From IMG/VR virus record IMGVR_UViG_3300024518_001461, positions 1 through 40,154 of that record: 40,154 nucleotides of DNA. One strand, 5' to 3'. Both the position numbers and the translations under genes were made by a program. Under the pieces are notes generated by a model. That model was not told the origin of the DNA. It did no database searches and saw only the letters and a list, made by a program, of their open reading frames with translations. Below are positions 1-40,154 of this stretch, piece by piece. Source of the DNA: a virus. Position 1 is the stretch's first letter; each line of letters begins with the position of its first letter.

Positions 1-395
1 TGCATTTCGCAGTAGATTGCGCTAAACAGGTTGAGTATCTGATGAGTGATGATCGCAGTAAAAACGCCTTAGTTGTTTCCCGCGCCTTCGCAGATGGAAG
101 CGCGACAGAAGAAGATCGGGCTGCTGCTTGGGCTGCTGCTTGGGCTGCTTGGGCCGCTGCTGGGGCTGCTGGTGCTGCTGCTTGGGATGCTGCTGGGGCT
201 GCTGCTTGGGCTGCTGGGGATGCTGCCTGGGCTGCTGCTAGGGCTGCTGCTTGGGCTGCTGCTTGGGCTGCTGTTAGGGCTGCTGTTAGGGCTGCTCAAA
301 TTAAATTATTAGAGGTTTATTGTCGTGAAGGCAAGCGTCCAGAGAATAGCGTGGAATTATTAGCTGAATTTATCGAAGAGGAGGATGCGAAATGA
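1..395 (+). CDS. Ala/Trp-repeat phage protein, C-terminal part (gene wraps from 39820)
   Basis: This is the C-terminal part of a 200-residue protein whose start lies at 39820. The reading frame is open from base 3, so the internal ATG at 42 is residue 84 and not the true start. The middle of this part is a low-complexity tract of AAW, AAG, AAR and WDAA units, predicted to form an alanine-rich helix with regularly spaced Trp and Arg. A normal, charged tail follows (residues about 160-200). I recognise the architecture from phage and prophage hypothetical proteins: a short globular N-terminal domain, then WAAA-type repeats. I know no function. The stop overlaps the next ATG (392). Confidence 0.85.
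   Translation, partial: HFAVDCAKQVEYLMSDDRSKNALVVSRAFADGSATEEDRAAAWAAAWAAWAAAGAAGAAAWDAAGAAAWAAGDAAWAAARAAAWAAAWAAVRAAVRAAQIKLLEVYCREGKRPENSVELLAEFIEEEDAK
2..127. repeat. terminal direct repeat, left copy (circle closure)
   Basis: These 126 bases are identical to 40029-40154; base 1 (t) differs from 40028 (g). The gene that begins at 39820 reads in frame across the join and ends at 395. The simplest reading is that the sequence is a circular map, or a circularly permuted terminally redundant phage, cut inside this gene, with the overlap left by assembly. A physical terminal repeat is possible but less likely with a P22-like portal and terminase. Confidence 0.9.
120..297 (+). repeat. GCTGCTKGG-type low-complexity tract
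   Basis: About 178 bases of imperfect units built from GCTGCT and TGGGCT encode the AAW repeats. All three forward frames and one reverse frame stay open here only because the sequence is repetitive. The assembled circle was cut inside this tract, so the copy number could be wrong or could vary between phage particles. Confidence 0.9.
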
Positions 396-628
396 CTGAA
401 AAACAAATAGACGATGGCGGGCAGGCGTTTCCCTGTAATTTCTTTGAAGGTATGAGTTTTAGGGATTATGTGGCGGTTCAAGCATTGCAGGGAATTCTTG
501 CTAGTGAGGAGTGCCAAGAAACCGGCGGACGGCATGATGTTGATTGGGGGGAGCGTAAAGCATGGATTGAGCGTAATTCTAAAATGGCCTATGCTTTGGC
601 AGACGCAATGATCGAGGCTCGCAAATGA
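392..628 (+). CDS. small phage protein with GMSFRDYVAVQAL motif
   Basis: The product is 78 residues. It has the pattern of a widespread phage/prophage hypothetical family: an N-terminal DGGQAFP segment, a central GMSFRDY block (residues about 20-26) and a C-terminal YALADAMIEAR helix. The function of the family is unknown to me. The start at 392 overlaps the previous stop, and GAGGAGGATGCG just upstream supplies a strong ribosome binding site. Its stop overlaps the ATG of the next gene (ATGA), so it is translationally coupled in the small-gene operon. Confidence 0.8.
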   Translation: MTEKQIDDGGQAFPCNFFEGMSFRDYVAVQALQGILASEECQETGGRHDVDWGERKAWIERNSKMAYALADAMIEARK

Positions 629-783
629 GCCGCCTAGCAGAACTCAGCGCCCGTCATGCGAGCTGGCAACAGGTAATTGAGAGAGACTTGCAACCGCACT
701 ACGATGCAGCAGATGTGATTGGTAAGATTTGGATTGAAAGTGTAATATGCGTTATATTGGCGCAAACAAGGGGATTGAAATGA
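625..783 (+). CDS. small hypothetical protein (52 aa)
   Basis: This 52-residue frame fills the gap between its neighbours exactly: its ATG overlaps the stop at 626-628, and its TGA at 781-783 overlaps the next ATG at 780. It begins MSRLAELSARHASWQQV and has an amphipathic N-terminal half and a hydrophobic stretch near residues 32-45. The double ATGA coupling is the main support. I recognise no domain. Confidence 0.55.
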   Translation: MSRLAELSARHASWQQVIERDLQPHYDAADVIGKIWIESVICVILAQTRGLK

Positions 784-983
784 AAACACGAATTAAAGAA
801 TTTGATGGTGGATTTATTCCGGAAGTTAAAAGATTTATGTGCGGCTGGCGTGGCTTAAGCGCCACTTGCGATTATGCATATCGTAATGCGGAAAATCAAG
901 CTGACTATTGCAGGCATGTCACAAAAGAATCCGCACAAAAGACATTAGATAAATACATAGCAATGCAGGATCTGACAAAATGA
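780..983 (+). CDS. hypothetical protein (67 aa)
   Basis: The start at 780 (MKTRIKEFDGGF) is preferred over the in-frame ATG at 747 because AAGGGGA lies just upstream of 780. The product is 67 residues, basic, with several aromatic residues and four cysteines, one in MCGW and one in ATCDYAY. It overlaps the next gene by 4 bases. No known family was recognised. Confidence 0.7.
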   Translation: MKTRIKEFDGGFIPEVKRFMCGWRGLSATCDYAYRNAENQADYCRHVTKESAQKTLDKYIAMQDLTK

Positions 984-1447
984 ACGTAACAGAATTAGAA
1001 AAGAAACACGCCGAACTTGGCGAGGAAATCAAACGATTTAAGGAACAAGGTGAGGGTCATCCTGATGTGTTTACGCCTGTTAATTCAAGCGATCAGATTT
1101 ATTGTATCGATCAAGACATCTGCACGGGAAAATTTACAGCTGGCGGATGTAAAAAAGCTGGCGACCCCGTGAAAAACGTATTCCGTACCGAAGAAGCAGC
1201 ACAAAGCTTTGCTGATGGTCTGAATGTGATTATGGAGCTTAAAGCGTGTAAGGGTGCGCGGAAGTTTATGGCTGGTGAGGAAAATTGGACGATTAGAGTA
1301 GTGGGTGGTGAAGTATCTTTGGAATATTGGAATAGAACCCCAAGCTGTTGCATCTTTGCTTGCTTCGACACACGAGAAAACGCAGAAGCTGCGATTAAGA
1401 AAATAGGTGAAGCGCGGATTGTCGCGGCTGTTGCGGGGTTGGTGTGA
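980..1447 (+). CDS. hypothetical phage protein (155 aa)
   Basis: The product has an N-terminal charged helix (residues 1-25), a central region with VFTPVNSSDQIYCIDQD, and two segments, FRTEEAAQSFAD and FDTRENAEAAIKKI, that look like paired versions of the short FRTEEEAE-type helix common in phage hypothetical proteins. It is cysteine-rich for a phage protein (six). It starts on an ATGA overlap with the gene before and ends on an ATGATG overlap with the gene after. The function is unknown. Confidence 0.7.
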   Translation: MNVTELEKKHAELGEEIKRFKEQGEGHPDVFTPVNSSDQIYCIDQDICTGKFTAGGCKKAGDPVKNVFRTEEAAQSFADGLNVIMELKACKGARKFMAGEENWTIRVVGGEVSLEYWNRTPSCCIFACFDTRENAEAAIKKIGEARIVAAVAGLV

Positions 1448-1626
1448 TGGGTTACATGCGAGAGTTTGTATATGCGGGGGCTACTATTTTATTACTTCTT
1501 GGGATGATTTTAAGTGTGTTAATACTCTTCCATGACTTAAAAGTGCTTCGTGAATGCAGAAGCCAGCACAACGTCTATAAATGCGAGATTATCGCGCAAC
1601 CAGTGGAGAAACAAAATGACGATTAA
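1444..1626 (+). CDS. small single-pass membrane protein (60 aa)
   Basis: Residues about 8-28 (YAGATILLLLGMILSVLILF) form one clear hydrophobic helix, followed by a charged cytoplasmic or periplasmic tail with two cysteines. There is no lipobox. Its position among accessory genes gives no functional clue; small membrane proteins here could act in superinfection exclusion, but that is a guess. The start overlaps the previous stop. Confidence 0.6.
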   Translation: MMGYMREFVYAGATILLLLGMILSVLILFHDLKVLRECRSQHNVYKCEIIAQPVEKQNDD

Positions 1627-1978
1627 AGAAAAGAAGTTCTTAAAGCTAATCGCTGCCGGACGTAATTACAAAGAAATTGCTGAGCTATTGGGTATGCACC
1701 GAAATACGGTTTCAAAGTGGCGCATTAAGATGCGGAAGAAAGAAAACCTTATTGAATCTGCAATGATCGAGAGTAAGCATATACCAAAGCCAGAATTCGA
1801 AGAGAATACTGATCCTATATGGAAGCGCTGTATTGATGAAAACTCCGCTTTTGGTAAGGCTCACAGTAAGCTGATGTATGAAGGCCGATTAAAACATCAT
1901 AAGAAGCACGGCTATATGGTTGATGGTAAGCCAGTTCCGGTTTTTAAATTAATTGAGCTTGCGGGCGTTGCGGTATGA
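1616..1978 (+). CDS. helix-turn-helix protein, possible transcription regulator
   Basis: The start at 1616 (MTIKEKKF) is preceded by GGAG, 7 bases upstream; the longer in-frame ATG at 1550 lies inside the previous gene. Residues about 7-36 (FLKLIAAGRNYKEIAELLGM then HRNTVSKW) read as a helix-turn-helix of the LuxR/sigma-region-4 or resolvase type. The remaining 80 residues are basic and unassigned. Sitting just before a promoter and upstream of the terminase, it is a candidate late-gene activator, but this is inferred from position only. Confidence 0.7.
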   Translation: MTIKEKKFLKLIAAGRNYKEIAELLGMHRNTVSKWRIKMRKKENLIESAMIESKHIPKPEFEENTDPIWKRCIDENSAFGKAHSKLMYEGRLKHHKKHGYMVDGKPVPVFKLIELAGVAV

Positions 1979-1991
1979 GTGTAAATAGCTG

Positions 1992-2019
1992 TTGACATTA
2001 GCTGTAAATCCGCTAGATT
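1992..2019 (+). promoter_or_regulatory. sigma-70-like promoter
   Basis: A consensus -35 (TTGACA, 1992-1997), a 16-base spacer and TAGATT (2014-2019) lie in the gap between the HTH gene and the gene at 2072. The direct repeat AGCTGT...AGCTGT (from 1987 and 2000) flanks the -35 and could be an operator. This would start a second rightward unit that runs into the terminase genes. Confidence 0.55.
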
Positions 2020-2071
2020 ACACACATAGGGCGAGGCAATAAAGCCAAGCCGCAGATTAGAAAGAACTGAT

Positions 2072-2260
2072 ATGGAAAAAGCAAAATACACAATTAAAAA
2101 AGTACCTAACAAAACTGGCAAGCGAATGATGTTTGTGCCGCTTGTCAATGGTAAACGCTTAAGTTCAACTCTATTCGCCCGTAAGTATGATGCTAAAAAT
2201 TTATTAAATTGGGCTATTCGCCATCACGGGCACGAAAAGCTAGCGGAGTTGGCAGTGTAA
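2072..2260 (+). CDS. small basic hypothetical protein (62 aa)
   Basis: The product is 62 residues and strongly basic (MEKAKYTIKKVPNKTGKRMM), ending with a helix containing NWAIRHHGHEKLAELAV. It is the first gene after the promoter at 1992-2019. The stop overlaps the next ATG (TAATG). No family was recognised; the high charge suggests nucleic-acid binding only weakly. Confidence 0.65.
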   Translation: MEKAKYTIKKVPNKTGKRMMFVPLVNGKRLSSTLFARKYDAKNLLNWAIRHHGHEKLAELAV

Positions 2261-2442
2261 TGGAGATAGGAAAGACTTATCGCCACAAGCTAACAGGCCA
2301 AGAAATGAAACTTGTTAAATATCGCGGTGATGAGGTTGGAACTTTTGAGGTAGAGCTTTATGAGTACAAGCAATGGGGAAAAGTAAAAACCCATAACATC
2401 GCTATTTGTAGGATTTCTAATTTACAGGAGCTAGACGCATAA
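2260..2442 (+). CDS. small hypothetical protein (60 aa)
   Basis: The start at 2260 overlaps the previous stop (TAATG); the in-frame ATG at 2209 lies inside the upstream gene and is rejected. The sequence MEIGKTYRHKLTGQEMKLVKY followed by alternating beta-strand-like segments resembles a small SH3-like/beta-barrel phage protein, but I cannot name a family. Confidence 0.65.
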   Translation: MEIGKTYRHKLTGQEMKLVKYRGDEVGTFEVELYEYKQWGKVKTHNIAICRISNLQELDA

Positions 2443-2630
2443 TGAACTGGCAAGATAAAACCACAGAGCTATTTGGGGAGGCGCGGACATCCGCACTTGC
2501 CCGTTTAGTGGGTGTAAGTCGTAAAACCGCAAGGCAGTGGATTAATGATCAACGTGACGTGCCGCAAAATGTGATTGATGACGTTGATGCTACTTACGAA
2601 ATCTGGCGGGGTGATTATGTATTACGATGA
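2442..2630 (+). CDS. Cro-like helix-turn-helix protein (62 aa)
   Basis: Residues about 14-36 (ARTSALARLVGVSRKTARQW) form a classical helix-turn-helix with the recognition helix RKTARQW, and the following INDQRDVPQNV matches the loop and helix after it in Cro/CI-type proteins. The size (62 aa) suits a Cro-like DNA-binding protein. It overlaps the preceding stop by one base. It could repress the promoter at 1992 or early promoters; its target is not shown by the sequence. Confidence 0.7.
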   Translation: MNWQDKTTELFGEARTSALARLVGVSRKTARQWINDQRDVPQNVIDDVDATYEIWRGDYVLR

Positions 2631-2979
2631 TCCGCTGGCTGCGGCTTATATGGCGCGAGAGTTCGGGGTTGAGTATTATACATACCCAGATGGGAGTGAT
2701 AAAGATGATCCTATAAATTGCGATGAGTTTAAAGATCATGGTGTTTGTTTATCGGACAACTCAACCTTCTACATACACCCTGACAGCCTTCATATCTTTA
2801 ATCCGCGGAGGGGTGATTTGGTTTATTACCATCCGATAGATTTGCATGAACTATGGTGTTGGAGCGAATGGGAGCCTTCGGATATTCACAAATCATTTTC
2901 AGATATTGGCGATATAATCCAGCGCAATGACAAGCCATTCTTTATGCCGCTAGAGTCGCTTGACGTGGTTGCGGTTTAG
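2617..2979 (+). CDS. hypothetical acidic protein (120 aa)
   Basis: The start at 2617 (MYYDDPLAAAYMAREFG) follows a purine-rich GGCGGGGTG; GTG at 2611 is an alternative. The product is acidic and rich in Tyr, Trp, Asp and His, with YYTYPDGSDKDDP and ELWCWSEWEPSD. The composition is like phage proteins that mimic nucleic acid or bind metal, but no motif supports a function. It overlaps the upstream HTH gene by 14 bases. Confidence 0.65.
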   Translation: MYYDDPLAAAYMAREFGVEYYTYPDGSDKDDPINCDEFKDHGVCLSDNSTFYIHPDSLHIFNPRRGDLVYYHPIDLHELWCWSEWEPSDIHKSFSDIGDIIQRNDKPFFMPLESLDVVAV

Positions 2980-2994
2980 CGGTAGGATATATCT

Positions 2995-3387
2995 ATGAAT
3001 GAAATAGACAATCAAATAATCAAAGCAGCGGAAGCTTCCGGGTGTGATGTGGTGGTTGATGATAATTCAATCCTGATTAAATCACTGGATGGTATGCTGG
3101 TAGCGCTTCCGATAGGCTCGGAAAGTTTAGCTAAATCATTAAAGTCGTTATCATCGTTTGGTATTTATCTACAGAAGTGGGTTGAATACACGCAAGCGCT
3201 TAAAGCTAAGAAGCCAGTAGAAGCGCCAGCCGTAGAACTGCCATTGGCGAAAGAGTATTCACTTAAAGCCACAAGTGACAAGATGACTTGGTTTGATGTT
3301 GTGGACGCTGATGGCAATATTCAGAATGAGAAGCGCTTGCGTAAGGCAGAGGCTGCTGAATTAATGGCTGAAATGACGAATGGCTAA
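2995..3387 (+). CDS. hypothetical protein preceding terminase (130 aa)
   Basis: The product is 130 residues: an N-terminal alpha/beta part (residues 1-65), a Lys/Pro/Val linker (KKPVEAPAVELP, about 72-83) and a C-terminal basic helix. It overlaps the terminase small subunit start by 8 bases, so the two are co-translated. I recognise no family; a packaging accessory role is only suggested by position. Confidence 0.65.
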   Translation: MNEIDNQIIKAAEASGCDVVVDDNSILIKSLDGMLVALPIGSESLAKSLKSLSSFGIYLQKWVEYTQALKAKKPVEAPAVELPLAKEYSLKATSDKMTWFDVVDADGNIQNEKRLRKAEAAELMAEMTNG

Positions 3388-3796
3388 ACTCACAGGAAAG
3401 CAAGAGATGTTCGTTAAGGAATACTTAATTGACCTCAACGCAACACAGGCTGCAATCCGCGCGGGCTATAGTAAACACACTGCACATGCTATAGGTCAAG
3501 AAAACCTTAGCAAACCTATAATTGCAGAAGCGCTTAAAAAAGCACAAGAAAAACGCAATGAGCGATTAGATATTGATGCCGATTGGGTGCTACGTGAAGC
3601 GGTTGATGCTGTTAATATTTTCAAGAAATCCGAGAGCCCTGCTTTAGTCTCAGCCGTTACGTTGGTGGGCAAGTTAAGCCAAGTTGACGCCTTCGCTGCT
3701 GATAAGGTCAACCACAGTGGGAATATTGGCAACGTGCCGCCCATAGACTTAAGCGCCGCAAAGGCTATTGACGATCAAGCTGAATCCGAATATTGA
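3380..3796 (+). CDS. terS: terminase small subunit
   Basis: The N-terminus (LTGKQEMFVKEYLIDLNATQ) is the signature of the Terminase_2 family, with a DNA-recognition HTH around residues 18-45 (ATQAAIRAGYSKHTAHAIGQ). The rest is helical and would form the oligomerisation core. In this family the protein forms a ring that recognises the packaging site and loads the large subunit. The length of 138 residues is normal. The reading frame overlaps the large subunit start by 29 bases, a typical coupling. Confidence 0.93.
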   Translation: MAKLTGKQEMFVKEYLIDLNATQAAIRAGYSKHTAHAIGQENLSKPIIAEALKKAQEKRNERLDIDADWVLREAVDAVNIFKKSESPALVSAVTLVGKLSQVDAFAADKVNHSGNIGNVPPIDLSAAKAIDDQAESEY

Positions 3797-5195
3797 GGCA
3801 ATCCACCGTTTGCAGGTGATACGCCATAAGTGTGAGCGGGATCTAGTATTCTTTGCGCGGTATTTCTTTAAAGAGCTTAAGGCTGAGAAGTTCATAGTCT
3901 CAGATCATCATTACGACATTGCTGATGCGTTACAGGATATTGAGCAAGGCGGAAACCTGCTTATCAATATGCCGCCTCGCTATGGAAAGACAGAGGTTGC
4001 GGTGGTTATGTGGATAGCTAGGGCTATTGCATTAAACCCATCGGCTAAGTTTATCCACCTATCGTATAGCGCAGAGCTAGCATTAGAGAATAGCTCAAAG
4101 GTTCGTGAGATTGTAAAGTCTGATAAATTTCAACAGTTATGGCCTATTGGGATTAAGTCGGATAGCGATAGTAAGGCGAAATGGTACACCGATCAGGGGG
4201 GCGGGCTTTACGCTACGCAGGCGGGTGGTGCAATTACTGGTTTTGGCGCTGGTAGTACAAACGACTCTGATGGTTTTAACGGTGCAATAATCATTGATGA
4301 CCCGCTAAAACCTGATGACGCCCGCAGTGATCTTGAGCGGACGAAGGTTAACGAGCGCTTGAATAACACCATCAAGTCCCGCCGCAACAGCCGCAAAACC
4401 CCTATCGTGATTATTATGCAGCGCTTGCATGAGGATGACATGAGCGGTTACGTGTTGGGCGGTGGTTTGGGTGAGCCTATCAAACATCTATGCCTATCAG
4501 CCCGCACTGATGATGGCACAGCTCTATGGGCGCATAAGCACACGGTTGCTGAGCTTAACCAAATGGAAGCGGCGGATCGTAATGTGTTCTGGTCGCAGTA
4601 TATGCAGAAACCAACTCCACAAGACGGTGATGTGTTCCGGCTCTCATGGTTCCCGCGCTATAGCGTTATCCCTGACTACAAGATGCGAACGGTTCATTCA
4701 TGGGACACAGCGTACAAGGCCGCGCAGCATAACGACCCTAGCGCTTGCACTATATGGCGTGTTCGTGATGATACTAATGAGGCTTATCTGATGCACGCTA
4801 TCAATGAGCGCATGGATTACCCAACATTGAAGAAAAAAGTTATTGAGATGGCTGGGCGTTATCCGCCTGATGCTGTATTGATTGAGGATAAGGCAAGCGG
4901 GCAGTCTCTCATTCAGGAGCTTAAGACTCACACGCGGTTGCCAGTCATAGCACGTAAAGCGCTAGCCGATAAAGAAACCCGCGCCCGCACCGCTGCTGGC
5001 ACTATTGAGGCGGGGCGAGCGTTGCTCCCGACCAATGCGCCGTGGCTTAGTGAGTTTGAGCGGCAGCTAACGCTATTCCCTAACGCCAAGCACGATGATA
5101 TGGTTGATAGCCTTTCACAATTCATAAACTGGTGGCGAAGTAAAGACAGTGATGATACTTATGCGGCTTTACTAAAAGAAACTTATGGGCTATAG
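3768..5195 (+). CDS. terL: terminase large subunit
   Basis: This is the packaging motor ATPase and headful nuclease. Walker A is PPRYGKTE at residues about 69-76 and Walker B is AIIIDDP at about 173-179. The RNase H-like nuclease domain follows, with likely catalytic acids D313 (SWDTA), E373 (LIEDKASG) and D443/D444 (KHDDMVDSL). The 475-residue length matches Terminase_6-type large subunits. The start is taken as TTG at 3768, overlapping the small subunit gene, because no closer ATG keeps the N-terminal domain; the exact start is uncertain. Confidence 0.95.
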   Translation: MTIKLNPNIEAIHRLQVIRHKCERDLVFFARYFFKELKAEKFIVSDHHYDIADALQDIEQGGNLLINMPPRYGKTEVAVVMWIARAIALNPSAKFIHLSYSAELALENSSKVREIVKSDKFQQLWPIGIKSDSDSKAKWYTDQGGGLYATQAGGAITGFGAGSTNDSDGFNGAIIIDDPLKPDDARSDLERTKVNERLNNTIKSRRNSRKTPIVIIMQRLHEDDMSGYVLGGGLGEPIKHLCLSARTDDGTALWAHKHTVAELNQMEAADRNVFWSQYMQKPTPQDGDVFRLSWFPRYSVIPDYKMRTVHSWDTAYKAAQHNDPSACTIWRVRDDTNEAYLMHAINERMDYPTLKKKVIEMAGRYPPDAVLIEDKASGQSLIQELKTHTRLPVIARKALADKETRARTAAGTIEAGRALLPTNAPWLSEFERQLTLFPNAKHDDMVDSLSQFINWWRSKDSDDTYAALLKETYGL

Positions 5196-5226
5196 TGATG
5201 AAAATAATATAATTCTGGGGAATAAC

Positions 5227-5475
5227 ATGACCGATGAAACTTTTCATAAGCCTTTGGACGCACCGCTTGAAACTCCTGTTGAACCTATTGTCGAAGCGGT
5301 TACGCCTAAAAAGCGTACTCGTAAGGCTAAAGTTGAAACTGTAGAGGTTAAAGCCCCTGAAGTTAAGCCCGTCATTTGCCACACTTCCACAGGTGGTCGT
5401 GCATGGTATCCATCCGATGTGGCGGCTGACTTGCTTGAGCAAGGTTTAGTTACTCGTATTGAGCTGACTGACTAG
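5227..5475 (+). CDS. hypothetical protein between terminase and portal (82 aa)
   Basis: The start at 5227 follows GGGG, 7 bases upstream; the in-frame ATG at 5185 lies inside the terminase gene. Residues 1-45 are an extended Pro/Glu/Lys-rich segment with a basic patch (KKRTRKAK). The C-terminus (GRAWYPSDVAADLLEQGLVTRIEL) looks like a compact domain of the small head-associated proteins encoded near phage portals. The stop overlaps the portal GTG by one base. The function is not known. Confidence 0.65.
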   Translation: MTDETFHKPLDAPLETPVEPIVEAVTPKKRTRKAKVETVEVKAPEVKPVICHTSTGGRAWYPSDVAADLLEQGLVTRIELTD

Positions 5476-7601
5476 TGAAATCTGATTCCCAGATCCTAAG
5501 TGATTACGCTAAGAACGTAGGGCGGTTTCTTGAATCGTCACACCAATGGCGTAGGGAGTCGGCTCTCATGTATGCGGTTCGTGATTCGCGCCCCCTTGTG
5601 GATGGCGCTGTTTCTGGTGGTCACGCTTATAGCTTAGATGATGGATCAGCACACTCCCGCGGGTTAGGTAGTAAATCTAGCAACCCCGCTGTGTTAATGG
5701 TTGCCAATATTGCCGCGCCTTATGTCCGCGCCGCTGTTGGTATGATGACTAAAGGCCGCAAGAATTTTGAGGCATATTCGACAGATCGCCAATTCGGTGT
5801 AGAAGCTGATGTGATGGGTGACACAATGCAGTGGGCAACCACTGTTAGCCGCTTTGATGCAAAGATGGCTTTGTGTGTTGATGACGCTATGACTCGTGGC
5901 GTTGGCGCTACTGTTAGTTATTTAGACTTTACGCATGAGCAATATGCGGGCGGCTTGCCTGTTGTTCAAAAGAAGCATCACGTGTTCTTTGATCGTGGCG
6001 GGCGGGATGATTTAAGCTCGTCCAATATGGGCTGGTGCGGTTATGCTGATCCTATTTACCGCGATGACTTGGATGATTATATCGAAAGCAAAGGCGGCTA
6101 TAAAAGCAAAGATGCAGGCGGCGTAAGTTTCCGCGAACAGTTCCTGCAATACTCACAAACAGAGGATGAGCAATATGTCGATTTCCTTTACCATTACTTC
6201 TGGCGTGAATGGACTACGGTTTATGATCTTGAGAATCCGTTCGTTACTCGCAAAGAAGAGCTAGCACAGGCGTCCGGTCAAAATGCAGCAGCATGGAACC
6301 TGCTAGGCGCGTTCGCTAAAAAGCATCACATTGATTTAGAGCGCAGCAAGGTTATCACATTAGATAAGGCCGCTCATAAAGACTTCCGTGATATGGTTGA
6401 TAACTTTGAGTATCTAACTGGCTTGCGTATTGAGGGTTTAAAATCTAATTCACGCCGTGCACGTTGCTACTACCGCGCACAAATCGCAGATGGCCGTATC
6501 TTAGAGAAAAGCCTCTCCTACACACGCGACTGCCACCCTATGAATATCATGACGGCCTATTATGATCGTCAATCTGGCAGCTACTACGGCCTCATGCGTT
6601 CCGCTGCTTATATACAAGAAGAGCTTAATAAGGGTGTAAGCAACCTATCGACCTATGCAGATCGTTCTGCCACTGGTGGTAACATTGCGCTTACTAATGT
6701 TGGTACTGAGATGAAAGATGTCATCCAGAATATTATGAAGAAAGAGCAAGCGTTCCCTATGCCTGATGGCGCGGGTGTTGTTCCGCTTCAATCTGGTGAC
6801 GCTTCCGCCTCTATGACTGGTATCGTCAATCTCATGGTTGAGTTAATGCCTATGGTGTTGGGTGTTCCTAAAGAAATCCTCGGTATGATGAATAACGACA
6901 CGCCCGCCGCTAGCTTATTCCGCCAAGCAATCCAGCAAATGCAGATAAGCCTATCGCACGTGATGAACAACATTGCGGATTATGTTTACGATCAAGGGTG
7001 TATCTTTAGAGATATGACTTTCGAGATGGCACAAAACGCTGATATGATGGTTCTGCAAAAGATCAGCCCCGCTTATGGCGAAGAGCCAAACATTCTGCTT
7101 TCAATGGATAACCTCGCCCGCAACTATGCAATCCATATTGTTGAGCAAGATAAATCCGATGATGATCGTCAAGATGAGTTCATGCGTATGGTTGAATATG
7201 CTCAAATGTTGCCAGAAGCGCAGCGTATTGCAATCTTGCCTGAGTTATTGGAGCTTTCTAGTTTTGACGCAGAAGTTAAGCAAAAAATTACCGAACGTGC
7301 AGACGCTGCTATGCAGCCGCCACCACCTAACCCAGAAGCGCAAGCAATGGAACGTGAGATGCAAACTGCCAACATCCGATTAATGAACGCACAGGCCGCG
7401 CAATTAGAGGGTGAGGCCGCTGTATCGCAGCAAATCGCCCCTACGCGCATTGAATCATCATTAAGCGAAATCCGCAAGCGTGATGCTGAAACTGAGCGCA
7501 CGAAGGCAGAAGTATCTGAAACCCGCGCAGATACACAGCGCTCTCTTGCACTGGCTACTAAGGCCGAGGCAGAGACTGCTGTAAAATTGGCGGGCGTTTA
7601 A
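5475..7601 (+). CDS. portal protein, P22 gp1-like
   Basis: The position directly after the terminase, the size (708 residues; P22 portal 725) and the order of features fit a podoviral portal ring. There is a large alpha/beta core, a helical segment near residue 475 (PAASLFRQAIQQMQISLSHVMNN region) like the tunnel-loop/stem helix, and a long C-terminal helix rich in Ala, Gln and Glu (about residues 610-705) like the P22 barrel. It starts with GTG coupled to the preceding TAG. It forms the dodecameric DNA gate and contacts terminase and adaptor. Confidence 0.88.
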   Translation: MKSDSQILSDYAKNVGRFLESSHQWRRESALMYAVRDSRPLVDGAVSGGHAYSLDDGSAHSRGLGSKSSNPAVLMVANIAAPYVRAAVGMMTKGRKNFEAYSTDRQFGVEADVMGDTMQWATTVSRFDAKMALCVDDAMTRGVGATVSYLDFTHEQYAGGLPVVQKKHHVFFDRGGRDDLSSSNMGWCGYADPIYRDDLDDYIESKGGYKSKDAGGVSFREQFLQYSQTEDEQYVDFLYHYFWREWTTVYDLENPFVTRKEELAQASGQNAAAWNLLGAFAKKHHIDLERSKVITLDKAAHKDFRDMVDNFEYLTGLRIEGLKSNSRRARCYYRAQIADGRILEKSLSYTRDCHPMNIMTAYYDRQSGSYYGLMRSAAYIQEELNKGVSNLSTYADRSATGGNIALTNVGTEMKDVIQNIMKKEQAFPMPDGAGVVPLQSGDASASMTGIVNLMVELMPMVLGVPKEILGMMNNDTPAASLFRQAIQQMQISLSHVMNNIADYVYDQGCIFRDMTFEMAQNADMMVLQKISPAYGEEPNILLSMDNLARNYAIHIVEQDKSDDDRQDEFMRMVEYAQMLPEAQRIAILPELLELSSFDAEVKQKITERADAAMQPPPPNPEAQAMEREMQTANIRLMNAQAAQLEGEAAVSQQIAPTRIESSLSEIRKRDAETERTKAEVSETRADTQRSLALATKAEAETAVKLAGV

Positions 7602-7616
7602 CAGTAGGAAACTATA

Positions 7617-8582
7617 ATGACCGACATAATGACCGACGAAACCACCGAATCCGAAACTCCTGAAACTACTATTGAAACGCCTGAGGTTGAATCATCCGGC
7701 GATGATATGGTTGACGCTGTTACATCTGGCTTTGCCGCGCTTAACACTGAGCCGGAAGAAGCTGATCCGATCCTCGCTGATCCTGATGAAGTGCCAGAAG
7801 TCGAAACCCCTGAATCTGATGAAGATGAAGAGGAAACACCACTCCCTAAAGGCCGTAGGGCTAAGCAGGAATATGAGGCGCGGATTGCAGCAGAGCGTGA
7901 GAACGCAGCACTAAAGGCACAGATTGACTCACTCAAGGCGGATCAAGATAAGCTAATGGAAGCGTTTAACGGCAATAAAGCGCCGGAAGATAAAGACGCG
8001 GTTCGTGATGCTTACTTACGCGAAAAGGGTATTGATCCTGATGCGTTTATTGATGACGCTGCAAAGGATGGGCAATACACGGTTCTAAAAGAGATTGATG
8101 ATCTTAAAGCTGGTGTTAGTCAAACTAAACAAAATGCTGATACTGCTTCATATCGAAATAGCGTTTCCACCATTAAAGCGCAACTTGAACCTGCTGTGAT
8201 TGCTGACGTTAACGCGGCTGAATCGTACGTCATTCAGAATGAAGCCCGCCAGATCATGCTTAACGCGCAGAATGCAGGGCAGCAGATCGAACCGCAAGCC
8301 GCATTGAATCAAGCTAAGCAGGTGGTGGATCAAGCTATGTTCAGTAGGCACCAACAAGGCATTAACCCGCTTCAATGGATGTACCAGTATGCACAAGCGA
8401 ACAACTACCAATCCACGCAAGCGGCCGAATCAGCACCCACCACACAATTAAACCCTGAGCGCATCAAGGAGTCACAAAAGCGGGCGGGTGCGCCTGCTAT
8501 TGATGTGGCTGCTACTAAAGACGCAGCGCCTACTGGCTTCCAAAGCGCAGCCTATCGCAAATTCCAAAGTGAGTTGCGCTAG
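7617..8582 (+). CDS. scaffolding protein
   Basis: The gene lies between portal and coat, as scaffolds do. The 321-residue product has a very acidic, Thr/Glu/Pro-rich N-terminus (residues 1-80), a basic break (KGRRAKQEYEARI), a coiled coil (about 92-125), a further helical region with many Ala and Gln, and a short basic C-terminus (AAYRKFQSELR) that could bind the coat as in P22. There is no protease motif. A second ATG at 7629 is an alternative start; GGAAACTATA precedes 7617. Confidence 0.83.
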   Translation: MTDIMTDETTESETPETTIETPEVESSGDDMVDAVTSGFAALNTEPEEADPILADPDEVPEVETPESDEDEEETPLPKGRRAKQEYEARIAAERENAALKAQIDSLKADQDKLMEAFNGNKAPEDKDAVRDAYLREKGIDPDAFIDDAAKDGQYTVLKEIDDLKAGVSQTKQNADTASYRNSVSTIKAQLEPAVIADVNAAESYVIQNEARQIMLNAQNAGQQIEPQAALNQAKQVVDQAMFSRHQQGINPLQWMYQYAQANNYQSTQAAESAPTTQLNPERIKESQKRAGAPAIDVAATKDAAPTGFQSAAYRKFQSELR

Positions 8583-8798
8583 TCTTTAAATTAGTGTAGA
8601 GTTACAACGCGCACTAGGTTTTGTTGAACAGATTTCTCCCTAGTGCGCGTCTAGCCCGCATGAGCGTATTTCATGCCATAGCCCGCAAGTGCTAACATAA
8701 CTTGCAGCGTTCCGGCAAACGATAGAGCCGCGCCCCTATGTGCGATGACATAAAGCAATCATTTATTTTAATATTAATCCACAATAGGAGATAGTCAC
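8583..8798 (+). promoter_or_regulatory. structured leader of the coat gene
   Basis: This is the longest gap in the late operon (216 bases). It holds a perfect 12-bp inverted repeat (ACGCGCACTAGG at 8607-8618 with CCTAGTGCGCGT at 8639-8650, 20-base loop) and a smaller one (GCAAGT 8685-8690 / ACTTGC 8700-8705). No T-run follows either, so they are not ordinary terminators. An AT-rich stretch and AGGAGA precede the coat ATG at 8799. The structure may be an mRNA processing or stabilising element that raises coat expression; I see no convincing promoter. Confidence 0.6.
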
Positions 8799-9983
8799 AT
8801 GGCTAATCTAACTGGTGGCGTTATTGCGCAGGGGAATACGGATTTTAATCTAACCCAAGCCTCAGAGCAAGTAACGCTAGATGTAATGAATGACCCTTAC
8901 ATCAAATTATTCCGTAAGTTTGGTATCTTTAATGATGCCTCAAAGAAAGCCGCCGAAAGGGGTAAGGGTGATCTTGTTAAGATGCCTAACGTTTTCCGCT
9001 TAAACTCTAAAGGCGACAATCCCGCCATTAGCGCTTATGCACAAGCTAAGACTATGGAATTTGGGCAACGTGAGATTCGCTTAGGTGAGTATAAAAACAC
9101 CTTTGAGTATGAACGCCCTGAAACACTGTCTAAGCAGCGTGATTCTTTTGATATTCTTTCTAAGTATGATCAAGAAATGATGTCTCAACATGAGCGTGAT
9201 CGCATTTGTCTTGGTATCTTCCAACAGCTTTGTGGCAACACCGCAACGTCTGTAGAAGCACCATTGATTGCGGACACTGCTTTCAACACCACTGCTGAAT
9301 TGCTTAACCTTCGCCTCCAAACAACCACTAAAGCACCTACTTCACAGTATTTCGCTTATGGTTCTGCGGCTGCGTTGGCTAACCCTGCGGCAATTACTGC
9401 GACTAACGCTCCTCTAACCATGCAGGATCTGCAATTGGCTAAAGTGGCAATCACTCGCAATTATGCTGGTGTTAACCGTTGGGGTCGCTTGAAGTCGAAT
9501 GAGGCTATGGCAATTTGTTTTGTTTCTGAGACTGGTGGCTTCCAGCTTATTAATCAGGCTCGTGCGGCTTCTGCTGATAGTACGCTATCACAAACTCGTT
9601 ACAGTTTGATTGAGGGCGGCAAGAAATGGGAAGGTCTAAACTCTTTCTATTCTGCGGACGTTAACATGATTATCGTGACAGTTCCCGATGACATTATGAG
9701 CCGTGCGGTTCATAATGGCACTGAGAATGCATTGTCACGTTGTGCGGTGATTGTAGGTGGTGGCGCGTTAGACTTCGCTATCGGTTCTGCTTTCCCCGGT
9801 GTTGATGGCCCATCATATAAACTACAAGTTGATGACACGACTGCACCGTTGGATGATAAGATTTTCATCGGTCTCCGTAGCATCTTGGCAGGTGAGAAAG
9901 TTCAGTTGAACGGTTTCGGCGCTAATGCTGGTAATTTATACGATCATGCTACTTACGTAATCGCACATAGTGCAGCTAGCTAA
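8799..9983 (+). CDS. major capsid protein, N4-gp56/DUF4043-like
   Basis: The position after the scaffold, the length of 394 residues and a strong ribosome binding site (AGGAGA) identify the coat. The N-terminal part (KGDLVKMPNVFRL, then YKNTFEYERPETLSKQRDSF) and the middle (AALANPAAITATNAPLTMQDL) resemble the N4-gp56/DUF4043 family of HK97-fold coat proteins. This protein builds the icosahedral shell with the scaffold. The family assignment is from memory of the pattern; the role is much surer than the exact family. Confidence 0.88.
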   Translation: MANLTGGVIAQGNTDFNLTQASEQVTLDVMNDPYIKLFRKFGIFNDASKKAAERGKGDLVKMPNVFRLNSKGDNPAISAYAQAKTMEFGQREIRLGEYKNTFEYERPETLSKQRDSFDILSKYDQEMMSQHERDRICLGIFQQLCGNTATSVEAPLIADTAFNTTAELLNLRLQTTTKAPTSQYFAYGSAAALANPAAITATNAPLTMQDLQLAKVAITRNYAGVNRWGRLKSNEAMAICFVSETGGFQLINQARAASADSTLSQTRYSLIEGGKKWEGLNSFYSADVNMIIVTVPDDIMSRAVHNGTENALSRCAVIVGGGALDFAIGSAFPGVDGPSYKLQVDDTTAPLDDKIFIGLRSILAGEKVQLNGFGANAGNLYDHATYVIAHSAAS

Positions 9984-9997
9984 GAGGAGATTTAATC

Positions 9998-10429
9998 ATG
10001 GCAGCAATTACAGGTTCTTTGGTTTATAAGCCACAGCTTGGACTGGTGGGTTCTACGGAAGTAGTTCGTGCTAAATTTACATTCGCAGCGGCTTTGGCCA
10101 CTACGGATACTTACGACATTACGGGTTTGTTTCCGTATCCTGTGCAGATCAAAGGGGTTAAGCTCTTTGGTGATGTTATGGATACGAATGCGACTAAAAC
10201 GCTAGCGGTGTCAGTTGGTAACAGTGATGATGCAGACGGTTTCTTGGAAGACATCGTTTTGGGTCAAACTGTCCAAACCTCTATTAGTGGCACGGGCGCG
10301 CTAATCGGCACGATCATTGACAATAAAGACATTGCAATGGTTGTATCGGCTAACCCTGCAACAGCGGCTACATCAGGAACGTTTATTCTTGAGTTCGTTG
10401 TTCAGCGTGTAAACTACGACAACACTTAA
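9998..10429 (+). CDS. probable head decoration or minor structural protein (143 aa)
   Basis: It lies 14 bases after the coat gene with AGGAG upstream. The product is beta-rich, with few charged residues and many Ala, Thr, Gly and Val (LVYKPQLGLVGSTEVVRAKF, then TFILEFVVQRVNYDNT at the end), as expected of a beta-sandwich that decorates capsids. No family is recognised. A head fibre base is an alternative. Confidence 0.6.
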   Translation: MAAITGSLVYKPQLGLVGSTEVVRAKFTFAAALATTDTYDITGLFPYPVQIKGVKLFGDVMDTNATKTLAVSVGNSDDADGFLEDIVLGQTVQTSISGTGALIGTIIDNKDIAMVVSANPATAATSGTFILEFVVQRVNYDNT

Positions 10430-10445
10430 TTAAGCGAGCGGCACA

Positions 10446-11057
10446 ATGGCAACTTTGTTAGATATTAGAACGGCAATCAAAGGCGCTCTCATTATTGAGG
10501 GTACTGAAGAGGACGCTCTAATTGACAACGCCATTCGTGCCGCCATCCGCTTAATGCAAAGAAAACGGTTTTGGTTCTTACATAAGATCACCACCGTAAC
10601 GCTATCATCAGGGGCATTGTCGGTCAGTGTTCCTGATGACTTTGCGATGATGGATACTGTTGGTTTAATCGACGGCACCAATCGCTACACTGAAAATAAC
10701 GGGTTTGCGTTGCTTGAATATGATAACTTTAAAGATCAATATTTAACAACTAACATCGCTTATCAGGGGCGGCCTTTGGCTTGCTCTTTATTTAATAAGA
10801 CCCTCTATGCGTCCCATGCGCCAAGCGCGGATACGACATTAGAGTTTACATATTACAAAAAAGATATAACCCTCCCTACAGCTGATGGCGATATGTCAGT
10901 TTGGTTTGATGAGGGATACGACGTTATCCGCAGCCTTGCTCAATACGTATATGAGAAAGAATGGCGCGGCAATCCCGATGCAGATCAAGCAATAACGTTG
11001 ACTTATCAGAAGCAGCTTAAAAACGATCATCAATTCTATGAAAGAGGAGTTTACTAA
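10446..11057 (+). CDS. head-tail adaptor, gp4/gp6-like
   Basis: The N-terminal helices (DIRTAIKGALIIEGTEEDAL, DNAIRAAIRLMQRKRFWFL) followed by short beta-strands (TVTLSSGALSVSVPDDF) and C-terminal helices match the pattern of podoviral head-to-tail adaptors, which bind below the portal ring. The length of 203 residues is usual. The stop overlaps the ATG of the next gene. Confidence 0.72.
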   Translation: MATLLDIRTAIKGALIIEGTEEDALIDNAIRAAIRLMQRKRFWFLHKITTVTLSSGALSVSVPDDFAMMDTVGLIDGTNRYTENNGFALLEYDNFKDQYLTTNIAYQGRPLACSLFNKTLYASHAPSADTTLEFTYYKKDITLPTADGDMSVWFDEGYDVIRSLAQYVYEKEWRGNPDADQAITLTYQKQLKNDHQFYERGVY

Positions 11058-11557
11058 TGGCTGTTACTTTACCGCTAGGCGGAACAATTCCAACACCGTT
11101 CGACCCCGCATCAGAGGATGATTACGCGGCTGATATTAATAGCTCAATCGTCGCTGCTCAGGGTGAGACGATCACTAAGACGGTTGCGCAAGACTTCGCA
11201 GATCAAGAGTTAAGCCGCCCTGAGTTGAAGGATTATAGCGAAACACTGCAAACGCTATCTATTTCAACAGGTGCTGCTACATGGGATGTTACTGCGGGTA
11301 ATCACGCGCAGATCACGCTTACGGAAGATGTAACGCTAACGATTAGCAACCCACCAGCTACGGGCAAGCTAGGCGGTTTATTCTTATTCGTGACGCAGGC
11401 CGCCACAGGCAGCCGAACACTCACATTCCCTGCTAGCGTTCAGGACGCGCCAACAGTTACAACTGCCGCAGGCAAGACTGACATTTATGTTCTTGTTACG
11501 CGTGATGGCGGTACTAAGTATTTCGTTAACCCGTTTCAAGTAGGGGTTGCGGGATGA
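11057..11557 (+). CDS. virion structural protein with fibre-like beta domain (166 aa)
   Basis: Residues about 1-55 are an acidic helical anchor (FDPASEDDYAADINSS, FADQELSRPELKDYSETL). Residues 60-166 are a beta-rich domain with the TWDVTAGNHAQITLTEDVTL and SRTLTFPASV motifs often seen as a small repeat domain in phage tail fibres. Its place between adaptor and nozzle suggests a fibre or head-neck appendage. The stop overlaps the next start. Confidence 0.6.
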   Translation: MAVTLPLGGTIPTPFDPASEDDYAADINSSIVAAQGETITKTVAQDFADQELSRPELKDYSETLQTLSISTGAATWDVTAGNHAQITLTEDVTLTISNPPATGKLGGLFLFVTQAATGSRTLTFPASVQDAPTVTTAAGKTDIYVLVTRDGGTKYFVNPFQVGVAG

Positions 11558-12285
11558 CTGCTATAGTATTCGCAGCGGGTGCATCTACGTACATTGCTAA
11601 CGCGGTACGATTTGACGGAACATCTGACTATCTAAGTAAAGCCACAATTCTTACGGGTGACGCATCTAGTAAGGTTATGACATTCTCATGCTGGGTTTAT
11701 AAGACAGGCACGGGCGGTGATTATAATATAAGCTCAAGCGATGGTATTGGCGTTAATATTTTCATTGATTCTAGTGAACGTATAAACATTAACGGTACTG
11801 ATTCTGTCGGTGCAAACTCGCTTAGCGGGGTAACTACTGGCTCTATAGCGCTAAACACTTGGACGCATATAGGTATTTCGGTTGATATGGCGAATGCATC
11901 TAATCGCGTGATAACGTTCAACGGATCAGCCCAAACCGTCACATGGTCAATATACACTGACACGGCGCTGGGATTTGGTAACGCTAGCGGGCATATTATC
12001 GGCGCTGCGGCTGGTGGTACAGCTAAATTACAAGGCGATATCTCTGATTTATGGGAGGAGCATGGCGGCACTTACACTGATTTCTCTGATGCGAACACTT
12101 ACGCGAAGTTTGTTAAATTCAATAAGCCAGTAAATTTAGGCCAACAAGGCCAGCGCGTGACGGGCACTAGTCCTATCATATTCCTCACGGGCGTAACTGA
12201 TAGCTGGCACACCAATAAAGGCACGGGCGGCGGGTTCATTGAAAACGGCGCATTAACCACAGCCCCTACAAGTCCGAGTAGTTAG
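11554..12285 (+). CDS. LamG/concanavalin-like structural protein
   Basis: The sequence AVRFDGTSDYLSKATILTGD, then MTFSCWVYKTGTGGDY and NTWTHIGISVDMANASNRVI is a clear LamG-like laminin/concanavalin jelly-roll pattern (residues about 15-170). Such domains on phage virions bind carbohydrate or decorate the head. The gene overlaps the previous one by 4 bases and abuts the next ATG. A lectin placed between adaptor and nozzle genes is somewhat unusual. Confidence 0.72.
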   Translation: MTAIVFAAGASTYIANAVRFDGTSDYLSKATILTGDASSKVMTFSCWVYKTGTGGDYNISSSDGIGVNIFIDSSERININGTDSVGANSLSGVTTGSIALNTWTHIGISVDMANASNRVITFNGSAQTVTWSIYTDTALGFGNASGHIIGAAAGGTAKLQGDISDLWEEHGGTYTDFSDANTYAKFVKFNKPVNLGQQGQRVTGTSPIIFLTGVTDSWHTNKGTGGGFIENGALTTAPTSPSS

Positions 12286-14046
12286 ATGAAAATAGACTTT
12301 CAACCACAAGCTGGCACGATTAAAGACCCTCAACACACTCAAAGCAGCGAGTTCCGCTGGGATGAAACACAACTAGTGCATTTCCCTGATGGATTCGTCA
12401 CGCCTATCCCGTCATTTTCCGCATCTGGCTTTAACGTTGGTGATGGCAGTTTATTCACTGGCACTTGCCGCTCACAGTGGACTAGCCGCTTAGAGGGTAG
12501 CAATCAGGGGGTTTATAACTTCTTTGGTACGCAAGGCCGCTTATATGTGGCTATCGGCGGGAAGCTGTATAATATTACACCACTTCAAACCGCTTCGGTT
12601 GCGCTGGGTAGTAATCCCCTCGCAACGGTCAATACAACAGCCGTGATAACCGTAACGCAAACCGCGCATGGATATGTAACGGGAGATCGTGTTAAGCTGT
12701 CCGGCGCTGCTACGACTAACGGTATTCCTAACACTGAGATTAACGCGGAACATATTATAACGCGCATTGATGATAATAGCTACACAATAACCGTTTCGAC
12801 TGATGCCACTTCTACGGCAAGCGGTGGTGGTGCAAGCGTTATTGTGTTTGGGCAGATAGCAGCGGGTAATGAGAATCAGGACGATGGCCGCGGATGGGGT
12901 TATGGTATCTGGGGTTATGGTATCTGGGGAGCGCCATTAGTTAGCGCTACAGCTCAATCGTACCCACGAATATGGTCGTTTGATAATTTCGGCAATGAAA
13001 TTGTGATGTGCCCGGGTGATTACCTCGCAGGGGATGGGCAGAAGGTCTATATTTGGGATGGTGATACATCTATTGCACCTACTGTGCTAGCTAACGCTCC
13101 GACTAATTGTAATTGGGTGAGTGTTATCAATAATAGTGTTGTGGCGTTATGTGAGGATAAGATCCGCATTTCAGAGCTTGGCGATGCCACGGTTTGGACG
13201 GGCGCTACCACCACAACTATTGACGTACAGCGCGCAAGCCGCTTAATTTCTTCACACAGCGTTGGTGAAAAAGCTGCGATTGTATTCTCGCCGGAGCCGT
13301 ACTATCTGAGCTTTTCCGGTGGTGAGTGGGATTTGGTGGAACTTGGCGCACAATATCCTATAATGTCACCGCTCAGTGCTTGCCCTCTTAATGATGGGTT
13401 AATCTGGTATAGTGACAACGGGCGATTGTGTTATTTCAATGGTAGTAGTGTAGATATTATCGTGAACCGCCAAAATGGTGAGTTCTTACGCCGCCAAGTA
13501 AGTGCTGGGGCGCAATGGACTGCATTTATGATGTCCGACCCTAAGCATCGGCAAGTGTGGTTCTTCTACCCTAGCACGGGAAATACTAGCCCGAATAAAT
13601 ATATGATATTCAACCCTGATACAGAGAGCTTTACGCTTGGCGCATTATCACGATCCAGCGCAAGCCGACCTAACAAGTTAGATCAGCAGTTCTATATGAC
13701 AGGTGGTGATGATATTTACAGCCATTTCAATAACACAACAGCCAGCTTTGCATGGTCAGCCAGTAGCGCGTTCTTTTATGTTGATGGAAGTAGGCGCTAC
13801 AGGGTTACGGATTTAGAAGGCGATATTTATCAAGGCGATGACTTCACTATTGCGGTTAATGGCAAGTCATACCCTCAAAGCCCAACTCAAACATTCGCAG
13901 GGCGGGTAATGAGCGCGGTTCGTGGTGTAACGTCAATTCGTGCGGCTGGTGCCTTGCTGCAAGTGGCGGTTAACGGCACAGGTGATATGACATTGCGCGG
14001 CTTAAAGATCAACGTCACGCCATTAGGCAAGCGTAGGGGTGGCTAA
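12286..14046 (+). CDS. tail nozzle/hub-like protein (586 aa)
   Basis: The large, beta-rich 586-residue product follows the adaptor genes where podoviruses encode the nozzle or P22 gp10-like stabilisation protein. Segments such as YNFFGTQGRLYVAIGGKLYNI, NEIVMCPGDYLAGDGQKVYIWDG and HRQVWFFYPS repeat at spacing typical of beta-propeller blades. A ProAla-poor HGYVTGDRVKLSGA segment (about residue 125-145) is a known small insertion domain in phage tail proteins. A 15-base tandem repeat encodes YGIWGYGIWG near residue 205. Confidence 0.75.
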   Translation: MKIDFQPQAGTIKDPQHTQSSEFRWDETQLVHFPDGFVTPIPSFSASGFNVGDGSLFTGTCRSQWTSRLEGSNQGVYNFFGTQGRLYVAIGGKLYNITPLQTASVALGSNPLATVNTTAVITVTQTAHGYVTGDRVKLSGAATTNGIPNTEINAEHIITRIDDNSYTITVSTDATSTASGGGASVIVFGQIAAGNENQDDGRGWGYGIWGYGIWGAPLVSATAQSYPRIWSFDNFGNEIVMCPGDYLAGDGQKVYIWDGDTSIAPTVLANAPTNCNWVSVINNSVVALCEDKIRISELGDATVWTGATTTTIDVQRASRLISSHSVGEKAAIVFSPEPYYLSFSGGEWDLVELGAQYPIMSPLSACPLNDGLIWYSDNGRLCYFNGSSVDIIVNRQNGEFLRRQVSAGAQWTAFMMSDPKHRQVWFFYPSTGNTSPNKYMIFNPDTESFTLGALSRSSASRPNKLDQQFYMTGGDDIYSHFNNTTASFAWSASSAFFYVDGSRRYRVTDLEGDIYQGDDFTIAVNGKSYPQSPTQTFAGRVMSAVRGVTSIRAAGALLQVAVNGTGDMTLRGLKINVTPLGKRRGG

Positions 14047-14279
14047 TGGCTGGTTTCCGTATATTCGGTAGCGCTGCAACACTTGATACAGTCAAGAAAG
14101 AGCGTAGGCGCGATGCACAGTTAGTGGATTCATTGCTTGGCAGGTTCCACACTAGCGGGGCTATAGAGCCTATCACACTTGCTGATGCTAATGCTGAGCT
14201 TAATAGCGTTTATTATTCATCTACGCAAAGCAAGTTGGTTTATAAAGACGCAAGCGGCACCGTCAATAATCTCTATTGA
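14046..14279 (+). CDS. small virion-associated protein (77 aa)
   Basis: The ATG overlaps the previous stop (TAATGG). The product starts MAGFRIFGSAATLDTVKKERR and ends with YYSSTQSKLVYKDASGTVNNLY, which resembles the short beta motif SKLVYKDASGTV that occurs at the ends of phage structural proteins. A tail-needle or adaptor accessory role is possible; nothing more can be said. Confidence 0.6.
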   Translation: MAGFRIFGSAATLDTVKKERRRDAQLVDSLLGRFHTSGAIEPITLADANAELNSVYYSSTQSKLVYKDASGTVNNLY

Positions 14280-14380
14280 TATTACGGCATTATATGGTAT
14301 TATACGGAGGCGCGATAAGGCAATTGCGTTTTCTTCATTTCCTGCAAGACCATGCAAAACTTACAAAATAAGAGTTAAGT

Positions 14381-15346
14381 ATGGCGTGGTGGGATAGTAT
14401 AGTAGATGCGGTTTCTGATATTAGTTTATCAGATGTTACAAGCGTTTTAGATACAGGTAAAGATATTGCTGGCGTTGTTGGTCAAGTGGCGGGTGCGGGT
14501 GCTGATATATTCGGACGCGAACACGAGCGCGTTTCTGACTACCAACCCACCGAAGGCTTTGAACTCCTTTTAAATTCCGAAAACCCTGAATTACGCAAGC
14601 TAGCAGAAGCTACACTCGCACAAGTAACGCGGGCAGCGGATCAGCCTTACACACAAATGCCTATGCGTAGATTAACATCCGCAGAGATGAATGATACCTC
14701 CCCATTTGCAAGCACAGCACTTAAGGCGTTACAGCAATTCAAAGACTCCGCTGCAACTTCCGCCATTCCTACGGGTTTGGGTAATACTGAGGGCATGGGT
14801 GCGTTACCAAGCATCCCAGCGCAAGGACTTTCATCTACGGCTGAGGCTTTGGGTGGCGATCAATATAGTATGCAAGCAGGATTAGCGGCATTGGCAGCAC
14901 GCCAAGCTCAAAACCCGCTTATGAACACTAAGGGCAATACGTTTAACGGTGTTTCTGATATGCTGCTAGATCGTTTTAATACTTATAAAGATGGGTACAC
15001 GAACGAATATAGTGGCAACACTTTCAACCGCGATCAATCCATTCAGGATATAGGGCAAGCGATGCAGAGCGGCTATAACCCCCGCGAATTTGCAGGGCGT
15101 GAAGATCAAGCGCCGGATTATATCCAGCGCCTCGCTACTGATGCCAATACATTAAATTACGATCCTACAGGTAACTACGTTAGTCAGTTTCTTGCCCCGG
15201 CTGTTAAGTTTGGGATAATGGGATTAACGGGCGCGGGAATAGGTAGCGCATTAAGTGGCGCGGCTGGGTTAGGCTCAGGTGCGGGTGCTTTAATAGAAGA
15301 GGGCGCTAATTATGGCCTGAATCAAGCGGTAGGGGCGACACGATAA
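14381..15346 (+). CDS. internal virion / ejection protein A (321 aa)
   Basis: The start MAWWDSIVDAVSDISLSD follows GAG, weak but close. The product is Ala/Gly/Gln-rich and largely helical, with a glycine-rich C-terminal stretch (FGIMGLTGAGIGSALSGAAG, about residues 283-302) that could insert in a membrane. It heads a run of four such genes placed where P22 encodes its ejection proteins gp7, gp20 and gp16. The role is inferred from order and composition. Confidence 0.65.
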   Translation: MAWWDSIVDAVSDISLSDVTSVLDTGKDIAGVVGQVAGAGADIFGREHERVSDYQPTEGFELLLNSENPELRKLAEATLAQVTRAADQPYTQMPMRRLTSAEMNDTSPFASTALKALQQFKDSAATSAIPTGLGNTEGMGALPSIPAQGLSSTAEALGGDQYSMQAGLAALAARQAQNPLMNTKGNTFNGVSDMLLDRFNTYKDGYTNEYSGNTFNRDQSIQDIGQAMQSGYNPREFAGREDQAPDYIQRLATDANTLNYDPTGNYVSQFLAPAVKFGIMGLTGAGIGSALSGAAGLGSGAGALIEEGANYGLNQAVGATR

Positions 15347-16428
15347 TGGCGAATCAATTCACACAGCAGCAGATTGAAAGCATCCTCGGTTTACAAGCGG
15401 GGCAAGCTCAAGGCGGGTACGCGCAGAACCTAATAAACAATGATCCGGCGGCGGCGGCAAAGTATCAAAACGCTATCACAGCGCAAACACAAGCGCCTTA
15501 TGGGACGCCTAACTTTAATAACGGTGTTCGTCCTACGCAAATCGAAGAGCAGAACGTCTGGGAGCGCACAGCCTTAGAGCAAATGGGCAGAGGTGCACCA
15601 CAAATCAACTCAGGCCAGTACCGTGACCCCTATGCAGACCAGCTATTGCAGCAAGCGGGTGGCTATGCAGGGCAAGCGGCTGATATCATTGGCGGCGCTT
15701 CTCAGGGTATTAATCAGGCTGATATTGAATCATTCTACAACCCCTACCAGCAGCAAGTTGTTGACACTACCCTTGCCGGATTGACAAGGGAGGGTGAAGA
15801 TTTACGCGCTAAAATGCTATCTAACCTTGGCACACGCGGTGCGGCTTCTTTTGGTAGTAGTATAACATCAGATCGCATGAACGACCTGCAGCGTGATTTA
15901 ACGGCTGACCGTGGAAACACTCAGGCTCGCTTGCAGTATCAGGGCTATAATGACGCAGTCAGCAATGCGTTCCAGAATCAGCAATCTATGCAGCAGGGCG
16001 GATCAACACTTGGCGGGCTGGCTTCCAACCTTGGCGGACTAGCTACACGCTCGCAAGATATTGGCACGAATGCTTTCAATCAGGGTTTACAGCAATCTAA
16101 CCTCACTATGACGGGGCAGGATCGTCAATTGCAAGCAGGTCAAACACAGCGCGATTACAATCAAGGCGTTGCGGATGTTGCTTACAATGATTACTACGCT
16201 CAACAGCAGTACCCACTCACGCAAGCGCAGAACACCAGCAACCTAGTCACCGGATTAAGCGGCAAGGGAACGTATAACAATTACAGCGTCCCTAGTGGCA
16301 CAGGGCAGTTGCTTTCTGGTATATCAGCAGCGGGTAATATTATAGGCGGTATTGGTGGGCAACCAGCGCAAGCACCACAGCCGCAAAACGTACCTACTAC
16401 TCCGCAACAACGTGCATTTGTGAGTTAA
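15346..16428 (+). CDS. Gln/Asn-rich internal virion / ejection protein B (360 aa)
   Basis: The ATG overlaps the previous stop. About a third of the residues are Gln, Gly or Asn, with helical segments (QQQVVDTTLAGLTREGEDLR and neighbours, about residues 128-150) and a polar, disordered C-terminus. Similar Gln-rich proteins are found between nozzle and lysozyme genes of short-tailed phages and are ejected into the periplasm. No catalytic motif is visible. Confidence 0.62.
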   Translation: MANQFTQQQIESILGLQAGQAQGGYAQNLINNDPAAAAKYQNAITAQTQAPYGTPNFNNGVRPTQIEEQNVWERTALEQMGRGAPQINSGQYRDPYADQLLQQAGGYAGQAADIIGGASQGINQADIESFYNPYQQQVVDTTLAGLTREGEDLRAKMLSNLGTRGAASFGSSITSDRMNDLQRDLTADRGNTQARLQYQGYNDAVSNAFQNQQSMQQGGSTLGGLASNLGGLATRSQDIGTNAFNQGLQQSNLTMTGQDRQLQAGQTQRDYNQGVADVAYNDYYAQQQYPLTQAQNTSNLVTGLSGKGTYNNYSVPSGTGQLLSGISAAGNIIGGIGGQPAQAPQPQNVPTTPQQRAFVS

Positions 16429-16431
16429 ATT

Positions 16432-17436
16432 ATGAACGAATTACTCTCAGGATTATCGAACATGGCGCAATCAGCGTCCAATTACGCGAACTCGCCACAA
16501 GGCCGCCGCCGCATTGATACGGCTTTCGGTACACCTTCCGACTTGCGTGAGAATCTACAGCGTGAGGATGTGAGATACGATCAGCAGATTGCAGCCGATG
16601 AGGCAAAGAGCAAGGCTGAGATTATTCGTCAGCAGTTGCCCGCGCTAATATCGCAGGTGGATGTCGGCAATCCTACCGCCTCGCTTGGCATGTTAATGCA
16701 GAGCGGCCTTCCCTTAGATGCGGCGCAAAAAGTCATAGCGGTTGCTCAGAAGCAAGCGCAGCAGGAGAGTTTAGACAAAGATCGTCAAGCTATGCAAAAT
16801 CTATTCTCTGGTGGTGGAGTTGGCGCAGAAGGCGGCGGATTGGGTGGCCTAACAGAGCAACAACTAATGATTATGTCTACTAATCCTAAATTCGCCAAAA
16901 CAGCGGAACTGGGAATGAAGCGATTAGACGCGGCTCGTAAACGTGAAGCCGAAGAGGCTGAGATTGATTCAGTTACTCAAGTTAAATCATTGCAAGCACA
17001 GCAGGTAATTGATGCAGCGGAATCTCTAAAAAGCCATAAAGGTTTCGAAGGAGCGGTAGGCGCGAAAAACCAGAATTATTTATTCGGATTAAAAGATAAG
17101 CCATTTAAAGGTACGGATGAGGCTGGATTTGAAGCATTAAAGGATCAAGTGCAGGGGAAAGTATTCCTACAGGGTTATGAGATGCTTAAAGGCGGCGGGC
17201 CGATCACAGATATTGAAGGCTCTAAGGCTGAGAAAGCGCTTGCCCGAATTGATACAGCTCAGAATGAAGATGACTTCATTAAAGGTGTTGATGATTTTGT
17301 CGAAGCGGTTCGAGCTGGCGCTGAGAAGTTAGGGTTGGAAGTAAAGGCACCACCAGCTAAGGGTGGCACCTCTACCCCAACAGCCGCAGAAGCCCGCGCA
17401 GAATTGGCACGCAGAAAGGCAGCTAGCGGTGGTTGA
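16432..17436 (+). CDS. internal virion / ejection protein C (334 aa)
   Basis: The product starts MNELLSGLSNMAQSASNYAN and is strongly helical, with a glycine-rich loop near residue 125-140 (SGGGVGAEGGGLGGLTEQQL) and a charged C-terminal half. The C-terminus ends with a short basic helix (ARAELARRKAASGG). It overlaps the next start by 8 bases, so it is probably made in balance with the lysozyme-bearing protein. The function is inferred from its neighbours. Confidence 0.62.
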   Translation: MNELLSGLSNMAQSASNYANSPQGRRRIDTAFGTPSDLRENLQREDVRYDQQIAADEAKSKAEIIRQQLPALISQVDVGNPTASLGMLMQSGLPLDAAQKVIAVAQKQAQQESLDKDRQAMQNLFSGGGVGAEGGGLGGLTEQQLMIMSTNPKFAKTAELGMKRLDAARKREAEEAEIDSVTQVKSLQAQQVIDAAESLKSHKGFEGAVGAKNQNYLFGLKDKPFKGTDEAGFEALKDQVQGKVFLQGYEMLKGGGPITDIEGSKAEKALARIDTAQNEDDFIKGVDDFVEAVRAGAEKLGLEVKAPPAKGGTSTPTAAEARAELARRKAASGG

Positions 17437-19876
17437 TTTCAGTAAATATTCAGACAAAGAACTAGCCGCGATTGCGGGCGAATCACCGCAAGAATCGGGT
17501 GATGCGCTAGGCGTGCTCGCTCGCACAGGACGGGCGGCGGCTGGTGGGTTAGCTGGTATGGCTGGGATTGTTGCAGACCCACTAACCTATGGCTTAAGCG
17601 CGGCTGAGGAGGCTATAACAGGCCGTGAAATACAAAACAAGCCATTACGTCAAAGCGTATTAGAGGGCTACGATGAGATGACGGGTGGTGCGGGATTGCC
17701 GCGTAATCAGCTTGAGCGTGTTGTTCAGTCTGGTGGCGAGGCTCTAACTGGTGGTGGTTTGTTCGCAAAAACCCCCGCAGCTATGAAAACCGCTACCGAC
17801 CTAGTTTCGCAAATCGGCTCAGGTGCCGCTGCACAATGGGCTGCGGAAAACAGTGATAACCCCTTAGCGCCTATTGCTGCAGGTATCGTGGGTGCTGTTG
17901 CGCCGCAAGCGATTGCATCACTCCCAAAGGCTGCGACTAAATTGACCGCCAAGAGTTTAGGCGTTAATCCTGAAAAAGTGGCGCAGCTTGAGCAGGCGGG
18001 GTTGCCCGTTAACGTGCCAGCGGCAAGCACCTCGCCAATGATTAAGCGTGCGGCTAACCAAATGGCGGAATTGCCGGGCGGTAAAGTTCTACAAAAGAGC
18101 ATGGACACTGCATTTAAAGATGCGGATGATGCTATTAAGCAGCTCGGGTACACCGGCACCACTAAGCCAGTAGACGCTGGCACGACCATCAATAAGGCTT
18201 TCACGCGCTGGAAAGATGATTCCTTAAAGGCGTTTAAGAATGTTGACGAACAGTTGAAACAAGTTGTTCCTGATGATGCTAGTGTTGACGTTGTTGCCGC
18301 GCTAGAGTCATCGGCTAAAGATATTATCTATAAAAAAGGGCTAACACCTCGCCAAATGGAAGATCGTTTGAGTGATCCTGCGGTTATTGAATTGGGCGCT
18401 TTGATTGGTGATGCAGCCGCTAAGGGTGGTCGTATTCCAATCGCAGCACTTAAAGAAGCGCGAACTAAACTTGGTGGAATGTCAAAGTTCGACCCGTTAA
18501 CGCCTAGTAAAAACACCGCTATTGCAGAGCGATCTTACGGGGCTCTTTCTAAGATACTTGAAGACGCAGCCGATCAGGTTGGCGGGAAAGCCGCGAAAGA
18601 GCTTTTCCAAAAGCGCAATAAATTATACGCACGTTTTGCTGATGAGAATAAAAACTACGTTGCCAAGCTACAAAAGAAGCTAGGTGATAACCCTGAATCT
18701 ATTTGGAGCAACTTAACGTCAGGTAATAAACTGGGCGCGTCTAATGCAAAGCGCACACTCGCAAAGCTCAATGCAGATGAAATAGATACAGTCCGCGATG
18801 CGCTGATCTACCAAAACGGCGGCGCTGATAACTTTCAGGTTGGGAAATGGGCGAACTCTTATCGCAGTATGAGTGATGACGCAAAGAGCGCCTTCTTTAT
18901 CGGCAAGCCTGATCTGAAAAAAGCTCATGATGCGCTTGTCGTAGGGTTAGATAATTATCAAGATGTAGGGCGCTTCGCAAACTTTAGCGGAACAACGCCT
19001 GCTGCAATAAATCCGCTTGTTAAGGTGGCGGCTGGCGGTGGTGCGGGTGCTGCTACGTTATTCGGACTTATTACTGGAACCGTAAGCCTCCCCGCTGTTT
19101 TGGGCACTGCTGTGGGCGCGTACGGCATCAACCGCGCAATGTCGGGAATGCTCGCAAGTCCGAAATACACGAAGCTACTAGCCAAAGCGCTGACAGAATC
19201 ATCTAAGAACCCGCAGAAATACAACAAGGCTATTGCACGTGCGCTTACTGCGAATGGCGCGAGCGAGGTTGATGTGGAGGCTCTTATGCAAGCCACACCA
19301 GCACAGCAACCCGCGCCTAGTATTAGTAGTTTATCTGATGCTGAACTACAGAGTATTATTGATAGTGAAAACATCACGGTTCCAGCTCAACCTGTAGGCA
19401 CCGGACTAGGCGAGCAAGCCACTATGCAAAATGAGGGTTTAGAACTGACATCGTATAAAGACACTGAGAATAAAACGACAGTAGGTCGCGGGTTCAATAT
19501 GCAAAGCGGTATAGCTCGCAAGGTATGGAAAAAGGCGGGTATTGATAAAGATTTCGCGCAAGTGTTTAAGGGTAATCAATCTATCTCGCTGGCTGATGCA
19601 GACCGCCTATTCAACGCAAGCCGTGAAATTGCAGTTGATGATGCGTTAAAGGTTTATCCGCGCCTATCATCTATGTCAGAATCGCAGCAAACCGCGTTGC
19701 TTGATATGAGTTATCAGCTTGGATTACCTAACCTCAAGGCGTTCAAGGAATTCAATACCGCTGTTAATAAGGGTGATATGTCACGGGCTGTAACGCTTTT
19801 ACGCCAATCGAAAATGGCAACACAAACACCCGAACGAGTCAAACGAACCGCTAATTTATTACTAACTGGAGTTTAA
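17429..19876 (+). CDS. large ejection protein with C-terminal T4-type lysozyme domain
   Basis: The GTG at 17429 (VVDFSKYSDKELAAIAGESP) is taken as start because that segment is a familiar phage N-terminus; earlier in-frame codons lie inside the previous gene. Of 815 residues, about 1-600 are helical with hydrophobic Gly/Ala stretches near 45-60, 145-160 and 540-580, suited to forming a trans-envelope channel. Residues 668-815 are a GH24 lysozyme: E669, D678 and T684 keep the E+9 and E+15 spacing of the T4 lysozyme catalytic triad. It probably cuts peptidoglycan locally during DNA entry. Confidence 0.82.
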   Translation: MVDFSKYSDKELAAIAGESPQESGDALGVLARTGRAAAGGLAGMAGIVADPLTYGLSAAEEAITGREIQNKPLRQSVLEGYDEMTGGAGLPRNQLERVVQSGGEALTGGGLFAKTPAAMKTATDLVSQIGSGAAAQWAAENSDNPLAPIAAGIVGAVAPQAIASLPKAATKLTAKSLGVNPEKVAQLEQAGLPVNVPAASTSPMIKRAANQMAELPGGKVLQKSMDTAFKDADDAIKQLGYTGTTKPVDAGTTINKAFTRWKDDSLKAFKNVDEQLKQVVPDDASVDVVAALESSAKDIIYKKGLTPRQMEDRLSDPAVIELGALIGDAAAKGGRIPIAALKEARTKLGGMSKFDPLTPSKNTAIAERSYGALSKILEDAADQVGGKAAKELFQKRNKLYARFADENKNYVAKLQKKLGDNPESIWSNLTSGNKLGASNAKRTLAKLNADEIDTVRDALIYQNGGADNFQVGKWANSYRSMSDDAKSAFFIGKPDLKKAHDALVVGLDNYQDVGRFANFSGTTPAAINPLVKVAAGGGAGAATLFGLITGTVSLPAVLGTAVGAYGINRAMSGMLASPKYTKLLAKALTESSKNPQKYNKAIARALTANGASEVDVEALMQATPAQQPAPSISSLSDAELQSIIDSENITVPAQPVGTGLGEQATMQNEGLELTSYKDTENKTTVGRGFNMQSGIARKVWKKAGIDKDFAQVFKGNQSISLADADRLFNASREIAVDDALKVYPRLSSMSESQQTALLDMSYQLGLPNLKAFKEFNTAVNKGDMSRAVTLLRQSKMATQTPERVKRTANLLLTGV

Positions 19877-19877
19877 T

Positions 19878-20231
19878 ATGAGTACTGAAATGACAAACGA
19901 CTTTGAAGCAAATCGTGCTTATGCGCATGGTTATGTGGATGGATTTAGAAAAGAATGGGCTTTCACCGCTGATGGCACAGGCGAAACTGTTACATGCTCA
20001 GAAACGTGCATCTTACAGGTCGTAGGCTCTGGCACATTCGGTGGCGGTACTGTAACGATTTCCTTTTCCGATGATGACGGATCGACATTCACGGCGCTAG
20101 GAACCCTTACGGCGGCGGGTAAGTTAGGCCGTATCTTTGCAAGCCAAGGCGAGCAATTCAAAGCTGTTATGGCGGGTTCCACTACGCCATCGGCTAACGT
20201 TAAGTTAATTCGCGTTGAGAGCAACAGTTAG
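19878..20231 (+). CDS. virion structural protein, beta-rich (117 aa)
   Basis: It starts one base after the previous stop. Residues 1-28 are a short helical N-terminus (FEANRAYAHGYVDGFRKEW). The rest is beta-rich with VGSGTFGGGTVTISFSDDDG and FKAVMAGSTTPSANVKLIRV, a pattern of small phage carbohydrate-binding or fibre-associated domains. It probably belongs to the tail tip or fibre set that follows. Confidence 0.6.
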   Translation: MSTEMTNDFEANRAYAHGYVDGFRKEWAFTADGTGETVTCSETCILQVVGSGTFGGGTVTISFSDDDGSTFTALGTLTAAGKLGRIFASQGEQFKAVMAGSTTPSANVKLIRVESNS

Positions 20232-20239
20232 GTTTAGTC

Positions 20240-21601
20240 ATGGCTATCTTGGAAAATCAAATTGGCGCACCCCTCGCAGTAGCGGGAGCAAAAACCATTG
20301 TAGTAGGTGACTCTATCACACGCCAGCTTGCGGGGGCTTATACGTCCAGTGATGGTATTAGCTTTTCACTTGAGGGGACTGGTTTTAACTGGGTGCAAGC
20401 AATGCTCGGTTATCCATTCACTCATAATATACAAAAAAATTATGGTGATAATAATGAAGTAACTGGAAAGCTCGGTTACAATAAGGGTATTGGCGGTGAT
20501 AAGGCCGCAGATGTGCGCGCACGATTGCAAGCTGATGTATTAGCATTGAATCCCGCGCTGGTGTTCTTTTTAGTTGGCACGAATGACATTAAAGCAAACA
20601 CCCCACTAAACGACATCATAACAGATTGGAAATACTGCGTAGATCAAATCCTCGCTATTAACGCTTCTTTGGTGGTTTACACCGTGATGCCAAGAAGTAC
20701 GGATCTAGATTGGGATGATAATGCAGAGCGACTAGTTCTATTTGAGTTTAACAATTTCATCAGAACTCATGTTGCTACATTGCAAGCAGAAGGCAAGAAA
20801 ATCGCACTTTCCGACCCGTGGGATAATATGCGTAACTGGTTCGGTGACGGTTATACAGCAGCCACCACCACCTTTAAAGATGGCGTACATCCTAACGTTA
20901 GGGGTGGCTATTTTTCAGCACTAGCCACACTGCCCATCTTTCAAGGTTTGAAGAACCTAGACCGCCACTATAAGAGCGTTTTAACTGATATCTGGAACGC
21001 CACGACTAATCCTTACGGTAATATAGCGCCAAACCCTGATTTAAGCGGTACGGGCGGCACCGTTTCTGATGGCACTGGAACTATTGCGGATGATTGGCGA
21101 GTTCAGCATTTCGCAGGAAGCAATAGCGTGGGCGCTGTTAGTATGGTTGATGCTCCTAATGGCGGTGATGGTAAAGCTATAAAGCTCACAATTACAAGCG
21201 ATGGAAATGGTACTGACAATGAGCGCTGGTTAGTGTATCAAAGCAGTTACACGACAGGTGATGCAGAAGGTGTAATAGATGGCAACACATACCGCGCTCA
21301 GGCTCGCGTATGGGTGACGAATATCACTGGCGAGCTATGGAAGCAAACGCATCTACAGTTCTTTGATGCAGATGGTGATCGTGATGTTTGGGCTGGTTTA
21401 GGTAATAATAGTGACGTTCCGTTACCAGCGGACGATTACGATAGATTGTTAATCACACCACAAACCACTCTTGACGCAAGCGCTGATCGGGTTCGTTTGG
21501 AGTTTGATACGTACTTAGATGGCACAGTAGCGGGATCGTTTGATGTTTACATCTGGCACCCTGATTTTAGATATTTGGAGGCGGTTCCACCGTTGGTTTA
21601 G
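20240..21601 (+). CDS. tail appendage with SGNH/GDSL hydrolase domain
   Basis: The SGNH blocks are clear: block I VVGDSIT with nucleophile S25, block III GTND (113-116), and block V DGVH with D214 and H217; G84-G86 in NKGIGGD gives the block II glycine. Residues 250-453 form a beta-rich carbohydrate-binding-like module (WLVYQSSYTTGD). The family removes O-acetyl groups, so the likely role is deacylation of the host O-antigen or capsule during adsorption. It is in the tail-appendage cluster just before the second appendage gene. Confidence 0.85.
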   Translation: MAILENQIGAPLAVAGAKTIVVGDSITRQLAGAYTSSDGISFSLEGTGFNWVQAMLGYPFTHNIQKNYGDNNEVTGKLGYNKGIGGDKAADVRARLQADVLALNPALVFFLVGTNDIKANTPLNDIITDWKYCVDQILAINASLVVYTVMPRSTDLDWDDNAERLVLFEFNNFIRTHVATLQAEGKKIALSDPWDNMRNWFGDGYTAATTTFKDGVHPNVRGGYFSALATLPIFQGLKNLDRHYKSVLTDIWNATTNPYGNIAPNPDLSGTGGTVSDGTGTIADDWRVQHFAGSNSVGAVSMVDAPNGGDGKAIKLTITSDGNGTDNERWLVYQSSYTTGDAEGVIDGNTYRAQARVWVTNITGELWKQTHLQFFDADGDRDVWAGLGNNSDVPLPADDYDRLLITPQTTLDASADRVRLEFDTYLDGTVAGSFDVYIWHPDFRYLEAVPPLV

Positions 21602-21604
21602 ATT

Positions 21605-22843
21605 ATGGCAGTTTTAGAGCCAAGCGGTGAAATTCCAATAGTTGCAGATAGCGTTGTTATTATTAAGAAGGTGAGCGACTTCGGCACAATTACTAGTAAC
21701 GTGGTGATTCCGCGAAGCGATGTAACTTACTTTATTGATGGTGTGATAGATATGGGAGAGGTTACTATAGAAACCCCGCCTAATGGCGTCTCTATTTATT
21801 CGGATGATCTGAACGTAAAGGGGTTATATTCGACCGCTGATAATTATACGATGTTTACTAGCCCAGCGGGTAGCTATTCTGGTAACGCATCTTTCCAAAG
21901 CATGTTTTTGAATGCCAGCGGCACAAATTCCAAGATATTCGATTTAGATAATGATGGCAATTTTGGTGCGATTGAATTTACCACAGTTAATATCGGAAAT
22001 TTTGGCTATGACGCTACCACTAGTTTTGGCGAACTAACCGACTATCGCCAAGCGTTCTTCAATGGTGTTGGGTTTATCAATTACGGTGATGGCTTAACAT
22101 TTAATGGAACGTGGGCAGGCTTAACAATTACTGACTCTATCGCGCTATTGGCACCCGCTGGATCAACGCTGCTTAAAGAGGGTACTAATCTCACTTTTAG
22201 CGATGGCGTGAGAATTGGTATAAAATTTGATTCAACCGATGCAACTAGTGTTTTATTAGATTTTGATGAGGCAAATATTTTAGCGGCTGGCGGGTTGAGC
22301 CTTAAAAACGTGCGAACTAGTGCGACTAATGCTGTGCCTAACATCACCGGTGCGAATGTTAATTCGCGATTTTCCGACAATCAAGGAATACGAAATACAT
22401 ATATCGGCGGGCAATGGGGGGTAACTACTGAGGCAACCACAACTATTCCAGCGGTTGATACGCCCGTTAAGGTGGCTGGCACAACTACCTATGCAGACTT
22501 ACAGCACTTCACTGGCGATGCAGATAACGCATTTACCTACATAGGCACTCAAAATATCGAAGTTGAAATCAAAGGGCTACTATCAATATCCGGCGGCAAT
22601 AACGATCAAGTGCAAATATTCTTCCGCAAGTGGGATAATAGTGCGAGCGCTTATGTTGATTTGCCTAAAAGTACGGCAACGCTTAATGGTGGAGGTTCAG
22701 GTAATCGTGCAGAGGGTGTAGGTGTTTTTGGTTATACCGACATGGACGAAAACGACCGCATTGAGGTATGGATTCAAAATATAAGCGACTCAAGTAACGT
22801 TACCGCTGTTTTGGGCGGGCTTGTTTCAGTGACAGAGCGCTGA
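21605..22843 (+). CDS. tail appendage with beta-helix-like and C-terminal jelly-roll domains
   Basis: The first 260 residues have the short repeating strands of a beta-helix (VVIPRSDVTYFIDGVIDMGE, IYSDDLNVKGLYSTADNY, NVRTSATNAVPNITGANVNS). Residues about 275-412 read as a jelly roll (NIEVEIKGLLSISGGNNDQV, IFFRKWDNSA, ENDRIEVWIQN), typical of trimeric fibre tips. The gene follows the esterase gene by 3 bases. Receptor binding is likely; depolymerase activity cannot be judged. Confidence 0.7.
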   Translation: MAVLEPSGEIPIVADSVVIIKKVSDFGTITSNVVIPRSDVTYFIDGVIDMGEVTIETPPNGVSIYSDDLNVKGLYSTADNYTMFTSPAGSYSGNASFQSMFLNASGTNSKIFDLDNDGNFGAIEFTTVNIGNFGYDATTSFGELTDYRQAFFNGVGFINYGDGLTFNGTWAGLTITDSIALLAPAGSTLLKEGTNLTFSDGVRIGIKFDSTDATSVLLDFDEANILAAGGLSLKNVRTSATNAVPNITGANVNSRFSDNQGIRNTYIGGQWGVTTEATTTIPAVDTPVKVAGTTTYADLQHFTGDADNAFTYIGTQNIEVEIKGLLSISGGNNDQVQIFFRKWDNSASAYVDLPKSTATLNGGGSGNRAEGVGVFGYTDMDENDRIEVWIQNISDSSNVTAVLGGLVSVTER

Positions 22844-22847
22844 TAAG

Positions 22848-23195
22848 ATGACTATCGAGTTAATAAACACCATATACGGCGTCACGCTTTTGCTTGCCTT
22901 CGCGGCAATGGTGAGTGGGATAGCTGTTCTAGCAATGGGGTCGAAGCGGAAGAACTACTTCTTTCAAACCCGCCCATTTGCTTATGTGGCGCTTAATGCT
23001 AGTATTTTGATTAATGGCTTTTTCATTTATAATATTCTATTATGGCTATCATCTAGTTACGTTGAAATTCAGGATTTAGATTTCCACTTGCGGTGGTTGA
23101 TTTACCATACGATTGAGAAGGCCGCGATCTTCTTATTCCACCATGAGCTATACCGCCGCGTAAAAAGATGGAGAGCTGAACATGCAACCGACTGA
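22848..23195 (+). CDS. small polytopic membrane protein, holin-like
   Basis: Two strong membrane helices (residues about 8-30 and 44-68) are followed by an amphipathic aromatic segment (FHLRWLIYHTIEKAAIFLFH) and a basic tail (YRRVKRWRAEH). It overlaps the next holin-like gene by 14 bases and opens the lysis cluster. It may be a holin, a pinholin partner or an antiholin. I know no named family. Confidence 0.6.
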   Translation: MTIELINTIYGVTLLLAFAAMVSGIAVLAMGSKRKNYFFQTRPFAYVALNASILINGFFIYNILLWLSSSYVEIQDLDFHLRWLIYHTIEKAAIFLFHHELYRRVKRWRAEHATD

Positions 23196-23556
23196 AAATG
23201 AGATTATGCAGATTATAAAAGAACTCGCTCACATAGTAGAAGGCGGAAAAGACGGTATCCAAATAATAGCGATTTCCATATTTGCGGGGATTACTAGAAC
23301 TATAATGTCAGAGGATAAGCGCAATATAGGCGCATTTGTATTAAGCTGCTTCACTGCGGGCTTTGTTGGATATATGGCGCATCTTTCGCTGGTGGGTTCA
23401 GACTTTTCACCATCGACAGTTGGTGTTATAACGGGAATTGCAGCTTTTAGCGCTACGGATTTACTAAAAGGGGTTATGAAGGTCACAAGCGCTTTCGCCA
23501 ACGATCCACATAAAGCTGTAAGAGATATATTCGCCACATGGAAGGGTAGAAAATGA
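23182..23556 (+). CDS. probable holin
   Basis: The product is 124 residues with three membrane helices (about 26-43, 48-70 and 77-95), a short polar N-terminus and a basic C-terminus (AVRDIFATWKGRK), as in class I phage holins. It lies directly upstream of the endolysin. The helix content AGFVGYMAHLSL and VGVITGIAAFSATDLLKGV resembles the phage holin family related to lambda S/HP1. It would form the inner-membrane hole that releases endolysin. Confidence 0.72.
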   Translation: MQPTENEIMQIIKELAHIVEGGKDGIQIIAISIFAGITRTIMSEDKRNIGAFVLSCFTAGFVGYMAHLSLVGSDFSPSTVGVITGIAAFSATDLLKGVMKVTSAFANDPHKAVRDIFATWKGRK

Positions 23557-23705
23557 GCTTAGGACGGGAATTTTTAGCTTTAGTGTTGACGGGTGTTTTC
23601 GCGTTGGTGTTATTCACATCCACAGCTAAGGGGTTCGGCAAGGGCTATAGCAGTTACTTTGATTACCATATTGAAGGTCTGATGCAGATAAATGTCGAAC
23701 TCTAA
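23553..23705 (+). CDS. small membrane protein in lysis cluster (50 aa)
   Basis: This short frame begins on an ATGA overlap with the holin stop. It has one hydrophobic helix (residues 7-24, FLALVLTGVFALVLFTST) followed by a Gly/Tyr-rich tail. The coupling and composition support it. It could be an antiholin, a second holin or a signal-anchor protein. The size is below the usual gene-calling limit. Confidence 0.55.
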   Translation: MSLGREFLALVLTGVFALVLFTSTAKGFGKGYSSYFDYHIEGLMQINVEL

Positions 23706-23835
23706 GGAATGGCGTGAATATGTGGAAGCTGTTACAATGGATCAAAAGCACCCTAACCCCGAAAACTTCCGCAAAGCGCGGGAAGCAGAAAGAAAATGGC
23801 GAGATGAGATTAAGCAAACACTTCACGCAAGCTGA
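23692..23835 (+). CDS. small charged protein overlapping endolysin start (47 aa)
   Basis: The frame starts 14 bases before the stop of the small membrane protein and reads MSNSKEWREYVEAVTMDQKH; its C-terminal half is one highly charged helix (NFRKAREAERKWRDEIKQTL). The codon use and helix periodicity look like real coding rather than a shadow. It competes with an N-terminal extension of the endolysin (GTG at 23714) for the same bases; both cannot be equally constrained. Confidence 0.5.
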   Translation: MSNSKEWREYVEAVTMDQKHPNPENFRKAREAERKWRDEIKQTLHAS

Positions 23836-24247
23836 ATTTGAGAAATCACAAACAGCGATCCGCAAGGGCATAAACAACCGCATGACAGCGGAAAACATCA
23901 AGAACGCTAAGGCATTATGCGAACACGTGTTGGAACCAGCACGAGAGCATTTCGGATTGCCGATTGCAATCAATAGCGGTTACCGTGGCGATAGGCTTAA
24001 CCGCGCAATAGGTGGTGTTAACACATCACAGCACAAAAAGGGCGAGGCGGCTGATATAGAGCTTGTGGGCGGTAGTAACTGGGATTTATTCCGGTTTATA
24101 CGTGACAACCTGCCATACGACCAATTGATTGCTGAATATATGGTTAACGATGATCCTCGCGCTGGCTGGGTTCACGTATCATACCGCGCTATTGGCAACC
24201 GTGAAATGGCGTTTTCTATTGGTGGCGCTGATGTGGGTTTCGCATGA
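23804..24247 (+). CDS. endolysin, peptidase M15A family
   Basis: The sequence MRLSKHFTQAEFEKSQTAIR is the normal start of Peptidase_M15_3 endolysins, so 23804 is preferred (147 aa). GTG at 23714, with AAGGA upstream, would add 30 basic residues. Metal ligands are visible: H in SQHKKGEAADIE (with the D of AAD) and the H of GWVHVSY, matching HxxxxxxD...H of D-Ala-D-Ala carboxypeptidase-like enzymes. It cleaves the peptide part of peptidoglycan and would pass through the holin. There is no signal peptide. Confidence 0.85.
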   Translation: MRLSKHFTQAEFEKSQTAIRKGINNRMTAENIKNAKALCEHVLEPAREHFGLPIAINSGYRGDRLNRAIGGVNTSQHKKGEAADIELVGGSNWDLFRFIRDNLPYDQLIAEYMVNDDPRAGWVHVSYRAIGNREMAFSIGGADVGFA

Positions 24248-24486
24248 TTAATCCAGACATAAAGATAGTTGAGAAAATCGACATAAGCGATAGGGTCGCG
24301 TCATTACGCACACAAGCTATTGACTTCTGCCGCCTCGCTAAGCGCTCAAATCACACTAAAGGTGTGTTCTTGTCCGAGGGTGAGAGTGGAGAGATTGGTA
24401 TGAGAATTTCGGGCATGACAAACTCCGAGGCTATCGCTATACTTGAAGAAGCTAAATTCTTAATTTTAACAAACAAATGGATATGA
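24244..24486 (+). CDS. hypothetical protein next to Acb2-like gene (80 aa)
   Basis: It is translationally coupled (ATGA) to the endolysin and overlaps the following Acb2-like gene by 10 bases. The product has a helical N-terminus (VASLRTQAIDFCRLAKRSN), a middle strand pair and a C-terminal helix (GMTNSEAIAILEEAKFLIL). I recognise no family. Tight coupling to a defence-antagonist gene makes it a candidate for the same role, but this is inference. Confidence 0.6.
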   Translation: MINPDIKIVEKIDISDRVASLRTQAIDFCRLAKRSNHTKGVFLSEGESGEIGMRISGMTNSEAIAILEEAKFLILTNKWI

Positions 24487-24740
24487 ATGAGACTATTATG
24501 GATAATCAGCATAAAAAAATCAAAGGCTACCGCGATCTGACGCAGGATGAAATAAACTTAATAAATGAGGCTAAAGAGTTGGCAGAAAAGTGCGGCTCTT
24601 TTTTAGATGGATTAAAGGCGGTTCACAGTCAAACTGGAAACCATGCTATCGACATTCGCTGGTTAAGTATTGGCCAAACTGATTTGCAGAAAGGCTTTAT
24701 GGCTATAATACGATCCATTGCCCAGCCCACAAGTTTCTAG
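24477..24740 (+). CDS. acb2: Acb2-like cyclic-oligonucleotide sponge (anti-CBASS)
   Basis: The 87-residue product matches the Acb2/Tad1 hairpin pattern that I recall: KGYRDLTQDEINLINEAK at residues 16-33, then WLSIGQTDLQKGFMAIIRSI and a short C-terminus. Acb2 proteins (T4 Vs.4, PaMx33 Acb2) form small hexamers that bind cyclic di- and trinucleotides and so silence CBASS, and some related signalling defences. Tyr18 and Lys33 have the same 15-residue spacing as the binding-site pair Y11/K26 of PaMx33 Acb2, as I remember it. Length is normal for the family. The placement beside lysis genes is common for the family. Start may be ATG 24477 or 24483. Confidence 0.8.
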   Translation: MDMNETIMDNQHKKIKGYRDLTQDEINLINEAKELAEKCGSFLDGLKAVHSQTGNHAIDIRWLSIGQTDLQKGFMAIIRSIAQPTSF

Positions 24741-24741
24741 T

Positions 24742-25104
24742 GTGATCCAACCATGGATGATACGTTTCGCCGTAATTGCCGTAATTAGTTTCGCCATTTT
24801 CGGCGCAGGCTATCAGGTTAAGTCATGGATGGTGAAATCCGAGCTTGCAGATGCATTGCAGGAGCAAAAAACCGCGTTTGAACTGTTGGACGCTGAGCGG
24901 TTACTCAAGGCAACCGATCTTGAAGACCAACTCGCAGAAGCCCGCCAAAAGAAAGAGATTCGTTATGTTGAAAAACAGAAGATCATTAACCGCCCTGTGT
25001 ATCGTGAGTGCAAGCTTGATGCTGACGGGGTGCAGTTCATCGGGAAGCAGATTAACGAAACTAACACCGCCCGCGAACATGCTTACGGCTTGCGAGCGGA
25101 TTAA
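24742..25104 (+). CDS. inner-membrane spanin (Rz-like)
   Basis: After a short N-terminus the protein has one membrane helix (MIRFAVIAVISFAIFGAGYQ) and a long charged periplasmic coiled coil (residues about 30-80), the layout of i-spanins. The GTG at 24742, one base after the previous stop, is favoured for coupling; ATG at 24757 and TTG at 24718 are alternatives. The lipoprotein partner is encoded inside it in another frame. Together they would fuse the inner and outer membranes at the end of lysis. Confidence 0.75.
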   Translation: MIQPWMIRFAVIAVISFAIFGAGYQVKSWMVKSELADALQEQKTAFELLDAERLLKATDLEDQLAEARQKKEIRYVEKQKIINRPVYRECKLDADGVQFIGKQINETNTAREHAYGLRAD

Positions 25105-25216
25105 CCCGTTAATGGGTGATAGTATGGGTGGTTTGCTTGATGCGCATTCTATGCTATTAGATAAGTATCAGGCTTGCATGTTACGACACGCGGCTTTGAG
25201 TGGGTGGGTAAAATAA
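24965..25216 (+). CDS. outer-membrane spanin lipoprotein (Rz1-like), overlapping Rz
   Basis: The ATG at 24965 opens a signal peptide (RRSLTALCIVSASLMLTGCS) with the lipobox LTGC; Cys23 would be lipidated. The mature part is 61 residues. The gene begins inside the Rz-like frame, shifted by +1, and runs 112 bases past it, a typical overlapped Rz/Rz1 arrangement. A frame extends further upstream without a signal, so 24965 is the clear start. Confidence 0.82.
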   Translation: MLKNRRSLTALCIVSASLMLTGCSSSGSRLTKLTPPANMLTACERINPLMGDSMGGLLDAHSMLLDKYQACMLRHAALSGWVK

Positions 25217-25326
25217 ACAATTCATGCTTGCGAGTAAGGCGGCAGTTATTAGCTTGAAAAAAATTGGGCTTTCAATTAGCTCTTTGGTTGTGTATGTTAA
25301 ACCTTGCCAAGATAGGGAGATTTAAT

Positions 25327-25530
25327 ATGGCTTTAATAATTACACCACCAGAAACACTTGAAGAGGCGGAACTTATAATTAGCGGCTTGTTTAAACAGCT
25401 AGAAGGGCTTAATGATTATAAAAAAACCCATAAAATAACCCTTAAAATGAGGTTATACGAGTTCGAGTTTGCACACGGGATGATTATGGGCTTTCTAGCG
25501 GCATGTTTAGCCGACCTTTTTACAGCATAA
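25327..25530 (+). CDS. small hypothetical protein (67 aa), last rightward gene
   Basis: The start at 25327 follows AGGGAGA, 7 bases upstream, which beats the in-frame ATG at 25264. The product begins MALIITPPETLEEAELIISG, is helical, and has a hydrophobic segment near the C-terminus (GMIMGFLAACLADLF) that may sit in the membrane. It is the last gene before the convergent junction. The 110 bases before it hold only an imperfect TTGAAA/TTTCAA inverted repeat. The function is unknown. Confidence 0.65.
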   Translation: MALIITPPETLEEAELIISGLFKQLEGLNDYKKTHKITLKMRLYEFEFAHGMIMGFLAACLADLFTA

Positions 25531-25751
25531 CCACCTCATTCTATGTTATTTTGAGTGGCTGGACTCCCGGCGAATAAAGTGCTAAAATCTACCGATCAGG
25601 TTCGTAAAGAGTATCTTGGTTAGGATTCACCTGTTATTGACCTAATCACTTGGACGAGAGGTTTTCAGGGAGCCTCTGAATAGGACGCGTGATGGCGGAT
25701 TCTGACCCTTTAAGCTAAAGAATCGCTACTACTATTTGACTTGATAAAGAA

Positions 25752-25784
25752 AAACCCGCCAAGTGCATTTAAACTAGCGGGTTT
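25752..25784 (-). terminator. terminator for leftward transcription (bidirectional stem)
   Basis: AAACCCGC (25752-25759) pairs with GCGGGTTT (25777-25784) around a 17-base loop. Read leftward, the stem is followed by a T-rich stretch (GCGGGTTTTTCTTT), so it should end the long - strand early operon. Read rightward the T-run is only three bases, so it would be weaker for the late operon. Confidence 0.75.
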
Positions 25785-25830
25785 CTACACTCAGCGATCA
25801 ACCTGAGCGGCCTGTTGTCAGGTCTTAGAA

Positions 25831-25860
25831 GGCCGCCACGTGCAAGCAGGGGCGGCGGCC
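25831..25860 (-). terminator. GC-rich hairpin after leftward operon
   Basis: GGCCGCC (25831-25837) pairs with GGCGGCC (25854-25860), with a 16-base loop. It lies just downstream of the last leftward gene but has no clear T-run on either side. It may slow polymerase ahead of the stronger terminator at 25752-25784 or protect the mRNA 3' end. Confidence 0.45.
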
Positions 25861-25900
25861 ATAGTAAACTTATTATACACGAACACCCGCAATCGTAAAG

Positions 25901-26050
25901 CTATTTCACCCTCACACACCGCGCCATAACAGGCTGATTCACTTCTTTCATTATATGCAGCCGCTTCCGGCATTCCTGCAAACTATCAAACCGCGCCATT
26001 TCTTGCGGCTCAGTGGCTCCGAAGAATAGCATTAATAGGGCGTATGTCAT
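25901..26050 (-). CDS. small hypothetical protein (49 aa), end of leftward operon
   Basis: The ATG (complement of 26048-26050) follows GAGGAGTAG. The product begins MTYALLMLFFGATEPQEMAR and continues with FDSLQECRKRLH and a terminal MARCVRV. The hydrophobic start and two conserved-looking cysteines resemble small phage proteins that are secreted or membrane-anchored. The family has no function that I know. It lies 3 bases beyond the neighbouring gene's stop. Confidence 0.6.
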   Translation of the reverse strand: MTYALLMLFFGATEPQEMARFDSLQECRKRLHIMKEVNQPVMARCVRVK

Positions 26051-26053
26051 GAT

Positions 26054-26290
26054 CTACTCCTCGCCCGCCAAGGCATTTTTTGCTATATTCCACGTTGCGC
26101 TCAACTCCACACCGCTAGGCATAATAATCTCCTGATGCTTCTTAATATTCTGCAAAGCTTCCGCCAACTCCTCCTCACGCTTCTCAGCGGCTTCAAGGGC
26201 GGTTAGGAGGATATGAGATGCTTCTATAACTTCCATCATACATCCGTTAATAACCATCTCCCGCAATTCCTTAATCGCATTATCTGTCAT
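26054..26290 (-). CDS. hypothetical helical protein (78 aa)
   Basis: The product is a mainly helical, acidic protein (EVIEASHILLTALEAAEKRE, EELAEALQNIKKH) that reads as a coiled coil in residues about 22-55. It overlaps the next upstream gene by 4 bases in the leftward operon. The function is unknown; the LTALEAAEKREEELAEAL pattern is common in phage accessory proteins. Confidence 0.65.
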   Translation of the reverse strand: MTDNAIKELREMVINGCMMEVIEASHILLTALEAAEKREEELAEALQNIKKHQEIIMPSGVELSATWNIAKNALAGEE

Positions 26291-26547
26291 TGGTTTGCCT
26301 CATAATTCTTTGTTTGCGCCTTAAATAACGCAATGCGCGTGGCGTTGTAATTCTTATCTGCGTTTAAATGAGCTGTCTTTTTGCATTTAGGCATGTTTAT
26401 AATATCACGTGGGAAAAACCACCTTTTGCTTACCGCCCTCAATCGTTTTTTGTACTTCTCAATAAGTGGCGCATCAATAGGCTCTCGCTTATGGCAAACC
26501 GTAAAAGCGTCACTATCGCTATATATAGGTGATTTACTAGGCAGCAT
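26287..26547 (-). CDS. basic hypothetical protein (86 aa)
   Basis: The start at 26547 (MLPSKSPIYSDSDAF) follows GAGGTGG and overlaps the upstream stop, so the longer frame to 26595 is rejected. The product is strongly basic (EKYKKRLRAVSKRW, PKCKKTAH) and may bind nucleic acid. No domain is recognised. It is coupled to both neighbours. Confidence 0.6.
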   Translation of the reverse strand: MLPSKSPIYSDSDAFTVCHKREPIDAPLIEKYKKRLRAVSKRWFFPRDIINMPKCKKTAHLNADKNYNATRIALFKAQTKNYEANQ

Positions 26548-27161
26548 CACGCCACCTCGCTTAGGGGTTGGGGTAGGTCGCCTAGTGGTTTCCACAATGT
26601 AGGTGCTAGCGGTTGCTCAAAGTCAGAATCATGCTTAAACCACCAATCAGGCATTGTACTGCCACCATCATCCCATCCATCAGTATATCCTCCGCCATAA
26701 CAAGCTATATAGACACCTTCGTTTGTCTCGAAACCTAGATGCTCACACCATGCACCATAGATAGTCAATCGTCCCTCCCCTAGATGGTATTCATCAGAAG
26801 AATGACTATGCTTCACAAGAATTTGGCTACCATCCTTCGGCGCTGATTCTATCGGCAACCACCCACCGCCTAGATGCGGCTTTAGGGCTTCTTTAACACC
26901 TCTTATGGCCGCCCGAACATTATCTAAGTTTGCATCTATACCTACAAAATCTGGTGTAGAAATATAGCCTGTACAGTCATGTATAGTTTCGAGCTGATTA
27001 AACATAATTTCCAAATCATCCAAAGCACCCACCAACTCCGCATCGTTAAGGGGGTGCTGGGATGGGGTGGCGCGGGTGCTTTTCGTTGTGTAATTTGTAC
27101 CATAACGGGCATTAAACTCGCGCAACTTTCCGTCTATAAAGGTCTCTGTGTTATCTGTCAT
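26547..27161 (-). CDS. DUF551-domain protein
   Basis: The start at 27161 (MTDNTETFIDGKLREF) has AGGA 9 bases upstream; 27170 would add MKK. Residues about 110-200 (GGWLPIESAPKDGSQILVKH through TLWKPLGDLPQPL) are a DUF551 domain, common in phage genomes next to short early genes and of unknown function. The N-terminal 100 residues are helical. The domain carries many Gly, Trp and Tyr residues (CYGGGYTDGWDDGG). Confidence 0.75.
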   Translation of the reverse strand: MTDNTETFIDGKLREFNARYGTNYTTKSTRATPSQHPLNDAELVGALDDLEIMFNQLETIHDCTGYISTPDFVGIDANLDNVRAAIRGVKEALKPHLGGGWLPIESAPKDGSQILVKHSHSSDEYHLGEGRLTIYGAWCEHLGFETNEGVYIACYGGGYTDGWDDGGSTMPDWWFKHDSDFEQPLAPTLWKPLGDLPQPLSEVA

Positions 27162-27166
27162 TTTTT

Positions 27167-27343
27167 TCATCCTATATATTGCGAGGGAATCTTCTGTATC
27201 ACCCCTCCTTTGGTTACTCTAATCACCACCTCTTCCGTGTGGATTAATATCCCGCAGCGCTTGCATCTCCGGCGGCGTAATGGCAAACCATCATCCATCT
27301 TTTCGGTTTGCACGACTTCGGTTTCAGTATGTAGGCAGTTCAT
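27167..27343 (-). CDS. small NrdR-like zinc-ribbon protein (58 aa)
   Basis: This frame reads MNCLHTETEVVQTEKMDDGL, then PLRRRRCKRCGILIHTEEVV. The LRRRRCKRCG plus a following HTEE is the C-terminal half of the NrdR-type zinc ribbon (RRRR-x-CxxCG-xRFTTYE); Cys3 and His5 would replace the usual CPxC. It lacks the ATP-cone of full NrdR. Both ends overlap the neighbouring genes. In the family the ribbon binds DNA near ribonucleotide reductase genes; here it may act as a small regulator. Not confirmed. Confidence 0.6.
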   Translation of the reverse strand: MNCLHTETEVVQTEKMDDGLPLRRRRCKRCGILIHTEEVVIRVTKGGVIQKIPSQYIG

Positions 27344-27525
27344 TAAAAATCCCCCCTAACCTTAAAACACGACATGCATATAGCCTTCAAGTGCGTCATG
27401 TACATTGTATAATCACCGCACTCACAAGGGATTGGCGCATCTCCGTCTATCGCGACCTCAGTATCACTCATTTCAGAATCATCTAACATTCGGTAGGTGT
27501 TTAGGTCTATGATTTCTGCTGTCAT
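27343..27525 (-). CDS. small zinc-finger-like protein (60 aa)
   Basis: Cys residues in PCECGDYTMYMTHLKAICMSC form two CxC/CxxC pairs (residues about 34-54), a probable zinc ribbon. The N-terminus (MTAEIIDLNTYRMLDDSEMS) is acidic. The DLNTYR opening is a recurrent start in small phage proteins. It overlaps both neighbours by a few bases and follows a second zinc-ribbon gene, so this pair may work together. Confidence 0.65.
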   Translation of the reverse strand: MTAEIIDLNTYRMLDDSEMSDTEVAIDGDAPIPCECGDYTMYMTHLKAICMSCFKVRGDF

Positions 27526-27671
27526 TTTAACCGATCCACCTTATTTAGAAGGTTATTTAATATGGATTTAGTTTCTTCAAGCCTACGTATTTGCCAAAAA
27601 ATTACTAGGCAAGGCGGCCCAGCGAATACTAGTAAAAGTAAAATCGCTAACGCTAAGGTTCCAATGCTCAT
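27522..27671 (-). CDS. small single-pass membrane protein (49 aa)
   Basis: Reading the gap between annotated frames gives MSIGTLALAILLLLVFAGPP followed by CLVIFW and a charged helix (QIRRLEETKSILNNLLNKVD). Residues 4-26 are one membrane helix; the tail is a short coiled coil. Both ends are coupled by 4-base overlaps (ATGA). It lies directly after a lipoprotein gene, which recalls a two-component envelope complex such as a spanin pair. Confidence 0.6.
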   Translation of the reverse strand: MSIGTLALAILLLLVFAGPPCLVIFWQIRRLEETKSILNNLLNKVDRLK

Positions 27672-27841
27672 TTATCCATCTCGCTTCTAACTTTGTTTTT
27701 CCGTGCTTCGGTTCTTATACCGTTATAGTCGATGTCATCACTGCTATGGTAAATCCATTCCGATACATCCGCCTTACTGCTCTTGCACCCTGTGAGGGCT
27801 AGTAAAAGCAATATTGCGAGGACGTATAGGGCGGCTTTCAT
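27668..27841 (-). CDS. small lipoprotein (57 aa)
   Basis: The frame reads MKAALYVLAILLLLALTGC with a perfect lipobox (LTGC, Cys19), then a polar 38-residue mature part (KSSKADVSEWIYHSSDDIDY). The start overlaps the upstream stop region and the end overlaps the next gene. A small early-expressed lipoprotein is a known design for superinfection exclusion or receptor blocking (as in T5 Llp); that role is inferred. Confidence 0.68.
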   Translation of the reverse strand: MKAALYVLAILLLLALTGCKSSKADVSEWIYHSSDDIDYNGIRTEARKNKVRSEMDK

Positions 27842-28330
27842 TTAGTCATCAATAACTTGCGGCTTGCTCACGACATCAATGTCGTTAGCAGATTTGATCG
27901 CTATTTTTACTCGTTCGCCTTTGTGGGTGGCGCGGTTGAAGTAAACATCAAAGTTTTTATCAAGCGCCCAACGAAAGCTGCTTAAACCCTCCTCAACAGA
28001 AAGATCGTAGCATTCCCCTGTATGGTCTGCATATAGATACTCAACATTTATATCAGCGCTGTAATGCGCAGCTATTAGCCTTTTAAGCGCCTCCACTTCC
28101 GCATCACTCATATCTGGCTTTGGGTGGAGTGGTAGGGCGGGGAGGGCTGCTGCTATAGCGCCATTGCAAATCATCCACACATAGCCATCTTTGTAAGATC
28201 GCCAACTCTTTAACGTATGATGTGTTTCTTGAGCCATTTCAATCATATCATTTATAGCGGGGTCGTTCAAATCTTCATGCCAAATAACCGTACATAGCTT
28301 GCCGTTGATCGTTTCAATAGTCGTTTTCAT
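27842..28330 (-). CDS. hypothetical protein (162 aa)
   Basis: The N-terminus is beta-rich (MKTTIETINGKLCTVIWHED). A central hydrophobic stretch (MICNGAIAAALPALPLHPKP) joins a helix (SDAEVEALKRLIAAHYSAD). The C-terminal third is acidic and aromatic (DNFDVYFNRATHKGERVKIA pattern). The stop lies one base from the next start. No family is recognised. Confidence 0.6.
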   Translation of the reverse strand: MKTTIETINGKLCTVIWHEDLNDPAINDMIEMAQETHHTLKSWRSYKDGYVWMICNGAIAAALPALPLHPKPDMSDAEVEALKRLIAAHYSADINVEYLYADHTGECYDLSVEEGLSSFRWALDKNFDVYFNRATHKGERVKIAIKSANDIDVVSKPQVIDD

Positions 28331-28518
28331 TACTGGTACTCACTGCAATGTAAAACCGATTGCAGCCCCTTATCATACGTTTGATCGCATTGCAGCTTGA
28401 TCTCGTCATAATGACTAGAAACACCTGCATAAAACACCATATTCATAATCAGATTCGCCGCTAGAAATAGGCCGATAAGCGCTATTACTGGCATGAAGTT
28501 ACGGTTTAGGTAATCCAT
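28330..28518 (-). CDS. small membrane protein (62 aa)
   Basis: Residues about 9-31 (MPVIALIGLFLAANLIMNMV) form one membrane helix; the periplasmic-like tail has two cysteines (LQCDQTY, LHCSEY) that could form a disulfide. It is coupled to both neighbours by overlapping start and stop codons. This is the third short membrane or lipid-anchored gene within 1 kb, hinting at an envelope-directed cluster. Confidence 0.6.
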   Translation of the reverse strand: MDYLNRNFMPVIALIGLFLAANLIMNMVFYAGVSSHYDEIKLQCDQTYDKGLQSVLHCSEYQ

Positions 28519-28874
28519 TACACTTGCCCCCGATACATCATAGAAACGTCTTTCTCAACACCGTCATCTTCGCCGGGAAATTCAGCGTCAATCATAATAT
28601 CGCCATAGTAATCTGTTACCCAATCTAAGAACAGCTTACTTAACTCATTATCTAGCGTGTCATTAGCATCACTGCCAAGCACTTCCAATGAATCGCGGTA
28701 TGATTTTCCAACCTTATCGCTAACTGGATAGCTACGCGAGCGCTTTTCTAGCACCACCTGTAACTCTATTAGAGCTGGCATAGCGTTGTTGATGATCTTA
28801 TTTTTAGTTGAGCGAACCAGACCCAGTATATATTGCCTCTCGGCTGCTATTTCTTCGTGTGTTTCAAATGTCAT
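28518..28874 (-). CDS. hypothetical protein (118 aa)
   Basis: The product starts with MTFETHEEIAAERQYILGLV and is helical through residue 55, followed by an acidic C-terminal half (DTLDNELSKLFLDWVTDYYG). It begins 2 bases after the stop of the ATPase-like gene, so it is probably co-expressed with it from the promoter at 30093-30121. No domain is recognised. Confidence 0.62.
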   Translation of the reverse strand: MTFETHEEIAAERQYILGLVRSTKNKIINNAMPALIELQVVLEKRSRSYPVSDKVGKSYRDSLEVLGSDANDTLDNELSKLFLDWVTDYYGDIMIDAEFPGEDDGVEKDVSMMYRGQV

Positions 28875-28875
28875 T

Positions 28876-30066
28876 TTATGCCGCCTTACTGTATTTATTT
28901 TTCACGATTGAATTATTTAAATCTACGAGCCTTACAACTTGCTCGAATAAATAGTTCTGCATGGGTCTTTCGCAATCTCGGTAATGGTGCTTTAAATGAA
29001 CCCATTCCTCAATCAAAGTTGCTTTGAGCATTTCCAGACCACCCATAAGGAAGCATTTCTCAGATAAGAATATTACACCACCCGCCGCCTGACCTAGTGC
29101 ATCATTTTTTAAGATACTTACCGTTCTAATCGGGAACTCATCCACCATAAACCCCGCCATTTTCACTGAAAATATAGCATCATTAAGAATCTCTTTCTGA
29201 TATTCGTTAAGCGTAAAATCTACTAACGGCGCTGCTGGCTCATTGCGCTCCATGTAACTTAAAAGGTAAGCATTATTACACAAATCTCTATTAGCCCTCG
29301 CCACCTCCATAAACTCAAGGCTTGGGGAAATACTGCAATAATCGAAATCAATACGTGACTCGAACACCCCCGTATCCGCTGTTACAATACTCCTCAAAAC
29401 CTCCTTATCAGTAACCTTCGCAATAATGTCTGCACATATTTTATATACTTGGTGGGTGTATTTTATTTGGCGATCTTCTGTTAAGTCACAATAACCAGTG
29501 GAGTCACTATAGGAATAAATACTTGGCATGCCCTCGTATTTCCAGACACAGACCCCTTTAGAAAAAAAGCTACCACCGCCATTATATATACCATCTGAAA
29601 TTGGCAGCCTCTCACCTATAAAAATTGAATCTCTGGCTTTATGGATACTTTCAATCTCACCACCAGCCACCACAACAAATGTTTTACCCTCAGTGTGTTC
29701 TGGTAAAGAATTTATAACACAAGCGCCTCCACCTTCATCCTTAGCATTTGAATACAACTCTCTATAAGCCATCCATGGCTCCCATGTTTTACCTAATTCA
29801 GTGGTAAAAGGTATTTGCTCCCCATTCATGGTAATAAAATCAAAAGATTTTCCCTTTAGTGTTACAGACTTCTTACCGAAGTGCATAACCTCACCATCCG
29901 AATAGATAGAGACTTTCGCACCTTGGCGGATTAAAATAGCAATGGCATATTTTAATCCTGTACCGAAAAACCCTATACAGGAATTATCACTCTTAACTGA
30001 TACGCCAAAACTTTTAATAAACTCAGGCTCTAGTATTCCAGTATTTTCAAAACTTATAAACTTCAT
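28876..30066 (-). CDS. putative permuted GHKL ATPase with degenerate zincin C-terminus
   Basis: The N-terminus has NTG (residues 8-10), then a lid-like FGVSVK and IGFFGTGLKYA (31-41), matching motifs I and II of Hsp90/MORC-type GHKL ATPases. The N-box-like ELYSNAKDEG lies after them (103-112), whereas normal GHKL proteins have it before; this implies a circular permutation. At the C-terminus LIEEWVHLKHH (351-361), preceded by GGVIFLSEK, looks like a metallopeptidase helix in which the first His of HExxH is Glu. I recall similar unnamed phage proteins. It has its own promoter and a strong GGAG site. Confidence 0.65.
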   Translation of the reverse strand: MKFISFENTGILEPEFIKSFGVSVKSDNSCIGFFGTGLKYAIAILIRQGAKVSIYSDGEVMHFGKKSVTLKGKSFDFITMNGEQIPFTTELGKTWEPWMAYRELYSNAKDEGGGACVINSLPEHTEGKTFVVVAGGEIESIHKARDSIFIGERLPISDGIYNGGGSFFSKGVCVWKYEGMPSIYSYSDSTGYCDLTEDRQIKYTHQVYKICADIIAKVTDKEVLRSIVTADTGVFESRIDFDYCSISPSLEFMEVARANRDLCNNAYLLSYMERNEPAAPLVDFTLNEYQKEILNDAIFSVKMAGFMVDEFPIRTVSILKNDALGQAAGGVIFLSEKCFLMGGLEMLKATLIEEWVHLKHHYRDCERPMQNYLFEQVVRLVDLNNSIVKNKYSKAA

Positions 30067-30092
30067 TGTTTTCTCCTTGTTTCCTTAATAGC

Positions 30093-30121
30093 ACTATATT
30101 CCAAAGATGAAACTAATGCAA
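30093..30121 (-). promoter_or_regulatory. leftward sigma-70-like promoter
   Basis: Read on the - strand: TTGCAT (complement of 30116-30121), 17-base spacer, TATAGT (complement of 30093-30098). The spacer holds TTAGTTTCA next to the -35. The transcript would begin near 30086 and lead into the ATPase-like gene. The same layout occurs at 31028-31056 and 39507-39535. Confidence 0.75.
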
Positions 30122-30126
30122 GGGGT

Positions 30127-30411
30127 TTATTTAACTGATTTCCACACTTCTGCATAATCAGGATGACCCCTATAGCCGCCATCAATATTGCCATCTATGT
30201 CGCGTGTAAATTGATCTTCTTTTGACCAGTTCACCAACCCCCGTACAGCAGACTCCCGCCTCCACTTTGCACGATCAAGCTCTGTTAGCGCCCTATCAAG
30301 TTCACATTGAGCGTAAATAACCTCAGTCTCTAAGGGAGTAGTGGCGGATGAGTCATATCGCCCGCCTTTCCGCATAGCGCTAATAACAGCATCTATCTTA
30401 TTATCAATCAT
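30127..30411 (-). CDS. hypothetical protein (94 aa)
   Basis: The product is charged and helical (SAMRKGGRYDSSATTPLETE, ELDRALTELDRAKWRRES) and ends with an aromatic acidic segment. The 60 bases after its stop hold the promoter for the ATPase-like gene, so it is the end of the second leftward unit. No family is recognised. Confidence 0.62.
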   Translation of the reverse strand: MIDNKIDAVISAMRKGGRYDSSATTPLETEVIYAQCELDRALTELDRAKWRRESAVRGLVNWSKEDQFTRDIDGNIDGGYRGHPDYAEVWKSVK

Positions 30412-30644
30412 TCAACCATCCCCCGTAATTCTTTCGCAATGGCGGTTTGTATTTTTCCGCACTCCTCCTTATTTCCGGAATGAACCTCAGAAACCGCAAG
30501 TATAACGCCCTCACTCTCAATCATCTCTATGGCGCGATTAAACCCAGCTTGGAATATTTTTAGTTCATTAAGATTGCTAAACTCATTTGGCGGTAAAGAA
30601 TACTTCCACGCGCGATACGCCTGTATATCGTTAGGTTTTGTCAT
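30408..30644 (-). CDS. hypothetical protein (78 aa)
   Basis: The start at 30644 (MTKPNDIQAYRAWKYSL) follows AGAGAGA; the longer frame to 30701 overlaps a neighbour and lacks a site. It reads as a helical protein with FQAGFNRAIEMIESEG and ends GKIQTAIAKELRGMVE. The YRAWKYS and FQAGF pattern occurs in small phage proteins of unknown function. It overlaps both neighbours. Confidence 0.6.
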   Translation of the reverse strand: MTKPNDIQAYRAWKYSLPPNEFSNLNELKIFQAGFNRAIEMIESEGVILAVSEVHSGNKEECGKIQTAIAKELRGMVE

Positions 30645-30783
30645 TGGCTTGTTCTCTCTTTGATTTATTGATTTTAGCGCGTACCCTTTTAAGTGCGGCA
30701 AAATAACCTCTTGGCGGGAAGTTGTTTTCTGTTATCTCCCACTCTATAGCCTCAAGAATACATTTAGCCTCTTTATCGGTCAT
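30631..30783 (-). CDS. small hypothetical protein (50 aa)
   Basis: Reading the gap between neighbours gives MTDKEAKCILEAIEWEITEN followed by NFPPRGYFAALKRVRAKINK and a basic tail. GTG at 30795 would add four residues and has GGGG upstream. The frame overlaps the next gene start by 14 bases. The charge pattern is that of a real coding frame. Confidence 0.55.
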   Translation of the reverse strand: MTDKEAKCILEAIEWEITENNFPPRGYFAALKRVRAKINKSKREQANDKT

Positions 30784-30798
30784 ATTTACATCCACAAC

Positions 30799-31002
30799 CT
30801 ACCCCTCTTTCTTTTCTAGTGCTTGTTTGGTGGTTGAGCCTATCTGTGTGTCTCCCACCATATCAGCAAGAGTTTCGATTGTACGTAAAGCCCCCTCCAA
30901 CTCTGCAATACGCGCCATCAGATCAATAATCAAATACTCATACAGCGCGGGGCTTCCCTCGGCCTTACAATCCTCAAATCGTTCTTCTAGGTTATTTGTC
31001 AT
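30799..31002 (-). CDS. hypothetical acidic helical protein (67 aa)
   Basis: The start at 31002 (MTNNLEERFEDCKAEG) follows AAGGAG, so the in-frame ATG at 31029, which lies in the promoter, is rejected. The product is acidic and helical with a leucine-rich centre (YLIIDLMARIAELEGALRTI). It is the first gene of the leftward unit opposite the putative regulator gene at 31104, the position that cro-like or N-like genes occupy. No motif supports either role. Confidence 0.6.
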   Translation of the reverse strand: MTNNLEERFEDCKAEGSPALYEYLIIDLMARIAELEGALRTIETLADMVGDTQIGSTTKQALEKKEG

Positions 31003-31027
31003 CTTTATCTCCTTATTGACTCCCGCC

Positions 31028-31056
31028 ACTATATTCCATAAATTAAACTAACACAA
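31028..31056 (-). promoter_or_regulatory. leftward promoter of divergent control region
   Basis: Read on the - strand: TTGTGT (complement of 31051-31056), 17-base spacer starting TAGTTT, then TATAGT (complement of 31028-31033). From the spacer on (TTAGTTT...GGAATATAGT) it closely copies the promoter at 30093-30121. It faces away from the rightward promoter at 31070-31097, and only 13 bases separate the two -35 boxes. Confidence 0.72.
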
Positions 31057-31069
31057 CAACATTACGCAC

Positions 31070-31097
31070 TTGAAACTAATTTAATCCACGCTATACT
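31070..31097 (+). promoter_or_regulatory. rightward promoter giving a leaderless transcript
   Basis: TTGAAA (31070-31075), 16-base spacer and TATACT (31092-31097). A start 6-7 bases beyond the -10 falls at 31103-31104, the A of the ATG at 31104. No ribosome binding site precedes that ATG, so the message is probably leaderless, as for lambda cI from PRM. The word TGAAACTAAT (31071-31080) overlaps the -35 and recurs at 30108-30117. Confidence 0.7.
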
Positions 31098-31103
31098 ACA
31101 CTC

Positions 31104-31358
31104 ATGACAGATTTATATAAAGAAGCCATTAAGCTTGGCGTTAAACCAAAAGACATGCATATATCAATTCAACCAGCCGAGCGCTATGGTGAGATGATTA
31201 ACAAGCAAGCAGCGGATAAGAATATCCCGATGGAAACAATATATGCAAACACCCCGCTTGATCGTGCCGCGAAAAGCCGCTGGATCAAGAAAGGTGTGAG
31301 TGCGAATCTATCGACCATTGTTGCCGCGCTGGCTTATATTCGTGATCATAAGGGTTAG
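31104..31358 (+). CDS. putative CI-like regulator (84 aa), reversed within leftward operon
   Basis: This is the only rightward gene in the leftward region, with its own promoter, a leaderless start and a strong terminator. The sequence MTDLYKEAIKLGVKPKDMHI opens it. The C-terminal part (SRWIKKGVSANLSTIVAALA) resembles the end of an XRE-type HTH, where W-x-K-G-x-S-x-x-L-x-T-I follows the recognition helix; the helix before it (DRAAKS) is short. The function as the regulator of the GAAACTAA promoters is inference from layout. It could instead be an unrelated moron. Confidence 0.6.
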   Translation: MTDLYKEAIKLGVKPKDMHISIQPAERYGEMINKQAADKNIPMETIYANTPLDRAAKSRWIKKGVSANLSTIVAALAYIRDHKG

Positions 31359-31361
31359 TAA

Positions 31362-31400
31362 AAACCCCGCGCCTATATTATTAAGCGCGGGGTTTCTTTT
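31362..31400. terminator. strong bidirectional terminator
   Basis: AAACCCCGCGC (31362-31372) and GCGCGGGGTTT (31385-31395) form an 11-bp perfect stem with a 12-base loop. Rightward it is followed by CTTTT, ending the regulator gene; leftward by GGGGTTTTTAC, ending the operon that stops at 31399. It separates two leftward transcription units. Confidence 0.9.
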
Positions 31401-31656
31401 AGTCTAATTCTGGCAACATACCCATTGCCCGCATATAAACATCAAGCATGTATTCTTGTTCTTCCCGCTCTGCTGCTTCCAGCTTACGGAGTTTGATGAT
31501 TGAGCGAAGGGCTTTAGTGTCGTACCCGTTGCCCTTAGCTTCTGCATAGACGTCTTTCACATCTGCTGCAATGTTAGCCTTGTCTTGCTCTAGTCGCTCA
31601 ATACGCTCCACAATGCTGCGAAGTTGATCTGCGGTAATTCCGTTAATAGTAGTCAT
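31399..31656 (-). CDS. GapR-like protein (DUF2312)
   Basis: The start at 31656 (MTTINGITADQL) follows AAGGAG. Residues 9-60 match GapR/DUF2312 almost word for word: LRSIVERIERLEQDKANIAA and then DVYAEAKGNGYDTKALR. GapR is an alphaproteobacterial nucleoid protein that forms clamps on overtwisted or AT-rich DNA and helps topoisomerases ahead of replication. Phage copies could help phage replication or displace the host protein. The family's strong host bias is the best host clue in this window. Length (85 aa) is normal. Confidence 0.9.
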   Translation of the reverse strand: MTTINGITADQLRSIVERIERLEQDKANIAADVKDVYAEAKGNGYDTKALRSIIKLRKLEAAEREEQEYMLDVYMRAMGMLPELD

Positions 31657-31660
31657 GTTT

Positions 31661-31960
31661 TTATTCTCCTTGTTTGACAAATACGCCGTTAATCATTGAA
31701 CCTTTGCGCTTGGCAATCACGTCATACGCGCCTTGCAAGCAATCCTGAACGCTAGTGCCGCGCAATTCCGCTAAGATGATAAGCGTCACGATAATGTCGC
31801 CAATTGCGTCCTCAACCTCGGCCTGATTATCCTCAATTAAATATCGCGCTAATTCGCCGACTTCTTCCATTGTTTTTTCGAATTGGCTAGATGGCGTGGC
31901 TTTCTCTAAAATACCCTTATTGCCCGCCCATTCTAAAACTTTTTGTGCTAATTCATCCAT
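31661..31960 (-). CDS. MazG-like nucleotide pyrophosphohydrolase
   Basis: The all-alpha NTP-PPase motif is present: MEEVGEL (EExxE, residues 31-37) and VEDAIGDIIVTL with E50, D51 and D55, which would bind magnesium. The 99-residue single-domain form is typical of phages. Such enzymes hydrolyse dNTPs or lower alarmone levels during infection. It overlaps the NinB-like gene by 8 bases and is followed by GapR. Confidence 0.85.
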   Translation of the reverse strand: MDELAQKVLEWAGNKGILEKATPSSQFEKTMEEVGELARYLIEDNQAEVEDAIGDIIVTLIILAELRGTSVQDCLQGAYDVIAKRKGSMINGVFVKQGE

Positions 31961-32396
31961 TATATTCTCCTAAGTAAATTTGATTAAATTCGTGTTCATT
32001 CGGGAACGGTATTTGCATATTCCATTGCGCCGCCCATGCCCTTACTTTCTCTATGTTTTCCTCCCATTTTACCGTTGTTAGATTAATGCTTGTTTCAACT
32101 ATTGAGTGGCGGGTTCCGTCCGGTAGTACCATCATCTTGACCATTCCGAGGACATGCTCTTTAAGGTAACAGTGAACCTCTTCAGGTGTGACAGTCGCGC
32201 CGCCGGATAGAAATAAATCCTGAACGCATGGAATAACAACACCCCAGTAAAACGCATTTTGGTTTGTGCTACGCCTCCCACCCTTCTTTATCTCAATGAC
32301 AACTTTTTGCCCTTCCATCTCAATAAGGCGGTTTCGTATGCCTTGCGCTATGTTGGTGGCGATCTTGCCGTCATTGACTATGCTGTAGAACCTCAT
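31953..32396 (-). CDS. ninB: NinB/Orf-family recombination protein
   Basis: The segment MRFYSIVNDGKIATNIAQGI and then the TNQNAFYWGVVIPCVQDLFL block are diagnostic of NinB (lambda Orf), a recombination mediator that binds single-strand DNA and SSB. The C-terminal helix ENIEKVRAWAAQWNMQIPFP is also typical. The length is 147 residues (lambda 146). The neighbours SSB and a Rad52/Sak annealing protein support a recombination role. Confidence 0.88.
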   Translation of the reverse strand: MRFYSIVNDGKIATNIAQGIRNRLIEMEGQKVVIEIKKGGRRSTNQNAFYWGVVIPCVQDLFLSGGATVTPEEVHCYLKEHVLGMVKMMVLPDGTRHSIVETSINLTTVKWEENIEKVRAWAAQWNMQIPFPNEHEFNQIYLGEYNG

Positions 32397-32590
32397 TGCC
32401 GCACCATCTGATATGCCAGCTTAATCGCCTTCCAATGGCTCTTGCTTCCAAGCCGCAGCTTATGCGCCATGTGTCCTTTATGGTTACGCTCATAATAATT
32501 AATCACGTACCCGCTTTCCAGCCCCTCCATGATGCTCGCCTTTCGGGTTGCATCACTTTGGGTTGGTGCGTTGTAAATATGCTGGTGCAT
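32393..32590 (-). CDS. small hypothetical protein between SSB and NinB (65 aa)
   Basis: The product is basic, with YYERNHKGHMAHKLRLGSKS and a terminal helix (AIKLAYQMVRQ). It is 4 bases inside the NinB start and 2 bases from the SSB stop. The composition suggests DNA binding. Similar short proteins occur between ssb and ninB in phages, function unknown. Confidence 0.62.
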   Translation of the reverse strand: MHQHIYNAPTQSDATRKASIMEGLESGYVINYYERNHKGHMAHKLRLGSKSHWKAIKLAYQMVRQ

Positions 32591-32592
32591 GG

Positions 32593-33033
32593 TTAGAATG
32601 GAATTTCGTCATCTAAATCAGCAGGTTGCGAGGCTGGTGCCGCTGGTGCCTTGTTGAATGAATCCGATTGCCCGCCGCCCTGCTTTCCATCAAGCATAAC
32701 AAGAGTGCTATTAAACCCCTGCAAAACGATCTCGGTGCTGTATTTATCGTTTCCACTTTGATCTTGCCATTTGCGAGTCTGCAAAGCACCTTCGATGTAG
32801 AGCTTTGATCCCTTGTGAACGTAGTTTTTAACCACACGCACTAGCCCCTCGTTAAAGATGACTACACGGTTCCACTCGGTTTTCTCCTGCCATTCGCCTG
32901 ATGTTTTATCTTTCCATTTCTCGCTTGTGGCGATTGATAGATTGGCGATTTCCTTGCCGCTCTGGGTTTGGCGAATCTCAGGCTCATTGCCGACATTGCC
33001 CACTAGAATTACCTTATTAATACTTCCTGACAT
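32593..33033 (-). CDS. ssb: single-stranded DNA-binding protein
   Basis: The OB fold opens with INKVILVGNVGNEPEIRQTQ and contains NRVVIFNEGLVRVVKNYVHK and LYIEGALQTRKW, all hallmarks of bacterial-type SSB. The C-terminal tip is DLDDEIPF, the acidic tail that recruits partner proteins. The 146-residue length is normal. It is in the recombination block with NinB and Rad52/Sak. Confidence 0.96.
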   Translation of the reverse strand: MSGSINKVILVGNVGNEPEIRQTQSGKEIANLSIATSEKWKDKTSGEWQEKTEWNRVVIFNEGLVRVVKNYVHKGSKLYIEGALQTRKWQDQSGNDKYSTEIVLQGFNSTLVMLDGKQGGGQSDSFNKAPAAPASQPADLDDEIPF

Positions 33034-33038
33034 AATAC

Positions 33039-33269
33039 TTACTCCTTAATTATCTTAACATTATCTACAGTTGGGAATTGACGCAAATCATCGAATATTT
33101 GCATGTATTTTTTGGGCAATAACTCACCCTTTAATAGTTTGCAGTAAAACTCCTCAGTTCTTCCGCTCTTATAGGTCGCAACAATAATTGCGCGTGTTTT
33201 TTTCTGCTGTTCCATTATAAAATCCTCTAAATCTATTGTTTGCTTACACTTCTTATGAATATCATCCAT
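33039..33269 (-). CDS. small hypothetical protein (76 aa)
   Basis: The product has charged N-terminal MDDIHKKCKQTIDLEDFIME, then IIVATYKSGRTEEFYCKLLK and ends with FPTVDNVKIIKE. A start at 33215 (MEQQKKTR) is an alternative with no better site. It lies 5 bases from each neighbour. It is probably part of the recombination unit; no family is recognised. Confidence 0.6.
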   Translation of the reverse strand: MDDIHKKCKQTIDLEDFIMEQQKKTRAIIVATYKSGRTEEFYCKLLKGELLPKKYMQIFDDLRQFPTVDNVKIIKE

Positions 33270-33273
33270 TGCG

Positions 33274-34032
33274 CTATCTGATGTTTAATGTTGATTTCTG
33301 GTATATCTTAACGCCCGCTAACTCACGCCCGCCATCTTTGATGAAAGCATTAACCGCCTTCTGCAAAGAATCCTCGGAAAAGTAACCGCGCAAAGTTTCC
33401 AAATTGATAGCTGGAACGCTTTCTATATCCCCTGCCCATGTTAGTTTCTGCGATGCGGTTGATCCGTAATTACTGCGAGTCCGAACTAAATCACTCGGCT
33501 TGCTTGTGATAGCGCCATTCTCAATGCGGTCTGCCACTACCTCAGCCTCCACTGCTGCATTTAACAGGCTGTCAGCGGTGTCGTTGATACCCGCGTTAGA
33601 ATGTGCCTCCGCCTCCTTAGCTAGTGCCTCCGCTGCGATACGGGCTTGCTCAGCTAATTCTAATTGTCGCGCCCGTTCTTCCGCTGCTTTCGCGTTTAAG
33701 AATGTTGTTAGATGCGGGGTAACTTCATCAATCGATCCGCTCAACTCAATATCAAGTTTTTTCTTCCATCCATCAACCTTACGACCCGCGTCAAGATACG
33801 GCTGTTTTAAGGCTTTATGTGATGCGCTGATTCGCTTCTGAATACTCTTGAGGTTCTTAACGTATTCCGTAACCTCGCCAGCTTTTTTATCATCCGCGAT
33901 CCCTCCATCTAATTCGGATGGAACGCTAGGCAATGCCTCACGCATCTTGCTTTCCGACTCATCCAGCTTTTGCTGCAAGACTTCTTCTTCTGTTGGGGGG
34001 TAGTTATGCCCCGCCGTTGCTAAATTTTCCAT
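33274..34032 (-). CDS. helical recombination-associated phage protein (252 aa)
   Basis: The start at 34032 (MENLATAGHNYPPTEEEV) follows AGGTGG. Residues about 45-150 are a long Ala/Glu/Lys coiled coil (KKAGEVTEYVKNLKSIQKRI, NAKAAEERARQLELAEQARI). The C-terminal domain has TRSNYGSTASQKLTWAGDIE and VNAFIKDGGRELAGVKIYQK. I have seen this protein type directly beside phage annealing proteins, where it may play the part of a Gam-like or SSAP partner. The function is not established. Confidence 0.7.
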   Translation of the reverse strand: MENLATAGHNYPPTEEEVLQQKLDESESKMREALPSVPSELDGGIADDKKAGEVTEYVKNLKSIQKRISASHKALKQPYLDAGRKVDGWKKKLDIELSGSIDEVTPHLTTFLNAKAAEERARQLELAEQARIAAEALAKEAEAHSNAGINDTADSLLNAAVEAEVVADRIENGAITSKPSDLVRTRSNYGSTASQKLTWAGDIESVPAINLETLRGYFSEDSLQKAVNAFIKDGGRELAGVKIYQKSTLNIR

Positions 34033-34033
34033 T

Positions 34034-34654
34034 TTAACCACCTAACCTTTCACATGTTTTGCTGTATTCTCTATCGTAACGCTCATTTACTTCTTTGTAG
34101 TTAACAAGAGAGTCGAGCTTATCTTTTGATTTCTTGATTGCTTCGTCTAATTCGATCATGGTCTCGCATGAGTTCATAAGCTGGATAAATCCATCAAGAT
34201 ACTTTCCAGCCGCTTTCGCCTTTTCTTCCGGTGTTGGCTCTGGTTTCCCTACATTGGTTTGTGCTTTATCATACAGCGCTAAACCGAATGGATTACCAAA
34301 CGTCATGAGAGCACGCTTCATTGCGTCCGTTTCCGCCTCTTTAGACGCGCCCTCAATTGCAGTGAACAAGTCACCCGCTATACCACTACCGTTACCAGTA
34401 CCTTCGCGCACAGTGTCGCCAACAGTGATGCGGACTTTCGCCTCATAACCGACAACCTCTTTATTGTTTTTGTTCTTGTAGTGACAAACCTGCTTGCAGT
34501 AGACTGTTTCACGATTCCACTCGCCAAAACCGAATATTCTATTTGCCTCCGCAATAGTATGCCATCCCTCAACATAAGAAAGCCCTTGCCGCTCCTTTAC
34601 CTTAGTGGCATCAAGTGGCTGCTTCAGTAATTCACTAGCTGTTTTCCAGTCCAT
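34034..34654 (-). CDS. Rad52/Sak-family single-strand annealing protein
   Basis: The motifs LSYVEGWHTIAEANRIFGFG, then GYEAKVRITVGDTVREGTGN and ASKEAETDAMKRALMTFGNP match Rad52 and phage Sak (ul36) proteins. The annealing core is residues about 20-130; the C-terminal 70 residues are charged helices. It anneals complementary single strands during recombination-dependent replication. Its ATG overlaps the stop of the first gene of the operon (TAATG). Confidence 0.88.
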   Translation of the reverse strand: MDWKTASELLKQPLDATKVKERQGLSYVEGWHTIAEANRIFGFGEWNRETVYCKQVCHYKNKNNKEVVGYEAKVRITVGDTVREGTGNGSGIAGDLFTAIEGASKEAETDAMKRALMTFGNPFGLALYDKAQTNVGKPEPTPEEKAKAAGKYLDGFIQLMNSCETMIELDEAIKKSKDKLDSLVNYKEVNERYDREYSKTCERLGG

Positions 34655-34836
34655 TACGCACCCACCCTTTCATTGTACATGCCTGCTATTTCACCGGCTA
34701 ACTCCAAAGCCCTGCGATCACCGCAAAGCATATCATCTAAAATAGCAATAATAGCATCACCTTGTTTTATATAAACCCTTTCCCAAATAGCCCCGCTATC
34801 CGGTTGCTGCTCAACTTTCCATTCTTCTATTGTCAT
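34654..34836 (-). CDS. small hypothetical protein, first gene of leftward early unit (60 aa)
   Basis: The start at 34836 (MTIEEWKVEQQPDSGAIW) follows AGAGGAG; the longer frame to 34887 runs through the promoter and is rejected. The product is acidic at the N-terminus and ends RALELAGEIAGMYNERVGA. As first gene behind the repeat-bearing promoter it might be an antirepressor, an anti-defence or a host-takeover protein; nothing in its sequence shows which. Confidence 0.62.
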   Translation of the reverse strand: MTIEEWKVEQQPDSGAIWERVYIKQGDAIIAILDDMLCGDRRALELAGEIAGMYNERVGA

Positions 34837-34858
34837 AGTCTCCTCTTTCCTTTCCACT

Positions 34859-34887
34859 GTTATTGCAGAAAGTGAAACCACAAGCAA
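34859..34887 (-). promoter_or_regulatory. leftward early promoter overlapping repeat 1
   Basis: Read on the - strand: TTGCTT (complement of 34882-34887), 17-base spacer, AATAAC (complement of 34859-34864). The -10 is poor, but the position is right, 22 bases upstream of the start codon at 34836, and repeat 1 lies in the spacer. It would drive the recombination operon. Confidence 0.5.
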
Positions 34888-34944
34888 GCACTAAATTGCA
34901 GAAAGTGAAATTAAAACGCTTTACATTAGTTGCAGAAAGTGAAA
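34863..34944. promoter_or_regulatory. three 15-bp direct repeats (operator cluster)
   Basis: TTGCAGAAAGTGAAA occurs exactly at 34863-34877, 34896-34910 and 34930-34944, 33 and 34 bases apart. The first copy fills the spacer of the leftward promoter and the third that of the rightward one; the middle copy lies between. This is the arrangement of a repressor or activator controlling both divergent early promoters. The repeat is not self-complementary. Confidence 0.85.
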
Positions 34945-34948
34945 TAAA
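34920..34948 (+). promoter_or_regulatory. rightward early promoter overlapping repeat 3
   Basis: TTTACA (34920-34925), 17-base spacer and AATAAA (34943-34948). As in the leftward case, a 15-bp repeat fills the spacer and the -10 is weak, which would suit a promoter needing an activator. It lies 23 bases upstream of the ATG at 34972, with AGGAGA before the gene. Confidence 0.45.
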
Positions 34949-34971
34949 GATAAGGAACAAAAGGAGACACT

Positions 34972-35643
34972 ATGAAACTAAAAGAGCTAATAGCAGAATA
35001 CCTTGGGTGCGATGATTTTGATACATCGGTTAGTAGGTTGAACGAGTTACGTGAACTGATACACGAAAACTCACCATTTAAAGCAGAGCCTGTTGATTTT
35101 GTGAAATGGGTTAAATCTGATAAAGTTGCGGCAAACGAATATAACCCTAATAGCGTAGCGCCGCCTGAGATGGAGCTATTGCGCCAATCTATTATGGCTG
35201 ATGGCTACACGCAGCCGATCGTGGCAAACGAAGAAAACTCTGCGTTTGTCGTAATTGACGGGTTTCACCGTAATCGCGTAGGCAAGGAGTGTCTTGATGT
35301 AAACGAACGGATAAAGGGTTATTTACCGCTAGTGCAGATTCGTGATGAGCAGTCGGATGTATCTAACCGCATGGCTTCAACTATTCGCCATAACCGCGCG
35401 CGGGGTAAGCATCAGGTTAATGCAATGTCAGATATTGTTATTGAGCTAAAGCGCCGCAACTGGACTCATTCGCGCATCAGTCGTGAGTTAGGGATGGATG
35501 AAGATGAGATCTTGCGTTTATGCCAAATATCAGGGCTAGCCGAGTTATTCGCGGATGAGGATTTTAGCGAAGCATGGGACGTCGGAATTTTCAGTGAAGA
35601 TGATGTTGATAGTATAGAGGAAGGTGATTTATCTGATGAATAG
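34972..35643 (+). CDS. ParB-like protein (IbrB-like)
   Basis: The ParB-N fold is seen in VKSDKVAANEYNPNSVAPPE (residues 47-66), GYTQPIVA and the box FVVIDGFHRNRVG with the GxHR signature, then STIRHNRARGKH. A helical DNA-binding part follows (HSRISRELGMDEDEILRLCQ, about 166-185) and the end is acidic. ParB-like proteins beside PAPS-reductase-like ones are known as IbrB/IbrA in E. coli; ParB folds include CTP-binding switches and nucleases. No ParA is present, so this is not a partition system. Confidence 0.78.
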   Translation: MKLKELIAEYLGCDDFDTSVSRLNELRELIHENSPFKAEPVDFVKWVKSDKVAANEYNPNSVAPPEMELLRQSIMADGYTQPIVANEENSAFVVIDGFHRNRVGKECLDVNERIKGYLPLVQIRDEQSDVSNRMASTIRHNRARGKHQVNAMSDIVIELKRRNWTHSRISRELGMDEDEILRLCQISGLAELFADEDFSEAWDVGIFSEDDVDSIEEGDLSDE

Positions 35644-36058
35644 AGTTTTTCACACATGGGAAAAGTGGGAGTGCTACCCCGCTGGGTTTTATGAAGCACA
35701 CCCTCCAAAAGAGATGACGGTGCAGGAATGTGAGGTCGCTTACAGAGATTTCCTTAAGGATGACGACTTGTTCGCAAGTGTTTTGCTTAAAATTATCACT
35801 ACGTGGACGAACTCTTGCGAGCATTACTTAACTAACGATAAAATGAATCGTATAGCTTGGCTGGGGCAAGCGGCCGTTTGTTTGCATTTGGGGATACCTT
35901 CTCGTTTCAGGGGTGGTTATAATTTACTATCTGAGGATGAGAAAACTAAGGCTGATGAAACGGCTTTAGAGTATCTCAATAAATGGCGATTTATTTACAT
36001 GGCTGCACCGCTGTCAATGGGTGAAGTCCAGTCACGCACTAAAGCAAATATATATTAA
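35636..36058 (+). CDS. conserved protein of the ParB/PAPS-reductase-like trio (140 aa)
   Basis: The start at 35636 (MNRVFHTWEKWECYPAGFYE) overlaps the ParB-like stop. Key segments are WECYPAGFYE, TWTNSCEHYLTNDKMNRIAW and LHLGIPSRFRGGYNLLSEDE. I recall this family between ParB-like and PAPS-reductase-like genes in other phages, function unknown. It has conserved-looking Trp, Cys and Glu residues but no known motif. The three genes are tightly spaced and clearly one cassette. Confidence 0.65.
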   Translation: MNRVFHTWEKWECYPAGFYEAHPPKEMTVQECEVAYRDFLKDDDLFASVLLKIITTWTNSCEHYLTNDKMNRIAWLGQAAVCLHLGIPSRFRGGYNLLSEDEKTKADETALEYLNKWRFIYMAAPLSMGEVQSRTKANIY

Positions 36059-36066
36059 GGATTGTT

Positions 36067-37284
36067 ATGAAAATTAAAAATGGAATGGGCGTAAACGTCC
36101 TAGAGGCTGCTAAGGAGAGAATAAGCTATACTTTTGACGAGTTTGATAAAATTGTAGTTAGCTTTTCTGGCGGTAAAGATTCAAGTGTTATGCTTCACTT
36201 GGCTGCGCAAGAGGCAATAAAGAGAGAGCGTAGGATTTGCGTTTTGATTATTGATATGGAAGCGCAGTACAGGCATACAATTCAGCACTTACACGAAATG
36301 CTAGATTGTTACGGCGATGTTTTTGACGTTCATTGGGTTTGCCTCCCTATGAATTTAAGAAATGCGTCTAGCAACTTTGAGCCAGTTTGGACTTGCTGGG
36401 ATGATGAGAAAGAGGCTGATTGGGTTCGCGAGCTACCTAAGCACAAAGGGGTTATCTCAGATCTGGATTATTACCCGTTTTTTGAAAAGGGTATGGAATT
36501 TGAGGAGTTTGTGGTTTTATTTGCTGAGTGGTATTCGGACGGCGAAAACACAGCTTGCCTTGTCGGTATTCGCGCGGATGAGAGTTTAAATCGTTTCAGG
36601 ACTATCGCAATTTTTGATAAAGAGATGTATAACAACAAGAGATGGTCAACAAAAGTTACGGAGTACGCTTACAATATTTACCCTATCTATGACTGGCACA
36701 CTCGTGACATTTGGAGGTTCCACGCGAAGAACCCTGATCTACCGTACAATCAAGTTTACGACCTTATGCAAAAAGCGGGTGTGAAATTAAGTCAACAAAG
36801 ACTGTGCCAACCTTATGGTGACGACCAACGGCGCGGGTTGTGGCTGTACCATATATTGGAGCCTGAAACGTGGTATAAACTCATAACACGCGTAAATGGC
36901 GTTAACAGTGGCGCGTTATACATTCAAGAAACTGGTAATATAAACGGTTATAATAAAATCAACTTGCCTGATGGGCATACTTATAAAAGTTTTTGTAACT
37001 TGCTGCTAGCAACTATGCCTAAAGTGACGCGTGAGCATTTTACAGGGAAATTTAGATCTTTTATGAAAGGCTGGGCTGGTCGTGGCTATACTGAGGGTCT
37101 ACCAGATTATGCCCCAAAAGTTTTAGAGGACGCTCAATGGGCACCGTCATGGCGCAGAATGTGTAAGGTTTTATTGCGGAATGACTGGTGGTGCAAGGGG
37201 CTTGGCATGACGCAGCCTAAAAGCGAAGCCTATGGAAAGTATTTAAAGATTAAAAAAGAAAAGAAAGCACTTCAAGATGGATAA
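36067..37284 (+). CDS. PAPS-reductase-like PP-loop protein (IbrA-like, DUF3440)
   Basis: The PP-loop SGGKDS is at residues 34-39, in the standard position after VVSFS, and is followed by MLHLAAQEAIKRERRICVLI and the IDMEAQY strand; this is the PAPS reductase/DUF3440 fold. Cysteines C178 (NTACLVGIR) and C246 (LCQPYGDDQRRG) are candidates for cofactor binding. Related enzymes activate sulfate or thiolate nucleic acids. With the ParB-like partner the trio may add sulfur or another group to phage DNA, which is unproven. The length of 405 residues is usual. Confidence 0.82.
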   Translation: MKIKNGMGVNVLEAAKERISYTFDEFDKIVVSFSGGKDSSVMLHLAAQEAIKRERRICVLIIDMEAQYRHTIQHLHEMLDCYGDVFDVHWVCLPMNLRNASSNFEPVWTCWDDEKEADWVRELPKHKGVISDLDYYPFFEKGMEFEEFVVLFAEWYSDGENTACLVGIRADESLNRFRTIAIFDKEMYNNKRWSTKVTEYAYNIYPIYDWHTRDIWRFHAKNPDLPYNQVYDLMQKAGVKLSQQRLCQPYGDDQRRGLWLYHILEPETWYKLITRVNGVNSGALYIQETGNINGYNKINLPDGHTYKSFCNLLLATMPKVTREHFTGKFRSFMKGWAGRGYTEGLPDYAPKVLEDAQWAPSWRRMCKVLLRNDWWCKGLGMTQPKSEAYGKYLKIKKEKKALQDG

Positions 37285-37471
37285 GAAGTTAGAATCTAAA
37301 ATTAGAAACGCTGTGAAGGTGGCATTTAGCCCCAGCACAGCAACCCGCGTGATCTGCAATATTGATGACGGGGTGCTAGTGTCTGCGAATAAAGAGCGGA
37401 TGTTTCAGGTGCTGTATAAGGCAACGAAGAAAACTCCAAACGACTTTATCGATTATAAGGGGGAATCGTGA
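37277..37471 (+). CDS. small hypothetical protein (64 aa)
   Basis: The gene overlaps its neighbours by 8 and 4 bases. The product begins MDKKLESKIRNAVKVAFSPS and has VICNIDDGVLVSANKERM, then a basic C-terminus. It lies between the PAPS-reductase-like gene and RusA, and could belong to either module. No family is recognised. Confidence 0.6.
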   Translation: MDKKLESKIRNAVKVAFSPSTATRVICNIDDGVLVSANKERMFQVLYKATKKTPNDFIDYKGES

Positions 37472-37812
37472 AATACAACCTCACCCCAGTACCAGCACCA
37501 CGAATGACTCAGCGCGATAAATGGGCAAAACGGCCTTGCGTTGTTCGTTACTTCGAGTTTCGCGATAAAGTCCGAGAGCTAGGAATCACGGTTAACTCAT
37601 TCGATTGCATCGTGTTCACTATGCCAATGCCGAAATCATGGAGTAAGAAAAAGAAACTTGAGCATAACGGGAAAGGGCATAAATCTCGACCTGATCTTGA
37701 TAACCTATGTAAGTCAATCCTCGATTCCATATTTGAAGAGGATTGCCATATTCACGCCCTAACGCTGCTAAAGGTCTGGGGCTATGAAGGTTCAATAGAA
37801 ATCAACCCATGA
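37468..37812 (+). CDS. rusA: RusA-like Holliday junction resolvase
   Basis: The C-terminal motif RPDLDNLCKSILDSIFEED carries the aspartates that bind metal in RusA (D70, D72 and D91 of E. coli in equivalent places). The N-terminus LTPVPAPRMTQRDKWA is also typical. The 114-residue length matches RusA (120). It cuts four-way junctions before packaging and fits the annealing-based recombination set on the other strand. Confidence 0.85.
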   Translation: MKYNLTPVPAPRMTQRDKWAKRPCVVRYFEFRDKVRELGITVNSFDCIVFTMPMPKSWSKKKKLEHNGKGHKSRPDLDNLCKSILDSIFEEDCHIHALTLLKVWGYEGSIEINP

Positions 37813-38120
37813 ACCCGCGCCCTAAACACACATCACCCTACGCCGAGTATGGAAGCGATGCGGACTATCAAGTATGGTGTAGGGGGCAAGGTAGCGCATA
37901 TTCTGGCGATACGTACAATGTAATTTACGCGCACTACAGGACTGCGAACAATGGCGGTGTAGGTATGAAACCGAAATATTCAGGCATACCCCTTACGCAA
38001 GCCGAACACGACACACAACACCGTTACGGCCATGACGCGCTTATGCCTCGTGAGTGGTGGGATCATCAAGTCAGACTTCATCTTGAAAGATGGGCTAAAT
38101 GTGTTGCATCTGCTGCATAG
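37809..38120 (+). CDS. DUF968/Ref-like HNH nuclease
   Basis: The core HYRTANNGGVGMKPKYSGIP with LTQAEHDTQHRYGHD is the Ref/DUF968 pattern, in which histidines form an HNH-type metal site. The end WWDHQVRLHLERWAKC is typical. P1 Ref cuts DNA at RecA-bound displacement loops; DUF968 proteins lie in lambda-like replication/recombination blocks. The 103-residue length is short but contains the complete core. It overlaps RusA by 4 bases. Confidence 0.75.
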   Translation: MNPRPKHTSPYAEYGSDADYQVWCRGQGSAYSGDTYNVIYAHYRTANNGGVGMKPKYSGIPLTQAEHDTQHRYGHDALMPREWWDHQVRLHLERWAKCVASAA

Positions 38121-38139
38121 AGTGATATAACTAAACAAC

Positions 38140-38217
38140 GGGTGGCGCATCTGGCCAGATGTAGCTTAATTATTCCTCGCGGATTAGAGCGTGCCACCCA
38201 TTTCAACTAACGCGAGG
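38140..38217 (+). promoter_or_regulatory. interleaved stems before the replication gene (candidate RNA switch)
   Basis: Stem A: GGGTGGCGC (38140-38148) with GTGCCACCC (38191-38199), 9 bp including one G-U. Stem B: CCTCGCG (38175-38181) with CGCGAGG (38211-38217). They interleave, so they form a pseudoknot or two exclusive states. Inside stem A lies a perfect palindrome, ATCTGGCCAGAT (38149-38160). The 3' side of stem B ends 13 bases before the ATG at 38231 and adjoins its ribosome binding site (GCGAGGA), so folding could gate translation. Confidence 0.6.
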
Positions 38218-38230
38218 TAGCGAGGACTAC

Positions 38231-39037
38231 ATGAGTAAAACTAAAGTATGGATGCCTATTTATATAGGTGATTATCTTGCCGACACAATGCACCTCACAG
38301 CCGAGGAGCATGGAGCATATTTTCTGCTTATCATGCACTACTGGCGGGAGGGGGGCGCTATACCTTTTTGCAAGAAAACGGTTAAAAATGTGTGCAAAGT
38401 TTCAGTAAAAAAATGCGAAAATATTCTAACGTTTTTTGAAGAAAAAGACGGGAAACTTTACCATAACCGGATTGATAAAGAGATAGGCCTTGCGAAAGAA
38501 AATCAACAAAAACAGCAGGATAGGACGAAAGCTGCTACGGAGGCACGAAAGGCCAAGGCATCAACTAACGTTAACGTAACGACCAACGTAACGAAGACCC
38601 CTTCACCTTCACCTTCACCAACTACTGAAGTAGTTATTAAAAAAGATACTAACGTATCTAAAAAACCCGATGAGAACTTTGAGGAGTTTTGGAAAAAGTA
38701 CCCCGCATCACGGCGAAAGGTTAAGCCAGATGCATTGGCGAAGTGGAAAGATGCGATAAAACGCTCACCACCTGATGAGATAATTAGCGGGCTATCAGCT
38801 TACAGCATGACCAGAGAATGCTTAGACGGATATGCGCCTTACCCTGCAAAATGGCTTAAAAACGAAAGGTGGCTTGAAGATCACGCCGCAGACCAGAACA
38901 ACAAACCAAAAGGAAGCAATTATGCAAAAAATAGCCAACACACTCCCCGACCTGCTAACAAGTCAGACATTGCAGCCGAAGCAAGCGCCCGCGCCCTCGC
39001 TGACTGGGAAGCTCACCTCGCCGCTCAGTCAGTCTGA
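38231..39037 (+). CDS. DUF1376 replication protein
   Basis: The N-terminal MPIYIGDYLADTMHLTAEEHG through YFLLIMHYWREGGAIP is the DUF1376 signature, a winged-helix-like domain in phage replication initiators (O-protein position). A basic, low-complexity linker (residues about 95-150) with SPSPSPTT leads to a C-terminal domain (FEEFWKKYPASRRKVKPDAL, GYAPYPAKWLKNERWLED) that is common in phage initiators. It may recognise the origin or load the helicase. The origin itself is not obvious. Confidence 0.8.
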   Translation: MSKTKVWMPIYIGDYLADTMHLTAEEHGAYFLLIMHYWREGGAIPFCKKTVKNVCKVSVKKCENILTFFEEKDGKLYHNRIDKEIGLAKENQQKQQDRTKAATEARKAKASTNVNVTTNVTKTPSPSPSPTTEVVIKKDTNVSKKPDENFEEFWKKYPASRRKVKPDALAKWKDAIKRSPPDEIISGLSAYSMTRECLDGYAPYPAKWLKNERWLEDHAADQNNKPKGSNYAKNSQHTPRPANKSDIAAEASARALADWEAHLAAQSV

Positions 39038-39389
39038 TAGAGCTAATCTGGCATCTATGGTTCATGACTGCTTCAACACTCAGTTAGTCTATGGCAAGCA
39101 GCCGGAGCAAATAGGATCAGCGCAAAAGCTATTCCAGATGGTTCTAGCGCCTTACGAATTTGATAAAATCCAGAAGGCGTTTATCCATTTCCTGACGCAC
39201 AGCAACCAAATGCCAACCCCTGCTGACATTGCAAAGCTGATTGACGGTGAGGGCAAACCTATCATGGATAAATCAACCTACATCGGGATCAAGGAGCGTA
39301 TGAAGCTCCCTACGGAGTACATCATGCCGAAGGAACGGGAGTACGTGAAAGAGTATGAGAAGATTAATATTAACGGATATACGTTATAA
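38922..39389 (+). CDS. putative helicase loader/inhibitor-like protein, overlapping DUF1376 gene
   Basis: The ATG at 38922 follows AAGGAAG and lies inside the DUF1376 gene in another frame, overlapping by 116 bases. Residues 50-120 (FNTQLVYGKQPEQIGSAQKL, LAPYEFDKIQKAFIHFLTHS) and the QMPTPADIAKLIDG motif resemble phage helicase loaders of the G39P/DnaC-accessory type. The position downstream of an initiator supports it. The family call is tentative; the gene itself is convincing. Confidence 0.65.
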   Translation: MQKIANTLPDLLTSQTLQPKQAPAPSLTGKLTSPLSQSDRANLASMVHDCFNTQLVYGKQPEQIGSAQKLFQMVLAPYEFDKIQKAFIHFLTHSNQMPTPADIAKLIDGEGKPIMDKSTYIGIKERMKLPTEYIMPKEREYVKEYEKININGYTL

Positions 39390-39463
39390 CCCCTTGCACT
39401 ATCCCCACATCCATGCATAATGAGTTTAAGAGATGATACACAATCTCACCTCCCTGTTTCCCT

Positions 39464-39504
39464 AGCCCGCTGGTTTAATTGTTTTCCCAGCGGGCTTCTT
39501 TTTT
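39464..39504 (+). terminator. strong rho-independent terminator
   Basis: AGCCCGCTGG (39464-39473) pairs with CCAGCGGGCT (39487-39496), 10 bp perfect, 13-base loop, followed by TCTTTTTT. It ends the rightward early unit. The T-run runs almost directly into the -35 of the next promoter at 39507. Confidence 0.93.
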
Positions 39505-39506
39505 GC

Positions 39507-39535
39507 TTGCATTGGTTTCAATGTTGTAATATACA
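39507..39535 (+). promoter_or_regulatory. rightward promoter after terminator
   Basis: TTGCAT (39507-39512), 17-base spacer, TATACA (39530-39535). The spacer begins TGGTTTCA, the one-mismatch relative of the TAGTTTCA in the leftward promoters. It starts the unit that runs through the join into the small genes and perhaps the late operon. Confidence 0.75.
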
Positions 39536-39563
39536 ATAGGAAGAAACAAACGGAGATTAAAAT

Positions 39564-39827
39564 ATGGAATTTGATAAAGAAATAGAAGTTATGATCGAGG
39601 AGCGGAAACAGCAGATTTTGAAGGAAAGGGAGATCACTGCTCTAAGTGCATCTCGTGACGCGCTGAAGCTAGAGCTTGCGGTAATAGAGGATCGATTGGC
39701 CGGGGATGAGTTTTGCGCGTTCGGTTGTATATCTAGGCCATCAGCAGGTCTTTATGATAAAATTGATGAAGAAGCTAAGCGCCGGATAGATGTTGAAGAA
39801 TCAGCGGGGAGCACAAAACATGGATAA
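39564..39827 (+). CDS. small coiled-coil protein (87 aa)
   Basis: The start follows CGGAGAT. The product is charged and helical (FDKEIEVMIEERKQQILKER, LKLELAVIEDRLAG) with two cysteines (FCAFGCISRP). It looks like a coiled-coil dimer with a short C-terminal cap. It is the first gene of its unit and overlaps the next start by 8 bases. No family is recognised. Confidence 0.65.
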   Translation: MEFDKEIEVMIEERKQQILKEREITALSASRDALKLELAVIEDRLAGDEFCAFGCISRPSAGLYDKIDEEAKRRIDVEESAGSTKHG

Positions 39828-40154
39828 AATAACATTTACACTTGATGAGATATTCAAGCACCAGCCATGCAAAGATGGCTACGCTAAGCTAGTGAAGAGC
39901 TTGGGCGGCAAGAAGTCTTACGGCAAAGATACACCTATCACGTTAAAGCAAATCTATGACAGCAACAGCTATGATGATGCGCTATGGTGCCTACGCACTA
40001 CGCCAGAAGAAACACATTATTTGTGGCGGCATTTCGCAGTAGATTGCGCTAAACAGGTTGAGTATCTGATGAGTGATGATCGCAGTAAAAACGCCTTAGT
40101 TGTTTCCCGCGCCTTCGCAGATGGAAGCGCGACAGAAGAAGATCGGGCTGCTGC
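39820..40154 (+). CDS. Ala/Trp-repeat phage protein, N-terminal part (continues at base 3-395)
   Basis: The ATG at 39820 starts the 200-residue protein that the circle closes at 395. The N-terminal domain (DKITFTLDEIFKHQPCKDGY, DDALWCLRTT, LWRHFAVDCAKQVEYLM) matches a recurring phage/prophage hypothetical domain that precedes WAAA-repeats. A family feature is the FKHQPCKDGY and DDALWCL pair. It has no known role. In this window the gene is cut by the sequence ends, not by mutation. Confidence 0.85.
   Translation, partial: MDKITFTLDEIFKHQPCKDGYAKLVKSLGGKKSYGKDTPITLKQIYDSNSYDDALWCLRTTPEETHYLWRHFAVDCAKQVEYLMSDDRSKNALVVSRAFADGSATEEDRAA
40029..40154. repeat. terminal direct repeat, right copy (circle closure)
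   Basis: This copy is identical over 126 bases to 2-127. It shows that the ends meet and that the genome is a circle of about 40,027 bp. It is probably an assembly overlap and not two copies in the molecule. Confidence 0.9.

What the first reader, a model, noticed from the sequence alone, without database searches (positions are those of the whole stretch)
28876..30066. Possible circularly permuted GHKL ATPase fused to a degenerate zincin
Motifs that belong to the middle of an Hsp90/MORC-type ATPase (NTG at residues 8-10, FGVSVK, IGFFGTGLKYA at 31-41) come before an N-box-like ELYSNAKDEG (103-112), the reverse of the normal order. The C-terminus has LIEEWVHLKHH, a metallopeptidase helix with Glu in place of the first catalytic His. 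The gene has its own promoter. Such a fusion in a phage early region would suit a defence antagonist or host chaperone mimic. The family is known to me only as unnamed phage proteins.
Basis: partly seen in the sequence, partly recalled or inferred. Interest (0 to 1): 0.8.

Follow-up and report, generated by a model that had tools for sequence, protein, structure and literature searches.

The report
Circularly permuted phage GHKL ATPase
A phage protein turns out to be an Hsp90-like ATP-binding module whose pieces are joined in a rotated order, fused to a peptidase-like domain with swapped metal-binding residues; hundreds of phages carry it, it replaces the normal-order version at the same gene position, and I found no published description of such a rearrangement.

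Summary
The gene is real (minus strand, 30066-28876, 396 aa) and belongs to a large phage family (PHROG 8203; at least 357 IMG/VR relatives). A sister family (PHROG 6077, e.g. Pseudomonas phage Ab18) has normal GHKL order. Profile comparison gives two alignments in swapped order: residues 4-236 to sister 56-253 (E 1e-12), and 78-153 to 9-74 (E 4e-7). Confident AlphaFold models (pLDDT 92.9 and 89.1) match element by element as a circular permutation: cut in the hairpin after the N-box helix, old N-terminal strand joined to the last strand. The N-box follows the G2 box in 98/98 members and precedes it in 56/56 sister proteins. The C-terminus is a minigluzincin-like domain. Its EExxH motif is the family rule, not a mutation of this copy; four normal-order relatives keep HExxH plus a third-ligand Glu. 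Here His-His-Glu became Glu-His-Gln (86/86). Both versions share gene positions next to phage recombination genes, so I infer a nucleotide-switched protein serving phage DNA recombination or replication. That function, ATPase activity and metal binding are untested. The 'own promoter' claim is not supported.

The parts
28876..30066 (-). Whole gene, 396 aa: permuted GHKL domain, transducer-like domain, altered minigluzincin-like domain (PHROG 8203)
29713..30066 (-). Circularly permuted GHKL (Bergerat-type) domain, residues 1-118
   Evidence: profile pieces; element order E3-9 H14-18 H36-47 E51-56 E59-70 E73-80 E83-88 H97-110 E114-118 equals canonical E54-60 H66-69 H89-99 E103-108 E111-120 E125-134 E12-19 H28-41 E46-51
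30037..30045 (-). G1-like motif N8-x-G10, now at the N-terminus; Asn (71/73) where typical GHKL proteins have Asp
29950..29976 (-). G2 box IGFFGTGLK, residues 31-39
   Evidence: invariant G32, F34, G35, G37, K39; aligned to sister IGxFGEGxK
29815..29829 (-). New junction: tight NG turn (residues 80-84) joining the former last strand (73-80) to the former first strand (83-88)
   Evidence: AF2 elements against canonical; profile alignment of 78-88 to canonical 9-19
29734..29763 (-). N-box RELYSNAKDE, residues 102-111 (E103, N107, D110), downstream of the G2 box
   Evidence: invariant in 73/73; aligns to the canonical N-terminal N-box, piece test E 3e-9, score 51.5 against a best of 26.4 in 100 column shuffles
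29419..29685 (-). Transducer-like domain, residues 128-216, with LTEDR (E197, R199 invariant)
   Evidence: colinear with canonical sister residues 138-252, E 1.3e-5; invariants
28879..29214 (-). C-terminal minigluzincin-like domain, residues 285-396
   Evidence: Foldseek selecase/projannalysin prob 0.99-1.00; HMM hits MTATph1 E 5e-8 and L184 E 5e-6, both with HExxH
28996..29010 (-). E353-E354-W-V-H357: altered HExxH, first His ligand replaced by Glu in the whole family
28957..28959 (-). Q370 at the third-ligand position (Glu in HExxH relatives)
   Evidence: E/Q pair in 86/86 members with a detectable motif; alignment
30073..30078 (-). Ribosome-binding site AAGGAG
   Evidence: read directly from sequence
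30093..30121 (-). Weak promoter-like element TTGCAT-17-TATAGT; not supported by the scan

Best explanation
The gene encodes a phage early protein made of a circularly permuted Hsp90/TopoVIB-type GHKL nucleotide-binding domain, a transducer-like domain and a C-terminal minigluzincin-like domain with altered metal ligands. SHOWN by computation: the permutation (new termini in the hairpin after the N-box strand; old N-terminal strand fused to the last strand by a tight turn), the conserved N-box and G2 residues, a single clan of permuted proteins, the conserved His-His-Glu to Glu-His-Gln exchange, and gene positions shared with the normal-order sister. INFERRED: it still binds a nucleotide with Mg (E103 as general base, N107 as Mg ligand); binding closes the lid and R199 of the transducer senses the phosphate, so the C-terminal half changes shape; the altered zincin serves as a binding (or unusually liganded metal) module rather than a standard protease. 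The normal-order sister is encoded beside the same genes, so both probably do the same job: a nucleotide-switched clamp or remodeller serving phage DNA recombination or replication. The permuted form has no free N-terminal strap, so the strand-exchange dimerisation of Hsp90, GyrB and MutL cannot work in the usual way. My confidence is about 0.93 for the fold and permutation, about 0.35 for the recombination/replication role.
For: Swapped-order profile alignments E 1e-12 and 4e-7. Each piece alone finds its partner: A 1-77 E 2e-12, B 78-120 E 3e-9, C 121-250 E 1.3e-5; column shuffles and the reversed B piece do not. AlphaFold pLDDT 92.9 and 89.1 with one-to-one permuted element order. The canonical sister matches TRAP1 (E 3.5e-5, prob 1.00), TopoVIB and Hsp90 and Pfam HATPase_c_3 (10 of 43 members, best E 2e-4). 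Invariant E103, N107, D110, G32, G35, G37, E197, R199. Permuted proteins form one clan, support 1.0. Same downstream phrog_7838 gene, named exonuclease, at -90 to +52 nt in 5 permuted and 15 canonical loci; a YuA gp28-like gene directly upstream of permuted YuA and canonical Ab18. SSAP, exonuclease, Gam or SSB genes within 2.5 kb in 41 of 102 permuted loci. The window gene lies on the same strand as NinB, MazG, exonuclease-like and recombinase-like genes.
Against: No activity has been measured. The G1 Asp that contacts adenine in GHKL proteins is Asn here (71/73); from general knowledge, the equivalent Asp-to-Asn change in yeast Hsp90 abolishes ATP binding, so nucleotide binding or its specificity may differ. 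61 of 102 permuted loci show none of the tested recombination families within 2.5 kb, the window locus among them, so the functional link is incomplete, and I had no null for how often early phage genes lie that close. No PDB sequence relative; Foldseek of the permuted model to Hsp90 is weak (E 2e-3), expected for a permutant but not proof. No permutation-aware superposition could be run.
Confidence: 0.6

Rival explanations
1. Same permuted GHKL fold, but the role is counter-defence, in the manner proposed for T4 rIIA.
For: rIIA orthologues combine an N-terminal GHKL ATPase with a variable C-terminus and are listed among poorly understood counter-defence systems (PMC7824862). KVP40 RIIA is a weak structural hit, E 2e-3. 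One normal-order relative is annotated 'RIIA lysis inhibitor'. The gene lies in an early region and, in alphaproteobacterial phages, the C-terminal part varies.
Against: Position beside recombination genes in many lineages; C-terminal domain conserved rather than variable in most members. No rIIB-like partner was recognised; the downstream neighbour of the window gene is not conserved. No PADLOC hit, though that tests defence rather than anti-defence.
Confidence: 0.25
2. Hsp90-like chaperone acting on phage or host proteins.
For: Closest solved folds of the normal-order sister are TRAP1 and Hsp90 including part of the middle domain.
Against: No Hsp90 C-terminal dimerisation domain; the free N-terminal strand is lost by the permutation; gene context is DNA metabolism.
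Confidence: 0.1
3. A working metallopeptidase with an unusual Glu-His-Gln metal site, gated by the GHKL domain.
For: E353, E354, H357, D364 and Q370 are strongly conserved; the His-to-Glu and Glu-to-Gln changes are paired in 86 of 86. A dead domain would not need to keep the catalytic Glu and second His.
Against: I know of no gluzincin that uses Glu and Gln at these two positions (from knowledge, not tested). Some members lack the domain altogether (R26L, StAshley, L105, L106, L112), so it is not always needed.
Confidence: 0.15
4. The order is not a permutation: the segment at 97-111 is a chance look-alike and the true N-box is missing.
For: Sequence databases and PDB sequence search do not recognise the domain.
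Against: N-box piece matches the sister N-terminus reciprocally (E 3e-9 and 1e-8), shuffles fail; both AF2 models agree; no second N-box in any intact permuted protein or within 900 bp.
Confidence: 0.03

Closest known systems
PHROG 6077 family (Vequintavirinae and other phages; Pseudomonas phage Ab18 ORF34; annotated 'histidine kinase-like ATPase', 'HATPase', 'RIIA lysis inhibitor')
   Same: Same GHKL plus transducer modules, homologous by profile, and in several phages the same gene position
   Different: Normal order (N-box first); free N-terminal strand; usually no zincin domain
Normal-order GHKL-zincin proteins (Moorella phage MTATph1 WPA89660; IMG/VR loci L157, L184, L205)
   Same: Full architecture GHKL, transducer, minigluzincin-like
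   Different: Not permuted; intact HExxH and third-ligand Glu
GHKL superfamily: Hsp90/TRAP1, topoisomerase VI-B
   Same: N-box, G2 box, Bergerat-type elements, transducer with conserved Arg
   Different: Rotated order of the elements; G1 Asp replaced by Asn; no Hsp90 C-terminal domain
Minigluzincins (selecase, projannalysin, proabylysin)
   Same: Predicted fold of residues about 285-396
   Different: Ligands Glu-His-Gln instead of His-His-Glu
T4 rIIA
   Same: Phage early GHKL protein (from PMC7824862)
   Different: GHKL domain at the N-terminus with another, variable C-terminus; only a weak structural match

Membership tests
PHROG 8203 | Full-length profile match | tested here: met
   E 9.8e-73, residues 1-383
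GHKL ATPase superfamily | N-box ExxxNxxD | tested here: met
   E103, N107, D110 invariant in 73
GHKL ATPase superfamily | G1 box DxGxG with Asp | tested here: not met
   N8-x-G10, Asn in 71/73; the Asp is also replaced in several normal-order sister members
GHKL ATPase superfamily | G2 box GxxGxG-like | tested here: met
   IGFFGTGLK invariant glycines
GHKL ATPase superfamily | Bergerat fold with N-box helix first | tested here: not met
   Elements present but circularly permuted
GHKL ATPase superfamily | ATP binding or hydrolysis | not testable with these tools
   needs biochemistry
Hsp90 family | N, middle and C-terminal dimerisation domains | tested here: not met
   C-terminus is minigluzincin-like
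Gluzincin/minigluzincin metallopeptidases | Fold | tested here: met
   Foldseek prob 0.99-1.00, TM by target 0.50-0.58 for the best selecase and projannalysin matches
Gluzincin/minigluzincin metallopeptidases | HExxH plus third-ligand Glu | tested here: not met
   EExxH and Gln in 86/86 with a detectable motif; relatives with HExxH exist but are not permuted
T4 rIIA | Sequence or full-fold match to rIIA | tested here: inconclusive
   KVP40 RIIA E 2e-3, TM 0.31
Known anti-phage defence proteins | PADLOC model match | tested here: not met
   0 families at E 10

The most novel reading that the evidence does not exclude
A natural circular permutant of the GHKL (Bergerat) ATPase fold that still works as a nucleotide switch, possibly with changed base preference (Asn for the adenine-reading Asp) and without N-terminal strand exchange, coupled to a zincin whose metal site was re-liganded from His-His-Glu to Glu-His-Gln and is still functional.
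Probability: 0.25. Interest if true: 0.85.

Novelty: new variant of a known kind. Interest (0 to 1): 0.66.

Why it matters
GHKL ATPases such as Hsp90, gyrase, MutL and topoisomerase VI couple nucleotide binding to an N-terminal strap or strand exchange. A natural permutant that removes that strap while keeping the catalytic residues is a direct test of which connections the mechanism needs. The rotation also helps explain why Pfam, NCBIfam and PDB sequence searches miss several hundred phage proteins, so annotation pipelines could be corrected. The paired ligand exchange in the zincin domain, with unpermuted HExxH relatives at hand, is a clean system for asking whether a metallopeptidase site was disabled or re-purposed.

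Tried and rejected
Pfam, NCBIfam, PADLOC and PDB sequence searches gave nothing significant for the permuted protein. PDB sequence search with the sister profile also found nothing real; the fold search was needed. An idea that a Glu-Arg salt bridge (E353 with R367) replaces the zinc was dropped as the main reading once MTATph1 showed that this Arg already occurs beside an intact HExxH (DCTRE) and that position 370 is the third ligand. A conserved downstream partner for the window gene was sought and not found: its neighbour (28518-28874) has no relative near other members. An intermediate with N-boxes at both ends (expected for duplication followed by deletion) was sought in the fetched loci and not found. 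The promoter claim was tested and not supported. The window has no near DNA relative among phage records, and the protein no match among plasmids. Papers on a permuted GHKL, Bergerat or Hsp90-type domain were sought and none found; subscription papers are not covered. One search of bacterial genomes for the HExxH form failed for a wrong handle and was not repeated. The tree cannot be rooted, so the direction (normal order ancestral) rests on the order in the rest of the GHKL superfamily.

Full report
OBSERVATION. The gene lies on the minus strand, ATG at 30066, stop ending at 28876, 396 aa. The protein matches PHROG 8203 over its whole length (E 9.8e-73) and PHROG 6077 over a short stretch (E 7.6e-11), both of unknown function. 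Pfam and PADLOC have no match, NCBIfam only noise. Full-length relatives at 35-39% identity are found in Yuavirus, Bordetella and Stenotrophomonas phages and Pseudomonas phage AH02, and at about 30-32% in Synechococcus phages and phage Simon; most are called hypothetical, a few HATPase, ATP-binding protein or hydrolase/metallopeptidase. At least 357 relatives exist in IMG/VR and 19 in bacterial genome contigs.

CONSERVATION. In a 73-member alignment the N-box residues E103, N107, D110 and the G2 residues G32, F34, G35, G37, K39 are invariant, as are W95, R102, E111, E197 and R199. The G1 position is N8-x-G10, with Asn in 71 of 73. The C-terminal EExxH is conserved; no HExxH was seen in any permuted member.

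A NORMAL-ORDER SISTER FAMILY. A weak hit in Acinetobacter phage ABPH49 (L014), annotated histidine kinase-like ATPase, has the N-box at its N-terminus (TWKEAVREILQNAID) and then IGKFGEGLK. It belongs to PHROG 6077 (E 1e-89) and also matches PHROG 8203 (E 7e-14). More members were collected, among them Pseudomonas phage Ab18, which is in the same virus family (Mesyanzhinovviridae) as YuA and M6. The modelled sister (L147) matches TRAP1 (5y3o, E 3.5e-5, prob 1.00), topoisomerase VI-B and Hsp90, and 10 of 43 sister proteins match Pfam HATPase_c_3 (best E 2e-4). The sister is therefore a GHKL protein.

THE PERMUTATION. hhalign of the two family profiles returns two alignments in swapped order: permuted 4-236 with sister 56-253 (E 1e-12), and permuted 78-153 with sister 9-74 (E 4e-7). 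Cut apart, piece 1-77 finds sister 57-114 (E 2e-12), piece 78-120 finds sister 11-48 (E 3e-9), piece 121-250 finds sister 138-252 (E 1e-5); the sister's N-terminal piece finds permuted 78-117 (E 1e-8). One hundred column shuffles of the N-box piece reach at most score 26.4 against 51.5, and the reversed piece gives nothing. These hhalign E-values are for one comparison, which is why the shuffles matter. In an HMM search against several thousand neighbour ORFs as decoys, the front, N-box and transducer pieces hit only sister proteins; the zincin piece also hit the split-off C-termini of three permuted genes. The N-box follows the G2 box by 70-80 residues in 98 of 98 permuted proteins and precedes it by 50-59 in 56 of 56 sister proteins.

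STRUCTURE. AlphaFold of the window protein has mean pLDDT 92.9; of sister L147, 89.1. Permuted elements: E3-9, H14-18, H36-47, E51-56, E59-70, E73-80, E83-88, H97-110, E114-118. Sister elements: E12-19, H28-41, E46-51, E54-60, H66-69, H89-99, E103-108, E111-120, E125-134. Moving the first three sister elements to the end gives the permuted list exactly. The cut lies in the hairpin E46-51/E54-60 and the new joint is a tight turn at residues 80-84. After this domain both models continue with the same strand-helix-strands series (transducer). Sequential Foldseek sees the permuted model only as a weak Hsp90 match (Hsc82, E 2e-3); in BFVD six viral proteins match at E below 0.001 and the named ones include Erwinia phage pEp_SNUABM_01, a sister-family phage (compare). 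A permutation-aware superposition could not be run because no coordinates are handed out.

THE C-TERMINAL DOMAIN. Foldseek aligns it to selecase and projannalysin, minimal gluzincins, with probability 0.99-1.00 for the best matches. Some normal-order relatives carry the same domain: IMG/VR loci L157, L184 and L205 with HEVAH and Moorella phage MTATph1 with TLIHETLHKYSGARDCTREFETAW. The window protein reads TLIEEWVHLKHHYRDCERPMQNYLF. So the first ligand His became Glu (353) and the third ligand Glu became Gln (370), while the catalytic Glu (354), second His (357) and Asp 364 are kept; the Glu/Gln pair is present in 86 of 86 members where the motif is detectable. Several alphaproteobacterial members lack the domain (R26L, StAshley, L105, L106, L112).

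EVOLUTION AND CONTEXT. On a tree of the shared blocks the permuted proteins form one clan with support 1.0 and a long stem, which fits a single event. Permuted and normal-order genes occupy the same positions: the same phrog_7838 gene (named exonuclease in PHROGs) follows at -90 to +52 nt in 5 permuted (AH02, L019, L020, L029, L061) and 15 normal-order loci, with a Mu Gam-like gene about 0.7 kb on; and the small gene upstream of YuA gp29 is also directly upstream of the normal-order gene of Ab18 (the YuA/Ab18 match covers 47 residues, E 4e-10). Single-strand annealing, exonuclease, Gam or SSB genes lie within 2.5 kb in 41 of 102 permuted loci; the window locus is not among those 41, but its gene lies on the same strand as NinB, MazG, exonuclease-like and recombinase-like genes 2-5 kb upstream.

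MECHANISM (inferred). The conserved N-box and G2 residues argue for nucleotide and Mg binding with E103 as general base. R199 in the transducer is a candidate phosphate sensor, like the middle-domain Arg of Hsp90 (from knowledge). Because the former N-terminal strand is now inside a hairpin, strand-exchange dimerisation as in Hsp90, GyrB or MutL is not available in the usual form. Position sharing suggests the same job as the normal-order protein, most likely a nucleotide-driven clamp or remodeller for phage recombination or replication; counter-defence in the manner of rIIA (PMC7824862) is the main rival. Asn in place of the G1 Asp is a real warning that binding could be lost or changed in specificity.

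VERDICT. Fold-level claim: very likely right (about 0.93). Function: open (about 0.35 for the recombination/replication role). No paper in the held library describes a permuted GHKL domain.

Noticed in passing
window 31399-31680 (-): GapR-like DNA-binding domain protein (PF10073, E 4.9e-33), a nucleoid-associated protein family, in the phage early cluster.
   Followed up: no
window 36067-37284 (+): PAPS-reductase-like gene (PHROG 2302, E 1e-84) carried by the phage.
   Followed up: no
window 20240-21601 (+): Lipase-like protein (PHROG 6102, E 3e-36) lying among genes of the structural arm.
   Followed up: no
L089, L090, L091: In three related contigs the permuted protein is split: a 248-aa ORF (permuted GHKL plus transducer) and a separate 113-aa zincin ORF 91 nt downstream.
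   Followed up: partly
L105, L106, L112, L010 (R26L), L011 (StAshley): Members from alphaproteobacterial phages and genomes keep the permuted GHKL but lack the EExxH domain.
   Followed up: partly
L206:2986-4326 (Moorella phage MTATph1), L157, L184, L205: Normal-order GHKL fused to an intact HExxH minigluzincin-like domain; may be a distinct GHKL-protease family.
   Followed up: partly
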